Positions 1 through 64,000 of a stretch of DNA of 64,000 nt are shown here, one piece after another (position 1 is the first letter of the stretch; each line of letters starts with the position of its first letter). Under the pieces are notes generated by a model. That model had not been told where the DNA came from and ran no database searches. It worked only from the letters and a program-made list of their open reading frames with translations. A program made the translations under genes and the position numbers. Origin of the DNA: Halarcobacter sp. (lineage in GTDB: Bacteria; Campylobacterota; Campylobacteria; Campylobacterales; Arcobacteraceae); assembly GCF_963675975.1 (NCBI RefSeq), contig NZ_OY780939.1, forward strand, positions 2,418,001-2,482,000, given 5' to 3'.

Positions 1-1180
1 ATATCTCTTCATGAAATTTTGGATTAGAAATAAATGTTTTTGCAGTTACACAAGCAACTGTTGGTCTACCCTCAGCTCTAGTGTTTTTAAGTTTTGATTC
101 ACCTAATAACTCAATATCATTTTGAGATAAAGTTTCCTCTCTTGATTTTTCAAAAGCTTGTTGAATTGAGCTTGATAACATTGTTGAAGGTGTGATTTGT
201 GCTATATTTTCTGATAATTTTGATTTAAACTTTTCAGAGTTTTCATCTTTAACTAAAAGTATTAGTCCTGGGTTTGTACAAAACTGTCCAACACCAACAG
301 TAATTGAGCCTGCATAAAGTTCTGCCATATTTTCTGCATCTTTTAGAGCAGATGGTAAAAATAAACAAGGATTTATACTTCCCATTTCAGCAAATACTGG
401 AATTGGAGTTTTTCTTTGATTAGCAAGTTCAAATAGTTTCATACCACCTTGTGTTGAACCTGTAAATCCAACTGCTTTTACTACTTCATGTAGTACAATT
501 TGTTGACCAACAGTTCTTCCACCACCATGAACCATAGAAAAAGTACCATCTGGCATATTACATTTTTTAACTGCTTCTATAATAGCAGTTGCAATAAGCT
601 CTGATGTTCCACTATGTGAAGAGTGAGCTTTTACAATCACTGGACACCCAGCAGCTAAAGCTGAAGCTGTATCTCCACCTGCACAAGCAAAAGCTAAAGG
701 GAAGTTACTAGCTTCAAATACTGAAACAACTCCAATAGGTCTTAACATCTTTCTTAAATCATTTCTAGGAAGTGGTTTTCTATCTGGAAGAGCTTCATCA
801 ATTGTTGCTTCAACCCAAGAACCCTCTTTTAAAAGATTTGCAAACATTTTAAGTTGCCCTACTGTTCTACCTCTCTCACCTTCAATTCTTGGTCTAGGTA
901 GATTTGATTCAGCTATAGTTCTTACTATAAGCTCATCTCCTAGATTCATAATTTCATCAGCTATAGTTTCTAAAAACTCAGCTCTTTGAGCTTGAGTTTT
1001 TTCTTTGTATTCAAAAAAAGCTAAATTTGCTTTTTCTAAAGCTTCATCAACCTCTTCTTTTGTAGCATGGTAAAATACTCCCTCTAATGGTTCGTTAGAG
1101 TGAATATCATATATTTTGCTACTTTTATCACCATTTGCTGATAATATATTTCCTATAAAGTTTTTACCATGTAAACTCAT
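1..1180 (-). CDS. Alpha-ketoglutaric semialdehyde (2,5-dioxovalerate) dehydrogenase, 3' end cut by window
   Basis: NAD(P)-dependent aldehyde dehydrogenase; about 393 residues are inside the window and the C-terminus lies beyond base 1. I translated it directly: it begins MSLHGKNFIG, carries the substrate/cofactor segment FEASNFPLAF, a catalytic-region FAEMGS and the nucleophile context GQFCTNPG. The N-terminal region and the FCTNPG form resemble the family that oxidises alpha-ketoglutaric semialdehyde to 2-oxoglutarate, which ends the glucarate, L-arabinose and hydroxyproline pathways. The start at 1180 has an AAAGGAT-type ribosome binding site. It follows the DapA-family lyase with a 55-base gap, consistent with one operon. 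The family is well supported; the exact substrate is inferred from the pairing. Confidence 0.85.
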   Translation of the reverse strand, partial: MSLHGKNFIGNILSANGDKSSKIYDIHSNEPLEGVFYHATKEEVDEALEKANLAFFEYKEKTQAQRAEFLETIADEIMNLGDELIVRTIAESNLPRPRIEGERGRTVGQLKMFANLLKEGSWVEATIDEALPDRKPLPRNDLRKMLRPIGVVSVFEASNFPLAFACAGGDTASALAAGCPVIVKAHSSHSGTSELIATAIIEAVKKCNMPDGTFSMVHGGGRTVGQQIVLHEVVKAVGFTGSTQGGMKLFELANQRKTPIPVFAEMGSINPCLFLPSALKDAENMAELYAGSITVGVGQFCTNPGLILLVKDENSEKFKSKLSENIAQITPSTMLSSSIQQAFEKSREETLSQNDIELLGESKLKNTRAEGRPTVACVTAKTFISNPKFHEEI

Positions 1181-1235
1181 TTTTATCCTTTTTTATAATG
1201 CTGTTATTAAATTTTTTTTATATTATTAATAAGGA

Positions 1236-2204
1236 TTAATCTAATAAACCTAAGCTTTCAATTCTTTCTTTTGCTAGAATATATCTTGCTTGTACATCTT
1301 CAATTTGCTCTTTAGTTAATTTCTTACCAAGAGTACGAAGTCCTCCTTCAAGATCATTATGATGAAGTCCCATTGCAAACTTAAGGTATTCCATAAGAAG
1401 TGGCTGACCATCAAGATATGAAATAGAGTTCATAGCCTGAGAAACTTTTAGAGCCTCATCCCATTCTCCTTTTAAAACATACTCCTGCATAGTTATACTA
1501 GCTTTTGGGAATATAGTACCTACACCTGTAATTCCACCGCATGCACCAGCAAGACCAGCATATACAGTTACAGTGTCAACACCTGCTAAGATTTTTAAAT
1601 CTTTGTTTACTAATAACAGTGTTTCAATAATAGACACATCTATTGTAGATATTTTAAGAGCTGCTACTTCAGGTAGAGCTGCTAGTTTAATAAGAGTTTT
1701 TGTTGAGATGGCATGATAACCAGCTGCATCAGGGTTATTATAAGGCATTATTGTTACTCCTGCTTCTTTTGCAGCTGTTGCAGCAAGAGCATAGTAAGCA
1801 TACATATCTTCATCGTTAGGTGTTTCTTTAGTTTTTGGAGGCATAACCATAACAGTATCTACTCCAACTTTTGCTAATCCTGTAATGATTTTGGCAATCT
1901 CTTCCTTAGTTTCTGCCGAAGCTCCACTGATTAAAGGAACATTGTTTTCCTTAGCAACTTCAGAAAGTGATTCAAGTAAAGAAAGTCTTTGCTCATTACT
2001 TAAATAACTATTTTCACCTAAAGTACCAGAAGCAACAAGTCCACCCATTTTGCTTCCACCTATTCCTTGAGCTTTTAAAACATATTCAGCCTGTCTTTTT
2101 GTTTCTTCAAAGTCAATTTCAAGGGCACCTGACTCTGACTCTTTAAACCATGTAAATACGGCTGGCATAACTGTATAAAGCCAATCTGTACTAGTTGTTT
2201 TCAT
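1236..2204 (-). CDS. DapA-family (dihydrodipicolinate synthase-like) dehydratase/aldolase
   Basis: A class I aldolase-fold lyase of about 322 residues. It shows the family's GTLGENSYLS phosphate/substrate loop, a YNNPD motif supplying the catalytic Tyr, and ALKIS supplying the Schiff-base Lys. Followed by alpha-ketoglutaric semialdehyde dehydrogenase, it most likely makes that semialdehyde from 5-dehydro-4-deoxyglucarate, 2-keto-3-deoxy-arabonate or pyrroline-4-hydroxy-2-carboxylate. These three DapA-family activities cannot be told apart by eye, and a role in lysine synthesis is unlikely in this context. The frame is open to 2249, but an AAAAGG site lies 7 bases before the ATG at 2204 (an adjacent ATG is at 2207), so I prefer the shorter start. 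Confidence 0.8.
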   Translation of the reverse strand: MKTTSTDWLYTVMPAVFTWFKESESGALEIDFEETKRQAEYVLKAQGIGGSKMGGLVASGTLGENSYLSNEQRLSLLESLSEVAKENNVPLISGASAETKEEIAKIITGLAKVGVDTVMVMPPKTKETPNDEDMYAYYALAATAAKEAGVTIMPYNNPDAAGYHAISTKTLIKLAALPEVAALKISTIDVSIIETLLLVNKDLKILAGVDTVTVYAGLAGACGGITGVGTIFPKASITMQEYVLKGEWDEALKVSQAMNSISYLDGQPLLMEYLKFAMGLHHNDLEGGLRTLGKKLTKEQIEDVQARYILAKERIESLGLLD

Positions 2205-2216
2205 CATATTACCTTT

Positions 2217-2237
2217 TGTCAAATAAATTATTTGACA
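2217..2237. promoter_or_regulatory. 21-bp palindrome just upstream of the DapA-family gene
   Basis: Perfect 10-base arms TGTCAAATAA / TTATTTGACA around one central base, ending about 13 bases before the chosen start codon at 2204. The symmetry and position fit a dimeric repressor operator, or a hairpin in the leader RNA covering the start region. No regulator gene is in view. Confidence 0.45.
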
Positions 2238-2294
2238 TATCCTTTTCATCTTTTTTTATTTTTATATCAGCAATAATATTTCACTAAAATACTA

Positions 2295-2328
2295 TTGATA
2301 TATCAGAAGTATATCAGATATATATCAA
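2295..2328. promoter_or_regulatory. Cluster of TGATATA-type inverted repeats upstream of the sugar-acid genes
   Basis: The perfect palindrome TGATATATCA at 2296-2305 is followed by TATATCAGATATATATCAA, so the same half-site appears three to four times in 34 bases on both strands. It looks like a multi-site operator for a GntR- or IclR-like regulator, though simple AT-rich sequence can also give such repeats. The rest of 2208-2431 shows no gene. Confidence 0.35.
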
Positions 2329-2431
2329 CAGAATTATTAAATAAAACTTAATTTAAATAAAAAGTTGTATATAAATTAAACAGAATTAATACTTAAGTAT
2401 TTAAGTGTTTGTGTTTATAGGGATAAGAGAT

Positions 2432-3358
2432 TTAATATAGATTTATTTTTAGAATATTATCTTCTTCAAATAGATCTATTCCTAATGTTTTGTAGTACTC
2501 TTTGATTAAGCAAGCTAGGTTATTGTAGATATTTAAATTTATAAATCCATTTGGATAAAGATGATGTATTGAATTTAATTCGTATGTTAAATTTATAAAG
2601 GTTTCTATAAAATCTGTTTTTTCTAATTCTAAGGCAAGAAAACAATCTAATTGATTTAGATTTATATTTAATCCATTTAAATACCCTATTAAATATGATG
2701 CACTTTTTAATACAGATTCGACCTGTTTTATGCTTAATTGAATTAGATCTTCCCTTGAATTATTTATTTTGTAAGCTGTAATTTGTGTTTTTATATCTTT
2801 TAATTTATCTACTTTATATAATAAACTTTTTGCAAAGTTAATAGGATACTCTGTTTGTATTGCACTACTAGAAGATATATAATTAGCAATATATTCACTC
2901 CAGCAAACTTCAGCAATTGGATAAGTAATAGAGTTTACACCTATATACTTTTGATCTTTTATAATATTTTTAAAAGCATCAATTTTTTTATTATTATCAT
3001 GTATATGTGCAAATTCATGATGTAAAATATGAAATAGTCTCTGATATTCTATTTCATTTTTATTCTTTAAATATCTTTTTATCAGTGATGTTTTTACTAC
3101 TAGGTAAAATTCATAATCATATTCTGATTCTAATGTTAATACAGCAGCATAAATATCATTTGAAAGTTCAAATCTATTTTTTGAGTTATTATTTAACAAA
3201 AAAGAGATATCTCTTTTATAATTTGAACTAACTATTATATTTGTTACTCTTCGCATATCTAAAAAGCTAAGTTTTTTTATTATATGGTTTATTAATTCTA
3301 ATGCCCTATTTGACTCTATTATTGATAAACCATTAATTTCTAAATTAATCTCTTTCAT
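2432..3358 (-). CDS. Putative HExxH zinc metallopeptidase, otherwise unrecognised
   Basis: 308 residues, no signal peptide and no transmembrane segment, so probably cytoplasmic. Residues 114-118 read HEFAH, a classical HExxH zinc site inside a predicted helix, with WSEYIAN around Glu155 as a plausible third ligand about 37 residues later, as in gluzincins. The remainder is helix-rich and I recognise no named family; IrrE/ImmA-type peptidases share the general layout. It stands alone: the lyase operon is downstream on the same strand after a repeat-rich gap, and a divergent rhodanese gene is upstream. The coding frame is clear and the zinc site is visible; the substrate is unknown. Confidence 0.6.
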   Translation of the reverse strand: MKEINLEINGLSIIESNRALELINHIIKKLSFLDMRRVTNIIVSSNYKRDISFLLNNNSKNRFELSNDIYAAVLTLESEYDYEFYLVVKTSLIKRYLKNKNEIEYQRLFHILHHEFAHIHDNNKKIDAFKNIIKDQKYIGVNSITYPIAEVCWSEYIANYISSSSAIQTEYPINFAKSLLYKVDKLKDIKTQITAYKINNSREDLIQLSIKQVESVLKSASYLIGYLNGLNINLNQLDCFLALELEKTDFIETFINLTYELNSIHHLYPNGFINLNIYNNLACLIKEYYKTLGIDLFEEDNILKINLY

Positions 3359-3456
3359 AATTTTGCCTTTATATAGAAATTATAAAACAGTTTTATTTTA
3401 CAAGATTAATGAAGCAATATTATTAGATTTTTTTAAGCTCTATTATAGGTTATTCT

Positions 3457-3462
3457 TATAAT
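3457..3462 (+). promoter_or_regulatory. Candidate -10 box for the 3500 rhodanese gene
   Basis: A consensus TATAAT lies 38 bases before the start codon in a T-rich stretch, followed by an AAAGGAG ribosome binding site at about 3487-3493. Campylobacterota sigma-70 promoters often lack a clear -35, so the call rests on the -10 match and position alone. Confidence 0.35.
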
Positions 3463-3499
3463 ATATTAATATATAAAAAGATTATAAAAGGAGATAATT

Positions 3500-4183
3500 A
3501 TGAAAATAAAACAAACACTTGTGTTATTAGTTTCATTTACTATCATTAGCACTTTAAATGCAAATGATTTTGATTTAAGGGGAATGGGAGTTGATGTAAA
3601 AAACTATAACAATAAAACAATCACAATAAAAAGAATGGATAACGAAGAGTGTCGTTCAATAAATGGTGCAGACCCTAAAAATATTTGGTCAGGAGATTAT
3701 GCAAATGAAAAACTTCCTTCTGAATGTATAAAGAAATTTGTAACAACTGTTGGTAAAATTACACCTATGAAAATTACTGATAAAATTGAAACTATAGGTG
3801 AATTAGAAGTTATTGAGTTTATAAAAGAGGCTCAAACAGATAAAAATAAACTTCTTATTGATGCAAGATTGCCTGATTGGTTTTTACAAATGAGTATTCC
3901 AACAGCTGAAAATATTCCTTTTACATATTTTAACAAAGATAAATATCCTGATGACTTTTATGATGTTTTAGATAGCATTGGTGTAGAAGAGATAAGTGAA
4001 GGAAAGTATAATTTTTCAAAAGCAAAAGAGTTAGTTCTTTTTTGTAATGGAGCATGGTGTCCTCAATCTACATTTGCCATAGAGAATCTAATTAAACTTG
4101 GATACCCTGAAGAGAAATTAAAATGGTATAGAGGTGGAATGTATTCATGGAAAATGTTAAATTTAACAACTGTATCAGAATAA
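3500..4183 (+). CDS. Periplasmic rhodanese-domain protein (paralogue of the sox-cluster rhodanese)
   Basis: 227 residues with a Sec-type signal peptide ending near residue 21 (TLNA). The C-terminal half is a rhodanese domain: IDARLPDW, an IPTAENIPFTYF segment, and the active-site loop CNGAWC with Cys182 and Cys187. The second Cys and the Trp are unlike the usual CRxGxR loop. It closely resembles the protein at 12936-13586, which has CNGYWC and the same ending WYRGGM...W, so both probably handle periplasmic sulfane sulfur or thiols. Two further Cys (51 and 76) lie in the N-terminal part, which the paralogue does not share. A strong AAGGAG site precedes the ATG. It ends in a convergent terminator. 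Confidence 0.75.
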   Translation: MKIKQTLVLLVSFTIISTLNANDFDLRGMGVDVKNYNNKTITIKRMDNEECRSINGADPKNIWSGDYANEKLPSECIKKFVTTVGKITPMKITDKIETIGELEVIEFIKEAQTDKNKLLIDARLPDWFLQMSIPTAENIPFTYFNKDKYPDDFYDVLDSIGVEEISEGKYNFSKAKELVLFCNGAWCPQSTFAIENLIKLGYPEEKLKWYRGGMYSWKMLNLTTVSE

Positions 4184-4207
4184 AGACTACCTTTAGGTAG
4201 TCTTTAT
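4180..4207. terminator. Bidirectional terminator hairpin
   Basis: Perfect 12-base stem ATAAAGACTACC / GGTAGTCTTTAT with loop TTTA. It contains both stop codons of the convergent rhodanese and HD-GYP genes. Confidence 0.8.
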
Positions 4208-5361
4208 AAGAATATTTTATTAAAATCTTTCGCTATTGCTTTATCTATTTTCCCATTATGGGCAAAAGATTCTAGTACTTTTATTGCCTCATCTTTTGAA
4301 AAAGCATCTCTATATTTTTTTTGAGAAGTTAAAGATGAGTATATATTAATAACACACAATAATCTATCTTTTAAACTTAAATCCTTTGATTCTAAACAAT
4401 AAGGATAACCTGAGCCATCTACAAATTCTTGTATTCTACTTGCCCAAGTATTAATATCTGCAAATCCAATTACATTAGATAATGTTTTATTTGTATAATA
4501 AGGATACGCTTTTATTTTTTTATGCTCATTTGGCTCTAACACTGTACTTTTTTCTACCAATTTTTGAGGAACAAAAAATTTACCTATATTTGTTAAACTA
4601 GCGGCAATTAAAAATGTTTGTTTATCTTTATGATCAAAATTATAAAAATCTGCAACTTTTTCACAATTCTCCAATAAATTACTTTCACCATCCATCATTT
4701 TATAAAAAATAGTAGTCATAGATAAAATTTGTTCAAAGTCTAGAGCTTGTGTATAATCGAATAAAGATGAAAATATAAAAGTCAACATCTCTTGTTCATT
4801 TTGCAAATCTAGCCAAAAGGATTCAACTTCACTGAACTCCATAAAACATTCAACTATATCTGAAGAGAATAAAACTAGTTCATTTTTTTTCACAAAATCA
4901 ATGATTTTTTCTCTATTTGAAATATCTTTCGTAGATAAATTAAACTGGGTATCTATAATATCTACAAAAGCAATAAACTGGGAAAACAAAGGTATTTCAT
5001 CCCCTTTTAATCCAAAAGTTCCACTTCCATCATAATGTTCACAATGATATTTAATAATATCTTCTTCATTTGTTAAAAAAGGAAAAGATTTAATATATTC
5101 TTCACCTAATAAACAATACTCTTTCCCTTTTTTATTAGTTTGTTTTAATGCAATATTATGAATCAAAGAGTATGAGCAAATATCTGAAAGATATTTTTCT
5201 TCATAATTAAACTCCTTTGCCAGCTTTAATGCTATAAAAGCAATTTTTTTTGAATGGATTAAATCTGTATTATAATAGTGATTTTCTATCGCATCTAAAG
5301 GATAAGAGAGCGCTAACAAAAAATTATTTAAATTAAATTGAATCTGTCTTTTTTTATCCAT
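4204..5361 (-). CDS. Tandem HD-GYP-like protein with degenerate catalytic motifs
   Basis: 385 residues, soluble. Two HD-GYP-like units can be traced. The first has HSKKIA, LIHNIAL (where HDIGK is expected) and HCEHYDGSG, close to HHExxDGSG. The second has TNIGKFFVP and QEFVDGSGYP, keeping the GYP end but losing HD and HHE. Active HD-GYP proteins degrade cyclic di-GMP using the metal-binding HD and HH residues; here the second unit lacks them and the first is incomplete, so a binding or scaffolding role is as likely as catalysis. It is divergent from the histidine kinase gene at 5479. The domain family is fairly clear; the activity is not. Confidence 0.65.
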   Translation of the reverse strand: MDKKRQIQFNLNNFLLALSYPLDAIENHYYNTDLIHSKKIAFIALKLAKEFNYEEKYLSDICSYSLIHNIALKQTNKKGKEYCLLGEEYIKSFPFLTNEEDIIKYHCEHYDGSGTFGLKGDEIPLFSQFIAFVDIIDTQFNLSTKDISNREKIIDFVKKNELVLFSSDIVECFMEFSEVESFWLDLQNEQEMLTFIFSSLFDYTQALDFEQILSMTTIFYKMMDGESNLLENCEKVADFYNFDHKDKQTFLIAASLTNIGKFFVPQKLVEKSTVLEPNEHKKIKAYPYYTNKTLSNVIGFADINTWASRIQEFVDGSGYPYCLESKDLSLKDRLLCVINIYSSLTSQKKYRDAFSKDEAIKVLESFAHNGKIDKAIAKDFNKIFL

Positions 5362-5478
5362 TACAATTCCTGTGTTTTAATAAGAGATGCTACTATATAT
5401 TTTCTAAATATTATTTAAAATATGATAATTTTATACAATTTATTATATAATTAATATTTATATTTATTTGGAGTTACT

Positions 5479-7416
5479 TTGAATTATAATAATATGCTAA
5501 AATTCAAGAAAATAGTATTTATAGCATTTTTCTTATATTTATTTGTTATTTATTTTATTTATCAGGATAATAAAAATAGTGAAATAAATAATGAAAAAAC
5601 AAATTTACAAGATGTACTTATTCAAACAAAAGCTATTAGAAAATATGTAAGTAATGACCAAAAAGATGAAATATATGAATTACAGAAAAAAGGTATAGTT
5701 TCATACCACTATTTTACTTCTCCTTTATTATCATCAACTTATAGTGCAAATAAAGTCAATGAATACTACAATGAGTTTAAAAAAAGTCTAAATCTACCAC
5801 CAATAGATATTAGATTTGCTTCACCAAATCCAAGAAACCCAAGTAATATGACAAGCAAAGAGGAAAAAAAGATTTTAGATCAATTTATTGATGGAAAAAT
5901 CAACTCTTATGAAACAATTAAAAAAACCAAAAATGGAGATATTTTATATTTGGCTCTTCCTACAAGAAAACTTGAAGCTAAATGTATGAAATGTCATGAT
6001 ACTCCTGAAATTGCACCTAAACAACTTGTTGATATGTATGGAGATACTGCTGGTTTTGGAGAAAAAGAGGGAACAATCAAAGCTCTTATGTCTATAGAAA
6101 AACCTTTAAATGAAGCCTATAAAAAAGCTTTTAACCAAACTTTCAAATCGGCTATTTATATTTTAATTGCAACATTAATATTTGTTTATTTTTATTATAA
6201 TTTTAATAAAAAAATATATCTAAAAAATAAAGAACTTGAAAAACTTAATAAAAACCTTGATATAAAAGTCAAAGAACGAACTACTGAATTAAATAATTCA
6301 AAAATTCAACTTTTAAATGTAATAAATAGTAGTGAACTAGGCTATTGGGATTGGGAAATAAATACTAAAAAACTTTTTGTAAATGATATATGGCTTGATA
6401 TGATAGGCATAAAGAAAGAAGATTTTAATGATACAATCTCTGAATGGTTTGATAAAATTCATCCAGAAGATTTTCAATATGTAACTTCAACAATAGATAA
6501 TGCTTTTAAAAAAGAGATATCATTTTCAATAGAATATAGAATTAAACACATTAATAATAATTATATATGGGTTGAATGTGTTGGTGGTGTTGTACAAAGA
6601 GATTCTAATGGTAAAGTTATTCAAGCTTGTGGAATCCACAGAAACATTGATGAAAAAAAATCAAATGAAAATATAGTCAAAGAACAAGAACTTCTGATTC
6701 AAAATCAAGCAAGAGTAGCATCTATGGGTGAAATGTTAAAAAATATTTCTCATCAATGGAAACAACCACTTTCTATAATAACAACTGTTGCAAGTACAAT
6801 GAAACTTTCATATGAATTTAATCAACCAATGAAAAATAAAGAGATTATTGAATTCTCAGAAAAAATTCTAGACAATGGTAATTATTTGGCAAAAATCATA
6901 AATGATTTTGCTTCATATTTTGATAATAATATACAAAAAAAAGAGGAATTAAATTTAGCAAATACTGTTAATAAAATAGTAAATATGATGAGATCAGAAA
7001 TTGATTCAATTAGATATATTACTGATGTTGATGAGGAGTTATTTCTTTATATTAATGAAAACTTTTTTACTCAAGCATTATTAAATATAATAAATAATTC
7101 TCACGATGCATTTAATATAAATTCGATTGAAGAGAAACATAAATTTATTTTCATAAGTGCTAAAAAAATTGAATCTAATATAGTTATAAATATCAAAGAC
7201 AGTGCAGGAGGGATAGAAGAAAATATTGTAAATAAAATATTTGAACCTTATTTTACAACTAAACACCAAAGCTTAGGTACTGGAATTGGATTATATATGA
7301 CAAATCAAATTATAAGTAAACATTTAAAAGGTACAATAACTGTCAAAAATAGTGAATATCAATTTGAAGAAAAACAATTAAAAGGTTGTGAATTCACCAT
7401 CATTGTTTCATCTTAA
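5479..7416 (+). CDS. Sensor histidine kinase with periplasmic heme-binding (Tll0287-like) domain and PAS
   Basis: 645 residues. Transmembrane helix 1 is at about 10-28; a periplasmic domain of about 190 residues carries C169-M-K-C172-H173, a c-type heme site as in DUF3365/Tll0287-like sensors. Helix 2 lies at about 225-243, followed by a coiled coil and a PAS domain (from ELGYWDWE). The phosphoacceptor is in SHQWKQPL, and the ATPase has NIINNSHDAF, DSAGGI and GTGIGLYM. It probably senses redox state, gas or a heme ligand. No response regulator is adjacent. The start is TTG, chosen because GGAG lies 5 bases upstream; ATG at 5494 is the alternative. Confidence 0.8.
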   Translation: MNYNNMLKFKKIVFIAFFLYLFVIYFIYQDNKNSEINNEKTNLQDVLIQTKAIRKYVSNDQKDEIYELQKKGIVSYHYFTSPLLSSTYSANKVNEYYNEFKKSLNLPPIDIRFASPNPRNPSNMTSKEEKKILDQFIDGKINSYETIKKTKNGDILYLALPTRKLEAKCMKCHDTPEIAPKQLVDMYGDTAGFGEKEGTIKALMSIEKPLNEAYKKAFNQTFKSAIYILIATLIFVYFYYNFNKKIYLKNKELEKLNKNLDIKVKERTTELNNSKIQLLNVINSSELGYWDWEINTKKLFVNDIWLDMIGIKKEDFNDTISEWFDKIHPEDFQYVTSTIDNAFKKEISFSIEYRIKHINNNYIWVECVGGVVQRDSNGKVIQACGIHRNIDEKKSNENIVKEQELLIQNQARVASMGEMLKNISHQWKQPLSIITTVASTMKLSYEFNQPMKNKEIIEFSEKILDNGNYLAKIINDFASYFDNNIQKKEELNLANTVNKIVNMMRSEIDSIRYITDVDEELFLYINENFFTQALLNIINNSHDAFNINSIEEKHKFIFISAKKIESNIVINIKDSAGGIEENIVNKIFEPYFTTKHQSLGTGIGLYMTNQIISKHLKGTITVKNSEYQFEEKQLKGCEFTIIVSS

Positions 7417-7509
7417 TTTTACTCAAATGAAACCCCTTAATTATAAAATATAATTATATATTAATTTTTACTTTATATAATATTTTATAATTATAATGCA
7501 GGGAGAAAT

Positions 7510-8430
7510 ATGAAAAAAACTATTAGTTCAATATTAATTCTAAGTACAGTTTCATTATTTGGTTTTGATTACAATCTTAAACCTGAAAAAGTTAATGAAA
7601 ATACATGGTGTTTTCTTGGGAAACTTGAAGCTCCTTCTAAACAAAATGGTGGTTTTATGTCAAACCATTGTTATGTTAATACAGGAAAGAGTTATGTTTT
7701 AATTGATTCAGGAGGAACATATGAAATTGCAAGGCAAGCATATGAGCAAATGAAAAAAACTGATAACTTACCAGTTGATACAGTTATATTAACTCATGAA
7801 CATGATGACCATTGGTTAGGAGCTTCTTTTCATAAAGAAAAGTTTAATTCTACGCTTATAGGTTCCTCTTTAATAAATAAAAATTATAATGAAAATTCTA
7901 AAACAAGAATGTTCAAAATGATAACTTCAGATGCTATAAAAAACACTAAAATAGTAAAATTAGATAAAGAGATAAAAGAGCCTACTATTTTAAATATTAA
8001 TGGATTTGAATTTCAAATAATTCCTGTGGGAACAAAAGCTCATACAAGCGATGATTTATTCGTTTATGTACCTCAAATAAAAACTCTTTTTTCAAGCGAT
8101 TTAGTAATGAACGGAAGAATAACATCCAATAGAGATGGTTCAGTGATAGGTCAACTAAAAGCTATAAAAATGATTGAAGAGATGGATTATAAAAACCTAA
8201 TTCCTGGACATGGTTTAGATACAAGCAAAAATGCAATAAATGAAACAAAACAATATTTCACACTATTAAAACAAAGAGTACTAGAAGCAATTGAAGAAGA
8301 TGTTGGAGCTGCTAATATAACAAAAGTTATAAAGATGGAAGAGTTTAAAAATAAAGCTTTATATGATGAATTAAATTCTAGAAATGTATTTGATGCCTAT
8401 GGGGAATTAGAATTTTATGAAGAGGAATAA
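7510..8430 (+). CDS. Periplasmic metallo-beta-lactamase-fold hydrolase
   Basis: 306 residues with a short signal peptide (cleavage near FGFD). The metal site THEHDDHWLG (HxHxDH), the later His in GTKAHTSDD, Asp in FSSDLVMNG and IPGHGL complete a binuclear MBL-fold centre. The closest general resemblance is to SoxH / quinoprotein-relay metallohydrolases, which fits the sulfur-oxidation surroundings, but substrates of this group are mostly unknown. It has a GGGAG ribosome binding site. It ends in a terminator shared with the convergent hydrolase. Confidence 0.75.
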   Translation: MKKTISSILILSTVSLFGFDYNLKPEKVNENTWCFLGKLEAPSKQNGGFMSNHCYVNTGKSYVLIDSGGTYEIARQAYEQMKKTDNLPVDTVILTHEHDDHWLGASFHKEKFNSTLIGSSLINKNYNENSKTRMFKMITSDAIKNTKIVKLDKEIKEPTILNINGFEFQIIPVGTKAHTSDDLFVYVPQIKTLFSSDLVMNGRITSNRDGSVIGQLKAIKMIEEMDYKNLIPGHGLDTSKNAINETKQYFTLLKQRVLEAIEEDVGAANITKVIKMEEFKNKALYDELNSRNVFDAYGELEFYEEE

Positions 8431-8443
8431 ATTATTCCTCTTC
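8419..8443. terminator. Bidirectional terminator between convergent hydrolase genes
   Basis: Perfect 12-base stem GAAGAGGAATAA / TTATTCCTCTTC with a single-base centre, overlapping the stop codons of both flanking genes. As RNA, the innermost bases would open to form the loop. Confidence 0.75.
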
Positions 8444-9211
8444 TAACATTTCAGTTATAGCTTCAATTGAAGTATCTGTCATATCTAAATCTATATGCCC
8501 TGCCCCTTCAACTTTAATTAGTTTTGCATTTAAACCTTTTTCTTTTGCAATATCAAAAAATGATGTAGTAACTTCAGGTTTAGATATTTCATCTTTTGTT
8601 CCATATATAAAAAGAATTTTTGCCTCTTTATTAACATCATCAATAACATCAACTAATGATATTAAATCACCTTTTTCCTCTTTATGAATATCATATCTAC
8701 CACCTGCAAGTGCAATGTTTTGGATTAAATCTGGTTTTAATCCCATTAGTGTAGCACCCATCATAGCTCCTGCACTATGCCCAATATAAGTAACTTCTTC
8801 AGCATTATATTTTTCTTTCAAAGATGAGATTAATTCACCCAAAAATAAAACATACTCTTTTTTTGCTGCTAAGTTTTTAACACCTTTATGAGCTAAAGAT
8901 GTAAAATTGTTTGTTGATGAACCTGAATACCCAGGAAGTGCAACTGCAATTGTCGTCAAATCAGTATTCATATTCATAGTTTCTGCAAAAGGAGCATATC
9001 TACCTAAAGTATTTGTTCCTTCATCCCAAGTACCATGTACAATTACTACAATTCTATCATTTGATTCACCCTTATAAGCTCTATATTCAATACACTCACC
9101 ACCGGCAAAAATAAAATTGTTTTTTGTACACTCTTCTTTACTAATTTTACTTGCTTGTAAGCTTAAAGAGAAAGCAAAAAACAATAGTAACAATGAAACT
9201 TTTTTAAACAT
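8432..9211 (-). CDS. Exported alpha/beta-hydrolase
   Basis: 259 residues with a signal peptide (LLLLFFAFSLSLQA). The HGTWDEG oxyanion segment, the nucleophile elbow GHSAGAMMG, an acidic residue region near GTKDEIS and a final GAGHID histidine give a complete Ser-Asp-His triad. An esterase, lipase or peptidase activity in the periplasm is likely; the substrate is unknown. Two Cys near the N-terminus of the mature part (EECTKN and GECIEY) could form a disulfide. The GGAG site before the ATG supports the start. Confidence 0.75.
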   Translation of the reverse strand: MFKKVSLLLLFFAFSLSLQASKISKEECTKNNFIFAGGECIEYRAYKGESNDRIVVIVHGTWDEGTNTLGRYAPFAETMNMNTDLTTIAVALPGYSGSSTNNFTSLAHKGVKNLAAKKEYVLFLGELISSLKEKYNAEEVTYIGHSAGAMMGATLMGLKPDLIQNIALAGGRYDIHKEEKGDLISLVDVIDDVNKEAKILFIYGTKDEISKPEVTTSFFDIAKEKGLNAKLIKVEGAGHIDLDMTDTSIEAITEMLEEE

Positions 9212-9327
9212 TTTAACTCCTTTTTTGTGTTTGATTTATTCTATAAAAATAGGCTTAGTTCTATATTTATTTTTTATTATAAATAAATATAGAAACTAAA
9301 TTTAATGTAGTTATTTATTATATAAGT

Positions 9328-9765
9328 TTAGTAAGCGATTATACCTACATATCCTGCAACTTGTCTTTCTATAAGTTCAACAATACCTGCTTGAACATAA
9401 GATACACCATCTATAAAATCATCTTTAGTCCACTTCATTGTTTCCATAGTATTTTTACACACTATGAACTCAACATCATACTCCATTAATGAATTTATTC
9501 TTGTTAATGTAGCTTTATCATAATCCTTTTTTAAGGCCCTTACACCATTTCCATAGGAGATTACAACAACTTTTAAACTCTCTTCTGGATACTCTTTTAA
9601 AATGTTGTAAATTGTACTTAAATTGTGATTTACTTTTTTTAAATCTGAATCATATAATTGTATAGCAACTTTTCTTGGTTCATCAAAAGTTGGTTGAGGG
9701 TTACTAAATGTTGATTCAGCATAACTAAATATAGTTATAAATACAAATAATAAAATTTTTTTCAT
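9328..9765 (-). CDS. Periplasmic DsrE-family protein of the sox region
   Basis: 145 residues with a signal peptide (LLFVFITIFSYA). The core VVVISYGNGVRAL ... FIVCKNTM ... DGVSYVQAGIVELIERQVAGY has the pattern of DsrE/DsrF-like proteins, with one Cys at the usual sulfur-binding position. DsrE-like proteins carry persulfide sulfur between enzymes. It is the last gene of the run 11036-9328, whose first member is a cytochrome-thioredoxin protein, so it probably supports sulfur or thiol handling near the Sox system. Family moderately sure; sulfur transfer not shown. Confidence 0.65.
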   Translation of the reverse strand: MKKILLFVFITIFSYAESTFSNPQPTFDEPRKVAIQLYDSDLKKVNHNLSTIYNILKEYPEESLKVVVISYGNGVRALKKDYDKATLTRINSLMEYDVEFIVCKNTMETMKWTKDDFIDGVSYVQAGIVELIERQVAGYVGIIAY

Positions 9766-9774
9766 CTTAATCCT

Positions 9775-10233
9775 TTATGACGCAATGTAATCAATATTTT
9801 CTTCTAATATTTCTATTTTAGAATTCTTAGAAATTTTACCGCTTTTTTCTATTTTACAATATAATCCTCTAGATTTTTTTAATAACTTTGGTAACTTTTT
9901 ATCAAAAACTGACAAATGGTTACAAATAGTACATTTCTCAGTAATTATGATGATTGCATCATCAATTTTGATCTTAGTTCCAATATTTAATTCATGTGGA
10001 TTAAAGTCAAAAAGAATATTTTCACCTAAACTTCCATACTCTAAGTCAATAGAATACTCTTTTGCTATATCATAACTATATTTTCCAACAATCATTACAG
10101 TTTTATCTAAATCATCAGCTGCAAATTTATCATCTTTTATTCCATAATTAAATATCAGTTCTAAAGTATCAACTTGTGGTCTTGGTAATCCACTTTGTCC
10201 AACTTTGGCACTAAATGTATCTAGAATTTTCAT
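9775..10233 (-). CDS. MOSC-domain protein
   Basis: 152 residues, soluble. It has MOSC-type features: an early SGLPRP segment, the GSLGENILFD turn (like the GExGEN motif of MOSC proteins), and Cys in EKCTICNHL at the position where MOSC proteins bind sulfur or molybdenum cofactor. MOSC proteins act on molybdenum-cofactor-linked sulfur, which fits a cluster containing the molybdoenzyme SoxC. It follows the cytochrome-thioredoxin gene after two bases and precedes the DsrE-like gene by 9 bases, so the three are co-transcribed. Confidence 0.7.
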   Translation of the reverse strand: MKILDTFSAKVGQSGLPRPQVDTLELIFNYGIKDDKFAADDLDKTVMIVGKYSYDIAKEYSIDLEYGSLGENILFDFNPHELNIGTKIKIDDAIIIITEKCTICNHLSVFDKKLPKLLKKSRGLYCKIEKSGKISKNSKIEILEENIDYIAS

Positions 10234-10235
10234 TA

Positions 10236-11036
10236 TTATAAATTTTCCTTTAATATTTGTAAAAAGTCTTTTTTAACCCAAGCTCCAGGATAAGTATGTA
10301 AAAGCTCTCCACTTGTAGTTAAAAAGAAAAAAGTAGGAGTCATCCCTTTAAAATATTTTTTTAAATCAAATGGTAATTTAACAAAATCAACATCAACTTC
10401 TAAAAATATAAAATCCTCATTTATCGCTTCTTCAACTTCAGTTAAAGACAAAACTTCTTTTTTCATTTTTTTACAGAAATAGCAAGTTTGAGAAGTGGCA
10501 AATACAATTATCTGTTTCCCCTCTTTATTAGCTTTTTCTAAAATCTTTTTTTCATCATAATCTTTTGTTAAAACTTTTACTGGCTTTGGATTCTTTTTTA
10601 ATCTATCTTCTTTATACCCCATAAAATACTGTGCTAAAAGCTCTGCCTCTTCATCACTTATATCCATTGGATCTTTTTTCTTATAATACTTTAATACATG
10701 TGCATCACAAATACTATCATTTATATCAGGGTTAGCTAAATAGTTTTTAAGATACTCTTCTATCTCAATTGATCTCATCTCAGGATCATTTGGATCACCA
10801 ATTTTTTTACTACTCTCCATAATTGCCCAAGCTAACATATTTTCTGTTGGTATAGTTAAATTAAGTAGTGTATTATTTCTTTCAAAGAAATTCTCTTTTA
10901 GTTTTTTAAATGAAATATATGATTTATGACATGTAGAACATTTATTTTTAAATAGAGTTTCTCCCTCTTTAAAGTCTGCATTTAAATTTACTACTAAAAA
11001 AATAGAAAATAGTAAAAAAAATCCCTTTTTAATCAT
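10236..11036 (-). CDS. Cytochrome c-thioredoxin fusion, SoxW-like
   Basis: 266 residues with a signal peptide (cleavage near NLNA). The N-terminal part contains a CSTCH heme site at about residues 33-37; the C-terminal part is a thioredoxin fold with TSQTCYFCKKM (CxxC) at about residue 185 and the cis-Pro region TPTFFF. SoxW-type periplasmic thioredoxins keep Sox proteins reduced; here a heme domain is joined to it, suggesting electron flow between cytochrome and dithiol. It begins the three-gene run that follows the sox terminator and has an AAGGAG site. The two domains are visible; the role is inferred. Confidence 0.7.
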   Translation of the reverse strand: MIKKGFFLLFSIFLVVNLNADFKEGETLFKNKCSTCHKSYISFKKLKENFFERNNTLLNLTIPTENMLAWAIMESSKKIGDPNDPEMRSIEIEEYLKNYLANPDINDSICDAHVLKYYKKKDPMDISDEEAELLAQYFMGYKEDRLKKNPKPVKVLTKDYDEKKILEKANKEGKQIIVFATSQTCYFCKKMKKEVLSLTEVEEAINEDFIFLEVDVDFVKLPFDLKKYFKGMTPTFFFLTTSGELLHTYPGAWVKKDFLQILKENL

Positions 11037-11079
11037 TTTTTCTCCTTCAACTTAACAGATATTTTAAAATAAATATCTA

Positions 11080-11119
11080 TTAAATTGAAGAAGAGATAAA
11101 GTATCTCTTCTTAATTTAA
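11080..11119 (-). terminator. Terminator immediately after soxB
   Basis: A long stem, TATCTCTTCTTAATTTAA pairing with TTAAATTgAAGAAGAGATA (one bulged G), with loop AAG; it begins one base after the soxB stop. It separates the sox operon from the SoxW-like operon. Confidence 0.75.
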
Positions 11120-12895
11120 TTAAATGATTCCAGGATTCCCTTTGATACCTACGATATCAGGAGTATCAACTTTTAAGTTAGCTATATGTTTAACATTTTT
11201 TAAGTATGCTTCAACAGTTTCCCAAACTGGTTCACCCGGTGACTTAGAACCAACGGTAGACCAACCTGCAACTTTATAGTTTTTGCTAGGAACAATTTTT
11301 TCTCCAGTTTTTGTAAGTGTAATTTCCGAAATTCTTTCACCCATTTTTGCAGTTGGATTGATTTTATAAGAGATTCCACCTGTTCTAACCATATCTCCAC
11401 CTTGTTGATAAAAAGGATCAGGATTAAATAAATTATCAGCTACATCTTCTAAAATATCTTTTATCATTTGACCTGTTCTATCAGCAACATAGGTTTCTGG
11501 ATATGTCATTGCTGTTTGTGTCATAAGATCATCAAAAGTAATTGCTTGACCAGGCATAACAGATGTTCCCCATCTAAATCCAGGAGATAAAGAGATTTGT
11601 GCATCTTTAATATCAGTTAAAGCATCACAGATGATCTGATCCCAAGAACCATTAAAATTGCCTCTTCTAAATAAAGTTTCTTCTGTAGTTGCAATCTCTC
11701 TTGTTAATTCTTTCATAAAAGGTGCTCTTACATCTTGAATATATTTTTTCATAGAAGGCTCTTCTGGAATTAAATCAGAAAAAATTGGAAGAAGTGTAAA
11801 TTTGAAATCTTTTACTTTTCCATTTTGAATATCTAAATCAAGTACATTTAAGAATTTACCATTTGAACCAGCATTACAAACATATGTAACACCATCTTCA
11901 TTTTTAACAGGATATGCTTCAGGTACACCATCATGTGTATGTCCACCCATAATAAAATCTATTCCAGTTACAACCTCTGCCATTTTTTTATCTGTATCAT
12001 ACCCATTATGAGATAATACTATAACAGCATCTGGTTTTTCATTTTCTCTAATATCATTTACTATATCTTGCATATTCTCATCATTAATAGAGAAAGTCCA
12101 ATCAGGTATAAATCTTTGTGGATTAGCAATAGTAGTATAAGGGAAAGCCTGACCAATAATAGCTACTCTTGCATTTCCTAATTTTTTAATTGTATATGGT
12201 TTAAATGCATAACCTTCATCAACATCATATGCTTGCATTGCAATATCAGTTTCTTCAAATAAAGCATCCTCTTTAACTTTTACGTTTTGTGCTAAAAACT
12301 CAGCATCAAGCATTTTTACATTTTCTAAAACTTCTTCAGCTTTATAAGTAAATTCCCAGTGTCCAACGGCTACATCTACACCTAGAAGATTCATGGCACC
12401 AACCATATCTTTACCTCTAGTATAAAGAGCAGTAGCACTTCCTTGCCAAGTATCACCACCATCTAATAATAAAGTTTTTTCTTTACCAAAATTGTTTCTT
12501 AAAAAATCTACAACAGTTTTAATCTGTGCAAAACCACCAGTTCTACCCATTGCTTTTGCATGTTTTTCAAAGTTTACACAAGAATATGCATATTCTAGTC
12601 TTTTGTTACCTTTTATTCCATAATAATCCAAGAATTTTTCACCAACAATATGTGGTGGTTTTCCAAAATTACTATCAAATCCTAAGTTCACACTTGGCTC
12701 TCTAAAATACACTGGTAAAAGTTGTGCATGAGAGTCTGTCATATGCATAAGTCTAGCATTTCCAAATGGCTTAAGTTTATAATAATCCTCAAGCTTATTA
12801 GTATCTGTCATTCTAGTATGTGAATTAGCAAATACAGGTGCAGCACCAAGTACTGCCATCATATAAACAAATTCTCTTCTACTTAATTTACTCAT
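11120..12895 (-). CDS. soxB: Thiosulfohydrolase SoxB
   Basis: 591 residues, exported folded: the N-terminus SRREFVYMM is a Tat signal. The 5'-nucleotidase-like metallophosphatase fold shows HMTDSHAQLLP, DGGDTW, GHWEF, LSHNGYD and GGHTHD, which bind the dimanganese centre. SoxB hydrolyses the sulfonate group from SoxY-bound S-thiocysteine to release sulfate, as part of periplasmic thiosulfate oxidation. The length is normal. It is the last gene of the sox transcript, 40 bases after the rhodanese gene, with an AAGGGA site. Confidence 0.95.
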   Translation of the reverse strand: MSKLSRREFVYMMAVLGAAPVFANSHTRMTDTNKLEDYYKLKPFGNARLMHMTDSHAQLLPVYFREPSVNLGFDSNFGKPPHIVGEKFLDYYGIKGNKRLEYAYSCVNFEKHAKAMGRTGGFAQIKTVVDFLRNNFGKEKTLLLDGGDTWQGSATALYTRGKDMVGAMNLLGVDVAVGHWEFTYKAEEVLENVKMLDAEFLAQNVKVKEDALFEETDIAMQAYDVDEGYAFKPYTIKKLGNARVAIIGQAFPYTTIANPQRFIPDWTFSINDENMQDIVNDIRENEKPDAVIVLSHNGYDTDKKMAEVVTGIDFIMGGHTHDGVPEAYPVKNEDGVTYVCNAGSNGKFLNVLDLDIQNGKVKDFKFTLLPIFSDLIPEEPSMKKYIQDVRAPFMKELTREIATTEETLFRRGNFNGSWDQIICDALTDIKDAQISLSPGFRWGTSVMPGQAITFDDLMTQTAMTYPETYVADRTGQMIKDILEDVADNLFNPDPFYQQGGDMVRTGGISYKINPTAKMGERISEITLTKTGEKIVPSKNYKVAGWSTVGSKSPGEPVWETVEAYLKNVKHIANLKVDTPDIVGIKGNPGII

Positions 12896-12935
12896 TTAAT
12901 TAATCCCTTCAAATAAATTTAGAGACATTTCTAAA

Positions 12936-13586
12936 TTACTTACCAGATCCTACTACTGTAAAACCTAAAGATGCCCAAGCTTGCATACCACCTCTGTAGT
13001 ATTTGATTTTTTCAGCTGGATATCCCATTTTTAATAATGCAAATTTTGCATTTTTAACCATACCTGGAGTTTGTCCACACCAATAACCATTGCAATATAA
13101 AGCTAAAGTTTTTGCTTTAGAAAAATCAAGTGTTCCATCCTCTTTTTCAACAACACCCATTTCATCTTCCATCATCTCAATAGCAGTATCTCTTTCATCA
13201 AAATTTGTAAATGGAACATTTACAGCACCTGGTATTCTAAGCTTAGCATACCAACCTGGTTTTCTTGAATCAATAATTGCAATAGTATTATCAGTTTGTG
13301 CTTTTTTCATATATTCAATAAACTCTATTTCACCTACAGTTTCAACACCTGGTGCTAAAGTCATTGGTTGAGGAGTCCCTCTATTTGTAGTATCATATAA
13401 TGGTGAAATTTTATTACCTGCTGTTTGATTTCTCATAAGAGTAAATTTTTCTCCATTTAGATTCATTTCAATAGATTTAACACCTTTTGAAATTGGTACA
13501 AATTTTTCGTCACCTTCTGCTATAGCACTTACAGAACAAATTCCAGCTACAGCTGACGCGATAAGTAATTTTTTTAGAATTGTCAT
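12936..13586 (-). CDS. Sox-cluster periplasmic rhodanese
   Basis: 216 residues with a signal peptide (ICSVSAIA). The rhodanese domain has IDSRKPGW, IPGAVNVPF and the loop CNGYWC (Cys165 and Cys170), then YYRGGMQAW. Its position between the lipoprotein and soxB points to sulfane-sulfur transfer linked to thiosulfate or polysulfide metabolism. A paralogue lies at 3500-4183. The frame is open to 13607, but AAGGAT lies 8 bases before the ATG at 13586, so I use that start. An intrinsic terminator stands between it and the preceding gene, so its level may be lower than that of soxA. Confidence 0.8.
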   Translation of the reverse strand: MTILKKLLIASAVAGICSVSAIAEGDEKFVPISKGVKSIEMNLNGEKFTLMRNQTAGNKISPLYDTTNRGTPQPMTLAPGVETVGEIEFIEYMKKAQTDNTIAIIDSRKPGWYAKLRIPGAVNVPFTNFDERDTAIEMMEDEMGVVEKEDGTLDFSKAKTLALYCNGYWCGQTPGMVKNAKFALLKMGYPAEKIKYYRGGMQAWASLGFTVVGSGK

Positions 13587-13630
13587 TAGTTTTATCCTTA
13601 ATTTCATTTCATATCTGTTTTAAAAGTAAA

Positions 13631-13655
13631 AAAGTCAAGATAAAATCTTGACTTT
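13631..13655 (-). terminator. Intrinsic terminator inside the sox operon
   Basis: Perfect 11-base stem AAAGTCAAGAT / ATCTTGACTTT with a 3-base loop, followed on the minus strand by a TTTTTT run. It lies between the lipoprotein gene and the rhodanese gene, so it may attenuate expression of rhodanese and soxB. Confidence 0.7.
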
Positions 13656-13660
13656 AAAAT

Positions 13661-14098
13661 TTAATATTTGTATCCATCACCTGGAATAGCAAGTCTCCAA
13701 GTTTTTTCAGCTTCTGCTGATTGTGCTAAAGCAGAGATTGCAAATTTACAAGCTCTTTGAGCTGCATAATCAGTAGGTAGTTTTGTTTTAGATGGTTTTC
13801 CTTTAAATGTTAAAGGATTTACCTCTTTTGCTCCTGTTTTAATCGCCTCTTCAACAGAAATGATTAAATCTGAATTATTTACAGTAAGTCTTCTATACTC
13901 TAAACCTTTTGCCTTAGCAACTTCATTATATTTTTTAGCTGTTGCAATTACATTTTCAATACCATTTTTTTCTACACTACATACAACTTTTTCATCTTCA
14001 TTAACAGCTGATGCTATACTTGGTGAAGAAGAACTTACACAAGCAGTCAATGAAAACATAGCTGCTGTTACTAATGATAAATTTAATAATTTTTTCAT
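13661..14098 (-). CDS. Sox-cluster lipoprotein, SoxK-like candidate
   Basis: 145 residues with a lipoprotein signal (lipobox LTAC at about residue 20). The mature part is helical and rich in Ala and Lys, with two further Cys (VVCSVEK and RACKFA) that could form a disulfide, and it ends in RLAIPGDGYKY. Small proteins encoded next to soxA include the SoxAX-binding protein SoxK; the size, export and position fit, but I do not recognise a defining motif. It starts 13 bases after soxA, with AGGAG before the ATG, and is followed by an intrinsic terminator. Confidence 0.55.
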   Translation of the reverse strand: MKKLLNLSLVTAAMFSLTACVSSSSPSIASAVNEDEKVVCSVEKNGIENVIATAKKYNEVAKAKGLEYRRLTVNNSDLIISVEEAIKTGAKEVNPLTFKGKPSKTKLPTDYAAQRACKFAISALAQSAEAEKTWRLAIPGDGYKY

Positions 14099-14111
14099 AA
14101 TAATCTCCTAC

Positions 14112-15050
14112 TTATTTTCTTATATCTGGACCGTCAATTTTCATACCATTTGACATATATGCCATGAAAAATAGTAGTTCTTTCATCTCTTTAGAATCGT
14201 TTGCAGGTGGCACTTGACCTTGATCTTTAATACATCCTGACATTCTTCTTTCTAAAGTTCCTAAACCATCATTATTTTTATCACCAGCTGCCCATTTTAA
14301 TCTATAAACAGGGAAATGAGTAACTTGTCCTAAGAAAGGAGATAAACTTTCGTTTCTAACTCTTTGTCCTGCACCTTGAACATGGCATTCAGCACAACTA
14401 AGTTTTAGATAACCTCTTTGAGTATAATAATACTTTTTACCTCTTTCATAAGCAGCAGCTGCTTCTGCACTATCAATTTTTACATCAATAGTTTTTTCGT
14501 CATCTTGTGCTGATTTAGCAAAGAAAGCCTCTAAATGTGCAATTTTACCTTTAGTCGTTTTCCATGCTTTTTCACCATTTGAAGTAAGACATTGGTTAAT
14601 AGCAACTGTTAAAGTTTGTACATCTTTTTTTGTTTCATCAAAATATGGATACATTGAACCTGCTTCTGCAGGGTTAGGGAAACAATCTTGAAATGATTTA
14701 CCATTTGCAAACGGTTTTTCATAAAGTGCTTCACCATATTCAATGAATTCTTCAGTTGGAGGAAATTCTTTAATCTCTTCATAAGACATTCTTCCATTTT
14801 TAGAAAATGAATAGTTTCCTTCTGAAAAATCTTGAAATTTTAATCCACTAATAAAATTATTTTCTAACTCATCATCTGTTGAATAAGGAAAGAAAACATT
14901 TTTATCTTTTAATGGATTATCAAATTTTGCTTCAAAATATTTTACTAAAGCAATTCTATCTTTTTCAGCTTGTGCATTAAAATCTGAAGCATTTAATGTA
15001 CAAGTAGCTATTGCAACAAGTGCAGCTGTTTTTGCAATTTTTAATAACAT
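14112..15050 (-). CDS. soxA: Sulfur oxidation cytochrome SoxA (L-cysteine S-thiosulfotransferase subunit)
   Basis: 312 residues with a signal peptide (CTLNA). With SoxX it forms the c-type cytochrome that attaches thiosulfate to the SoxY cysteine. The catalytic heme is in CAECH, and the Cys in RMSGCIKDQ is the expected persulfide-type heme ligand. The first heme site of two-heme SoxA is not present: the corresponding region has DCFPNPAEAG. This suggests a single-heme SoxA. The frame opens at 15083, but AAGGAG sits just before the ATG at 15050, so the shorter start is used. It lies between soxZ and the lipoprotein gene. Confidence 0.92.
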   Translation of the reverse strand: MLLKIAKTAALVAIATCTLNASDFNAQAEKDRIALVKYFEAKFDNPLKDKNVFFPYSTDDELENNFISGLKFQDFSEGNYSFSKNGRMSYEEIKEFPPTEEFIEYGEALYEKPFANGKSFQDCFPNPAEAGSMYPYFDETKKDVQTLTVAINQCLTSNGEKAWKTTKGKIAHLEAFFAKSAQDDEKTIDVKIDSAEAAAAYERGKKYYYTQRGYLKLSCAECHVQGAGQRVRNESLSPFLGQVTHFPVYRLKWAAGDKNNDGLGTLERRMSGCIKDQGQVPPANDSKEMKELLFFMAYMSNGMKIDGPDIRK

Positions 15051-15094
15051 ACATATCTCCTTAAGTCTTTTTAACCACTCCAAAGAGTGATTAA

Positions 15095-15409
15095 TTATTT
15101 AATTTTTTGTTTATCTGCTTGAGTATTACCTTTTAAATCAACCCAAGAAAACTCAACTTCATCACCTTTTTTAGCTCCAACAGCATCTGCGTTGAACATA
15201 AATTTCATATAAGGATTTTTTGATAAAAATTGACTTGTAGAAACTTCATATACTATTTTTCCATTTACTTTTGCTACAACATAAGTAATGAAATTTGCTT
15301 CTTTTTTTGCTCTTTCAGCTTCTTGATAACTTAACATATCGTGTTTAGCAAGTGCTTTAACAGTTACAACACCTTTTTTTAATTTTGCTTTAATTCTAGT
15401 TTTAGCCAT
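15095..15409 (-). CDS. soxZ: Sulfur carrier complex subunit SoxZ
   Basis: 104 residues without a signal peptide, as is normal because SoxZ is exported together with SoxY. The opening AKTRIKAKLKKGVVTVKALAKH and the KGDEVEFSWVD ending of an immunoglobulin-like fold are typical. It pairs with SoxY to make the carrier on which sulfur intermediates are held. Next gene to soxY, spacing 67 bases, with an AAGGA site. Confidence 0.95.
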   Translation of the reverse strand: MAKTRIKAKLKKGVVTVKALAKHDMLSYQEAERAKKEANFITYVVAKVNGKIVYEVSTSQFLSKNPYMKFMFNADAVGAKKGDEVEFSWVDLKGNTQADKQKIK

Positions 15410-15476
15410 TATAATTCCTTTTTTCTATTTATTGTTTTGTAAAATTTATTTAATCTTTAATGATAATTGAACTAAA

Positions 15477-15926
15477 TCAACCACCACATCCACCGATTGT
15501 TACTTTTACATCTTTAGATGCAGAATATAATTTACCACCATCTTCAACAACTGCTGTAACTTTTCCAGTTTTTGCCATTTTGATTCTAATACCATAATCA
15601 ATAATTCCACCTTCTGGAACTGTAAATACAGCAACAGTTGTTTCTGGATTAGCATCTTGGAATATTGCAACTTTTGAACCTGATTTTGCAGTAACTGTAA
15701 CAGGAATAACTGCACCATTTTCAGCGATGTCAGGAGCACTTAACTCAACATTACCTTCAACTGTAGCTGAAGTTCCAAATAACTCTTTAATAGCTACATC
15801 AACTTTTTTTGCTGTAAATGCCTTAGGCTTTGTTTCTCTAAAGTTAACAGCACTTAACGTACTTGGTGCCATTGAAACAGCTAATGCACCTAAACCTAAA
15901 CCTAAAAAATTTCTTCTGTTTATCAT
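15477..15926 (-). CDS. soxY: Sulfur carrier SoxY
   Basis: 149 residues with a Tat signal (NRRNFLGLG). The protein ends in TIGGCGG, the flexible arm whose Cys carries thiosulfate-derived sulfur in the Sox cycle. The length and the immunoglobulin-like core are normal. Transcribed after soxX and before soxZ, with an AAGGAA site. Confidence 0.95.
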   Translation of the reverse strand: MINRRNFLGLGLGALAVSMAPSTLSAVNFRETKPKAFTAKKVDVAIKELFGTSATVEGNVELSAPDIAENGAVIPVTVTAKSGSKVAIFQDANPETTVAVFTVPEGGIIDYGIRIKMAKTGKVTAVVEDGGKLYSASKDVKVTIGGCGG

Positions 15927-15947
15927 ATCTTTTCCTTTTTAAATTTA

Positions 15948-16298
15948 TTAATCTATTGTTTTTAAATAAGCAATAACTGCTTTTATTTCACCGTCACTTA
16001 ACCATCCATTTTTACCAAATGCAGGCATTTGTGAAATTGGATTATCAACATTTGGATCATATATTTTATTATATAATGCTTCATCAGGCCAATATTTTAA
16101 GGCTTGAAGTTTTGGTCCCATGCTTCCTGGTCCATCAATATTTTTTCCATTTGCAGCATGACAAGCTAAACAGTTACCCAGATTTTTAGTATTAAAAATC
16201 TTTTCACCTTTTTTTACTAAATCTTCATTAGCTGAAGATAAAGTAACAGCAAGTGCACTGATAGCTGTTGCAACAGCTAAACTTTTGATTAATTTCAT
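15948..16298 (-). CDS. soxX: Sulfur oxidation cytochrome SoxX
   Basis: 116 residues with a signal peptide. One heme site, GNCLACHAANG, and a distal Met in GSMGPKL or QMPAFG. The small monoheme form is typical of SoxX, the partner that takes electrons from SoxA. It lies between soxD and soxY, with an AAAGGAG site 7 bases before the ATG. Confidence 0.92.
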   Translation of the reverse strand: MKLIKSLAVATAISALAVTLSSANEDLVKKGEKIFNTKNLGNCLACHAANGKNIDGPGSMGPKLQALKYWPDEALYNKIYDPNVDNPISQMPAFGKNGWLSDGEIKAVIAYLKTID

Positions 16299-16309
16299 TG
16301 CTTTCTCCT

Positions 16310-17494
16310 TTATTTACTAGAGTTGATCATAAAATCAACAATCTTTTTAAAATCTGCATCTGATAAATCAGCACCACCTTTTGGAGGCATTGCATTAATT
16401 CCATTGATACCATTAGCATAAACTACATCTTTACCTTTTGCTAAAACTGCATCCCAAGCATCTTTATTACCAACAACAGGTGCACCTATAGCTTCATTTG
16501 CATGACAAGCTGCACAATATGTTTCATAATCTTTTTGAGCTTGACTCACCTCTTTAGCACCAGCAACTTTCCATGATCTTTCAGTAGATGCAGGTGGTTC
16601 AAAGTCATTAAGTTCATTTTTGATTCTAAGAACTGGTACTTCACCTTTAATACAATCATTCATACATCTTGTACCTGTACCATAATTTTTAGAGTCACTT
16701 AAAAATGCTTTCATATTTTCTACACCTTTTTTAGGATCTTCAGGTGTATCTACATTTGGATAAAATCCATCTCTATTAGGCATTTTTATTTTTAAGAAGT
16801 TTTCTTTATCTAATACATATTCATCATCTAACTCTTCACCATCAATCTTAACACCATTTTCCATTAATAAATAAGCTACTAAAGCATATGTTTCACTATT
16901 TGATAATGATTTTGGATGAGGGAAAGGCATAGCATCTTGAATATACCAAAATAAAGTACTTGCATATGGCCAGTATGTACCAATTGTTTTCACAGGTGGC
17001 TCAACACCCGGATTTTTGTCGGCTGGGTTTAATAATTGATTTTTTAATGAACTTGTAGAAGAACTACCTGCTGATAATGTTGGATAACCTTTACCACCAG
17101 TACCAAATTCACCATGACACATTGAACATTGTGAATCATAAAGTTCATTACCCCATTCTACTGAACCTTCTGCTTTTTTTGGATTACCATCTTCATCAAG
17201 AACAACTTTTCCATTTTTAGTATCAAACTCCGGCAGTCCTGTTCCATCAGGCATTACATCAATATTCCATGCTGCTATTTCTGTTTTTGTTGGTGTTCTA
17301 CCATTATTGTATTTTTCTACTTTTTGAGTATTTACATGATAAGAAGTATATTTACCATCTTTTACCTCATATTTAACAGCTCCATCAACAGATCTGCTGT
17401 TATTAGAAGCACATGCAGTAATTAATAATGATGTAGCAACTATACTTAAACCAACTAATGTTTTTTTAAGCGTGATGTTTTCTAATGTGAACAT
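16310..17494 (-). CDS. soxD: Sulfane dehydrogenase cytochrome subunit SoxD
   Basis: 394 residues with a lipoprotein-type signal (ITAC at about residue 28). Two c-type heme sites are visible: CSMCHGEFG in the first half and CAACHANEA near the C-terminus, followed by the Met-containing AMPPKGG; a CMNDC segment lies between them. SoxD accepts electrons from the molybdenum subunit SoxC. The frame is open to 17509, but GGGGAGG lies a few bases before the ATG at 17494, giving a 29-base overlap with soxC and likely translational coupling. Confidence 0.9.
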   Translation of the reverse strand: MFTLENITLKKTLVGLSIVATSLLITACASNNSRSVDGAVKYEVKDGKYTSYHVNTQKVEKYNNGRTPTKTEIAAWNIDVMPDGTGLPEFDTKNGKVVLDEDGNPKKAEGSVEWGNELYDSQCSMCHGEFGTGGKGYPTLSAGSSSTSSLKNQLLNPADKNPGVEPPVKTIGTYWPYASTLFWYIQDAMPFPHPKSLSNSETYALVAYLLMENGVKIDGEELDDEYVLDKENFLKIKMPNRDGFYPNVDTPEDPKKGVENMKAFLSDSKNYGTGTRCMNDCIKGEVPVLRIKNELNDFEPPASTERSWKVAGAKEVSQAQKDYETYCAACHANEAIGAPVVGNKDAWDAVLAKGKDVVYANGINGINAMPPKGGADLSDADFKKIVDFMINSSK

Positions 17495-18800
17495 TATTAA
17501 CCTCCCCATTTGCTTTTACTTCCCAAGTAACAATTGCATTTCTGTGATATACAGATTCTACACCTACTACAGAAGTTTCTTGATCAATAGTTGGTTGAAC
17601 ATTGCCTGCATCATCTACAGCCCTACTAGATAAAAACATAGGTTTCCCTTCCCATTTAAATATATAAGAGAATCTTGTCCATGCTTTTGGTAAAACTAAT
17701 CCTTTTAAACTAGCTTCAACCCAATTATCACCACCATCAAAAGAAATATCAACATGCTTAATTGTACCGTGACCAGACCAAGCTAAACCTTCGATTTCAA
17801 CTAAATCACCTTTTTTAAGGTTAGTCCAAGGTTTTTCAGGACATGGTGAAGTAACTACAGAATTAACTTCATTTGGCCAGAAATATTGAATTGCTTTTCC
17901 AGTTTTTTGTAACATCGTATATTTTGATGTTTCCTCTTTTGAATGCCAAGGTTTATCTGAGAATTCTAATCTTTTTAACCATTTAGTATTTAGATTACCT
18001 TCCCAACCTGGAACAATAAGTCTTAGAGGATAACCTTGTTCAGGTCTTAATGCTTCTCCATTTTGTCCCCAAACAAGCATTGCATCATCTAAAGCTTTTT
18101 CTACAGGTATTGTTCTTGGGTTACCAGCATTATCACTACCTTCTGATAACATCCATACAGCATCATCTTCTAAACCAATATCATCTAATACTGTTTTAAG
18201 CATAACACCTGTCCATTGTGCACAACTCATCATACCTTTCATGAATTGAAGATTGTTAAATTGTGGCCCTCTCCATCCAGTTGAACCATTTGCAGGACAC
18301 TCAATAAAGTAAATTCTACTTTCACTTGGATATTTTTTTAAGTCATCTAAAGTTAAAACAACTTCTCTTTTAACTTTTCCATGAATCATTAATCTAAATT
18401 TACTTGGATCTACATGTGCAGTTCCTCCGTGATCTCTTGTAAAGAAAAGACCATTTGGAGTAATTATACCTTCAGACTCATGTACAGGACACATAGATAC
18501 TGATGCATATGCATCACCTGAAGATAAAAGATCTGTTGTTCTTCTAGTATTATTGTGTTCATAAGGTGAAGGTATCCCATATAGATTTTTAGTAACCGGA
18601 TCACCTAGTTTTACTCCCCATTCAGCTTCTTCAACTATAGCAGCATCATCTGCTTTTAGTTTAACTGGAGATAAAACATTTGCTGCAGCAATAGCTCCCG
18701 CTGAATAAACTGCAGTTTTTCTAAAAAAGTCTCTTCTACTTAGTTTTTTTTCATCAACAGTAGAAAGTTCTTTTTCAGAATTTTTGATAACTTCCGTCAT
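17466..18800 (-). CDS. soxC: Sulfane dehydrogenase molybdenum subunit SoxC
   Basis: 444 residues with a Tat signal (SRRDFFRKT). A member of the sulfite-oxidase fold, with the molybdenum-ligating Cys in FIECPANGS, followed by the C-terminal dimerisation domain (from about GHGTIKHVDISFDGG). With SoxD it oxidises the sulfane sulfur left on SoxY, giving the full eight-electron oxidation of thiosulfate without sulfur globules. First gene of the sox transcript, with a strong AAGGAGG site. The molybdenum-cofactor gene moeA is divergent. Confidence 0.93.
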   Translation of the reverse strand: MTEVIKNSEKELSTVDEKKLSRRDFFRKTAVYSAGAIAAANVLSPVKLKADDAAIVEEAEWGVKLGDPVTKNLYGIPSPYEHNNTRRTTDLLSSGDAYASVSMCPVHESEGIITPNGLFFTRDHGGTAHVDPSKFRLMIHGKVKREVVLTLDDLKKYPSESRIYFIECPANGSTGWRGPQFNNLQFMKGMMSCAQWTGVMLKTVLDDIGLEDDAVWMLSEGSDNAGNPRTIPVEKALDDAMLVWGQNGEALRPEQGYPLRLIVPGWEGNLNTKWLKRLEFSDKPWHSKEETSKYTMLQKTGKAIQYFWPNEVNSVVTSPCPEKPWTNLKKGDLVEIEGLAWSGHGTIKHVDISFDGGDNWVEASLKGLVLPKAWTRFSYIFKWEGKPMFLSSRAVDDAGNVQPTIDQETSVVGVESVYHRNAIVTWEVKANGEVNNVHIRKHHA

Positions 18801-19162
18801 TATTCCTCCTTAAAAAATCAGTTACTAACGCAAAACCAAAAATAAATTTACTTTACTTATAATAGTTATAAGTACCCCTAATATTGGGTTCCATAAAAGT
18901 AAATTTACTTAAACTTATACGTATCATAACACCCAATTATATAAGTTTTTGTTATATAATGATGTATCTATTATTACGATATTTTTTCCTTAAGTCAATT
19001 ATTTTTTAACTTATATTTTAAAAAATTTCTTTTCGTAACATAATTAATACATCTTGCTATTTAGATGCTATTTTAAACATAAAAATAGCTTAATTTAGAC
19101 CTCTAAAGTGAACTTTTTTTTAGTATATGTTAATATTCCGTCAATAATATATGGAGCAAAAT
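18801..19162. promoter_or_regulatory. 362-base divergent spacer between soxC and moeA
   Basis: No coding frame is seen. It must hold the promoters for the sox operon (minus) and for moeA (plus). It contains the repeat-rich block described separately at 18843-18946 and an 8-base hairpin GCTATTTT / AAAATAGC at 19067-19089 without a T-run on either side. Sequence between them is AT-rich and featureless to me. Confidence 0.6.
18843..18946. promoter_or_regulatory. Nested and repeated inverted repeats upstream of soxC
   Basis: Outer arms TAAATTTACTTT (18843-18854) and AAAGTAAATTTA (18896-18907) are perfect complements. Inside is the palindrome ACTTATAATAGTTATAAGT (18855-18873). A second ACTTATA (18913-18919) pairs with TATAAGT (18940-18946), and ATTGGGT (18883-18889) pairs with ACCCAAT (18931-18937). 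The 7-base half-site thus occurs four times as two inverted pairs, 55-145 bases upstream of the soxC start: an operator array or a structured leader. Confidence 0.55.
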
Positions 19163-20383
19163 ATGAAAAAATATATCAATTATGAAGAGTCTTTAACAAT
19201 ACTAAGTAATATAGAATTTAAAGGAAAAAATAAGGAAAAACTTTTTTTAACGAATGCACTCGGTAAAACCATAGCTGAGGATATTATAGCGAATGGTAAT
19301 TCACCAGAACACCCTACTTCTGGTATGGATGGGTATGCAATTAAATTTGAAGACCAAAAAAATGAATTTATAGAAATAATAGATAAAAATCCTGCAGGTT
19401 CTGTTACAAGTTCTGAAGTAATAACAGGTACAACTATTAAAACATTTACTGGTTCACTTATGCCAAAAGGAGCTGATACTTTAATACCAGTTGAAAATGT
19501 TGAAGTAAAAGATAATAAAATTTACATAACAAATAGTGTACCTAAAGGTTTTGCCGTAAGAGATATTGGAGAGAACTATAAAAAAGATGAAATACTTATA
19601 AAAGCAGGTTCAACTATAGGCTTTGCAGAAATAGGTGTTTTAGCATCATTAAATATAGCACAGGTTTATGTATCAAAATCTCCAATTGTAAGTATTGCAA
19701 GTACAGGAAGTGAAATATTAGATATAGGAGAAGAACAAACAAATAATTCTCAAATAAGAAGTTCAAATCATCTTACTGTTGAAGCAATTGCTAAAAAAGC
19801 TGGGGCTAATACAATACAAATGGGGATAGTAAAAGATGATATAGATACTATAACTGAAATGATGACAAATGCTTTAGAGACTTCAGATATATTAGTAACC
19901 ACTGGTGGAGTTTCAAAAGGTGATTATGATTTTGTACAAGATGTAGTTAAAGAGAGATTAGGTGCAGAAGTTTTATTTCATGGAGTAAAAGTTAAACCTG
20001 GTGGTCCCCTATTAATTGCAAAAAAAGATAATAAACTTATAATCTCTTTACCGGGATTTGCATACTCTTCAACTGTTTGTGCTATTTTATATCTTATACC
20101 TATGATATATAAATTTATGGATACTAAAAAAGAGCATAAAATTGTTAAAGCAAGAATAGATAGAGATTTTCCAAGAAAAATGCCAAAAACAGTATTTACA
20201 GCTTGTAATATTAAATATGAAGATGGTGAATATAAAATTGATTTTGATGGTAAAAAACAAGGAACAAGTGCAATTTTAACTAATATGCTAGGAGCATCTG
20301 CTTTATTAATTCAAAAAGAAGATAGTGAAGATATTAAAGCTAATGATTTAGTTGATGTATTATTGCTAGATGAATTGAAATAA
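19163..20383 (+). CDS. moeA: Molybdopterin molybdenumtransferase MoeA
   Basis: 406 residues. MoeA inserts molybdate into adenylated molybdopterin, the last step of cofactor synthesis. Typical segments are visible: PEHPTSGMDGYA, TGSLMPKGADT, RDIGENYKK, VSIASTGSEI, TTGGVSKGDYDF and KPGGPLLIA, and SLPGFAYS. The frame begins at 19151, but GGAG lies 6 bases before the ATG at 19163. It is divergent from soxC, whose product needs this cofactor. The next gene starts two bases after its stop. Confidence 0.93.
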   Translation: MKKYINYEESLTILSNIEFKGKNKEKLFLTNALGKTIAEDIIANGNSPEHPTSGMDGYAIKFEDQKNEFIEIIDKNPAGSVTSSEVITGTTIKTFTGSLMPKGADTLIPVENVEVKDNKIYITNSVPKGFAVRDIGENYKKDEILIKAGSTIGFAEIGVLASLNIAQVYVSKSPIVSIASTGSEILDIGEEQTNNSQIRSSNHLTVEAIAKKAGANTIQMGIVKDDIDTITEMMTNALETSDILVTTGGVSKGDYDFVQDVVKERLGAEVLFHGVKVKPGGPLLIAKKDNKLIISLPGFAYSSTVCAILYLIPMIYKFMDTKKEHKIVKARIDRDFPRKMPKTVFTACNIKYEDGEYKIDFDGKKQGTSAILTNMLGASALLIQKEDSEDIKANDLVDVLLLDELK

Positions 20384-20385
20384 TA

Positions 20386-21285
20386 ATGAAAGAGGGACAA
20401 GTATATTTATTATTAGCTATATGTGTTTTAATCTGGTCTGGTAATTTTGTATTAGGAAGATTTGTAAGCTCTGAAATGCAAGCAGTTGAACTTGCATTTT
20501 TCAGATGGTTATTTGTAGTTATATTAACAATACCCTTATTGTTTAAAATAGATATTAAAAAAGTTATTAGAGTTTATAAAGAAAATTTTCTATTTCTTAC
20601 TTTTTTAGGTTTTATTGGTATTACACTATTTAATACTTTAGTTTATATTGCTTTACACACCACAACAGCCACAAATGCTTTATTGATTAATTCAATTATT
20701 CCTATACTAATATTAGTTTTTTCTTTTATTATTTTAAAAACAAAAATTTCTAAACTTCAAACAGTAGGAATATTATTATCTACTTTTGGAGTTGTATTTT
20801 TAGTTTTAAAAGGTGATTTGTCAAATATACTGCATTTGGAATTTACTAAAGGTGATTTATGGATTATTGCTAGTTCTATTACTTGGGCTACATATTCAAC
20901 ACTTATAAAATTAAAGCCAAAAACCTTATCTCACTTAGAGTTATTTATACTTTTAGTTTATATAGGATTTATTTTATTATTGCCTTGGTATCTAATTCAA
21001 GGTTATAGTTTAGATAGGGAGATAACTATATTAAAAAACAATTGGTATTTTTTTATATATGTTTCATTATTTGCATCTTTAACTTCATTTTATCTATGGC
21101 ACTTAGGTATAGAAGAGATAGGAGCAGAGAAGACTGGTCAATTTACTCACTTAATGCCTCTTTTTGGAGCTACACTAGCTTTTATATTTTTAGATGAGTT
21201 ACCACACCTTTACCATCTAATTGGTGCTTTATTTATTGCTTTGGGGATTTATATATCTTTGTTTATAAAAAAGGTAAAAAAGTAG
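20386..21285 (+). CDS. DMT-superfamily (EamA) transporter
   Basis: 299 residues with about ten hydrophobic helices in two EamA repeats (FVLGRFVSSEMQAVELAFFRW in the first, SSITWATYSTLIKL in the second). Such proteins export amino acids or other small metabolites; the substrate cannot be read from the sequence. It starts two bases after moeA, so is co-transcribed, and ends in a convergent terminator with rmuC. Confidence 0.85.
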   Translation: MKEGQVYLLLAICVLIWSGNFVLGRFVSSEMQAVELAFFRWLFVVILTIPLLFKIDIKKVIRVYKENFLFLTFLGFIGITLFNTLVYIALHTTTATNALLINSIIPILILVFSFIILKTKISKLQTVGILLSTFGVVFLVLKGDLSNILHLEFTKGDLWIIASSITWATYSTLIKLKPKTLSHLELFILLVYIGFILLLPWYLIQGYSLDREITILKNNWYFFIYVSLFASLTSFYLWHLGIEEIGAEKTGQFTHLMPLFGATLAFIFLDELPHLYHLIGALFIALGIYISLFIKKVKK

Positions 21286-21303
21286 TCTTAAATTAAGACT
21301 ACT
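21281..21303. terminator. Bidirectional terminator
   Basis: Perfect 11-base arms AGTAGTCTTAA / TTAAGACTACT around one base, overlapping the stop codons of the convergent DMT transporter and rmuC genes. Confidence 0.75.
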
Positions 21304-22630
21304 AATCCTCTAGTAGTTTTTGAGAATCAATTCTTTTTTTAGTTTTAACACCAAGTTCAATAAACTCTTCACTTCTTCTAATAAGATTTCCTTTACCTGT
21401 TGAAAGTTTATTCATAGCATCATCATAAGCTTTACTTGTTCTATTAATATTAACTCCAATAGCTTCCATATCATTTACAAAACTAGCAAATTTATCATAT
21501 AAATCAGCTGCCTTTTTAGATATTAATAAAGCATTTTCATTTTGATGTTCATATCGCCAAATATTTTCTATAGTTCTTAAGGTAGCAAATAAAGTTGAAG
21601 GAGAAACAAGCATAATATTGTTTTCAAATGCTGTTTTAAAAAGATTGTTATCCATTGAAGCAGCTAACATAAAAGCACCTTCAATAGGAATAAACATCAA
21701 AACAAAATCTAATGTTTTAACTGCTTCTATATTTTCATAACTTTTAATACTAAGACCCTTAATATGTGCATAAATTGATTTAATTAGCTCTTTTGATGCT
21801 ATTTCTTTTTCAACATCATTTTGTGCTTCATTATACTTTACATAAGCATTTAAAGAAACCTTTGAATCAATAACTATATCTTTTTCTTGAGGAAGGTGAA
21901 CTATAACATCTGGTCTTAGTCTTTTTCCATTTTCATCTGTAAATGAGCCTTGTGTACTGTATTCTATACCTTCTCTTAATCCTGTTTGCTCTAAGATTTT
22001 AGAAAGTATTAATTCTCCCCAATCACCTTGAGTTCTATTTTCACCCTTTAAAGCTTTCGTTAAATTTATTGCATCTTGAGAGATTTGATTGTTTAAATCT
22101 TTTAGATTTTTTATTTCTGTAAGTAAAGAAACCCTTTGTTTTGTTTCTTCATTATAAATATCATTTACCCTCTTTCCAAAAGATGACAATTGTTCTTTAA
22201 AAGGATTTAACATCTGATTTAAATTGTTTGATGATTTTTTATTATTTTCTTCAAAAAGTTTATTTGCAAGATTTTCAAACTCTTCTTTTAATCTTACTTT
22301 TGAATTTTCTAAAAACTCAATTTTCTCTTTTAAATTTTCTTCTTGTATTTTTGCTCTACTTCTTTCATGTTCTAAAGTTTCTGCAAAATTTGTTTCTATA
22401 AGCTCTATTTTTTCTTCATATGATTTATCTTTTAAAGATAAAGACTCTTCAAATTTTGAAATTGTAGTTTTAAGATTAGATACTAAAGATTCGTAAGAGT
22501 TTTTTGTTAGTTCAAGTTTGTCTTCTAACATATTTACTTTTTGTCGCAGAATCAGCCAAACTACTAATCCTGCAACAAGTAAACCTGCTAAAAATGATAT
22601 AACTGTTAATAAATTATTATCAATTTCCAT
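21302..22630 (-). CDS. rmuC: DNA recombination protein RmuC
   Basis: 442 residues. One N-terminal membrane helix (about 8-26), a long coiled coil (about 30-190), then the nuclease-like RmuC domain with GDWGELIL, LRPDVIVHLP, VIDSKVSLNAY and FIPIEGAF. RmuC limits sequence inversions at short repeats; the PD-(D/E)xK-type residues (RPD..IDSK) are present. It overlaps the upstream protease gene by 11 bases. Confidence 0.9.
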   Translation of the reverse strand: MEIDNNLLTVISFLAGLLVAGLVVWLILRQKVNMLEDKLELTKNSYESLVSNLKTTISKFEESLSLKDKSYEEKIELIETNFAETLEHERSRAKIQEENLKEKIEFLENSKVRLKEEFENLANKLFEENNKKSSNNLNQMLNPFKEQLSSFGKRVNDIYNEETKQRVSLLTEIKNLKDLNNQISQDAINLTKALKGENRTQGDWGELILSKILEQTGLREGIEYSTQGSFTDENGKRLRPDVIVHLPQEKDIVIDSKVSLNAYVKYNEAQNDVEKEIASKELIKSIYAHIKGLSIKSYENIEAVKTLDFVLMFIPIEGAFMLAASMDNNLFKTAFENNIMLVSPSTLFATLRTIENIWRYEHQNENALLISKKAADLYDKFASFVNDMEAIGVNINRTSKAYDDAMNKLSTGKGNLIRRSEEFIELGVKTKKRIDSQKLLED

Positions 22631-23870
22631 CAGCGTAAATACTGTCCTTTAGTGCTTCTTCACTATTTTCATGAACATTGTAACCTAACTCTTTAAATCT
22701 CTCAACTAACGGAGGATGAGAGTAGTAAAAGAATATATATAAAGGATGAGATAGTGGAAATGATTTATTTTCATTTGCAAGTTTTAATAAAGCACTTATC
22801 AAATCCTCTTTACTTTGCATATTTGATCCAAACTCATCAGCTGCATATTCATTATGTCTTGAAATCAGTGAGATTAAAGGCATAAGGAAAAATGAAAGGA
22901 TAGGAGAAAAAAGTAAAAATACAGCAATAATTGCATAAGGCTCATTATTTAAACCTAATCCTAAAAATATCTCATCGCTTAGATTTCCAAATATAGCAAA
23001 GAAAACAAACATAACTACACCCATAATACCAATATTTTTTAAGATATCACCATTTTTAAAGTGCCCTAGCTCATGACCTAAAACTGCTAAAAGTTCATTG
23101 TGTGATAATTTTTCTATTAAAGTATCAAATAGAACTACCCTTTTAGTACTTCCTAAACCACCAAAATATGCATTTAATCTATTGTCTCTTTTACTTGCAT
23201 CAACAGAAAAAACACCTGAACTTTTAAAACCTACTTGATTTAACAAGTTTATAATTTTTTCTTCTAACTCTTTATCTTTTAAAGCTTCAAACTTATCAAA
23301 CATTTTGTCTCTGATAACTGGATACAACATATTTATTAAAATAATAACTGCAAAAATAAAAACAAACCCCCAAATCCACCAAGTAGAAAAATTACCCATA
23401 ATCCAAGAGATTGCCGCTATTACAATAGAACCAAACAATAAAAATAAAATACCAGTTTTAATTGTATCTTTTATAAATAATGCTGGAGTCATATTAGAAA
23501 AACCATATTTTTTATCTAATTTAAAAGTTGAATATAGATCAAATGGAAGACCTAACAACCAATTTATAATAATAAATAAATCAATAAAAACTACTGCTTT
23601 TAAAATACTTGATTCAATAAGAATTACAGAGTCTAAAGTTTTTAAACCAAAACCAATCCAAATAATAAATAAAATAAAGCTATAAAACGATGAAAGAATT
23701 GTAACTTTTTCTTTCTCAATTGTATAATTTGCTGCTTCAGAATATTTATTGTTATCTAAAATAATAGGTTTCATATTTTTTGCATTTTTAACAAATCCAA
23801 TTTGCATAAATGATGTGTATGTAGAAACTAAAAAATATAAACAATAAGAAATAACAAATACTTCTAACAC
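22620..23870 (-). CDS. M48 family (Ste24/HtpX-like) membrane metallopeptidase
   Basis: 416 residues with several membrane helices in the N-terminal half and an M48 domain. The zinc site is HELGH in LGHELGHFKNGD, and the third ligand lies in NEYAADEFG. The layout (long multi-helix N-terminus, HExxH, two more helices, then NEYxAD) matches CAAX-protease-like Ste24 proteins, which act in membrane protein quality control. The start is GTG, with AGGA 8 bases upstream. Translationally coupled to rmuC. Confidence 0.88.
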   Translation of the reverse strand: MLEVFVISYCLYFLVSTYTSFMQIGFVKNAKNMKPIILDNNKYSEAANYTIEKEKVTILSSFYSFILFIIWIGFGLKTLDSVILIESSILKAVVFIDLFIIINWLLGLPFDLYSTFKLDKKYGFSNMTPALFIKDTIKTGILFLLFGSIVIAAISWIMGNFSTWWIWGFVFIFAVIILINMLYPVIRDKMFDKFEALKDKELEEKIINLLNQVGFKSSGVFSVDASKRDNRLNAYFGGLGSTKRVVLFDTLIEKLSHNELLAVLGHELGHFKNGDILKNIGIMGVVMFVFFAIFGNLSDEIFLGLGLNNEPYAIIAVFLLFSPILSFFLMPLISLISRHNEYAADEFGSNMQSKEDLISALLKLANENKSFPLSHPLYIFFYYSHPPLVERFKELGYNVHENSEEALKDSIYADGN

Positions 23871-23944
23871 TAATTTGTCCTTTATATAGTAATTAAAAGT
23901 GTTATTGTAGCTTTTTAGAACTTGTTATTTATTGAAAACTTGTA

Positions 23945-24955
23945 TCAGTTATCTTCGTTAAGGTCATCTTTAGAAAGACAAACTTTATTTCTTCCTTGAC
24001 GTTTAGCATCATATAAAGCTAAGTCTGCTCTGTGAAGTACAATCTCAAGACTTGGATCATCATAATGAAGCATAGTTACACCTATACTTACAGTAAATCT
24101 TATGATTTCATCTTTTAGGGTTTCTATTTCTAAATTCTCTATTTCACTTCTTATGTTTTCTGCTGCTTTTAAAGCACCTCTTTCTGAAGTATTAGGTAAT
24201 ACAGCTGCAAACTCTTCCCCACCAAGTCTTCCAAAGATATCTGATTTTCTTAATGTTTCTCTTGCTTTTTGAGCCATTTGTCTTATTACTTCATCTCCTG
24301 CTGCATGACCAAATACGTCATTTATCATTTTAAATTTATCAATATCAATCATTAAAACAGCAAGTTTTTTATTCTCGCGTCTTGCATAATTAACCATAGG
24401 AGATGATGATTCATAAAAACTTCTTCTATTGTTTACACCTGTTAAAGCATCCGTTGTAGCTAAAAGTTCAAGTTTAACATTTATATCGTTTAACTCTCTA
24501 GTTCTTTTCTCTACTGCACTTTCAAGTACCCTTTGATAATCTCTTAATCTTCTATCTTGTGCATTTTGCTTAATAGCTTCTAATATTATTAATTCAAAAT
24601 CTACTGTATCAAACTTTCTTGGAATAATTTGATAAACTGAAGCATTATTTATTATTTTAGATAATGAATCAATTGTAACAATATCATCAAAAAGTATATT
24701 TCTTGTATTGGGAGAATTTTTATATAATTCAATAATAAATTTGTCACAATTCATCTTAGAATTATCGTTTCCTAATATAGTAATAAGTATCTCATTTCCA
24801 GCTATAATATAATTGTAACAGCCTATTAAAGCCTGTTCTGTACTAATATAACTTTCTACAATATAATCAGAATCCACTATTCTAGATATTTTATTATATA
24901 AAGAGTCTAATACTTCAATATTATTATCAATACATGCAATTACATATTTAGCCAT
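23945..24955 (-). CDS. Diguanylate cyclase with degenerate receiver domain
   Basis: 336 residues. The N-terminal ~125 residues look like a response-regulator receiver (ACIDNN, later IPRKF), but the strand that should carry the phosphoacceptor Asp reads ITILGNDNSKMN, so phosphorylation is doubtful. A short coiled coil leads into a GGDEF domain with the active site RLGGEEF and an inhibitory RxxD site (RKSD) five residues before it. It should make cyclic di-GMP with product feedback. No partner kinase is adjacent; the upstream gap of about 200 bases shows nothing recognisable. Confidence 0.85.
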   Translation of the reverse strand: MAKYVIACIDNNIEVLDSLYNKISRIVDSDYIVESYISTEQALIGCYNYIIAGNEILITILGNDNSKMNCDKFIIELYKNSPNTRNILFDDIVTIDSLSKIINNASVYQIIPRKFDTVDFELIILEAIKQNAQDRRLRDYQRVLESAVEKRTRELNDINVKLELLATTDALTGVNNRRSFYESSSPMVNYARRENKKLAVLMIDIDKFKMINDVFGHAAGDEVIRQMAQKARETLRKSDIFGRLGGEEFAAVLPNTSERGALKAAENIRSEIENLEIETLKDEIIRFTVSIGVTMLHYDDPSLEIVLHRADLALYDAKRQGRNKVCLSKDDLNEDN

Positions 24956-25154
24956 AAACGATTTATCCCAACATTATTTTAAATTATAATTAATAATTAT
25001 TTATAAAGGCCCGTATTTTATCTAAAAAAAAATAAAAGAAAAGAATATAAAAATATTATTTCTAATTTTAAAAATTATTTATTAAAAATTAATAAATTTT
25101 ACTTATTATATTAATGAAAAAATCAAGGTTTAAAGAAGTTTATATTTATTATAT

Positions 25155-25517
25155 TTATTCAAAAATTTCTAAAATTTGTTTTGGGATTCTTGTAGGTTTT
25201 GAGTTTTTTAAGTAAACTAACTTAACTTTTGAAGAAAAAAGTAGTTCATTCTCCCTAAAAACTTCTTGTAATATTTCTACTGTTGCAGCAGTTTTTGACA
25301 GTACTTTTGTAGTAACATCTAAAAGGTCACCAAATTTTGCAGATTTTATATACTCAGCTTCAATACCTTTAACAACAAAAAATTCATTGTCTTGATGAGG
25401 AGATAAGCCTTTTTCAAAGAATATATTACTTCTAGCTCTTTCACAAAATTTTAAGTAGTTTGCAAAATAAACTATTCCACCACAATCTGTATCTTCATAA
25501 AAAACTCTTATTTTCAT
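25155..25517 (-). CDS. ybgC: Acyl-CoA thioesterase of the YbgC/4HBT family
   Basis: 120 residues with the hot-dog fold signature YEDTDCGGIVYFANYLKFCERAR, where the Asp is catalytic. YbgC hydrolyses short acyl-CoA or acyl-ACP and is usually associated with tol-pal genes, which are absent here. The frame opens at a TTG at 25523, but AGGA with 7-base spacing points to the ATG at 25517. Confidence 0.88.
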   Translation of the reverse strand: MKIRVFYEDTDCGGIVYFANYLKFCERARSNIFFEKGLSPHQDNEFFVVKGIEAEYIKSAKFGDLLDVTTKVLSKTAATVEILQEVFRENELLFSSKVKLVYLKNSKPTRIPKQILEIFE

Positions 25518-25554
25518 TTTCAAATCCTATTTAAAACACAGATTATAGCAAGTA

Positions 25555-25580
25555 GTGTATTTGAATTACTTCAAATACAC
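25555..25580 (-). terminator. Hairpin downstream of the cupin gene
   Basis: Perfect 11-base stem GTGTATTTGAA / TTCAAATACAC with loop TTAC, 9 bases after the cupin stop. No T-run follows, so it could also be a stabilising 3' hairpin. Confidence 0.5.
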
Positions 25581-25588
25581 ATTAAGTT

Positions 25589-26026
25589 TTATGCTAATTT
25601 ATTAAAATATTCATCATCTACAGGTTCAAGCCATTCATTACTTGTTTCTTCACCTGGAACTTCTACTGAGATATGACTAAACCAACTATCAGCTTTTGCT
25701 CCGTGCCAGTGTTTTGTATTTGCTGGGATAACAACTATACTACCCTCTTTTAAACTTACAGGTGCTTGTCCCTCTTGTTGATACCACCCCTCTCCTGCTG
25801 TACAAATTAGAATTTGTCCTCCACCACTTTTAGAATTGTGTTTATGCCAGTTATTTCTACATGCTGGCTCAAAAGTAACATTTGCTAGAAAAATTGGAGA
25901 TTCTTTTGGATTTACTAAAAAGTTTAGAAAAGAATCCCCAATAAAATATTTTGCATAAGCATCATTTGCATCACCTTGACCAAACATATTTGCTTTGTCA
26001 AATTCTTCTTTATTCATATATTTCAT
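25589..26026 (-). CDS. Small cupin-domain protein
   Basis: 145 residues forming one cupin barrel: HKHNSKSGGGQILICTAGEGWY supplies the first metal-binding motif (HxH...), and GSIVVIPANTKHWHG the second. It matches the short cupins often annotated with carboxymuconolactone decarboxylases, of unknown substrate. It is monocistronic, between the thioesterase and a small unknown gene, with AGGAT upstream. Confidence 0.8.
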   Translation of the reverse strand: MKYMNKEEFDKANMFGQGDANDAYAKYFIGDSFLNFLVNPKESPIFLANVTFEPACRNNWHKHNSKSGGGQILICTAGEGWYQQEGQAPVSLKEGSIVVIPANTKHWHGAKADSWFSHISVEVPGEETSNEWLEPVDDEYFNKLA

Positions 26027-26159
26027 GATATTATCCTATAAAATTAAATTTTTTAAGTATTTAATACTTTATTATAATTATAAGACTATATCAAAGATTT
26101 TGGTAGAACTTTTCTTTAAATAAATTGCCTAATTCTCTGAATTTTATAATTATTAGAAA

Positions 26160-26357
26160 TTAATGGGCAAATTCTTCTAAAATAAGTTTGGGCATCATTA
26201 AACCTATCTCTTTATAGTTATACTTTAAACTTTTAACAACTATAGAATATAAATCATGGTTTTTGTATTTTTCATGCCATCTATTTTCTTTATTTTCATA
26301 TATATTAAAATATTCAAATCTTATCTTATAAGCTTCAGTTATTAACTTTTTTTCCAT
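26160..26357 (-). CDS. Small hypothetical protein (65 aa)
   Basis: A charged, aromatic-rich protein of 65 residues with no signal peptide or recognised motif. The only upstream ribosome-binding-like sequence is a weak AAGAAAG. The codon choice looks like that of neighbouring genes. It stands alone between the cupin gene and a divergent histidine kinase. I am unsure that it is a gene. Confidence 0.35.
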   Translation of the reverse strand: MEKKLITEAYKIRFEYFNIYENKENRWHEKYKNHDLYSIVVKSLKYNYKEIGLMMPKLILEEFAH

Positions 26358-26537
26358 AATTTTCTTTCTTAAAATAATCTGTATTTTTAAATTAATTTAT
26401 TATATAAATAATAATTATTTTCTTTTGATTTTAATTATACCTAAAATTAGTACTTTCATTCAATTTTATAGTGAGTTATTTAATTAAAAATACTGTATAA
26501 TAATTATTAATTTTATAAATCTTAATACCTGAGCAAA

Positions 26538-28466
26538 ATGAAAAAAAATACAACAACGGAAAAAACATTAATAAATATAATCAAATATGGAGCAGTAATA
26601 CCTATAATATTACTTTCAATAATATTTACTTATATTTTTATTCAATATAAAAACAAAGAATTAATTGATGAAATAAAAAATCTTGAAGTAAAATTTCTAA
26701 ATGACAATAAAAGAAATGTAAAAGATGAAGTAAAAAGAGTAATTGATTCAATACAATATGAAATTAGTATTTCTGAACAAAACTTAAAAAAATTCTTAAA
26801 AAATAAAGTATATGAAGCTCATACCATAGCTTCAAATATCTATAAAGAAGAATTAAAAACTGGAAAATCAAAAGAAGAAATTTTTAAAACCATAAAACAA
26901 ACCTTAGGTAGTATCATCTATAATGATGGGAGAGGATATATTTTTATTGATGATATAAATGGTATAAAACTTCTTCAGCCACTAAATAAAAGTTTCGAAG
27001 GTAAAGATTTTTCAAACTTTAAAGATCCACATGGATATAACTTTGTAAAACAAATCATAGAAACTATTAAAAACAAAACAGAAGGTTTTGATCAATACTA
27101 TTGGTATAAATCTCAAACAGATAAAACAGCTTATAAGAAAATGAGTTTTTATAAATATTTTGAACCTTATAATGTTGCAATAGGAACAGGTGAATATATA
27201 GTAGATTTCGAAAAAACAATTCAAAAAAATTTATTAGATAAAATAAAAAGAATTAGATTTAATGATAATGGATATATCACTATTCTAAGTGGTAAAGGTG
27301 ATTACTTATCATATTTTAAAGAAGATACCATAGGAACCAATGGTTTTAATCTTCAAGATAAAGATGGAAATTACTATATAAGAGATATTATAAATTTTGC
27401 AAAAGAAAAAGATCATGGATTTTTATCATACATAGCCTCTTTTAAACCAAATGGAAAAAATGAAAATAGAGAAAAAATATCTTATATAAGTTATTTTAAA
27501 CAATGGGATTGGGTAATTCTTTCTGGATTTTATCTTGAAGAATTAAAAAATGAAATAAAAGACAAAGAGATAGTACTTAAAAAAAGATATGAAGAGATTA
27601 TACAAAAGATTATCACTATAAGTTTTATTGTTACACTAATATTAATTTTATTCTCATTTTATATCTCAAGAATTATTTATAACAGATTTAATGAATATAA
27701 AGAAGAGATAGAAAAAGAAGTTGATAAAACAATTGAAAAAGAAAAACTACTTATACAACAATCAAAAATGGCTATTATGGGTGAGATGATTGGAAATATT
27801 GCCCATCAGTGGAAACAACCTTTAAATCTAATCAGCACTTCAAACAGTTTGATAAAACTTAATAAAGAGTTCGATAATTTTAGCACACCTGAACAAATCA
27901 GTGAAGCTATAGATAATATTGATAATTCAGTAAATCATTTAGCAACTACAATAGATGATTTTAGAAACTTTTTTAAACCAAATAAAATTAAATCTGTATT
28001 TAAAATAAACACTGTGTTAGATAAAACATTTAAACTATTAAATGCTCAATTTAAAAATAATAGTATTAAAGTGATTACAAAAATAGATGATATAGAAATT
28101 TATGGTTTTGAAAATGAACTTTTACAAGTTACAATAAACATAATAAAAAATGCTATTGATGAGTTGTTTAAAGTAAAAGATGAGAGAATATTATTTATAA
28201 CAGCTTTCTTAGAAAATGATACAGTTTATATCAAAATAAAAGACAATGCAGGAGGAATCCCTAAAGAGCTTAAAGATAAAGTTTTTCAAGCTTATTTTAC
28301 TACCAAAGGTGATAAGGGAACTGGTATTGGTTTATATATGTGTAAACAGATTATTACTAATATTGATGGGGATATAACTGTTAAAAATGTAGATTATTCA
28401 TATGAAGATGTAGATTATAAAGGTGCGGAATTTATTATTACATTACCTTTTCAATCATCTTTTTAA
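26538..28466 (+). CDS. Sensor histidine kinase with double Cache domain
   Basis: 642 residues. Helix 1 lies at about 14-34; a large periplasmic part contains two Cache-type units, the first with YIFIDDINGIKLLQP and the second with YISYFKQWDWVILSG; helix 2 is at about 358-378. The cytoplasmic part has the phosphoacceptor in AHQWKQPL and an ATPase with IIKNAIDEL, DNAGGI and GTGIGLYM. Cache domains bind small organic acids or amino acids. No regulator gene is adjacent. It ends in a hairpin shared with the aldo/keto reductase gene. Confidence 0.85.
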   Translation: MKKNTTTEKTLINIIKYGAVIPIILLSIIFTYIFIQYKNKELIDEIKNLEVKFLNDNKRNVKDEVKRVIDSIQYEISISEQNLKKFLKNKVYEAHTIASNIYKEELKTGKSKEEIFKTIKQTLGSIIYNDGRGYIFIDDINGIKLLQPLNKSFEGKDFSNFKDPHGYNFVKQIIETIKNKTEGFDQYYWYKSQTDKTAYKKMSFYKYFEPYNVAIGTGEYIVDFEKTIQKNLLDKIKRIRFNDNGYITILSGKGDYLSYFKEDTIGTNGFNLQDKDGNYYIRDIINFAKEKDHGFLSYIASFKPNGKNENREKISYISYFKQWDWVILSGFYLEELKNEIKDKEIVLKKRYEEIIQKIITISFIVTLILILFSFYISRIIYNRFNEYKEEIEKEVDKTIEKEKLLIQQSKMAIMGEMIGNIAHQWKQPLNLISTSNSLIKLNKEFDNFSTPEQISEAIDNIDNSVNHLATTIDDFRNFFKPNKIKSVFKINTVLDKTFKLLNAQFKNNSIKVITKIDDIEIYGFENELLQVTINIIKNAIDELFKVKDERILFITAFLENDTVYIKIKDNAGGIPKELKDKVFQAYFTTKGDKGTGIGLYMCKQIITNIDGDITVKNVDYSYEDVDYKGAEFIITLPFQSSF

Positions 28467-28494
28467 TCCTAAGGCTAAAGTTAGCCCATAGGAT
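28466..28494. terminator. Bidirectional terminator-like hairpin
   Basis: Inner stem GGCTAA / TTAGCC with loop AG, extended by outer arms ATCCTA / TAGGAT. It lies between the convergent kinase and aldo/keto reductase genes. Confidence 0.65.
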
Positions 28495-29500
28495 ATAAAA
28501 TCTCTTTTTGAATCTCTTGTATTTTTGACATCAATTCTTGACCAATTTCAAAATCTAATGCTGCTAAGGATTCATCTAATTGAGATAATTCTCTTGCACC
28601 AATAATTGTAGATGCAACAAATTTAAAATGTTTAGAATAAGCAACTGCTAAAGTAACAGGTGAAATCCCATACTCTTTTGCCAAAATGATATATCTTCTA
28701 GTTGCTTCTAGAGTTTTTTCATTTACAAATCTTTGTGCTTGGGCTTGTACTCTTGGATTTTGATGTTTAGCATAAGCTGTAAATCTACATCCTTCTGGAT
28801 ATAAGCCACTATTGTATTTTCCAGATAAAACTCCACCACCAATTGGTGAATATGGAAGAAGTGATATATCTTCTCTTAAACATACATTTGCTAACTCATC
28901 ATGAAATCTTGGATTTAATAATGAAAAATTATTTTGAATAGACTCAAATCTTGCTAGACCTTTGTTTTTTGAAGTTTCATTTGCTTTAGTAAGTCCATAA
29001 GCTGTATCGTTTGAAGTTCCAATATATCTTACTTTACCTTCACGAACCAATTCATCAAAAGCTTTTAGGCTTTCTTCTATTGGAACAATTGTATCTGGCC
29101 AATGCATTTGATACAAATCGATATAATCAGTATCAAGTCTTTTTAAACTACCCTCAACTGCTCTTTTAATATGAAAAGAATCAATTGCAGTAAGACCATG
29201 TCTTGTAGGGGGAACAAACCATCCTGAAGCAGCACCTGCTACTTTTGATGCAAGAATGATTGATTCTCTTGGTTTACTTTTTAACCACTCCCCTACTATT
29301 TTTTCAGTAGTTCCCTCATAAGATGCCTTAGGAGGTACAGGATAGATTTCTGCTGTATCATAAAAATTGATTCCTTTTTCATAAGCTCTATCCATAATTT
29401 TGAAAGCTTCAGCTTTATTTGTTGAACTTCCAAATGTCATTGTTCCTAAACAAATAGGAGTTACTCTTAATCCACTTTTACCTATATAGTTATATTTCAT
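28481..29500 (-). CDS. Aldo/keto reductase
   Basis: 339 residues forming a TIM barrel NAD(P)H-dependent oxidoreductase. The catalytic tetrad is visible: Asp and Tyr in FYDTAEIYP, Lys in LASKVAG, His in YQMHWPD. The cofactor segment STIIGARELSQL is near the C-terminus. It resembles the Tas-like group. The substrate is unknown. It has an AAAGGT site and stands in its own transcription unit. Confidence 0.88.
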   Translation of the reverse strand: MKYNYIGKSGLRVTPICLGTMTFGSSTNKAEAFKIMDRAYEKGINFYDTAEIYPVPPKASYEGTTEKIVGEWLKSKPRESIILASKVAGAASGWFVPPTRHGLTAIDSFHIKRAVEGSLKRLDTDYIDLYQMHWPDTIVPIEESLKAFDELVREGKVRYIGTSNDTAYGLTKANETSKNKGLARFESIQNNFSLLNPRFHDELANVCLREDISLLPYSPIGGGVLSGKYNSGLYPEGCRFTAYAKHQNPRVQAQAQRFVNEKTLEATRRYIILAKEYGISPVTLAVAYSKHFKFVASTIIGARELSQLDESLAALDFEIGQELMSKIQEIQKEILYPMG

Positions 29501-29555
29501 AATAATACCTTTAAAAAAACGAATTATAACGCTTTATATTTTAAAAAGGACTAAT

Positions 29556-30533
29556 TTACTCCATTATACAAATCTCTTTTTTGAACATATGCACAATTGT
29601 TTCTTTAGCTACTAAAAATACTACAAAAATAGTAATCACCATAAAAATATAAGATAATATTGCATATATATTTTCATGAGTTAACTGATACATCAAAATA
29701 GTTGCAATACTAATTGCAGCCATAGGGAAAGTAAATGCCCACCATGAGATAAAAAATTTGATATTAATATAATTTTTATACATAACAAATACTAAAATAG
29801 TAAAAAATAAAGCCAAGCTATATAATATATGAGCAAAAAAATCTAAACTAGAAGTTAATTTTATGTAAGCTACAAAACCAATTGCCGGTGGTGCAATAAG
29901 TATAAAAAGAGTTGGCATAAACTTTGGTGCAAACTGTTTATGAAAAATAATTCTGTTTAAAATAATAGCAAAAAGAATAATCCAAAAGAAAATTCCAATT
30001 GAAAAGAAAAAGTATAAAACTGAATCTGAAACAAAACCTTTTCCAGCTATAGGTACAATAATATTCCCAACAATAGGAATAAACCACGCAGGATTAGAAT
30101 GGTGAACCTCTAGATTGTTATTTATCCAATATTTAATTGTATAAAATGTAAAAAAGAAATGTAGTACTCCACCTAAAATAAAAAGAACATTTGATAATTC
30201 ACTTATAGAGTGTCTAAAAAAAATAGATAATAAAAGAAGTGAGATTGAAATAGCCGCAAAGAAATTTACTCTTATTGGATGTGTCATCTCTTTTTTTACC
30301 TCTTCTTTATAAGAAATGATTTTTTTTACATAAAAAAAGAAAATTACTAAAAATAATCCTAAAGATATATAACCAAATATATCAACAATTAAAGTTGGGA
30401 AATATAAAACTTCATGCATTTTATAAAAAACAATAGATAAACCTGTAAAGCCCATAACAATGGCAAACATCATTACTGGAAAAAATTGCAATCTATCGGA
30501 AGGTATTGATTTAATATGTTCACTTTGACTCAT
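29556..30533 (-). CDS. SLAC1/TehA-family membrane transporter
   Basis: 325 residues with about ten transmembrane helices. The layout and segments (FFPVMMFAIVMGFTGLS at the start, GFVAYIKL, FISWWAFTFPMAA near the C-terminus) match the tellurite-resistance/dicarboxylate transporter family, whose members form anion channels. Substrate (tellurite, malate, small anions) cannot be decided. It has an AAAGGAT site. Divergent from the small gene at 30589. Confidence 0.82.
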   Translation of the reverse strand: MSQSEHIKSIPSDRLQFFPVMMFAIVMGFTGLSIVFYKMHEVLYFPTLIVDIFGYISLGLFLVIFFFYVKKIISYKEEVKKEMTHPIRVNFFAAISISLLLLSIFFRHSISELSNVLFILGGVLHFFFTFYTIKYWINNNLEVHHSNPAWFIPIVGNIIVPIAGKGFVSDSVLYFFFSIGIFFWIILFAIILNRIIFHKQFAPKFMPTLFILIAPPAIGFVAYIKLTSSLDFFAHILYSLALFFTILVFVMYKNYINIKFFISWWAFTFPMAAISIATILMYQLTHENIYAILSYIFMVITIFVVFLVAKETIVHMFKKEICIME

Positions 30534-30588
30534 ATATAAAATCCTTTAAAGAAATCTTTATTTATAATGGTTTGAAAGAAGGAGAATC

Positions 30589-30792
30589 ATGGCTAAAAAA
30601 CCAATAATAGATTTAAAACCTATGAATTTATCATATAAAGACAGAGATCAAACAATAAAACTATTAACTTTTAAAAAATCAAATATGACGCTGGACATCG
30701 CCATATATGAAAATGAAAAGTTTATAAAAAATAGTAATATCGTGTTCGCGCATCTTCCAAAAAGTATTAAATCAAAGATCAAACCATTATAA
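30589..30792 (+). CDS. Small basic hypothetical protein (67 aa)
   Basis: 67 residues, Lys-rich, soluble, no recognised motif. The frame is supported by a strong GAAGGAG ribosome binding site 6 bases upstream and a hairpin after the stop. Codons such as GACGCTGGACATCGCC and GTGTTCGCGCATC in its second half are clearly more GC-rich than in its surroundings. The function is unknown. Confidence 0.6.
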   Translation: MAKKPIIDLKPMNLSYKDRDQTIKLLTFKKSNMTLDIAIYENEKFIKNSNIVFAHLPKSIKSKIKPL

Positions 30793-30832
30793 TTTTGAAT
30801 TATATATAGTTTAAGTTGAAATTATGATTAAA

Positions 30833-30859
30833 TAAACTTATAATTTTATTATAAGTTTA
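30833..30859. terminator. Bidirectional terminator hairpin
   Basis: Stem TAAACTTATAA / TTATAAGTTTA with loop TTTTA, between the convergent small gene and the YiiX-like gene. It is followed by a second short hairpin ATAAACT / AGTTTAT. Confidence 0.55.
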
Positions 30860-30875
30860 AGTTATAAACTAAAGT

Positions 30876-31433
30876 TTATTTCTTTTCTACAATATCAAAT
30901 AGATTTTTATTTAGATATATTGATTTTATTGTAATTCCTTCTTCTCCAAGTATATTATAAAGATAACTATATATATTTTTGCCAATTAATTTTTTATATA
31001 TTTCATTTACAAATTCACTACAATATAGATTGCTATCACCATTATTTAATTTAAAAGATAAATCAAATTTTAGATTTTTGTCATTTTTATAAGAGTTCAA
31101 TATAAAATTTAACTTTTCTTTATCTATAGGTGCTTTTAATCTTATAGTTGAGTATTTTTGGTAGTTTTCTAAAAATATAGAAATAGGTTCAATTTTTAAA
31201 TCTTGGGATTTGTCTTCTTCATTTTCCATATGATATATAAAAATATTTGAGTTATTTTTTATAACTAAGCCTACATGAGAGTAATCAAAAGAATCAATCT
31301 TTGAAAAAATATCACTTAAAAAAGAGTTTTCTTTTCTAAATATTATATCTCCAGATTTAAATCTATCAAGGTTAATTGTTTCTGAGAATATATAGTAAGG
31401 GATAAAAATAAATAAAATAAAAATTTTTTTCAT
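30876..31433 (-). CDS. YiiX-like permuted papain-fold cysteine hydrolase
   Basis: 185 residues with a signal peptide (FIPYYIFSE). The start of the domain, SGDIIFRKENS, the His in YSHVGLV and the Cys in LYCSEFVNEIY follow the permuted NlpC/P60 order (His before Cys) of YiiX/YebB proteins. These hydrolyse amide or ester bonds in envelope substrates. It follows the DUF4878-like gene after 22 bases, so is co-transcribed with it. Length is normal. Confidence 0.75.
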   Translation of the reverse strand: MKKIFILFIFIPYYIFSETINLDRFKSGDIIFRKENSFLSDIFSKIDSFDYSHVGLVIKNNSNIFIYHMENEEDKSQDLKIEPISIFLENYQKYSTIRLKAPIDKEKLNFILNSYKNDKNLKFDLSFKLNNGDSNLYCSEFVNEIYKKLIGKNIYSYLYNILGEEGITIKSIYLNKNLFDIVEKK

Positions 31434-31455
31434 TTTTATCCTTTTATAAAATAAA

Positions 31456-31842
31456 TCATTTTTTTAAATCTATTTTCCATCCATCTTCAAATTTTCGTAG
31501 ATCATATTTATTTACTTTTTTTACACCATTTTCTTCTGTAATTACATTTACAATAGCTTTTGATTCAGTTTCCTTAACAAGTTCATATTTTATGATTTCT
31601 TGATTTTCTGACATCTCTTCCATACAAGAACTAATTTTTTTGTTTCCACATTGCATCTGAACTCCCATTATAAAAATAGAATATGCAGTTTCCGTAGAAT
31701 ATTTTTTTAAACTTTCAATATCCCCATCTTTAAATGATTCAACAAAGTTTTCAGTAACATCTATTGGACCAGAAGAACCACACCCAGTATAGAGTATCGC
31801 ACTCAATAGAGTGAATAATCCAATCTTCATAATATTTTTCAT
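31456..31842 (-). CDS. Small DUF4878-like lipoprotein
   Basis: 128 residues with a lipoprotein-like signal (Cys in LYTGCGSS at about residue 21; the Tyr at -3 is unusual). The mature domain (FVESFKDGDIESLKKY ... FEDGWKIDLKK) has the cystatin-like layout of DUF4878. Two further Cys may pair. Probably outer-membrane or periplasmic, function unknown. An AAGGGA site precedes the ATG. Confidence 0.65.
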   Translation of the reverse strand: MKNIMKIGLFTLLSAILYTGCGSSGPIDVTENFVESFKDGDIESLKKYSTETAYSIFIMGVQMQCGNKKISSCMEEMSENQEIIKYELVKETESKAIVNVITEENGVKKVNKYDLRKFEDGWKIDLKK

Positions 31843-31910
31843 TTAATTCCCTTTTTATTTTTTTAATTTTTTAATAATAAAAAATTAAATATATTATAAT
31901 ATTATTTAGA

Positions 31911-32450
31911 TTATTTTTCAAAATATTTATCTATGAAAATCTCTTCAAGATAATTAACTTTCAAATTTATTGTTGAAAACTCTTCTTTTTTTAATATTGA
32001 ATATATCATTCTAATAGTACCTTTATGGGAACAAATTAGTATATTCTTATCCTTTGGTAAAGTATTTAAAAAAGAATTTATTCTACTTTTAAATTCATCA
32101 AAACTCTCTTCACAAATATAGTTATACCAGGTATAAATATTATCTAGATACTTTTTATCATAAGAGTTTAATTGTTCTATTTGTTCAAAAGATTTTTTTT
32201 CGATCTCCTCTTTAAATTTTACTTCTCTTAAATTTTTATTTGTAGTGTAGGTTAAATTAAATAAATCAAGTGTTTGTGTACATCTTTTTAAATCCGAGGA
32301 ATAGATTAAATCATAATCTTCTTTGTTTAATATATTTAATTTTGATTGATCAATCAAAGAGATATCAATATCTATATCTGAGTGACCTATATATCTTTTT
32401 TGATACTCTTTTGGTAAGGGAGCATGTCTTAAAAGTGTAATTAAACCCAT
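31911..32450 (-). CDS. cobC: Histidine phosphatase, alpha-ribazole phosphatase CobC
   Basis: 179 residues. The phosphoglycerate-mutase-like motif LLRHAPLP gives the catalytic His, and SHKGTIRMI the second. At the end of a cobalamin operon this is the phosphatase acting on alpha-ribazole 5'-phosphate or cobalamin 5'-phosphate. The frame is open upstream to 32558 inside cobS, but the domain starts MGLITLLRHA, so I use the ATG at 32450, which overlaps cobS by 10 bases. Confidence 0.85.
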   Translation of the reverse strand: MGLITLLRHAPLPKEYQKRYIGHSDIDIDISLIDQSKLNILNKEDYDLIYSSDLKRCTQTLDLFNLTYTTNKNLREVKFKEEIEKKSFEQIEQLNSYDKKYLDNIYTWYNYICEESFDEFKSRINSFLNTLPKDKNILICSHKGTIRMIYSILKKEEFSTINLKVNYLEEIFIDKYFEK

Positions 32451-33187
32451 AAAAAGCAAACTCCAAATGCAATTAGAATTTCGATACTCTCTAATACAAA
32501 ACCTAAAACATCCCCATTTAGAAACCCTAAAGCTTTTTTCAAAAATACTGTAATACATAAAGCTAATAAAAAAGCTATTGGTATAAAAAGTAAAAAACTA
32601 AAATCAGCTAATAAAAATACTAAAAATGAAAAAACTATAATAGAAGTCAAAAAGCTTTTTGGTGTAAAACTATCTGCCATAAGTGTTACAAAAGATGATT
32701 TAAACTTTGAAAAATAAATAGTAAACTGAACACTCAACCTACTAATAATAAGAATTGCAAGAAGTTCAAGTAAATATCCATGATAAAGTAAGTAGGCAAA
32801 TCCTACTATTTTTAAAACTACAAAGATAAGTGAATATAAAACCCCTATTGCTCCAACTGTTGGTTCTTTTATAATCTTGTAGGCATCTTTGCCACTATGT
32901 CTTGCATAGATTGCATCTACAACATCAAGTATCGCTTCAGTGTGAATAAACCCATAAAGTACAAAATAAACACAAGTTGCAATAATAGAAGCTAATAAAG
33001 GAATTGAATCAAGAAGTGAGAAAAGAAGTATGGTGATAATCCCTAAAACTAAACCAACTAAAGGCAAGAAAAAGACAGTATAGTTTAAAACCTCTTTTTT
33101 TGATACATCATCATCTTTTTTAAAACTAACTGGTAAAACAGAAAAGTAACTAAATACAAATTTTAGTCCAAGGATTATATTACTCAT
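32441..33187 (-). CDS. cobS: Adenosylcobinamide-GDP ribazoletransferase (cobalamin synthase)
   Basis: 248 residues with about seven membrane helices. Typical CobS segments: an early FSYFSVLP, GFIHTEAILDVVDA and the metal-binding area KDAYKIIKEPTVGAIG, and a late FLNGDVLG. It joins alpha-ribazole phosphate to adenosylcobinamide-GDP in the membrane. Overlaps cobQ by 8 bases and cobC by 10, showing tight coupling. Confidence 0.93.
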   Translation of the reverse strand: MSNIILGLKFVFSYFSVLPVSFKKDDDVSKKEVLNYTVFFLPLVGLVLGIITILLFSLLDSIPLLASIIATCVYFVLYGFIHTEAILDVVDAIYARHSGKDAYKIIKEPTVGAIGVLYSLIFVVLKIVGFAYLLYHGYLLELLAILIISRLSVQFTIYFSKFKSSFVTLMADSFTPKSFLTSIIVFSFLVFLLADFSFLLFIPIAFLLALCITVFLKKALGFLNGDVLGFVLESIEILIAFGVCFLWV

Positions 33188-34574
33188 AAATACTCTTTTT
33201 AATAGTTTCTATATCAATTTTCTTTTTTAATTGTGAAACAAAACTCTCTATTGTTTCTTGTTTATACTTTTCAAAATCAAAGCTTTGATACTCACTATTT
33301 ATTGTTTTAAATAGTTTATCTCTTAAGTTATCATTATCAAATATAGCGTGGGCAAATGTTCCTTTGATATTCTCTTTTTCAAAGTATATTGGGTATTTTG
33401 AACTTGCTCCATGGTGTATCTCAAACCCTGAAACTTTACAATCAAAAATTTCATACTCTTTTTTCTCTAGAGTTTTCTCTTTTTCAAAAACTATTATCTC
33501 ATCAATAAAGCCAAAACCCTCTTCTATAGTTGCAGTTTCATTCTCTAAGGCATATTTATCATCAAGAGTGTTAAAAAGCATCTCATAGCCACCACAGATA
33601 GCAAAAATCTCTTTTTTAAACTCTTTAATACTTTTAAAAAGTCCAGTTTTCTTTAGCCATTGTAAATCTTTGATTACTAGTTTTGAACCAGGTAAAATTA
33701 TCATATCATATTTATCTAAAGGTATATTTGCTTCAATAAACTCTAAATTTATACAATCATCTGAAACTAAAGGTTCAAAATCATTGAAGTTACTCATATA
33801 TGGATATGAAACTACACCCACATTAATGATTGCTTTTTCTTTGTTTTGAATATAGTTTTTCAAGCTTTGTGAGTCTTCAAAACCAAAATTAAAAGGTGTA
33901 TATGGCAACACTCCTAAAACTGGTATTTTAAAATCCTCTTCTATTATCCTAACACCTTCATCAAAAAGTGTTAAATCCCCACGAAACTTGTTTACTATAA
34001 CACCTATTACATTCTCTCTTAACTTTTTAGGAAGTAGATTATAAACTCCATAAATAGAAGCAAAAACTCCACCTTTTTCTATATCTGCAATTAGTATGAT
34101 TTTTGTATTGTATTCATCGGCTATAAAGATATTTGAAAGGTCTTTATCCATTAGGTTTAGCTCAACTGGACTTCCAGCTCCTTCACAAACAACTACATCA
34201 TATTTTGAATCAAGATAATCAAAACATCTTTTAACAGCAGGTTTAAGTATGTCTAAATCTCGATAATACTCTCTAACATCTTTATTGGTTACTACTTTTC
34301 CCTCAACGATAAGTGAAGCAGCACTTCCCCTGCCAGATTTAAGTAGTACGGGATTTAAATGATATGAAGTTTCAACTTCTAGAATCTCTGCTTGAAAGTA
34401 TTGTGCAACTGCAATCTCACTTTTGTCATCACAAACAAAAGCATTGTTTGAAACATTTTGTGCTTTAAAAGGAGCAACACTTAAACCCAGATCTTGGATA
34501 ATCTTAGCTATTACAAAAGTTAGAGTTGATTTTCCAGCATCTGAGCTTGTACCAAATATTGAGATATTATTCAT
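33180..34574 (-). CDS. cobQ: Cobyric acid synthase CobQ/CbiP
   Basis: 464 residues. An N-terminal dethiobiotin-synthetase-like ATPase domain (FGTSSDAGKSTLT, FKAQNVSNNA, CEGAGSPVELN) and a C-terminal glutaminase domain with the Cys in IFAICGGYEML and a late His in GTFAHAIFD. It amidates four side chains of adenosyl-cobyrinic acid diamide to cobyric acid. It is somewhat shorter than many CobQ. Immediately follows cobU (TAG then ATG). Confidence 0.93.
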   Translation of the reverse strand: MNNISIFGTSSDAGKSTLTFVIAKIIQDLGLSVAPFKAQNVSNNAFVCDDKSEIAVAQYFQAEILEVETSYHLNPVLLKSGRGSAASLIVEGKVVTNKDVREYYRDLDILKPAVKRCFDYLDSKYDVVVCEGAGSPVELNLMDKDLSNIFIADEYNTKIILIADIEKGGVFASIYGVYNLLPKKLRENVIGVIVNKFRGDLTLFDEGVRIIEEDFKIPVLGVLPYTPFNFGFEDSQSLKNYIQNKEKAIINVGVVSYPYMSNFNDFEPLVSDDCINLEFIEANIPLDKYDMIILPGSKLVIKDLQWLKKTGLFKSIKEFKKEIFAICGGYEMLFNTLDDKYALENETATIEEGFGFIDEIIVFEKEKTLEKKEYEIFDCKVSGFEIHHGASSKYPIYFEKENIKGTFAHAIFDNDNLRDKLFKTINSEYQSFDFEKYKQETIESFVSQLKKKIDIETIKKSIYE

Positions 34575-35066
34575 CTATTTTAATCTACTTTCAAGTCCAA
34601 ATTTAACTTCATACACCTCATCACAGATTTTTGCAAGCTTTTGTCCTATGATTCCAGTTAAATCTACAAATCTTCTACTATCTTTGTCAAATGGAATTAC
34701 ACCAGAGGTTACTTCATTTAGTACAAAAACTATGTTGCAATCTATTTGCTCTAAAATTTCTAGTTGTTTTAGTAACTCTTGTTCTTCTTTTTCTATATTG
34801 TTAAATATCCACATTGAGATACAATCCACAAGATAAGTTTCTTTTTCTTTTATTACTTTTGTTAAGTCTTTTGGCTCTTCTAAAGTAGAAAAGTTGTCTT
34901 CCCTACTCTTTTTATGTTTGTCTACTCTTTTATGCATTTCTTTATCATCATAAGAGTTATCATAAGTTGCTATATAAAAAGGTTTATTTTTTGCTAAGCT
35001 TAGAGCTTTTACCTCAGCAAGGTTTGATTTACCGCTTTTTTGTCCACCAAAGTATAATACTTTCAA
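34575..35066 (-). CDS. cobU: Adenosylcobinamide kinase / guanylyltransferase CobU/CobP
   Basis: 163 residues. Walker A GGQKSGKS is near the N-terminus; KSRE (near the usual guanylylated His), LVDCISMWIFN (Walker B area) and FVLNEVTSGVIP are typical. It phosphorylates adenosylcobinamide and then transfers GMP. The start is TTG, with AGGA 6 bases upstream. Four bases separate it from cobT. Confidence 0.92.
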   Translation of the reverse strand: MKVLYFGGQKSGKSNLAEVKALSLAKNKPFYIATYDNSYDDKEMHKRVDKHKKSREDNFSTLEEPKDLTKVIKEKETYLVDCISMWIFNNIEKEEQELLKQLEILEQIDCNIVFVLNEVTSGVIPFDKDSRRFVDLTGIIGQKLAKICDEVYEVKFGLESRLK

Positions 35067-35069
35067 TAC

Positions 35070-36128
35070 TTATCCTAAAAAGCTTTCTATTTTTTCTGTT
35101 ATAGTTTTTTTATCTAATCCATTTAAAAAACCATAAACTAAAGCAGCTCCTGCTCCAACACCCTCTTTTGCTTCTCCATTATCATATAGCTTAAGTGCTG
35201 GATGAGAAGACAAAGCAAAATCAAAATCTGCATAATAAGCATTTAGTTTAAAATCAAGCATTTCAAGTAAGGCTTTTATATCACTATTTTCATCATCATT
35301 TACCCATTTAGTTGTACATAAAGCTAAATTAGAAGTTTCAAACTCACCTTCCATAGTTTTTAAAACAGCATTTACTATTAATAGAACACAAGCCATTTGT
35401 GTCCCACCTGCTAAAATTACTTTTAGTTTATTGTTTAAACCTAAAATAACTCCAGCATAAAAGATAAGCATATTATCACCAACCTTACTAAGTACAGAAA
35501 ATAGATCGTCACTACTAGATACATTTTCTAAAGCTTTTTGGATAGTTGTATCTCTAATACCATTTGGTACATCTTTAAAAGAACTACTAAACATCTCTTT
35601 ACACTTATACCCTAAAGCCAAAGCTGTAGCAGTTGCAGTTGAAGTTCCACTTGGTACAGATTCTCCTAAGATTAGATAATCATCTTTTAACTCATAAGCT
35701 TGTCCAAATACAAGCCCTTTTTGAAAAACATCCATTGCATCTATATTTGCACCCTCGTCTATTCTTGCTGAAGGTTCTATTTGCATATTGTGTATTTTGA
35801 AGTAGTCTAGTTTTGGTTTTACTTTTATACCTAAATCAAGAAGCTCTATATTTGTAAAGGGATTTAAAAGATGAACTGCTCTTGTTATAAGAGCTGGAGT
35901 TGGTACACCTTTTGGTGTTTTTGCAACATCTTCTAAACTTCTAACCTCTCCACTACATAAAAACTCACTATCTAGTGTTGGAGTTAAATATATTTGTCCA
36001 GGTATTCCTGCTTGTGTTATACCTTCTATATCTGCCGTACCTGTATTACTCATAGCCAAAATATATGTTGCTTTTTTACCTCTTAGGCTTTCTGCAAAAT
36101 CTATATTTCCAATTATACTTTTTATCAT
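35070..36128 (-). CDS. cobT: Nicotinate-nucleotide-dimethylbenzimidazole phosphoribosyltransferase
   Basis: 352 residues. CobT makes alpha-ribazole phosphate from nicotinate mononucleotide and 5,6-dimethylbenzimidazole. Visible segments: GESVPSGTSTATA, LAGGTQMACVL, and the C-terminal EGVGAGAALV containing the catalytic Glu. Located directly after bluB, which makes its base substrate. Confidence 0.93.
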   Translation of the reverse strand: MIKSIIGNIDFAESLRGKKATYILAMSNTGTADIEGITQAGIPGQIYLTPTLDSEFLCSGEVRSLEDVAKTPKGVPTPALITRAVHLLNPFTNIELLDLGIKVKPKLDYFKIHNMQIEPSARIDEGANIDAMDVFQKGLVFGQAYELKDDYLILGESVPSGTSTATATALALGYKCKEMFSSSFKDVPNGIRDTTIQKALENVSSSDDLFSVLSKVGDNMLIFYAGVILGLNNKLKVILAGGTQMACVLLIVNAVLKTMEGEFETSNLALCTTKWVNDDENSDIKALLEMLDFKLNAYYADFDFALSSHPALKLYDNGEAKEGVGAGAALVYGFLNGLDKKTITEKIESFLG

Positions 36129-36136
36129 CTTCTTTC

Positions 36137-36760
36137 CTATAAAGTTTTAATATCTTTTAAACTCTTTTTCTTTTCCCACTCTATTTGTAATAGCTCAGGC
36201 TCTTCTAAAAACTCATCCACATAGCCTATAGCTAAATATGCTACTAGTTTATACTCTTTTCCAATTCCAAGTATCTTCTTTACATTTTTAGGCTTTAATA
36301 TACTTATCCAACCAACTCCAATATTATAAGCTCTTGCCATAAGCCAAAGGTTTTGTATAGCACATACTACACTATACTCTCCCATTTTCTTTTGAGTTGT
36401 TTGACCAAGTACTTTTTTCTTTGGTTTTTCATATAAAACAGCTACATTGATATATGACTCTTTTATACCCTCTAATTTTAACCTTGGATATACTTCATTA
36501 TCTTTGAATATTTTCTTTGCTTTAGTATTCTCTTTTTCAAACTCTTTGTATATTGCATCTCTTTTATCTTTGCTTTTTACAATTACAAATTTCCAAGGTT
36601 GAGAAAATCCAACAGATGGAGCACTATTTGCTGCGCTTAAAATCTCATCTAAGATTTTATCATCTATTTTCTTTTTTATAAATCTATTACCTCTAACATC
36701 ACGTCTTAGAAGCATAATCTCTTTTAAAGTCTTTATATCACTTTTGTTAAATTGTTTCAT
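36137..36760 (-). CDS. bluB: 5,6-dimethylbenzimidazole synthase BluB
   Basis: 207 residues of the nitroreductase fold with the BluB hallmark RRDVRGNRF, the SAPSVGFSQPWKFV flavin segment and GWISILKP. BluB fragments reduced FMN with oxygen to make 5,6-dimethylbenzimidazole, the lower ligand of true cobalamin. Its presence means the cell should make cobalamin rather than a pseudo-cobalamin, when oxygen is available. It overlaps the kinase gene by 14 bases. Confidence 0.9.
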   Translation of the reverse strand: MKQFNKSDIKTLKEIMLLRRDVRGNRFIKKKIDDKILDEILSAANSAPSVGFSQPWKFVIVKSKDKRDAIYKEFEKENTKAKKIFKDNEVYPRLKLEGIKESYINVAVLYEKPKKKVLGQTTQKKMGEYSVVCAIQNLWLMARAYNIGVGWISILKPKNVKKILGIGKEYKLVAYLAIGYVDEFLEEPELLQIEWEKKKSLKDIKTL

Positions 36761-37592
36761 TTATTATCTCGAACTTTCTTAAAAACTCTGTACAATCTTT
36801 TTTTGTATTTTTATATACTCTTTGTAAAGAGTAATATAAACAAGCATATAAAAGATACTGTTTAAAGTTTTCTTTTTCTATTTTTATTTTTGAGTATCTA
36901 TCGTATGTATTTAATATAAATTGGTAAAAACTTTTATTGAATATATCTTTATCAAAACACCAACTTATAACCACAACAGCTATATCAAAGTTTATATTAC
37001 CAAAACATGACTGTGTAAAATCATATACCCCACTAAGCTTTTCATCTATAAACTTTACATTATCAGGAAATAAATCCCCATGAATTAAAGCATTAGGCTT
37101 TAGGTCTATATCTTTAACTATTTTATACTTTTGTTTTATCTCTTCTATATTTTTTAAAGAGTAAAGCATTTTTTCAAAGTTTTGTTTTGAGTAAACATCC
37201 TTTTTAGTAATTTCAATCTCTTTTATAGAGTGTAAACTTACTAAAAAAAGTGTTATCTGTTTTAGATGATTTGATGTAATTGTTTGGATAACATCCCCTT
37301 CTATATAAGAAAGAAGTGTTATTGGTCTATTATTGTAAAGGTTTATTTTCTTTGAAAGGACATTTGGGACATCTAAAGTTTTTATAGCTTTTAAAATCTT
37401 GATTTGATTTTCTATATCTTTTATAGATGAATCTTCATATAGTTTAAATACATATTTCTTTGTATCTGAAGTGCCAATATATGTTGTATCACTAATACCT
37501 TGAAAAGTTTCTTGTATTGAGTTAAAACATATATTGGTATCTTCTATTAAGCTATTTACCTCTTTTAAAGTAAGTTTGGTTAAAACACCCAA
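36747..37592 (-). CDS. Homoserine-kinase-II/APH-like kinase inside the cobalamin operon
   Basis: 281 residues of the aminoglycoside-phosphotransferase/choline-kinase fold: nucleotide Lys near YVFKLYE (residue 50), catalytic loop HGDLFPDN (171-178) and metal-binding DF (191-192). The opening MGVLTKLTLKEV and the block FPDNVKF...LSGVYDF resemble ThrB type II homoserine kinases. In a cobalamin operon that includes cobD but no pduX, I infer it may phosphorylate L-threonine (or serine/ethanolamine) for the nucleotide loop. A housekeeping homoserine kinase placed here by chance is the alternative. TTG start with an AAAGG site; overlaps bluB. Confidence 0.75.
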   Translation of the reverse strand: MGVLTKLTLKEVNSLIEDTNICFNSIQETFQGISDTTYIGTSDTKKYVFKLYEDSSIKDIENQIKILKAIKTLDVPNVLSKKINLYNNRPITLLSYIEGDVIQTITSNHLKQITLFLVSLHSIKEIEITKKDVYSKQNFEKMLYSLKNIEEIKQKYKIVKDIDLKPNALIHGDLFPDNVKFIDEKLSGVYDFTQSCFGNINFDIAVVVISWCFDKDIFNKSFYQFILNTYDRYSKIKIEKENFKQYLLYACLYYSLQRVYKNTKKDCTEFLRKFEIINETI

Positions 37593-37603
37593 ATTTTTGC
37601 CTT

Positions 37604-38275
37604 TTATTTAGGTTCATGAAAATCTATAAAAAGAGTCATATATTTATCTACATTCTCTTTTTTAAAGTCAAGTATCTGCTCCCCTTGAAAGTTAAGGTTT
37701 TCAAAAGTATAAACTGAACCTTTCTCTTTTACCTTTTGTGTTTCCATACCAATCTTTGGTCTCATATAAACTGTTGTAAAAGGAACTTTACTTTTATGTA
37801 AAGGTCTTATAAGAAAACTACTATCCCCAACACATAAAGGTTTTTTTACCTTAGCAGATGCATGGGAAAATGATGTAACTCCAGGTATAACTTCACAAGC
37901 TTCATAAACTTCGTTTTTTTGTTCTTTTATTATATCAAGTAGATAATAAACTGTACTATATACAGCACTATCTCCTAAAGTTACAAAAGAAAGCTTATCG
38001 TATGTATTAAAAGAATCAAAGATTATATCAACTTGTCTTTGCCAATCCTCTTGTTTGAATCTCATTGGAGTATACATAGGAACAATATCTTTTTCAAAAC
38101 CATACTCATCCATAAGCTGTTTTACAATTTTATAAGTCATTGACCTTTTAAAACTATTATCAGAACTTTTAGTAGGGATACAAATAGCATCAGAATCTTT
38201 TAATGCCTTTAATGCTTTTAAAGTAATTAGTTCATAATCACCAGGGCCAAGTGAAACCATATATAATTTTGTCAA
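37604..38275 (-). CDS. cbiL: Precorrin-2/cobalt-factor-2 C20-methyltransferase CbiL
   Basis: 223 residues of the SAM-dependent tetrapyrrole methylase fold: YMVSLGPGDYELITLKAL, the FVTLGDSAVYST loop and EVIPGVTSFSHASA. The charged, Thr-rich C20-methyltransferase pattern and the position between cbiK and the kinase fit CbiL rather than CbiF/H, which are encoded elsewhere. TTG start with a strong AGGAGAGG site. Confidence 0.88.
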   Translation of the reverse strand: MTKLYMVSLGPGDYELITLKALKALKDSDAICIPTKSSDNSFKRSMTYKIVKQLMDEYGFEKDIVPMYTPMRFKQEDWQRQVDIIFDSFNTYDKLSFVTLGDSAVYSTVYYLLDIIKEQKNEVYEACEVIPGVTSFSHASAKVKKPLCVGDSSFLIRPLHKSKVPFTTVYMRPKIGMETQKVKEKGSVYTFENLNFQGEQILDFKKENVDKYMTLFIDFHEPK

Positions 38276-38284
38276 TACCCTCTC

Positions 38285-39127
38285 CTAATAAGTCATAGTC
38301 TTATGACTAATACCAAGCATTTTAAATGATTCTTTAATATTTTTGATAATAATCTCATTTGTTTTAGGAAGCTCTAAAAGATTGAAGTTCTCACTGTTGG
38401 TAAGGGATTCAACAATTGAAGACTCAAAACAATCTTTTAAATTCTCTTTTATCTCAAACATATCTTTTATAAAGTGATTTCCACTAACTAAAAGTAAAGG
38501 TACAACTTGAACTTTTTTATAACCTTTCTCTTTTATTTTTCTTTTAATAGCTTCATTTACAGAAAAATATGGAAAAGCACCCTCTAAAGAACATGAAAAG
38601 TTTCTTTCATCTAACATCTCTAAAAGTGAACTTGTATATGAAATAGAATCAATACCAACTGTATTTAACTTTGGAGTTCCATGGATAATATATAAGTTTG
38701 CAGTATCTTCTTTGCTAACTTGCTCATTTAACTCTTTTAAATATGCAGTTGTATCTTTTGTAGTTGTTAGAATTGGATTTGTAATACCTAAGTTAGCCAT
38801 AGAGAAGTGTTTAAATCCATCTACTATTTTTTTTAAAAACTCATGTTCATCTGTTGGATAGATATTTACAGATACTACAACCACATGTTTAAATCCTAAC
38901 ATATCAACATCAGCTAAAGTTTGAGGAAGGTTTTTATAAATCTCTTTTTTCTTTTTCTTTAAAAGCTTAATAACCATTCTTGAAGAAAAAGAGGTAAACA
39001 CCTCACAATCTGGGTATGCCTCTTTTACTTTCTCTTCTAAATCTAGATACTTTTGTTGCTCTATTACAGAACCAAAACAAGCAAGAACGATAGCTCTTTT
39101 TCTGTTATAGTGTCTAAATCTTTTCAT
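38285..39127 (-). CDS. cbiK: Sirohydrochlorin cobaltochelatase CbiK
   Basis: 280 residues. The chelatase fold has IVLACFGSV at the N-terminus, the active-site His in YIIHGTP, a Glu in SLEGAFPYFS and the second His in VSGNHFIKDMF. CbiK inserts cobalt before ring contraction, so the pathway here is the oxygen-independent cobalt-early one. No signal peptide, so cytoplasmic. Its ATG overlaps the stop of cbiM. Confidence 0.88.
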   Translation of the reverse strand: MKRFRHYNRKRAIVLACFGSVIEQQKYLDLEEKVKEAYPDCEVFTSFSSRMVIKLLKKKKKEIYKNLPQTLADVDMLGFKHVVVVSVNIYPTDEHEFLKKIVDGFKHFSMANLGITNPILTTTKDTTAYLKELNEQVSKEDTANLYIIHGTPKLNTVGIDSISYTSSLLEMLDERNFSCSLEGAFPYFSVNEAIKRKIKEKGYKKVQVVPLLLVSGNHFIKDMFEIKENLKDCFESSIVESLTNSENFNLLELPKTNEIIIKNIKESFKMLGISHKTMTY

Positions 39128-39807
39128 TATTTTGCACTGTTAAAAAGTCTTGGTTCTACAAAAGAACTTGATTTTAAACTATTTAATGTTTTAGCCCCTG
39201 CAAGTACTGCAATATCAATAACTGGTTCTAAAATAACAACACTCATATAAGCTGCCCCAAAACTAAATACTGCACTTATGTTTTCTGCACCAAAACCTTG
39301 TCCGTATAATGCCCAGAATGCAACCCAAGTTACGATTCCACCTTGATACATTAAAGATAGTTTTAATGCAGTTGCATATTTGATATCTTTGTATGGTGTA
39401 GCTTTTGGAATGATTTTAGCTGCTACATAACTCATAGCAAATAAAGGCATTAAAAGAGTAGTTACATTTATACCATATTGTGGTAAATCAAACTGTGCAA
39501 AAAATAAACCTTGGATTAATAAACCAAGTGCCAAACCAAAGGCTGCAGCCCCTGCACCAAATATTAAAAATAGTGTTGAACCTAAGATTAAATGAACCTC
39601 AGAAACACCTATTGGATGGTGAGGTAAAACCTCAAAAAACATAAATACTAAGATAGTACTAATTATTGTTTTTACTGCAAATGGTAAAACACCTGCGTCT
39701 TTGATATTTTCATAAGCCATTTTAGCGGCAACCGAGAATGAAACTGCGGCAGTTCCATAACTTAAAACCATTTTTGCGCCGTGCACAACTCCTGCTTCTA
39801 TATGCAT
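39127..39807 (-). CDS. cbiM: Cobalt ECF transporter substrate-binding membrane protein CbiM
   Basis: 226 residues with about six membrane helices. The N-terminus MHIEAGVV places His at position 2, which with the terminal amine and later His residues (63, 64 and 72 in LPHHPIGVSEVH) forms the metal site of CbiM/NikM. No cbiN, cbiQ or cbiO gene is next to it. Given its operon it should bring in Co2+; nickel cannot be excluded. First gene of the minus cobalamin operon, with an AAAGGA site. Confidence 0.85.
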   Translation of the reverse strand: MHIEAGVVHGAKMVLSYGTAAVSFSVAAKMAYENIKDAGVLPFAVKTIISTILVFMFFEVLPHHPIGVSEVHLILGSTLFLIFGAGAAAFGLALGLLIQGLFFAQFDLPQYGINVTTLLMPLFAMSYVAAKIIPKATPYKDIKYATALKLSLMYQGGIVTWVAFWALYGQGFGAENISAVFSFGAAYMSVVILEPVIDIAVLAGAKTLNSLKSSSFVEPRLFNSAK

Positions 39808-40094
39808 GAATAGTCCTTTATTGTTAAATAAATTAAAATTAAAAAATTTGTGTGTTAAATTGTGATTATTTTGTTAAAAATTGTAAAAATTGAGAATTTA
39901 GTGGGGGATCTAGAGATTGTATCTCGTTTTCATAAGCTGTCTTATGGTATAAATTGCTATTAGTTTCACTAGTGCATAACTTATTTATTGTCGAGAACAT
40001 CGCAATTGTTGACAATTTAAAGTATCGTTTATTATAGCCTCTAAGATTTTTCATGGCGAAAGTTTAGCCAGAAAAAAATAATAAAGAGGTAAAA
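39808..40094. promoter_or_regulatory. 287-base divergent regulatory spacer of the two cobalamin operons
   Basis: The promoters for both cobalamin operons must lie here. I found no cobalamin-riboswitch landmarks (no B12 box on either strand). Visible symmetry: AATTGTTGACAATT at about 40008-40021, TTGTC/GACAA arms nearby, and TGGCGAAAGTTTAGCCA at about 40053-40069, just before the cobB ribosome binding site. Local G+C looks higher than in other spacers of this window. An open 62-codon minus frame here lacks a ribosome binding site and is not called. Confidence 0.55.
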
Positions 40095-41363
40095 GTGAAA
40101 GCACTATTAATATCTTCTATAGCATCAAATCAAGGTAAAACCCTATTAACTACAGCATTATTAAATTATTATAAAAATAGTGTTCGACCATTTAAAATAG
40201 GTCCTGATTATATTGACCCGCAATTTCATTACAAAATTTCTAATACAAAATCTATAAACCTAGATACATTTATCATGAATGAAAATCAAGTTAAATGGAT
40301 ATTTGATAAATACTCAAATAAAGATATCTCTATCTTAGAAGGTGTAATGGGATTTTATGATGGTATGGATAAAGGGTGTTCTGCTTATGATATTGGAAAG
40401 CTATTAAATATCCCTTCAGTTTTACTTCTTGATGCAAGTGGTTCTTATATAACTATAAGTGCTGTTTTAAAAGGTCTTAAAACTTATAAAGATGACAATA
40501 CCATAAAAGCTGTTGTATTAAACAAAGTATCTTCAACGATGCATTTTGAACTAATCAAAAAACAAATACAAAGTGATTTTGATGATATTGAAGTTTTAGG
40601 CTGGATAAAAAAAGACTTAGAGACAATAGTAAGTACCCACCTTGGATTAGATTTAACCAAAACAAACCATGAAAAATTACAAAAGCTTACAAATGAGGTT
40701 TTAGAAAATATAGATTTAGAAAAACTAGAAACTGTAGCAAGTTTTCAAAAAGAAAAGATAACAAACTACCCTTTTGAAAAGATTGAAAAGGTAGACAAAA
40801 AACTTTCTATAGTTTATGATGAGAACTTCTCTTTTCTTTATGAAGATAATCTAGTCTTTCTAAAAGAGCTATTTTCCAAAGTTGAACTTATAAACCCTAC
40901 AAAAAATGAAACGATTTCAAAAGATACACATTTGGTTTTTATACCTGGAGGCTATGTGGAAACAGCTGAGAGTTACAACAATATAAAAGATTCAAACAAT
41001 TTTAAAAACTCTTTAATAGACCATGCAAACAAAAACAAACATATATATGCAGAGTGTGCAGGACTTTTATATTTAGCCAAATGTGTTGATGATAAACCCA
41101 TGAGTGGAATTTTGGATGTTGAATTTACTCTTACACCAAAAAGAGTAAGGCTTGGCTACTACTATAGTCAAAATGGCCTAAAAGGTCATGCTTTTCATTA
41201 TACAAAACCACTTGATACAAAAGATGCAATAGATATATTAAGCAAAAAAGAAAACTCAAAAGGAGAGTTAGGAGCTTGGAAAAAGAACAATGTTTATGGA
41301 ACTTATTTACATACAATGTTTAGAAATAATATAAAAATATTAAAGGATTACTTTGGAATTTAA
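40095..41363 (+). CDS. cbiA: Cobyrinate a,c-diamide synthase CbiA/CobB
   Basis: 422 residues. ATP-binding N-terminal domain (SSIASNQGKTLLTT, RPFKIGPDYIDPQFH, LEGVMGFYDG) and a C-terminal glutaminase domain with Cys in YAECAGLLYL and late His in GTYLHTMFR. It amidates the a and c side chains of cobyrinic acid. The start is GTG with AGAGGT upstream. First gene of the plus cobalamin operon; overlaps cbiC by 11 bases. Confidence 0.93.
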   Translation: MKALLISSIASNQGKTLLTTALLNYYKNSVRPFKIGPDYIDPQFHYKISNTKSINLDTFIMNENQVKWIFDKYSNKDISILEGVMGFYDGMDKGCSAYDIGKLLNIPSVLLLDASGSYITISAVLKGLKTYKDDNTIKAVVLNKVSSTMHFELIKKQIQSDFDDIEVLGWIKKDLETIVSTHLGLDLTKTNHEKLQKLTNEVLENIDLEKLETVASFQKEKITNYPFEKIEKVDKKLSIVYDENFSFLYEDNLVFLKELFSKVELINPTKNETISKDTHLVFIPGGYVETAESYNNIKDSNNFKNSLIDHANKNKHIYAECAGLLYLAKCVDDKPMSGILDVEFTLTPKRVRLGYYYSQNGLKGHAFHYTKPLDTKDAIDILSKKENSKGELGAWKKNNVYGTYLHTMFRNNIKILKDYFGI

Positions 41364-42063
41364 AATAGAACAACCACCAATAAATATAGGTGCAGATATC
41401 TCAAATAGATCTTTTGAGATGATTAATAATGAGTTAAAAGAGTATGAAAAGATAAATGAGTTTGATGAAGAACAAAAAGAGGTAATAAGTAGACTTATAC
41501 ATACAACTACTTGTTTTGATGAGGTATTAAACAATATTTACTTTTCAGACAATGCTATTAAAAAAGTGCAATCATTACTTATAAACAAAGCAAAAATCAT
41601 AGTTGATGTAAATATGATAAAAGTTGGACTTAGTGATTTTTATCTAAAACAATACGACAATGAAGTGGTTTGTTATATAAACGAACCTTTTACTTATGAA
41701 ATGGCAGAAAAAAATAAAACAACAAGAAGCTATGCAGCTGTAGTTGAAGCAATCAAAAGACACAAAGATGAGCCTTTGGTTTTAGCGTGTGGAAATGCCC
41801 CTACTTTTATATATGCAGCAATCAACACTTTACTTGAACAAAAAGTTGATTTAAACAATGTAGCACTTTTACTTTTCCCTGTAGGTTTTGTAAATGTGGT
41901 TGAATCAAAAGCTTATGGAAGAAAGTTTTGTGATACTTTTGATGTTGCAGGGATTATCATGGAGGGAAGATTTGGAAGCTCTACTATGACTGTTGCAACA
42001 CTTCATGCTATTTATAAACTAATCAAAGATTATGATAAAGATGAGAAATACAATGGAAAATAA
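41353..42063 (+). CDS. cbiC: Cobalt-precorrin-8 methylmutase CbiC
   Basis: 236 residues. Contains RLIHTTTCFD with the catalytic His, the segment IIVDVNMIKVGL, and a late LLLFPVGFVNVVESK and GRFGSSTMTVATLHA. It moves a methyl from C11 to C12 to give cobyrinic acid. The first part is longer than in some CbiC. TTG start with AAAGGA upstream, overlapping cbiA. Confidence 0.9.
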   Translation: MEFKIEQPPINIGADISNRSFEMINNELKEYEKINEFDEEQKEVISRLIHTTTCFDEVLNNIYFSDNAIKKVQSLLINKAKIIVDVNMIKVGLSDFYLKQYDNEVVCYINEPFTYEMAEKNKTTRSYAAVVEAIKRHKDEPLVLACGNAPTFIYAAINTLLEQKVDLNNVALLLFPVGFVNVVESKAYGRKFCDTFDVAGIIMEGRFGSSTMTVATLHAIYKLIKDYDKDEKYNGK

Positions 42064-42520
42064 AAAAGAAGTTCTTTACAACACAATGGGAAGTGAAGTT
42101 GCAGAGGGTTTTACTTGCAAACCAAAAAACTTTGATGCAAACAAACCAATAATGCACTTAAAAACTCAACTTTTTGTATGTACAGATGAAAGATGTGGTA
42201 AAGCACACAAAGATAAAGATATAGCTGCAACTTTAAGAGAGGTTATAAAAGAAGTAAGTCTATCAAAAGGTGAAGATAGAATAAAAGTTGTAAGAACTGG
42301 ATGTTTTGGAGCTTGTAGATTTAGAAGTGTTGCAAATATCTATGAAAATACAAAAGCAAATGGAAACTCTCAAAACAACGGAGTTTGGCTTAAAAATGTA
42401 CATAGATATGACAAAGAAAAATGGAAAAAACTATTTATAGCTTTAAAAGATAATATAAGTATTGACTCTTTAGAAGAGTTTGAACAAGTACCAATGAGTG
42501 ACCCAAGTTTTTATAAATAA
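42053..42520 (+). CDS. [2Fe-2S] thioredoxin-like ferredoxin protein of the cobalamin operon
   Basis: 155 residues. Cysteines 43, 48, 84 and 88 give C-x4-C-x35-C-x3-C, the pattern of thioredoxin-fold [2Fe-2S] proteins such as NuoE. It is embedded between cbiC and cbiD with overlaps on both sides (11 bases and 1 base), so it is made with the corrin enzymes. A redox step is implied; the operons lack a recognised precorrin-6A reductase and a cobalt reductase/adenosyltransferase. The role is inferred. Starts at 42032 and 42041 are possible; I chose 42053, which has a GAG about 8 bases upstream. Confidence 0.75.
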   Translation: MENKKEVLYNTMGSEVAEGFTCKPKNFDANKPIMHLKTQLFVCTDERCGKAHKDKDIAATLREVIKEVSLSKGEDRIKVVRTGCFGACRFRSVANIYENTKANGNSQNNGVWLKNVHRYDKEKWKKLFIALKDNISIDSLEEFEQVPMSDPSFYK

Positions 42521-43542
42521 TGGAAAAAAAAGTTTTAAGAAAAGGATACACAACAGGAACACATACTGTTGCATCTTTTAGGTCAGCTCTTGATACGCTA
42601 TTAGCTACAAATGAGTCATGTTTAACCAAAACAAATAAAATAGACAATGATGATTTAGATGTAACAAAAGGGTGTGAGATAGTTGTATCTTTAGACTTTT
42701 GCCAAAAAGAGTTTCAACTAAACCCAACATTTCAAAAGCCACACTATTTTGAGTGTGGAACAAATAGTATTGAAATATTTGCTGGTATTGGAGTTGGAGT
42801 GGTTACAAAAAAAGGTTTAAAAATACAACCACCCTATCCTGCTATAAACCCTGCACCTTTAAATGCTATAAAAGAGTATTTTGAGATAAAAACAAAACAT
42901 AAAGAAAACCTACATCTAAAATGTTGTGTAAGTGTTACAAATGGCCAAGAGATAGCTAAACAAACAGCTAACTCTAAAGTTGGAGTTTTAGAAGGTATTT
43001 CTATACTTGGAACTACTGGTGTTGTAAAACCTGTGTCAAGTTCAGCATATATAGACTCTGTAAACACAGAAATAGAATTTGCCATACAAAATGGCTACGA
43101 AACTATATATTTTACACTTGGAAACTCTGCTTTTAAAGTAGCTTGTAGTAAAGCAGATGAAGAAGCAATAGTTGAAATAGGAAACTTTGTATATGACTCA
43201 ATAGAACTTGCAACTAAATTAAATGCAAAAGAGGTAATCTTTTTATGTGGGATAGGAAAGATGACAAAGGTTTATCAAGGGTTTAAAAACACCCACAATA
43301 GATTTGGAGTGATTGATTTTACGCAACTTCAACTGGATATAAAAGAGAAACTAAATTATGAAGTTGATATAGAAACAACACTTACAGTAAAAGGGATATC
43401 CCAAGAGCTTGAAAAAGTTGGATTATTAGATGAGTTTTACGAAATGATTACACTAAAAGCAAACGAACAAATAAAACAATGGTTTAAAACTTCAAAAGTA
43501 AAGGCCATAATATTAGAACAAAAGGAGGTTTTAGGATGGTAA
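42520..43542 (+). CDS. cbiD: Cobalt-precorrin-5B (C1)-methyltransferase CbiD
   Basis: 340 residues. It starts LRKGYTTGTHTVASF and has VGVVTKKGLKIQPPYPAINP and GISILGTTGVVKP, all typical of CbiD. It methylates C1 in the cobalt-early pathway. Its ATG overlaps the stop of the ferredoxin gene by one base and its end overlaps cbiET by 7. Confidence 0.93.
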   Translation: MEKKVLRKGYTTGTHTVASFRSALDTLLATNESCLTKTNKIDNDDLDVTKGCEIVVSLDFCQKEFQLNPTFQKPHYFECGTNSIEIFAGIGVGVVTKKGLKIQPPYPAINPAPLNAIKEYFEIKTKHKENLHLKCCVSVTNGQEIAKQTANSKVGVLEGISILGTTGVVKPVSSSAYIDSVNTEIEFAIQNGYETIYFTLGNSAFKVACSKADEEAIVEIGNFVYDSIELATKLNAKEVIFLCGIGKMTKVYQGFKNTHNRFGVIDFTQLQLDIKEKLNYEVDIETTLTVKGISQELEKVGLLDEFYEMITLKANEQIKQWFKTSKVKAIILEQKEVLGW

Positions 43543-44729
43543 CTATTGCTGGAAACGGAATGGGAGATTATGATTTTTCAAATCTAAATATTGATATTTC
43601 AAAATTTGACAAAATCATTTGTGACCCAAACTTTCTCACAGAGAGTGCAGAGCACAAGAAAGAAGAAGCAAAAAATATATTAAAACTAAAATACAAAGAT
43701 GCAAAACAATATATTATAGATAACTACGAAAAAGAGGAACTTTTATATGTGGTTACTGGTTCACCACTGTTTTTTAGTGCAGGAACTATAATAGCTAGAA
43801 ATTTACCAAATGATGAAGTTAAGATTATAAATAATACCTCTTCTAAAACCTATATGTTAGAAAAACTGTTTATCAATGAAACAGATGTTGATACTATATC
43901 TTTACATGGAAGAGTTGATATTGATTTAGAAAACTTTTTACAAAACAAATATACTTTTGTACTTTGTGATAAATATACAATCAAAAGATTAAAAGAGGCA
44001 CTTTTTTATTTTGAAAAAGATTCTATAAAAGCTGCACTTGGTTATAAACTAGGCTTCGAAGATGAACTTATAAAAGAGATTAACTTACTTGACTTCGATG
44101 AGAGTTCAATCGATATAGAACAACCCTATGTATTACTTATAAAAAAAGAGTTTGAATCTAAAAACATCATAAGTGAAGATATAGAGTTTGAAACTGAACG
44201 GGGAATGATTACTAAAAAGTATAAAAGACAATTAAGTCTACAAAACCTTGATTTAGAACCAAATAACCTTTTATGGGATATTGGAGCAGGAAGTGGCTCT
44301 TGTGCAATAGAAGCATACAAAAGATACAAAGTAAAAACTACACTTTTTGAGAAAAATGAAACAAGAATAGAGTTTATAAAACAAAACTTGAAAAACCATT
44401 TTGTAGTTGAAACAAAACTTTTAGAGGGTGAAGCCCAAGAGTATTTTGAAGAGTTAAAAGAGACTCCACAAAGAATCTTTGTAGGTGGTGGTGGAGTTGA
44501 GGTTATAAAACAACTTCCAAAACTATATGAGATTTTAGATACAAACGGAATCTTACTTATAAATGCAATAACACTAAAACATCTAAACTTGATGTTAACC
44601 ACGCTAAACGAAGCAAATATAGAGTATGAGATACACTCTCTTTCTCTTACAACATACAAAGGCAAACTAGATTTAGTAGAGCCTGAAAGACAGCTATTTC
44701 AAATAAAAATAAAAAAAGAGGAAAAATAA
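43536..44729 (+). CDS. cbiET: Bifunctional cobalt-precorrin-7/8 methyltransferase-decarboxylase CbiET
   Basis: 397 residues: CbiE-type methylase domain (about 1-195; VTIAGNGMGDYD, YVVTGSPLFFSAGT) fused to a CbiT-type SAM methyltransferase/decarboxylase (about 205-397; MITKKYKRQLSLQNL, LLWDIGAGSGSCAIEA, RIFVGGGGV). Together they methylate C5 and C15 and decarboxylate the acetate side chain. The fusion corresponds to CobL of the aerobic pathway. GGAGG upstream of the ATG. Confidence 0.92.
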   Translation: MVTIAGNGMGDYDFSNLNIDISKFDKIICDPNFLTESAEHKKEEAKNILKLKYKDAKQYIIDNYEKEELLYVVTGSPLFFSAGTIIARNLPNDEVKIINNTSSKTYMLEKLFINETDVDTISLHGRVDIDLENFLQNKYTFVLCDKYTIKRLKEALFYFEKDSIKAALGYKLGFEDELIKEINLLDFDESSIDIEQPYVLLIKKEFESKNIISEDIEFETERGMITKKYKRQLSLQNLDLEPNNLLWDIGAGSGSCAIEAYKRYKVKTTLFEKNETRIEFIKQNLKNHFVVETKLLEGEAQEYFEELKETPQRIFVGGGGVEVIKQLPKLYEILDTNGILLINAITLKHLNLMLTTLNEANIEYEIHSLSLTTYKGKLDLVEPERQLFQIKIKKEEK

Positions 44730-44732
44730 CTT

Positions 44733-45485
44733 ATGGTTTATTTTATAGGAGCGGGTCCAGGAGACCCTGATTTAGTAACAGTAAAAGCACAAAAGATACT
44801 TCAAAAAGCTGATGTAGTTTTATATACTGGTTCATTGGTTCCCAAAGAGGTGCTATCTTGGTGCAAAGATGAAGCTATCATAGAAGATTCACAAGGGATG
44901 AAATACCCTGAGATATTTGCCTTTATAGAAAAGTATAAAGATAAAGTAATAGCAAGAGTTCATACAGGAGATCCATCTATTTACTCAACTATTGCAAAAC
45001 AAATAGAGTTTTTACAAAAACAAAATATCAAATATGAAGTTATCCCAGGAATCACTGCAGCTTTTGGAGCAGCAGCTAGTTTAGGTATTGAATATACTAT
45101 TCCAGGTGTTTCTCAAACTATGATTTTAACTAGAGTAGAAGGAAAAACTCCAAATCCTGAAAAGCTAGAGAATATACTTGCTTGTAGAAACTCATCTTTA
45201 GTATTTTATCTATCAATTTTACTTCTTAAAAAACTAAAGAAAAAAGCAATTGATATGGGGTATTCTCCTGATACACCTTGTTGGGTGGTTGAGAAAGCCA
45301 CTTGGAAAGAAGAAGAGATTTTCAAAGGAACAATTTCAAATATAGAAGAGCAAGTTTCTCATATAAGAGGTGTTGCTTTGATTTTATTTGGAGACTTTTT
45401 AAAACAAGAAGAAACAGAAGAATCTCATCTTTATGTAAAACCACTTGTAAAAGAGTTGGAGAAACAAAAGGGTAAAAATGAGTAA
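44733..45485 (+). CDS. cbiF: Cobalt-precorrin-4 C11-methyltransferase CbiF
   Basis: 250 residues. Tetrapyrrole methylase fold with MVYFIGAGPGDPDLVTVKA, VLYTGSLVP, RVHTGDPSIYSTI and YEVIPGITAAFGAAA; the TGSLVP and SQTMILTRVEGKTP segments mark CbiF/CobM. It follows cbiET by 3 bases and overlaps cbiG by 8. Confidence 0.93.
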   Translation: MVYFIGAGPGDPDLVTVKAQKILQKADVVLYTGSLVPKEVLSWCKDEAIIEDSQGMKYPEIFAFIEKYKDKVIARVHTGDPSIYSTIAKQIEFLQKQNIKYEVIPGITAAFGAAASLGIEYTIPGVSQTMILTRVEGKTPNPEKLENILACRNSSLVFYLSILLLKKLKKKAIDMGYSPDTPCWVVEKATWKEEEIFKGTISNIEEQVSHIRGVALILFGDFLKQEETEESHLYVKPLVKELEKQKGKNE

Positions 45486-46494
45486 GTTAAAAATAGCCCT
45501 AGTTTCAATAAACCAACCAAGTCTAAACTCTGCTTGCAAACTTTTAGAGTATCTAGAAGGTTTTGAAGTTGATGTTTATGGTAAAAAAGATTTAGAGCAC
45601 AATCTTGAAAACCTAAATACATACGAAAAGATTGATACAGTTTTACAAGATGGTTGGAAAAAATATGATGCTATTATTTGTATTTTGGCGATGGGAATAG
45701 TTGTAAGAAAAATTGCTCCACTACTTGAGAGTAAAGCAACTGACCCAGCAATTATAGTTATGAGTATGGATTTAACAAAGGTTATACCACTTCTAAGTGG
45801 ACATATAGGTGGAGCAAATGAGTTAAGTGATTTATTAGCATCTAGAGTTCCAAACTGTATAAACTTTGTATCAACAGCAACAGACCAAACAAAAACATTT
45901 GCTTTTGATATGTTTGCAAAGAAAAACAACCTAGAGATAGAAAACCTAAAATGCTTAGCAAAAATCTCTAACTCACTTCTAAATAAAAAAGAAGTAGAAG
46001 TAAAAACCTATGAGAGTATCTTTGAAACAATACCAAATAAAACAAATCTAAAAAGAGTAGATGAGCAAAGTTCAGAACTATGCGTAAATATCACTCCATT
46101 TTCTGATGATAACTTAACTTTAAAACCAAAAGTATACTTAGGTTTCGGTTGTAATAGAGATACAACATTTGAAGATATAGAGGCTTCATTTTTTTGGTTT
46201 TTAGAAAAACATAATCTTAAAAAAGAGCAAATAGAAAATATAGCTTCATTTGAAGCAAAAGCTGATGAGAGAGGTCTTTTAGAGTTTGCCTCAAAATACA
46301 ATTTTGATATCAAATTTTACAATGAAGCAGAGATAAACTCACTTCAAGGGGAGTTTAGCCCTTCTCAAGCAACAAAGTTTTTTAACCTCAAAGGTGTTAG
46401 TGAACCTTCATCTATGTTAGTTTCAAAATATAACGAACTTATCATACCTAAAAATGTGTATGAGAAAAAAATCACAATAGCAGCCGCAGTATAA
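45478..46494 (+). CDS. cbiG: Cobalt-precorrin-5A hydrolase CbiG
   Basis: 338 residues with N-terminal CbiG domain (ILAMGIVVRKIAPLL, PLLSGHIGGANELSDLLA) and C-terminal domain (VYLGFGCNRDTTFEDIEA, EPSSMLVSKYNELIIPK). It opens the delta-lactone and releases the C20 unit as acetaldehyde, a step unique to the oxygen-independent route. ATG inside the end of cbiF. Confidence 0.93.
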   Translation: MSKLKIALVSINQPSLNSACKLLEYLEGFEVDVYGKKDLEHNLENLNTYEKIDTVLQDGWKKYDAIICILAMGIVVRKIAPLLESKATDPAIIVMSMDLTKVIPLLSGHIGGANELSDLLASRVPNCINFVSTATDQTKTFAFDMFAKKNNLEIENLKCLAKISNSLLNKKEVEVKTYESIFETIPNKTNLKRVDEQSSELCVNITPFSDDNLTLKPKVYLGFGCNRDTTFEDIEASFFWFLEKHNLKKEQIENIASFEAKADERGLLEFASKYNFDIKFYNEAEINSLQGEFSPSQATKFFNLKGVSEPSSMLVSKYNELIIPKNVYEKKITIAAAV

Positions 46495-46507
46495 AAGGAA
46501 AAATCAA

Positions 46508-47293
46508 ATGGCAAAAAAATTATATATAGTTAGTTCAGGTGCTGGTGGAACCTCATATATCACTCCAGAAGCTAGAAATGCACTAGAGAGTTGCGAAGTA
46601 GTAGTTTCATATAGTAAGTACGCTAGAGAGCTAAAAGAGCTAATAGAGGGTAAAGAGATATTTACATCAGGAATGACACACGAGATAGAAAGATGTAATC
46701 AAGCAATAGAGTATGCAAAAGCAGGGAAAACTACTTGTATCGTATCAAATGGAGATGCAAATGTATATGGAATGGCAACTCTTATAGTTGAAATCATGGA
46801 TGAAAAAGATTTATGGGATGAGGTAGAGCTTATCTCTCTTCCTGGTGTTACTTCATTTTTAGCAGCAGCTAGTAAAGTTGGAGCTCCTGTATCACAAGAC
46901 TTTTCTATCATCTCACTATCAGATAGACTAACAGATATAAACCTAATAGACAAAAGAGTTAAAGCAGCCCTAGATTGTGATTTTGTTTTAGGTATTTACA
47001 ATCCAAAATCTAAAAAAAGAATACTTCCATATCAAAACTTTTTAAGAGCTTTAGAAAATGGATATCAAGATAGAATAGCAATCATTGCTTCACATGTAGG
47101 TAGAGATGAAAAAGAGAAAATCACTATAACAACAGCCCAAGATTTGATAGACCAAGATATAGAACACGAAGCAGTTTCTATGTCAACATTGATTATAATT
47201 TGTAATTCAAACTCAAAATTAACAAAAAATGGAAAAGTTTTAACACCTAGAGGATATTTAAACAAATATGAACTAAGTGGAGAACTTAAATAA
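46508..47293 (+). CDS. cbiH: Cobalt-precorrin-3B C17-methyltransferase CbiH
   Basis: 261 residues. Methylase fold with LYIVSSGAGGTSYITPEA, TTCIVSNGDANVYGMA and LISLPGVTSFLAAASKVGAP, and NPKSKKRILPYQNF, typical of CbiH/CobJ ring-contraction enzymes. The usual GPG of the first loop is GAG here. No extra iron-sulfur domain is present. AAAGGA site upstream. Confidence 0.9.
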   Translation: MAKKLYIVSSGAGGTSYITPEARNALESCEVVVSYSKYARELKELIEGKEIFTSGMTHEIERCNQAIEYAKAGKTTCIVSNGDANVYGMATLIVEIMDEKDLWDEVELISLPGVTSFLAAASKVGAPVSQDFSIISLSDRLTDINLIDKRVKAALDCDFVLGIYNPKSKKRILPYQNFLRALENGYQDRIAIIASHVGRDEKEKITITTAQDLIDQDIEHEAVSMSTLIIICNSNSKLTKNGKVLTPRGYLNKYELSGELK

Positions 47294-47303
47294 AAGGCAA
47301 CAA

Positions 47304-48053
47304 ATGCAAATAGCAATTTTATCTGATATACATTCAAATGTTTATGCTCTACAAGAAGTAATAAAAGATATTAGAAATAGAAATATTGAAGTGGTTTTAA
47401 ACCTTGGAGATATGTTTTATGGACCAATTGAACCAAGAGCAACTTATGAACTAATAAGAGACAATAAGTTTATAAATATTTGTGGGAATCAAGATAGAGA
47501 GATACTTGAAGCCTCACTAGCACAACTTCAAGAAAACCCTACTTTAAAGTATGTTTATGAAGATTTAGGTGAAGAGGTTTTATATTGGATACAAGAGTTG
47601 CAATTTGAAAAGATAATTGGTGGAACTTATTATATGGTTCATGGAACTTATTTTGATGATACTCAGTACCTTCTTGAAGATGTTTCAGAAGGTACTGTAA
47701 AATTAAGAAGTGATGAAGAGATTATAAAACTAACTGATAATATTGAAACACCATTTATTTTTTGTGCCCACTCTCATTTACCAAGAATACATAAACTAAA
47801 TTCAGGTCAAATAGTTATAAATCCAGGTTCAGTAGGACTTCAAGCCTATAAAGAAGAACTTCCAACAAAACACAAAATGGAAAATAACACTCCTGATGCA
47901 GCCTATACAATATTAACAATTGAAGATAACCAATATAATATTGAGCAAGTAAGAGTTGCCTATGACTTTGAAAAAGCAGCTTTGAAAGCAGAAGAAAATG
48001 GCAGAGAAGATTGGGCGTATGCACTTAGAACTGGTAAGGTATTAGAAAACTAA
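47304..48053 (+). CDS. Metallophosphoesterase within the cobalamin operon
   Basis: 249 residues of the calcineurin-like fold: LSDIHSNVYAL, NLGDMFYGP, CGNQDRE, MVHGTY and CAHSHLPR plus INPGSVG supply the dimetal site, as in YfcE-type phosphodiesterases. It lies 10 bases after cbiH and overlaps cobD by one base, so it is co-expressed with corrin genes. Its substrate is unknown: a corrinoid phosphate, ribazole phosphate or an unrelated phosphodiester is possible, though CobC already covers the first two. The frame opens at 47277, but AAAGGC points to the ATG at 47304. Confidence 0.82.
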   Translation: MQIAILSDIHSNVYALQEVIKDIRNRNIEVVLNLGDMFYGPIEPRATYELIRDNKFINICGNQDREILEASLAQLQENPTLKYVYEDLGEEVLYWIQELQFEKIIGGTYYMVHGTYFDDTQYLLEDVSEGTVKLRSDEEIIKLTDNIETPFIFCAHSHLPRIHKLNSGQIVINPGSVGLQAYKEELPTKHKMENNTPDAAYTILTIEDNQYNIEQVRVAYDFEKAALKAEENGREDWAYALRTGKVLEN

Positions 48054-49063
48054 TGAAAGAGTTTCAGCACGGTGGAGATATAGAAAATTTTGCTAAAAAA
48101 GCAAACTGTAAAGTAAAAGATGTAATCGATTTATCCTCAAATATAAACTTTTTAAAACCAAAACTTGATATAGATTTTAATACTTTAGATATCTCTTCAT
48201 ACCCAAATTATGACAAGCTTTATAAGGCTATTTCAAATCATTACAACATTTTGAAAGGAGAAATTGAACTATACAATGGAGGTAGTTCTGCTATCTTTAA
48301 ACTCTTTGAAAATTTGAAGCTAAAGCATTGCACCATATATTCCCCTGCGTACCTAGAATACAAGAAAGCAGCACAAAATTTTGATTATAAAATTGATTTA
48401 ATAAATAGATTTACTGATATAAAAAAAGAGGTAAAAAAAGGCTCATTTGTAATATTTGTAAACCCTTCAACACCTGATGCAAAATGTTATAACATAAAAA
48501 AACTACTAAAATCATGGATAGAAAAAGAGTGCACAATTCTTATTGATGAAAGCTTTTTAGAGTTTACTGATTTAGAGTCTGCTACAAAGTATATAAAAGA
48601 GTATGACAAGCTTTATATACTAAAATCAATGACAAAGTTCTATTCTAGTGCTGGTATTAGAGTTGGTACAATTGTTTCATCAAAAAAAAATATCAAAAAA
48701 CTAAAGCAAAAAGAGCCAATGTGGAAGATATCTACCTTTGATATGAACTATCTAATAGAGGTTTTAAAACACAAAGAGTTTTATAAAAAAGCAAAGATAA
48801 AAAACAAAGAAAATAAAGAGCTTTTAGCCTCTATACTTAAAGAGTATTCTTTTATAAAAAAGGTATATAAAGCTGAAGCAAATTATGTACTAGTTGAACT
48901 AAAAAACATAGATGCAAAACAACTTCAAGAAAAACTAATTCCTTACAAAATTATGCTCAGAGATTGTTCAAATTTTGACTTTTTAGACTCTTCGTATGTT
49001 AGAATTGCAGTTAAAAACAAAGCCTCAATCAAAGCTTTAAAAACTGCTTTTGATAGGATATAA
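48053..49063 (+). CDS. cobD: Threonine-phosphate decarboxylase-like PLP enzyme CobD
   Basis: 336 residues, aminotransferase class I/II fold. The opening EFQHGGDIENFAKKANCKVKDVIDLSSNIN is typical of CobD; NGGSSAIFKL, ILIDESFLEF, the PLP Lys in LKSMTKFYSSAG, and a C-terminal Arg in SYVRIAVKN are present. It decarboxylates L-threonine-O-3-phosphate to aminopropanol phosphate. Placed directly before cbiB, which uses that product. A histidinol-phosphate aminotransferase is the less likely alternative. Confidence 0.87.
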   Translation: MKEFQHGGDIENFAKKANCKVKDVIDLSSNINFLKPKLDIDFNTLDISSYPNYDKLYKAISNHYNILKGEIELYNGGSSAIFKLFENLKLKHCTIYSPAYLEYKKAAQNFDYKIDLINRFTDIKKEVKKGSFVIFVNPSTPDAKCYNIKKLLKSWIEKECTILIDESFLEFTDLESATKYIKEYDKLYILKSMTKFYSSAGIRVGTIVSSKKNIKKLKQKEPMWKISTFDMNYLIEVLKHKEFYKKAKIKNKENKELLASILKEYSFIKKVYKAEANYVLVELKNIDAKQLQEKLIPYKIMLRDCSNFDFLDSSYVRIAVKNKASIKALKTAFDRI

Positions 49064-49064
49064 A

Positions 49065-49952
49065 TTGTATTTTTCTATAGCTTTGATTGCATATATAATT
49101 GACTTCTTTTTTGCAGAATTTGAAAAAATAAAGTTTTTAAAACACCCTATAATTTTCATGGGAAATTACATAAAATGGTTTGAAAAGAAATTTTATTTGG
49201 ATAATATTTATAGAGGTTTTATACTTACACTAAGTTTGATTTGTATAGTATTTACTATAACTTACATTTTAACATTTGTAGATAATATATTTTTCCAAGC
49301 TTTCCTTTGTTCTTTTGCAATCTCATCAAAAATGCTTTTTGAAAGTGTACAAAATGTAATAGTATCTGATAATCCAAAATATGCAATTTCTATGCTTGTT
49401 AGTAGGGACACAAATGAGATGAGTGAAAGTGATATAAACAAAGCAGCAATAGAAACTTATGCAGAAAATTTAAGTGATGGAGTGATTGCTCCACTTTTTT
49501 ATATGCTTTGTTTTGGACTTGTTGGAGCATACATTTATAAAGCAATAAATACTTTAGATTCTATGGTTGGATATAGAAATGAAAGGTATGAAAAATTTGG
49601 TAAATTTTCAGCCAAACTTGATGATGTAGCAAACTACATTCCAGCTAGAATAACAGCTCTTTTAATAGCCCTACTTTTCTTCTCAAAAAAAGCTTTTTTA
49701 CAGTTTCAAAAATATGGTAAAAAACATGAAAGTTTAAATGCAGGACTTCCAATCTCAGCTATGGCTTTAGCTATAAATATAAAACTTGGAGGTCCTACTT
49801 CATATTTTGGGAAAATAAAAGAAAAACCCTACTTTGGAGATGGTAAAGAAAAAATAGAAAAAGAGGATGTAAAACAAGCTTTGAGTATAAAACCAAAGCT
49901 TGATATGTTTATTATAGTTGTTTTAGTTATTCTTAGTATTTCTTTTTATTAG
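49065..49952 (+). CDS. cbiB: Adenosylcobinamide-phosphate synthase CbiB
   Basis: 295 residues, membrane protein. Segments typical of CbiB: FMGNYIKWFEKKF near the N-terminus, MLVSRDTNEMSESDINKAAIETYAENLSDGVIAPLFY, AINTLDSMVGYRNERYEKFG and GLPISAMALAINIKLGGPT. It attaches aminopropanol phosphate to cobyric acid. The frame opens at a TTG at 49050 inside cobD, but AGGA lies 6 bases before the TTG at 49065, two bases after the cobD stop begins a new unit, so I use the latter. The 3' end overlaps the convergent btuC by 30 bases. Confidence 0.9.
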   Translation: MYFSIALIAYIIDFFFAEFEKIKFLKHPIIFMGNYIKWFEKKFYLDNIYRGFILTLSLICIVFTITYILTFVDNIFFQAFLCSFAISSKMLFESVQNVIVSDNPKYAISMLVSRDTNEMSESDINKAAIETYAENLSDGVIAPLFYMLCFGLVGAYIYKAINTLDSMVGYRNERYEKFGKFSAKLDDVANYIPARITALLIALLFFSKKAFLQFQKYGKKHESLNAGLPISAMALAINIKLGGPTSYFGKIKEKPYFGDGKEKIEKEDVKQALSIKPKLDMFIIVVLVILSISFY

Positions 49953-50885
49953 AAGATATACAAAGAATGGCGCTCCAATAAATGAAGTTACAACGCCAAT
50001 AGGCATACTTGAAGCTGTATTTAGGTTTCTAGCAATTAAATCTGAGATTACTAAAAATACTCCCCCGTAGAAAAATACAGGAAATATAAGCTTATGTGCA
50101 CTCTTTTTATAGATAAGTCTTATGGTGTGTGGAATAATAAGTCCTATAAAGCCAATAGGTCCAACAAAACTGATACTAACCCCAACAGCAATAGATACTA
50201 GTATTAACAGCGTTAGATTAACTCTATTTACATTTATACCCTTTAAAAAAGCCATATCATTAGATACTAAAAGAAGTTTAATTTCAGATTTAAATCTATA
50301 TACAAAATATAAAAACAAAATTGCAACAATAAAAACAATAATAGGTGTATTAAACCCCACAATATCTAGACTACCTAAAGTAAACCGTACAATCGTATAA
50401 TTCTCTTGTAAGGTACTTAAAAAGAATACTAACATAAGAGCTGAAGAATAAAAGAAAGATAAAGCAATCCCTACAAGCAAAATAGAGTTTGTAGAGGCTA
50501 ACAGTGAGTTTTTATTTATAATTCTTGAAATCAAATATAAAACCATAATAGTAATAAAAGAACCAACTATTCCTGAGATATATAAAGCAAAGGTAGGTAG
50601 AAATACAATTGATAAAGCTGTAAAAAGTGTAGTTCCACTCGCTATTCCTAAAGTATAAGGAGTAATCAAAATATTTTTAAAAATTGTTTGAAAGATAAGT
50701 CCGCTAAGACTTAAAATAGCTCCTACAAAAAAGGCTAAAACTATTCTTGGAACCCTTAAGTCCCAAAATATCATATGTGAAGTTGTATTTGAATCAAAGA
50801 TTTCATTAAAAGAGATACTACTTTCACCAAAAAATGGAGATAAAACTATCAAAAATACAGATATTATATATGCAATATTTTTCAT
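49923..50885 (-). CDS. btuC: Corrinoid ABC transporter permease BtuC (FecCD family)
   Basis: 320 residues with about nine to ten helices. FecCD-family segments: LRVPRIVLAFFVGAILSLSG, ITPYTLGIASGTTLF, SFVGPIGFIGLIIPHTIR and MPIGVVTSFIGAPFFVYLL at the C-terminus. Context with btuB, btuF and the cobalamin operons points to corrinoids rather than iron siderophores. It overlaps the ATPase gene by 4 bases. Confidence 0.85.
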   Translation of the reverse strand: MKNIAYIISVFLIVLSPFFGESSISFNEIFDSNTTSHMIFWDLRVPRIVLAFFVGAILSLSGLIFQTIFKNILITPYTLGIASGTTLFTALSIVFLPTFALYISGIVGSFITIMVLYLISRIINKNSLLASTNSILLVGIALSFFYSSALMLVFFLSTLQENYTIVRFTLGSLDIVGFNTPIIVFIVAILFLYFVYRFKSEIKLLLVSNDMAFLKGINVNRVNLTLLILVSIAVGVSISFVGPIGFIGLIIPHTIRLIYKKSAHKLIFPVFFYGGVFLVISDLIARNLNTASSMPIGVVTSFIGAPFFVYLLIKRNTKNN

Positions 50886-51580
50886 AAGTTTACCACCAAA
50901 TGATTATTTACAATTTTTAAAGAGCTATTATAAAACTTATCCAAATTTTCTTTTGAAAAAAACTCTTCAGAAGTTCCGAAAAATTTTATCTTACCCTCAT
51001 TTAAATAAAGTATTTTATACTTTAAATGAAAAGCTAAATCAAGATTATGGGTAATAATTATCTTTTGTTGTAGATATGGCATTTTAAAAAGTGTGTAAAC
51101 CTCTTTTACCCTAGAAATATCCATATTTGCAGTTAACTCATCAAATATAGTTATTTTTGCATTATGAATCATACTTGAAGCTAATAATAAAAGCTTTTGT
51201 TCTCCACTACTTAGCTCTTTGCAAGGTCTATTTTTAATCTCTTCTATTCCAATCAAAGATATTACTTCATCAATTCTTTTTTTCTGAATTTTATCTATGA
51301 AACATAATTCTAAAAATTCATATACAGTAATATATTCATCAAAAACCTCTAGAGTAGAAGGTATATAGTTAATATATTCAACTCTTTTTTTGTCTTCAAT
51401 TTTTGAAATATTTTCATCAAAGATTGTAACGCTGTTATTTTTTATTAGATATGATAAAACTTTCGATAAAGTAGACTTCCCTGCACCATTTTCACCAAGA
51501 ATTATTAAGTCCTCCTTTTCATTTAGTGTAAAACTTACATTTTCTAAAATATGGTTTGAATAGTTACTTATGCTTAACAT
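50882..51580 (-). CDS. btuD: Corrinoid ABC transporter ATPase BtuD
   Basis: 232 residues. Walker A LGENGAGKSTLSK, signature ELSSGEQKLL, Walker B AKITIFDELTANMD and switch His in IITHNLDLA. It powers the BtuCDF importer. Somewhat short for the FecE family. Overlaps btuF by 17 bases. Confidence 0.85.
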   Translation of the reverse strand: MLSISNYSNHILENVSFTLNEKEDLIILGENGAGKSTLSKVLSYLIKNNSVTIFDENISKIEDKKRVEYINYIPSTLEVFDEYITVYEFLELCFIDKIQKKRIDEVISLIGIEEIKNRPCKELSSGEQKLLLLASSMIHNAKITIFDELTANMDISRVKEVYTLFKMPYLQQKIIITHNLDLAFHLKYKILYLNEGKIKFFGTSEEFFSKENLDKFYNSSLKIVNNHLVVNL

Positions 51581-52388
51581 TTTCTAATATCTTTTTAAAA
51601 TCTTGAATAAAATAGTTTACTCTATTGCTAGGAATCCCAGCATAATCTTTATCTATTACATATATATTGTCACTTTTACTTGCATTTATAGGAAGTTTTT
51701 TCCATGAGCTTTTTAATTGCTCTTTTGTTAGGCTTTGAGAATGCATAAAAGGTGCCAATAAAACTACTATATCAGGATTCATATTTATTATTTTTTCAAT
51801 ATTTACTACAGGCTGGCTTTTTGATTTAGATTGATAGGCATTTTTATTTCCAGAGTATTTTATAATATCATTAAAATAAAGATTGTTTCCAGAAATATAA
51901 ACAGATCTATTTAAATCTAATCTTGGGCTTATTACAACCATTATCTTTTTATCTTTTATGATATTTTTTAAACTATCAAGATTTGTATTAATCTCTTCTA
52001 TAATAGCCTCTGCCCTACTTTGTTTATTTAATATATTACCAATCTTTAATATTGTATTTTGTATTGATTCTAAATTATCTGTTTTAAAACTATAATAATT
52101 TAGATTCAAACTCTCTAAATTTTTTAATAACTTTTCATCATAATCTTGAGTAAAAACCAAAGTTGGTTTTGATAAAAGTATTTTTTCCAAAGAGATAGTT
52201 GAGTATCCACCAACTTTTAATATATTTTTTGATTCTTCTGGATAATCACTATGTAAAGTATTTGCGACAATATCTTTACCACTTCCTAAAGCAAATACTA
52301 TTTCGTTTAATGAAGGGGAGAGAGCAACTATTCTCTCTCCTGCTATTAAATTAGAAATTAAACCTAATACAAATAAAAACTTTTTCAT
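51564..52388 (-). CDS. btuF: Periplasmic corrinoid-binding protein BtuF
   Basis: 274 residues with a signal peptide (GLISNLIAGE). Class III binding-protein features: RIVALSPSLNEIVFALGSGKDIV, YPEESKNILKVGGYSTISLEKILLSKPTLV, and a late IPSNRVNYFIQDF. It delivers substrate to BtuCD. Starts two bases after the btuB stop. Confidence 0.85.
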   Translation of the reverse strand: MKKFLFVLGLISNLIAGERIVALSPSLNEIVFALGSGKDIVANTLHSDYPEESKNILKVGGYSTISLEKILLSKPTLVFTQDYDEKLLKNLESLNLNYYSFKTDNLESIQNTILKIGNILNKQSRAEAIIEEINTNLDSLKNIIKDKKIMVVISPRLDLNRSVYISGNNLYFNDIIKYSGNKNAYQSKSKSQPVVNIEKIINMNPDIVVLLAPFMHSQSLTKEQLKSSWKKLPINASKSDNIYVIDKDYAGIPSNRVNYFIQDFKKILENVKHK

Positions 52389-52389
52389 A

Positions 52390-54234
52390 CTAGAAACTAT
52401 ACTTTAATCCTGCTGTAACACTTCTTGGACTAGTTGCATATCCATCTATCTCTTGATAATATTTATCAAACATATTCTCCAGTTTAACGAAACCTGTTAA
52501 ATCTTTAGTAATTGTATAGTTTGCAACAGCATTCCAAACTGTGTATCTTCCAGTTTGTGTTCCTTTTTTATCATCTTGGCTATATCTATCACCAATATAT
52601 TCACCATTGATATTTAAATGTAAATTTTTAAATCCATAATAATCTAATCCAAATTTGAAGTCATCTTTTGGTCTTCTTCTTAAGTATTCATTGTCTTGAT
52701 TTTTTGCACTTAATCTTGTGTAACTAAGTGTTAATAAGAAATCATCTAAGAAATCTCTTTTATATGAGATTTCAAGACCTTTGATTTTAGTTGTACCCTC
52801 TTGGTTTGCATATACTGCATCATTGTTAAAATAGTTTAAAGGAGTTGGGTCAAACCAATCTATAAGATCATCAACTTTTTGATTAAAATATGTAACTTTT
52901 AAGTTTTCATACTCAAATCCAATATCATAAGATTTGCTTGATTCTGGCTCAATATCAAAATTTTCTTTCCCCCAAGGGTTTACATTTTTGATTAATAAAG
53001 GAACACTATACGAAGTTCCTACATTTGCAAATAAAGAAAACTTAGGAGTAAAGTTATATTTTGCCCCTACTTTTCCTGTTAATTTGTTATCAAAGTTATC
53101 AAAAGTGTCATATCTTAAAGACTCTGTTAAAATTAAATCTCCAAAATAATTAGTATTTGTTGCATATAAATATTTAGTTTGATTTGAAGCAGAATTAGAT
53201 GTACCATCTGCTCTTGAAAAATCTAATTCATCTTTACTAATACCCATTCCTAACAATAAAAAATCTCTATCAGAATATGTGATATTATCAGATAGTTCCA
53301 CATTTGTAGTTTCATTGTCTGTTAATTTAACACCCCAAGTTGTACCTATTTGGTCCCTTTTTGTTTTTGTTTTTTCTAAACTAAGAGAGATATCATGATT
53401 TTTATATTTTTTATCAAAACCTAAATTATAAATTTTAGTTCTTGAATCATTTTTCATAAGATTATCGTTTGGTCCACTGCTATCATAATCTTTTAAAGAA
53501 TCAATATCAACTACTGAAAAGCTAAATCTTGACGAATTATTGATATAGTAATTACCCTTTAAACTAATAGTAGTATTTTTATACTCATCATCCTCTAGTG
53601 CATCTAAATACTGGTTTCTTAAAGCTTGAGATGAAAAGCTATCTGATTCAATTCTTTGTGCATCAAGTTTCAAATCAAATTTTTCATTTCTATATGATAA
53701 TTGAGAAGCAAGTTTTTGAGTTGAAAAACTTCCTAGTTCTGTTGAAACAAAACCATGAAAACCATCTTTTGCTTCTTTTGTAATAATGTTTACTACACCA
53801 GCAGCTGCATCAGCTCCCCAAACTCCACTTTGTGCACCTTTGATTACTTCAATTCTTTCGATATCTGTTATCATTAGACTTGAAAGGTCAGTTCCATCTA
53901 AACTTGAATGATCTTTAAATTTTACTCCATCTATTAAAATAAGTGTTCTATTATTGCTAGAACCTCTTAAACTCAAAGATGTTGTACTTCCCAATCCACC
54001 ATTTCTTGTAAATGTAATTCCTGGTAATGAATTTAAAGCATCAACAACAGAAACAAAGTGTCTCTCTTCTATCTCTTCTTTTGTTAAAACATCTACATTT
54101 GAAGTAATATCTTTGATAGATTGCTCAGACTTTGTAGCACTTACGATTGTGATTGTTGATAATTCTTGTGAAAAAAGATTTGTTGCTAATAATAGTCCAG
54201 CAACTAGACTTGTAGTTAATTTTTTGTTTTCCAT
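52390..54234 (-). CDS. btuB: TonB-dependent outer-membrane receptor BtuB
   Basis: 614 residues: signal peptide (LLLATNLFS), a TonB-box-like STITIVSATK, a plug domain (GITFTRNGGLGSTTSLSLRGSSNNRTLILIDGVKF, WGADAAAGVVNIIT) and a 22-strand-type barrel ending in AGLKYSF. The size matches BtuB of Escherichia coli, and the gene is followed directly by btuF-D-C beside the corrin operons. It should import cobalamin and related corrinoids. No cobalamin riboswitch was recognised upstream; instead a small ORF precedes it. Confidence 0.87.
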   Translation of the reverse strand: MENKKLTTSLVAGLLLATNLFSQELSTITIVSATKSEQSIKDITSNVDVLTKEEIEERHFVSVVDALNSLPGITFTRNGGLGSTTSLSLRGSSNNRTLILIDGVKFKDHSSLDGTDLSSLMITDIERIEVIKGAQSGVWGADAAAGVVNIITKEAKDGFHGFVSTELGSFSTQKLASQLSYRNEKFDLKLDAQRIESDSFSSQALRNQYLDALEDDEYKNTTISLKGNYYINNSSRFSFSVVDIDSLKDYDSSGPNDNLMKNDSRTKIYNLGFDKKYKNHDISLSLEKTKTKRDQIGTTWGVKLTDNETTNVELSDNITYSDRDFLLLGMGISKDELDFSRADGTSNSASNQTKYLYATNTNYFGDLILTESLRYDTFDNFDNKLTGKVGAKYNFTPKFSLFANVGTSYSVPLLIKNVNPWGKENFDIEPESSKSYDIGFEYENLKVTYFNQKVDDLIDWFDPTPLNYFNNDAVYANQEGTTKIKGLEISYKRDFLDDFLLTLSYTRLSAKNQDNEYLRRRPKDDFKFGLDYYGFKNLHLNINGEYIGDRYSQDDKKGTQTGRYTVWNAVANYTITKDLTGFVKLENMFDKYYQEIDGYATSPRSVTAGLKYSF

Positions 54235-54252
54235 GTGTTATTTATCCTGTGT

Positions 54253-54429
54253 TTATAGATTATTTGTTGAATATTGTTTAACTGGCTTTAATGCTTTAGA
54301 TAATAAAAGCTTTGTAATTTTTGGTACATTAGTATTAATTAAAGTAGCAATCTTTGTAAAATAAGAATGTATTTTTATACTAATAGTAGCTAAGAGAATA
54401 CCAAAAAATGAAAAGTAGTTTTTACTCAT
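54253..54429 (-). CDS. Unlisted 58-residue small protein gene directly upstream of btuB
   Basis: I found this frame by reading the minus strand. It has an AAAGGAGG ribosome binding site at about 54439-54446 with 9 bases of spacing, runs from ATG at 54429 to TAA at 54253, and ends 18 bases before the btuB ATG at 54234. The product begins MSKNYFSFFGILLATISI, so a single membrane helix at about 5-20 is likely, followed by a basic tail (TKLLLSKALKPVKQ). I recognise no family. It may be a small membrane partner of the uptake system or a translated leader controlling btuB. Confidence 0.6.
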   Translation of the reverse strand: MSKNYFSFFGILLATISIKIHSYFTKIATLINTNVPKITKLLLSKALKPVKQYSTNNL

Positions 54430-54502
54430 AAACCTATACCTCCTTTAAAAAATTTTTGTATTATATTAAAAAAGATATAAATTTATAGAAATAATAATAT
54501 TG

Positions 54503-55213
54503 TTAGATATGACAACTTAATATCGATTTGTTTGGATCTGTTAAATACTCATAGCCACTATGAATTATATAAATTCCAAAAAGTATAACTAATATAGATG
54601 CTATATTTATAAACAAGTTTCTAAGGGCTATTTGTTTAAATATTCCAACAAAAAATCCTAAAGAAAACATTGCAGGAAGTGTACTTAATCCAAATATTAA
54701 CATAACAAAAGCACCCCAAATAGGACTACCTGTACTAGCAGCTGTTATTGCAAAAACATAAACAAAACCACAAGGCAATAATCCATTTAACATCCCAAGA
54801 AGATAAAAACTTGTTAAAGAATCAGAGCCAACTAAAGATCTAAAAGTTTGTTGATAAAGTTTAGATTTAGAAACAGAATACTCTAAAGAGGTAAGAAATT
54901 TCAACTTTCCACTGAGAGATAAACCAACTAATATCATCAATACACCTGTTGTAACAAGTAATATTCCACTAGTAACATTATCAAAAGTAACAACACCACC
55001 TACAAATCCAAAGATAAACCCTAAGATAACATAAGTAGTGATTCTTCCAAATGAATATAAAATATGAGAGATAGATTGTCTAGTCTTAGACCAGCCATTG
55101 TCTATTTTTGTACTAGAATATGCAACAACAATCCCTCCACACATACCAATACAATGACCAAATGAACCTAAAAAGGCTATCGAAATAATTGTTAATATAC
55201 TTATACTTTCCAT
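54503..55213 (-). CDS. SafE/DsbD_2-type membrane protein, probable copper handling
   Basis: 236 residues with six to seven helices. The first helix carries GHCIGMCGG, the Cys/His motif of the sulfite-exporter TauE/SafE-like DsbD_2 group. The motifs SFGRITTYVILGF and LGMLNGLLPCGFVY, with another Cys, are also typical. Such proteins next to NosL-like or copper chaperone genes are linked to copper transfer for cytochrome oxidase or N2O reductase. It follows the NosL-like gene with no gap. Confidence 0.75.
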   Translation of the reverse strand: MESISILTIISIAFLGSFGHCIGMCGGIVVAYSSTKIDNGWSKTRQSISHILYSFGRITTYVILGFIFGFVGGVVTFDNVTSGILLVTTGVLMILVGLSLSGKLKFLTSLEYSVSKSKLYQQTFRSLVGSDSLTSFYLLGMLNGLLPCGFVYVFAITAASTGSPIWGAFVMLIFGLSTLPAMFSLGFFVGIFKQIALRNLFINIASILVILFGIYIIHSGYEYLTDPNKSILSCHI

Positions 55214-55720
55214 CTATTCTTCACTTAAAAGTTTTTTTCTTATTAGAGGGTTAGTTAAATTTTCACCTCTATACATTTTTAAAAGCATCTCATCAAAAGA
55301 TATCATGTTTTTACCTTTCTTTTCATAAGCACCAAATCCATAATCCATAGGTGTTTTATCTGTTTTAGTATACCAAGCTTCTCTTCCATCAATATATTTT
55401 TTAGAATCATTTGTATATACCCAAACGGTGGCATCATCTTGAAATTTAATATTTTTAAACCATAGTGCAAAACAGCCAACATCATCAAAAAACCAAGTCT
55501 TTCCATCAGGAGATACAGCTTGAACCGAATGTTCTAAAGTTTCTATTGTCATTCCACATTGGGTATCTTGAAAATGGTGTAAACCAATATCTAAAGGTTT
55601 ATGCTCATGATTTCCTTCTTGAATTGTAACCATTTTTTTCTGATTTGACATTGATAAAAAAGTTAATACAATGATAAATATTATAGCTATTATGGTGATT
55701 ATAGGTAAAAATTTTTTCAT
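55214..55720 (-). CDS. NosL-family copper-binding protein
   Basis: 168 residues, anchored by one N-terminal helix (about 5-25). The core CGMTIETLEHSVQAVSPDG and FFDDVGC is the NosL pattern, where the Cys and Met residues bind Cu(I). A His-rich stretch (NHEHKPLDIGLHH) precedes it. NosL delivers copper to N2O reductase; no nosZ is in the window, so the client may be another copper enzyme. AGGAAT upstream of the ATG. Coupled to the SafE-like gene. Confidence 0.75.
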   Translation of the reverse strand: MKKFLPIITIIAIIFIIVLTFLSMSNQKKMVTIQEGNHEHKPLDIGLHHFQDTQCGMTIETLEHSVQAVSPDGKTWFFDDVGCFALWFKNIKFQDDATVWVYTNDSKKYIDGREAWYTKTDKTPMDYGFGAYEKKGKNMISFDEMLLKMYRGENLTNPLIRKKLLSEE

Positions 55721-55783
55721 AAATAGTTATTCCTAAAAAAAATACAATAATAATATATAAACTATCTTGATATATTAATAAAA

Positions 55784-55808
55784 AAGCTCCACTTAAACAG
55801 TGAAGCTT
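55784..55808 (-). terminator. Intrinsic terminator on the minus strand with no obvious gene above it
   Basis: Read on the minus strand: AAGCTTCACT, loop GTTTA, AGTGGAGCTT then a TTTTTT run, with one U-G wobble in the stem. The 196 bases upstream on this strand (to 56004) hold no coding frame. It may end a small RNA, or a long 3' extension of the dGTPase transcript running antisense to the HAD gene. Confidence 0.6.
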
Positions 55809-56004
55809 CATAAAAAATATATAATTATTTGAAAATTAAAAGTATAAGTAGTAGGAGAAATTTAATTTTCTTTCTGTTGTAGTTTACAATTCAAGTGTTA
55901 ATTATTTGTTAATTACTGATTTTAGCAGTTTATATACAATGTTTAATACAATATTTTCCAGTAAAAATATATAATAAATTTTTATTTACAAAAGAAGGAT
56001 TTTT

Positions 56005-56628
56005 ATGCGTTTAATTATGTTTGATATGGATGGAACTTTAATTGATAGTGGAACATCTATAACAAATACTATAAATCATGTTAGAGAGAATTTAGGTTTT
56101 GAAAAGATGGAAAAAACTTTTGTTTTAGAGAAACTAAATGACCCAAATATAAATGCGGCAAAATTCTTTTATGGAACTGATGACTTTACAGAACAACAAA
56201 AAGTACTTTTTGAAGATTATTACCATAAAAACTGTTTAAAAGATTTAGAGATTTATGAGGGTATGGAAAAACTAATTGATGATTTAAATGGAGAATTTAC
56301 CCTTGCAGTTGCTACAAATGCAAGTTCAGTATTTGCAAGAAAGATGCTAGGACACTTAGGTATTGAGAAATATTTTAAATCAATATTAGGTTATGATAGT
56401 GTAAAAATGCCAAAGCCACACCCAGAAATGGTTTATAAAATCTTAGATAACCACAATATCCAAAAACAAAATGCCCAAATGATTGGTGACTCACACAAAG
56501 ATATTATGGCTGCTACAAATGCAGGTATAGATTCTGTTTTAGTAAACTGGGGATTTTCAAATCATGACAAAGATGCCATTGAAAGTATAGAAGAGCTTGA
56601 AAAAAGAATCTATGAAAAGTTTAAATAG
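56005..56628 (+). CDS. HAD-family phosphatase (phosphoglycolate-phosphatase-like)
   Basis: 207 residues. The nucleophile motif FDMDGTLIDSG, the second motif AVATNASS, the Lys in KMPKPHP and the Asp pair in MIGDSHKDI give a complete haloacid-dehalogenase site with a helical cap. Similar to Gph-type phosphatases; the substrate is unproven. AAGAAGGA upstream. Convergent with dGTPase. Confidence 0.85.
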   Translation: MRLIMFDMDGTLIDSGTSITNTINHVRENLGFEKMEKTFVLEKLNDPNINAAKFFYGTDDFTEQQKVLFEDYYHKNCLKDLEIYEGMEKLIDDLNGEFTLAVATNASSVFARKMLGHLGIEKYFKSILGYDSVKMPKPHPEMVYKILDNHNIQKQNAQMIGDSHKDIMAATNAGIDSVLVNWGFSNHDKDAIESIEELEKRIYEKFK

Positions 56629-56631
56629 ATT

Positions 56632-58071
56632 CTAAATCAAAGCTTCTAAAGTTTTATACTCATTTAAAGCAAAATCATCTGTCATACCAGAGATATAATC
56701 AATCAATAATCTAGCTCTATAATACCATTCTTGTATCTCATATTTTTCACTCTCTTCTTTATTTAACTTAGCAACTGCATCTTTATATGCAACAATATGT
56801 TTAGAAGAAAGTCTTCTAATAAGTCTTTGAGATAAGAAACAAGAGATTCTTTCACCTTTTACCAACTCTTCAAAATCTTCACTTGAAAGCTCTAAAAGTG
56901 GAGTATAATTTTCAAAAAGTGAAGATAAAATTTTCTGCCCTTTTAATTCTAATGTTTGGATATCTTTGTAGTTGTAAATATACTTAACAGAGATATTTTG
57001 AAGAACTTCAACTGCTTTTGTGTATTTTGATTCTGTATCATATTCTAAAAGTGCAGAATTAAAAGTTCCATTGAAAACTGCTTCATGGTTTTCTAAATAG
57101 ATATTTGAAACATGTTCAACTAAAGCATGGGTTAATTTTGCTCTTGTAAGTGTTAAAAATAGATTGAATTGGTAAGGTTCCTCTTCGTTTTGCTTAGCTT
57201 TATTATAAAACTTCTCAACCAATTCAAGAAGATAAGTCTCTTGCATCTTCTCGCACTCTTCTTTTATAAGTCTATAAATATCTTCAAATTTTAAGATACC
57301 TTTATCTACAGCATCTTCCATATCTGCATTTAGATAACTTATATCATCTGCTGCTTCCATAATATATGTAATTGGAAATCTACATCCATCTTTTAAATCT
57401 AAACTTGTCTTTATCTTATCAACAATCTCTTTTTCAGAATAATAAAACCCTGGTTTCTTTTTTAAATATGAAAATGGCTCTGATTTTAAAGGTTTACTTT
57501 CATAAGCTCCTCTAGTATATTTTATAACTGAAGCAATTTGAGGAAAAGATAAATTTAGTCTTTGAAGTTTTGTTACAACTCTTATAGCCTGTGCATTTCC
57601 ATCAAAACTGCATAAGTCTTTTAAAAGCATATCTTTAAACTCTTTATTTTCTACACTAACATTCACTACGTTTTCAAAAATCTTAACACCTCTTTTACTC
57701 ATCCAATTATTTATTGCAACCTCGGCAAAGTGCCCAAAAGGTGGATTTCCTATATCATGAAGCAAACTTGTCATTTCAGCAAGAGAAACAAAAGCATCAT
57801 CAAAATTTTCTAAACCAAATTTTCCTTCACTTTTTTTTAAAATAGTTTTTGCAATAAATCTTGCTGTTTGAGAAACCTCTAAAGAATGTGTTAATCTACT
57901 TCTAACAGCAGCATTTAATTCTAAAGGGAAAACTTGTGTTTTCTTTTGAAGTCTTCTTAAAGCAGGAGCAGAGAGAATTCTTCCTCTGTCACTTTCAATT
58001 GAGATATTAATATCATCTATAGCATAAAATTCTCTGTCTTTTGTTATCTTTTTAGTGTAGTCAATCATCAT
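56632..58071 (-). CDS. dgt: Deoxyguanosinetriphosphate triphosphohydrolase
   Basis: 479 residues. HD-domain residues are in RLTHSLEVSQTAR, LLHDIGNPPFGHFAE and MEAADDISYLNADMEDA. It splits dNTPs to nucleosides and triphosphate, limiting dNTP pools. The length matches Dgt proteins. Starts at the first of two ATGs or the second at 58068. Confidence 0.9.
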   Translation of the reverse strand: MMIDYTKKITKDREFYAIDDINISIESDRGRILSAPALRRLQKKTQVFPLELNAAVRSRLTHSLEVSQTARFIAKTILKKSEGKFGLENFDDAFVSLAEMTSLLHDIGNPPFGHFAEVAINNWMSKRGVKIFENVVNVSVENKEFKDMLLKDLCSFDGNAQAIRVVTKLQRLNLSFPQIASVIKYTRGAYESKPLKSEPFSYLKKKPGFYYSEKEIVDKIKTSLDLKDGCRFPITYIMEAADDISYLNADMEDAVDKGILKFEDIYRLIKEECEKMQETYLLELVEKFYNKAKQNEEEPYQFNLFLTLTRAKLTHALVEHVSNIYLENHEAVFNGTFNSALLEYDTESKYTKAVEVLQNISVKYIYNYKDIQTLELKGQKILSSLFENYTPLLELSSEDFEELVKGERISCFLSQRLIRRLSSKHIVAYKDAVAKLNKEESEKYEIQEWYYRARLLIDYISGMTDDFALNEYKTLEALI

Positions 58072-58125
58072 CTATCTTTAATTTTTTTGATATTATAATA
58101 TTTGCTAACCAATGAAAGGATAAAA

Positions 58126-58293
58126 ATGCTTGATAAAATCAAAGCTATTTTCAAAAATGAGAAAACTTTTCCTTGTATAGTTTTTGATGGTAAAAAAATG
58201 AGTTATCCCCATCTAAGCCAAAAACAAATAGATGAGATAAATAATGACCCAAAATACAAAGAGTGGAAAGTGATATTAAAAAAAGAAGAGTAG
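58126..58293 (+). CDS. Small hypothetical protein (55 aa)
   Basis: About 55 residues, soluble and charged, beginning MLDKIKAIFKNEKTFPCIVFDGKKM; no family recognised. The frame opens at 58102, but AAAGGAT with 5-base spacing supports the ATG at 58126. It ends in an intrinsic terminator, so it is a plausible monocistronic gene. Confidence 0.6.
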   Translation: MLDKIKAIFKNEKTFPCIVFDGKKMSYPHLSQKQIDEINNDPKYKEWKVILKKEE

Positions 58294-58304
58294 GAACTAC
58301 TCTT
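58286..58304. terminator. Bidirectional terminator
   Basis: Perfect 8-base stem AAGAGTAG / CTACTCTT with loop GAA, followed by TTATT on the plus strand; it overlaps the stop codons of the small gene and the convergent histidine kinase. Confidence 0.65.
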
Positions 58305-59154
58305 TTATTATATTTTTAAGACTCAAAATAAAAGAATTACCCTCTTTTGTAGGTTCTATTTTTATAGCAATTTTATTTTTATCACAAAACTCTTTTACCA
58401 TAAAAAGCCCCAGACCAAAGCCTGTTTTAGTCTTATCTTCTTGAAAAAACTTATCAAAAATAACAAACAGATTTTTAGTATCTATCTCTTTACCTGTATT
58501 AAAAATAGTAAGGTTTTTATTTTCATATGTAATTTTTATAAGCCCCTTAGTTTCTAAGTTATACTTCAAAGCATTTGATATTAGATTATCAATCATCTTT
58601 TGAAAACCATTTTGATCACTTTGTAGTGTTATATTCTCAATATCAACTTCAATCTTTATATCTTTTTTCAAATCATCAAACTTTTCTAAACTATGATTGA
58701 TAATATCATTTAATGAAAAATCTGAAAGATCAACTCTATCAATCTCTTTTTTAATATGGTATTCCATATCTTCATAAAGCTTTAAAAGTTCATTTGAAGC
58801 TAGTTTTATACGGTTTAATCTTTTTATAGCTTTTTCATCAGTTATTTTTTTCTCTAGCATTTGTGTATTTAATTTAATTGTAGAGATTGGAATATTTAAC
58901 TCATGCAAGGTTTCTTTTACTGTTTTTTGAAGGTTTTCATCACTTTTAAACAATGGATCAAATATAGTTTTACTCAATAAAAGATATAAAACAAGTCCAA
59001 AAATCAATACAGTTAATGTAACTACAAAAAAAGTATCTTGGGTAAACCCAACAAGTGTAGTAAGATAGAAATTTATAAATAAAGACAGTAATAAAACAAA
59101 AACAACAATAATTGAGTTTGTAATTATAAAGTTTTTTCTTTTGTTATAACTCAA
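58297..59154 (-). CDS. Two-component sensor histidine kinase
   Basis: 285 residues. Two helices at about 10-30 and 38-60 with almost no periplasmic loop, so it may sense in the membrane. The phosphoacceptor His is in LHELNIPIST; the ATPase has NLISNALKYN, IFNTGK in place of DxGxG, and GFGLGLFMV. TTG start. It overlaps its regulator gene by 11 bases, so they form one pair. Confidence 0.88.
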   Translation of the reverse strand: MSYNKRKNFIITNSIIVVFVLLLSLFINFYLTTLVGFTQDTFFVVTLTVLIFGLVLYLLLSKTIFDPLFKSDENLQKTVKETLHELNIPISTIKLNTQMLEKKITDEKAIKRLNRIKLASNELLKLYEDMEYHIKKEIDRVDLSDFSLNDIINHSLEKFDDLKKDIKIEVDIENITLQSDQNGFQKMIDNLISNALKYNLETKGLIKITYENKNLTIFNTGKEIDTKNLFVIFDKFFQEDKTKTGFGLGLFMVKEFCDKNKIAIKIEPTKEGNSFILSLKNIIKE

Positions 59155-59803
59155 TTTTGTATCCTATACCTTTTATATTTTTTATTGTATCTTTTCCTAG
59201 AAGTTTTTTTAAGTTGTTAATATATACTCTAATTGAGCCTTCACTATAATCTTCGTTGAACTCCCAAAGCTTTTCAATAATCATCTCTTTTGTAATAATT
59301 GCATCTTTTTTTTCTAAAAAAAGCTCTAACAAATCTATAACTTTTCCAGCAGTATAAATATCTTCACCATCTTTTAAGACTCTTCTATTTTTTGGATCAA
59401 AGCTAATTTCATCATTAAGTTGGATATTTTCCATAACTTTTCCACTTCTTTTTAGAAGTGACATTATTCTTAGAAGTAATTCATCCAAATCTATGGGTTT
59501 TTTAAGGTAATCATCGCAACCACATAAAAAACCTTCTGTTAGCTTTTCTTTATCTTTATATGAGGTTAAATATATAGTTGGAGTATCATCAAGTTTACCT
59601 CTTAACTCTTTTAGAGTCTCTATTCCATCAATTTTAGGTACATTTATATCAAAAAGATATAAATCAAATCTTTTTTCATAACATATTTCTAATACTTGTT
59701 CTCCATCTGTAGCAGTAACTACTTCAAAGCCTTCATCTTCTAAAAAATCTTCTAAACTCTCTTTAAATAGTTCATCATCTTCTAAAATCAATATTTTATA
59801 CAA
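59144..59803 (-). CDS. OmpR-family response regulator
   Basis: 219 residues. Receiver domain with the acidic pair EDDE, phosphoacceptor Asp in LYLFDINVPKIDG, Lys in DYLKKPID; then a winged-helix DNA-binding domain ending VYINNLKKLLGKDTIKNIKGIGYKI. TTG start with GGAG upstream. It is divergent from the Na/Pi cotransporter gene, a possible target. Confidence 0.9.
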   Translation of the reverse strand: MYKILILEDDELFKESLEDFLEDEGFEVVTATDGEQVLEICYEKRFDLYLFDINVPKIDGIETLKELRGKLDDTPTIYLTSYKDKEKLTEGFLCGCDDYLKKPIDLDELLLRIMSLLKRSGKVMENIQLNDEISFDPKNRRVLKDGEDIYTAGKVIDLLELFLEKKDAIITKEMIIEKLWEFNEDYSEGSIRVYINNLKKLLGKDTIKNIKGIGYKIEL

Positions 59804-59927
59804 CTGTACTCCAATACATTATGATATAGGCATATTATAGAATATTTGAGTTAATTTAGAGTTAAATTTAACTTTTTTAAAAAGATATGATAATATATTA
59901 TTATAACTTTAATATTTAGGTTTTTAT

Positions 59928-61694
59928 ATGATAAAAAAACTATTAATCATTTTTCTACTTTTAGTTACTGCTTTTTATGTAATTTCCCAAGAAAATGTAA
60001 AAATTATTTTGGCTGGTATTGCTATTTTCCTTATTGGTATGCATTTTATGGAAGATGGATTTAAACTTTTTTCTGGTGGAACATTGGAAAAAATTTTAGA
60101 AAAATTTACCCAAAACAAATATAAGTCTTTGTTAACAGGTTTTTTAACCACTTCAATTATTCAAAGTTCTTCTTTAATATCTGTTATCGTAATCTCTTTT
60201 TTATCTGTTGAAATCATATCACTTACACAAGGTATGGCAATAGTATTTGGAGCAAACTTAGGTAGTACTACAACAGCGTGGATAGTTTCTGCTTTAGGAC
60301 TTAAAATAAAAATCTCATTATATGCTATGCCTATGATTATATTTGGTGTGATTTTTAGATTCTCAAAAAAAAGCAACTATATTGGTTTGGGAAATGTTCT
60401 TTTAGGTTTAGGTTTTATATTTTTAGGAATCTCTTATATGAAAGAGGGATTTGATACATTAAAAGATGCTATAGATTTAGCTAAGTATTCAGTTCCTGGA
60501 ATAACAGGTATTTTAATCTATGTTGTAATAGGTATAATTGCTACAGTAGTTATTCAATCAAGTAGTGCCACAATGGCTATTATTATTACAGCTTTAGCAG
60601 GAGCTAATATCTTATATATAGATGCTTTAGCCTTAGCAATTGGGGCTAATGTTGGTACAACTGTTACAGCAATATTGGGTTCACTAACTTCAAATCAAAA
60701 TGGAAAAAGATTAGCTTTTGGTCATTTTGTTTTTAATATTACAACGGGATTGATTGCCCTATTTTTAATATATACTTTAAGAGACATTGTTGATTTTATG
60801 GCACCATTATTTGGAATTGCTGAAGATAACTATTCTATGAAACTTGCACTTTTTCATACTATTTTTAATCTTTTAGGGATAATTGTATTATTACCATTTA
60901 TTACATATATTGTGAAGATGTCAAAAAGATTTATAAATGATGATAAGTATAAAAAAGCATCAAAACCAAAATATTTATCAAAAGAGAATATTAAAATACC
61001 ATACAATGCTATGGTTTCAATACAAAAAGAGGTTATAAATCTATATGAAAATGCCCAAAAAGCTATATTACATGCAATTTCAATCCATACAAGTGAACTT
61101 AAAACAAGAGAAGACTTAGAAAAGCTTACATCACAACCAACAACTAAAATAGATACAAATCTAGATGATATTTATCAAAATAATTTAAAACTTCTTTATA
61201 GTGAGATTATAGAGTTTGCACTTATATCTCAGCAACATATGAATAAAGAACAAAATGAATATGTAGCACAACTAAAAATAGCCTCAAGTATTATTGTAAA
61301 AGTGTTAAAAGATACTAGAGATATTCAAAAAAATCTAAATTTTTATCTAAACAGTAAAAATGAAGTTATAAAACAAGAGTATTTAAATATAAAACAAGAA
61401 TTAGCAACATTTATTTTTGAAGTAAATCAGCTAAAAGATAATGACTTAGATGAAGTGGAAACTTCTACTATTATCCAAGTAAATAAAGATAAACTATCTA
61501 ATTTAGATATTGAAAACAACCAAAGAATTGATGAATTAATTAGAAGTGAACAAATAACTTCTAAAATGGCTACATCCTTAATAAATGACACAACTACAAC
61601 TTTTAATATTTGTAAAAATCTACTTAGAATTGCAAATATACTATTAGTAAAAGATGAGAAACTAAGAAAATTAGGAGAACATGATGAAGTTTAA
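59928..61694 (+). CDS. Na/Pi cotransporter family protein with PhoU-like C-terminal domain
   Basis: 588 residues: about eight to nine helices in two repeats containing the paired QSSS motifs (TSIIQSSSLIS and VVIQSSSATMA) and GANLGSTTT / GANVGTTVT, as in NptA/YjbB phosphate transporters, then a helical PhoU-like tail (about 360-588). It takes up or exports phosphate with sodium. Divergent from the two-component system; overlaps the next small gene. Confidence 0.87.
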   Translation: MIKKLLIIFLLLVTAFYVISQENVKIILAGIAIFLIGMHFMEDGFKLFSGGTLEKILEKFTQNKYKSLLTGFLTTSIIQSSSLISVIVISFLSVEIISLTQGMAIVFGANLGSTTTAWIVSALGLKIKISLYAMPMIIFGVIFRFSKKSNYIGLGNVLLGLGFIFLGISYMKEGFDTLKDAIDLAKYSVPGITGILIYVVIGIIATVVIQSSSATMAIIITALAGANILYIDALALAIGANVGTTVTAILGSLTSNQNGKRLAFGHFVFNITTGLIALFLIYTLRDIVDFMAPLFGIAEDNYSMKLALFHTIFNLLGIIVLLPFITYIVKMSKRFINDDKYKKASKPKYLSKENIKIPYNAMVSIQKEVINLYENAQKAILHAISIHTSELKTREDLEKLTSQPTTKIDTNLDDIYQNNLKLLYSEIIEFALISQQHMNKEQNEYVAQLKIASSIIVKVLKDTRDIQKNLNFYLNSKNEVIKQEYLNIKQELATFIFEVNQLKDNDLDEVETSTIIQVNKDKLSNLDIENNQRIDELIRSEQITSKMATSLINDTTTTFNICKNLLRIANILLVKDEKLRKLGEHDEV

Positions 61695-61920
61695 AAAATT
61701 GATAGAAAACTTTGAAGATATATTCTCATGGGATAAAAAAGAGATTGAAAATAATAGCGATGAGATTGAAGAGCTTATGGACAAACTTTTTGATAAAAGA
61801 AACTCTTTAGAAAAAAAGCTTAGAAAAGAAAAAGACAAAGATGAAAAACACGATTTAGAAAAAAAACTAAAAGCTGTAAAACATCTAATAAAAAAAGCTA
61901 AAAAGAGTTTAGTTATTTAA
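61684..61920 (+). CDS. Small charged coiled-coil protein downstream of the Na/Pi transporter
   Basis: 78 residues, about half charged (Glu, Lys, Asp), predicted to be one long coiled coil. AGGAG lies 6 bases before the ATG at 61684 (an ATG at 61681 is also possible), overlapping the transporter gene by 11 bases, so the two are coupled. No family recognised; a partner of the PhoU-like tail is a guess. Confidence 0.65.
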   Translation: MKFKKLIENFEDIFSWDKKEIENNSDEIEELMDKLFDKRNSLEKKLRKEKDKDEKHDLEKKLKAVKHLIKKAKKSLVI

Positions 61921-61927
61921 ACTCTTT
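61902..61927. terminator. Bidirectional terminator
   Basis: Perfect 10-base stem AAAGAGTTTA / TAAACTCTTT with loop GTTATT, covering the overlapping ends of the coiled-coil gene and the convergent trmL gene. Confidence 0.65.
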
Positions 61928-62377
61928 AAAATTTTGTCTTAAAGCTTCATAAGCAACAATAGAAACTGAGTTTGCAATATTTAAACTTCTAGCTTCATTT
62001 GTCATAGGAATTGTTACACAATTTTCTTTATTCATATCTAGTAAAGATTCAGGTAAACCAGCATCTTCTCTACCAAAATAAATAAAATCCCCTACTTTAT
62101 ATTTGGCATCAAAATAAACTTTGTCTGTTTTTGTTGTAGCAAAAAAATGTCTATCATTTAAAGGATTTTTTGACCAAAAATCTTCAATGTTTTCATACTC
62201 TCTAACATCTAAATCATACCAATAATCAAGTCCAGCCCGTCTTACTTCTTTTTCTGTAATTTCACCAAAACCATAAGGTTTGATTAGGTGAAGTGTACAG
62301 TTCATAGCAAAAGCTAAACGCCCTATTGTTCCAACATTTCCTGGAATTCTTGGTTCTAATAATACTATATTAAACAT
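61913..62377 (-). CDS. trmL: tRNA (cytidine(34)-2'-O)-methyltransferase TrmL
   Basis: 154 residues of the SPOUT fold: MFNIVLLEPRIPGNVGTIGRLA, FGREDAGLPESLL and the knotted C-terminal segment VTIPMTNEARSLNIANSVSIVAYE. It methylates the wobble base of leucine tRNAs. The short single-domain form is typical. It follows purU after two bases. Confidence 0.92.
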   Translation of the reverse strand: MFNIVLLEPRIPGNVGTIGRLAFAMNCTLHLIKPYGFGEITEKEVRRAGLDYWYDLDVREYENIEDFWSKNPLNDRHFFATTKTDKVYFDAKYKVGDFIYFGREDAGLPESLLDMNKENCVTIPMTNEARSLNIANSVSIVAYEALRQNFKEFK

Positions 62378-62378
62378 A

Positions 62379-63212
62379 TTATAAAATTACTGTTTTATTT
62401 CCGAAAACAAAAACTTTGTCTTCTAAAAGGTGTTGAAGTGCAGTAGATAATACTACTTTTTCTACATTTCGCCCTGCTCTTCTCATATCTTGCCAAGAGT
62501 AAGTATGGTCAACTCTAACAACATCTTGAGCAATGATTGGACCTTCATCTAAGTCATCAGTTACATAGTGAGCTGTTGCACCAATAATCTTAACACCTCT
62601 ATGGTGTGCTTGTTTATATGGATTTGCTCCTATAAATGCTGGTAAAAACGAGTGGTGGATATTAAGCACTTGTTGAGGGAAAGCATTTACAAATTTTGGA
62701 GTTAGTATTCTCATATATTTTGCTAAAACAATTAGTTCTGGCTCATACTCTTTGATTTGTTCAATAACTAAATCTTCATGAGCTTCTCTATCCATATCTT
62801 CTGCACTTATGCAGTGAAAAGGGATATTAAATTTTTCAACTAAATCTTGAAGATAATCATGGTTTGCAATTACTGCTTTAATATTTGCATCAAGCTCACC
62901 ATCTATATATCTAATAAGTAAATCACCTAAAACATGTGATTCTTTTGTAGCTAAAATAACAATATCTTTTTTAGATTTTACATTTAGTTTTATTGTTGAT
63001 TCTTTTGGAAGAACTTCAATCAATTCTTTATATAAAATATCTCTATTTACATCTCCAGAGATTACAGTTCTCATAAAAAACTTTTTTGTGTCAGGATCAA
63101 CAAACTCAGCATTTTGTTCAATATTTAAGTGGTTTGCATAAAGAACTTTTGAGACATTGTAAACAAGTCCTTTTGCATCGATAGTGTCAATAAGAAGTAT
63201 ATATTCTTTCAT
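62379..63212 (-). CDS. purU: Formyltetrahydrofolate deformylase PurU
   Basis: 277 residues: N-terminal ACT domain (about 1-80), then a formyltransferase-like hydrolase domain with IANHDYLQDLVEKFNIPFHCI, VLAKYMRILTP, the active-site block NIHHSFLPAFIGANPY and the Asp in DDLDEGPII. It releases formate from 10-formyl-THF, balancing one-carbon pools. AGGAAAG site upstream. Confidence 0.92.
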   Translation of the reverse strand: MKEYILLIDTIDAKGLVYNVSKVLYANHLNIEQNAEFVDPDTKKFFMRTVISGDVNRDILYKELIEVLPKESTIKLNVKSKKDIVILATKESHVLGDLLIRYIDGELDANIKAVIANHDYLQDLVEKFNIPFHCISAEDMDREAHEDLVIEQIKEYEPELIVLAKYMRILTPKFVNAFPQQVLNIHHSFLPAFIGANPYKQAHHRGVKIIGATAHYVTDDLDEGPIIAQDVVRVDHTYSWQDMRRAGRNVEKVVLSTALQHLLEDKVFVFGNKTVIL

Positions 63213-63229
63213 TTCTTTCCTAAATAAAC

Positions 63230-63261
63230 GGTATTATTTCAATTAAAGTCGAAATAATACC
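63230..63261. terminator. Terminator downstream of the malic enzyme gene
   Basis: Perfect 11-base stem GGTATTATTTC / GAAATAATACC with a 10-base loop, between the malic enzyme stop and the purU start on the minus strand. Confidence 0.6.
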
Positions 63262-63272
63262 ATTAAATAGAT

Positions 63273-64000
63273 TTAAATCATTTTAGATAGTTTAGTTTTG
63301 TACTCTTCTATATCAAAAGTTTTAACTCTTGCCACACCTGAATCAACAGCAGCTTGTGCAACTGCAGCTGAAACTTCTACAATAAGTCTTTTGTCAAATG
63401 GTTTAGGTAAGATATACTCTTTTGAGTAAGCTAAGTGATCTCCAAAAATCTCTTTAATATCATCAGTTACTGGTTTTTTAGCTAAATCAGCAATTGCTTG
63501 TGCAGCTGCTTTTTTCATAGCCATATTGATTTTTTTAGCTTGTACATCTAATGCACCTCTAAAAATAAAAGGGAAACCAATTACATTGTTAACTTGGTTA
63601 TTAAAGTCACTTCTTCCTGTCCCAACAATAGCTTTATCTCTAATTGCTAAGATTTCATCTGGGAATAACTCAGGAGTTGGATTTGCAAGTGTAAATACGA
63701 TAGGCTCATCAGCCATAACTGCAATATGCTCTTGTGTAAATGTTCCTGGTCTAGAAAGTCCTAATACAACATCAGCTTCTCTAAATGCATCTAACATTGT
63801 TAATGGTTCAGAGATAGAAAACTCTTTTTTATATTTATTTAAATCTTCTCTACCATCATGAATAACACCTTTAGAGTCACACATAATAATATTTTCTACA
63901 CCAACAGCTTTATACATTCTACTACAAGAAATAGCTGCTGCTCCTGCTCCAACAACAACAACTTTTAAAGATGATAATTCTTTTTTAATAATATCACAAG
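63273..64000 (-). CDS. Malic enzyme, C-terminal part (5' end beyond window)
   Basis: About 242 residues of the C-terminal NAD(P)-binding domain are inside the window. The frame continues through the edge: bases 63918-64000 encode a Rossmann GxGxxx segment (VVVGAGAAAISC) just before the Met at 63917, so that Met is internal. DADVVLGLSRPGTFTQE-like and TGRSDFNNQVNNVIGFPFIFRGALD segments identify malate dehydrogenase (oxaloacetate-decarboxylating). It converts malate to pyruvate and CO2. No phosphotransacetylase-like extension follows, so it is the short form. Confidence 0.9.
   Translation of the reverse strand, partial: CDIIKKELSSLKVVVVGAGAAAISCSRMYKAVGVENIIMCDSKGVIHDGREDLNKYKKEFSISEPLTMLDAFREADVVLGLSRPGTFTQEHIAVMADEPIVFTLANPTPELFPDEILAIRDKAIVGTGRSDFNNQVNNVIGFPFIFRGALDVQAKKINMAMKKAAAQAIADLAKKPVTDDIKEIFGDHLAYSKEYILPKPFDKRLIVEVSAAVAQAAVDSGVARVKTFDIEEYKTKLSKMI

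Follow-up and report, generated by a model that had tools for sequence, protein, structure and literature searches.

Few proven cobamide producers carry an annotation for the kinase with which the aminopropanol branch of cobamide synthesis begins; indeed, a survey of 11,000 genomes omitted pduX and cobD from its rules, most verified cobamide producers being without those annotations (PMC6461909). The locus described here raises the question of whether a kinase of another family takes this step in Halarcobacter sp. The window, by which we mean the whole 64,000 nt stretch of DNA that was analysed, carries a ten-gene corrinoid operon in the order cbiM-cbiK-cbiL-kinase-bluB-cobT-cobU-cbiP-cobS-cobC:

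39127-39807, minus strand: cbiM, cobalt uptake (PF01891, 4e-14)
38285-39127, minus strand: cbiK, sirohydrochlorin cobaltochelatase (PF06180, 5e-29)
37604-38275, minus strand: cbiL, cobalt-factor II C20-methyltransferase, immediately upstream of the kinase gene (TIGR01467, 2e-34)
36747-37592, minus strand: candidate L-threonine kinase of the APH fold, 281 aa (PF01636)
36137-36760, minus strand: bluB, 5,6-dimethylbenzimidazole synthase (TIGR02476, 213 bits, cut-off 150)
35070-36128, minus strand: cobT-type phosphoribosyltransferase, TIGR00303 family (254 bits, cut-off 240)
34575-35066, minus strand: cobU, adenosylcobinamide kinase/guanylyltransferase (PF02283, 1e-40)
33180-34574, minus strand: cbiP, cobyric acid synthase (NF001989, 462 bits, cut-off 273)
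32441-33187, minus strand: cobS (PF02654, 6e-31)
31911-32558, minus strand: cobC-like alpha-ribazole phosphatase (TIGR03162, 2e-21, below cut-off)

The gap between cbiL and the start of the kinase gene is 11 nt, and the overlap with bluB described from a first reading of the sequence is real, at 14 nt. A divergent plus-strand cluster holds cbiA, cbiC, cbiD, cbiET, cbiF, cbiG, cbiH, a metallophosphoesterase gene and the two genes of the cobamide linker branch, both of which the genome encodes:

48053-49063, plus strand: cobD, threonine-phosphate decarboxylase, 336 aa (TIGR01140, 211 bits, below the cut-off of 290.55)
49050-49952, plus strand: cbiB, adenosylcobinamide-phosphate synthase (TIGR00380, 220 bits, cut-off 166)

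The CobD of the window has no kinase extension, and no cobalamin riboswitch reached the Rfam gathering score within the window. Since CobU, CobT, CobS and CobC are all present, the threonine kinase is the single unfilled kinase step.

The candidate gene is an intact open reading frame with a TTG start; relatives whose N terminus M/L-G-V-x-T falls at the same position support this start. Its product belongs to the APH family (PF01636, E 1.2e-18, 68.3 bits against a gathering score of 23.2), its structure is predicted with a pLDDT of 92.5, and it carries an HGDLFPDN loop and a DF motif, with the catalytic HxDxxxxN present; H171, D173, N178 and D191 are kept across the family of B12-linked kinases. 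The preliminary description of an APH-fold kinase with these motifs inside a ten-gene corrinoid operon is thus borne out by domain match and gene order alike. The likeness to homoserine kinase II (ThrB2) that it reported also holds, in that ThrB2 is the best profile, PDB and fold match. The ThrB2 model NF003558 aligns over the full length of the protein, although at 127.9 bits against a cut-off of 271, and TIGR00938 gives 88.8 bits against 255.9; by these scores the kinase falls outside ThrB2, whereas a positive control, ThrB2 from an alphaproteobacterial locus, passes the cut-off at 278.8 bits. The nearest solved fold is ThrB2 structure 2ppq (Z 29.8 over 272 residues), with the next best match at Z 24.7. 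L-homoserine and L-threonine are close analogues, and we count this kinship in favour of a threonine kinase.

We propose that the gene very likely encodes an APH-fold ATP:L-threonine O3-phosphotransferase (EC 2.7.1.177) that feeds CobD and CbiB, with L-threonine as the substrate that we infer from sequence and genome comparisons. The kinase would phosphorylate L-threonine with ATP, CobD would decarboxylate the L-threonine phosphate to (R)-1-amino-2-propanol O-2-phosphate, and CbiB would join the latter to adenosylcobyric acid. More broadly, it is likely that an unnamed ThrB2-related APH family serves as the cobamide L-threonine kinase across much of Campylobacterota, and that it became joined to CobD in a lineage of spirochaetes.

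The known kinase for this step, PduX, is absent. The genome searched is complete, in one 3.27-Mb contig, and encodes two GHMP kinases, ThrB (TIGR00191, 279 bits, cut-off 168) and IspE. There is no third GHMP protein in it and therefore no PduX, which extends to the whole genome what had been remarked for this stretch of DNA; the separate GHMP thrB also means that the kinase is not the only candidate homoserine kinase of this genome, a circumstance that would have spoken against the proposal. PduX is likewise absent from 15 sister species, which have the same ThrB/IspE pair, one of them with an extra GHMP protein of 456 aa. Seventy-five further cbiB-bearing genomes of the order have that pair and at most one extra, longer protein, as judged by length only.

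If the kinase serves the linker branch, it should travel with cobD and cbiB. Among 399 genomes of the order Campylobacterales, the kinase was found in 51, cbiB in 82 and both in 47 (Fisher p 7e-34); at the genus level, cbiB occurs in 21 of 25 carrier genera and 10 of 62 others (p 4e-9), statistics that overstate independence because the genomes counted are related. Four of the carriers (G019, G172, G273 and G290) have weak or off-clade profile matches and are not counted as family, leaving 45 of 47 with cbiB. A set of named carriers, overlapping in part with the 399, gave a cbiB match in 18 of 19, one of them weak and truncated. Within eight open reading frames of 54 kinase loci we found cobD 38 times, cbiP 36, cbiB 35 and cobT 32, and cobD is the direct neighbour of the kinase gene in 14. 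The other extreme is represented by eight loci with no corrinoid genes nearby, most of them in genomes that have cbiB. The survey of co-occurrence with cobD and cbiB suggested in the preliminary description therefore gives a strong association, together with linkage to both genes. In eight sister genomes with few or no corrin-ring genes in the late cluster, the kinase still accompanies cobT-cobU-cbiP-cobS-cobC and cobD-cbiB, companions that assign it to the part of the pathway concerned with the linker and with loop assembly. Two of these eight have no bluB beside the kinase, so that there is no tie between the kinase and the lower ligand, a finding that argues against a role in 5,6-dimethylbenzimidazole (DMB) synthesis.

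A natural fusion ties the kinase more closely to CobD. In a metagenome-assembled genome of an uncultured member of the Spirochaetia (L123, contig CAJXGR010000167.1), positions 168-2072 form one uninterrupted 634-aa open reading frame, with an N-terminal kinase at approximately residues 1-297 (APH domain 27-225) and a C-terminal CobD at 300-630 (TIGR01140, 219 bits). Identity to the window kinase is 31% for the kinase half, and identity to Campylobacterota CobD is 45-48% for the CobD half; the GC content of the reading frame agrees with the rest of the contig, and the same genome has cbiB. No further fusion was found, this being the one kinase-CobD reading frame among 393 Spirochaetota genomes. 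Of all the observations, fusion to the enzyme that consumes threonine phosphate points most strongly to what the kinase would produce. Together with the filled homoserine kinase slot, the absence of PduX, the co-occurrence and the linkage, all of them independent lines, it gives good support to the earlier suggestion that the kinase is a non-orthologous replacement of PduX.

The closest alternative is that the enzyme phosphorylates free (R)-1-amino-2-propanol (or ethanolamine) for CbiB, bypassing CobD. APH-fold choline and ethanolamine kinases are structural relatives (Z approximately 20-22), the microcompartment aminopropanol kinase 6ef6 provides an APH-fold precedent (Z 20.5), and a position beside cbiB would fit. 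We nevertheless consider this unlikely, since ThrB2 is far closer in structure and sequence, and since CobD is retained next to the kinase and has even been joined to it in one protein, which would be pointless were CobD bypassed.

Slightly less likely again is an L-serine kinase for norcobamide synthesis, or a kinase with dual serine/threonine specificity. Serine phosphate is already formed in serine synthesis, and would be supplied without such an enzyme. Sulfurospirillum multivorans does make norcobamide by way of a CobD-like enzyme (PMC4585668), but a kinase of this sort is not among the genes listed for its norcobamide cluster (PMC7755780), and genomes with the 392-aa S. multivorans-type CobD are without the kinase. 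Moreover, the CobD of the window is nearer to Salmonella CobD (1lc5, 8e-24) than to the CobD-like protein 6oux (5e-10).

The relationship to ThrB2 itself was considered residue by residue. ThrB2 and the kinase have in common the APH fold, the HGDxFxDN and DF motifs, the N-terminal M-x-V-x-T segment, the catalytic His, Asp and Asn, and the metal-binding Asp. They differ at positions that are conserved in ThrB2: among 26 ThrB2-like sequences (numbering of L142), Asn37 occurs in 26, Asn39 in 24 and Arg276 in 26, and all three are replaced in the B12-linked kinases. ThrB2 GVENSNY corresponds to G-x-x-D-x-x-Y, DFYFAC to DF-x-x-[SA]-C, the position of Thr52 to Lys50 (58 of 58), and the invariant C-terminal Arg276 to Tyr or Phe. 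The B12-linked kinases also group together in a tree, separate from ThrB2-like proteins, save for G019, G172 and the fusion protein; G019 and G172 are weak outliers that cluster with gammaproteobacterial ThrB2-like proteins, and the fusion protein falls near the midpoint root with weak support. Genomic linkage to cobD and cbiB further sets the B12-linked kinase apart. A genuine ThrB2 homoserine kinase whose operon position is incidental would explain the best profile, PDB and fold matches, but is very improbable given scores below half the ThrB2 cut-offs, the replaced invariant residues, the GHMP ThrB already in the genome, and the tie to cbiB and fusion to CobD.

The proposed threonine kinase is absent from 35 of the 82 cbiB-bearing genomes, in which we found neither PduX nor a substitute. 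Five species of the same genus (L039, L041 and L045-L047, with L081-L085) have the same otherwise complete operon, from which the kinase gene alone is missing, cleanly, between cbiL and bluB; they too have no PduX. Their CobD is approximately 80% identical to that of the window, with conserved positions unchanged, so the threonine phosphate step must be met otherwise there. A shift in CobD specificity was rejected as the cause of kinase absence: no position conserved in the CobD of kinase-bearing genomes is altered in that of kinase-lacking ones, in a comparison that left out the 392-aa S. multivorans-type set. Where CobD is of that 392-aa type, we would expect the kinase to be absent, because serine phosphate, the precursor of the norcobamide made by that lineage, does not depend on a kinase of this sort. 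Among the recurring neighbours of cobD in kinase-lacking genomes, read by eye, we saw no replacement kinase, but rather MarC-like, SDR and transglutaminase-like proteins. A second APH protein of the Halarcobacter sp. genome (G000, 1735350-1736024), which is LicA-like and scores 49 bits against the kinase family profile, could conceivably be a partial substitute; similar LicA-like proteins also occur in kinase-lacking genomes.

PduX has the same proposed reaction and pathway position as the kinase described here, but its GHMP fold is unrelated to the APH fold. Methanosarcina mazei MM2060 resembles the Spirochaetia fusion in combining kinase and CobD in a single polypeptide; in MM2060 the kinase is a domain of another kind at the C terminus, whereas the APH kinase is N-terminal in the fusion and usually encoded by a separate gene. 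To our knowledge, the APH fold is new for the L-threonine kinase step, and nowhere in the open-access literature that we searched, subscription journals being outside its scope, did we find this family described as a threonine kinase. On comparative evidence, the kinase would add a new family of enzymes to a step that is itself known. Non-orthologous replacement of PduX is itself a known event, exemplified by BluE, Methanosarcina CobD and, as a proposal, CbiU (PMC6249242, PMC6461909, PMC4285132, PMC7242693). BluE, described for Rhodobacterales, is a non-orthologous L-threonine kinase (PMC6249242), as the present kinase is proposed to be. CbiU of Dehalobacter (Dehre_1608, TIGR02535), which resembles homoserine kinase and is encoded in a corrinoid operon, has been put forward as a replacement of PduX (PMC4285132), but is of the phosphoglycerate-mutase type and hence of a different family. 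As a replacement in Halarcobacter sp. it was rejected, with a weak partial match only in the genome. If our proposal is correct, a further unrelated enzyme for the threonine kinase step fills the gap in many Campylobacterota, homoserine kinase labels on such genes can be dropped, and makers and remodellers of B12 can be better predicted. The fusion makes the threonine kinase claim directly testable with one protein.

Several further features of the plus-strand cluster were noted. The metallophosphoesterase gene (PF12850; 47277-48053) lies between cbiH and cobD and overlaps cbiH; it is retained in all five kinase-lacking sister species and in only some kinase-bearing ones. We did not notice a cbiJ in the cluster. 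A 162-aa protein encoded between cbiC and cbiD (42032-42520) has a Cys pattern resembling 2Fe-2S ferredoxins and no Pfam match, and is conserved in related clusters. Lastly, btuC, btuD, btuF and a gene for a BtuB-like receptor adjoin cbiB (49923-54234), and corrinoid uptake genes border the biosynthesis cluster in many relatives.
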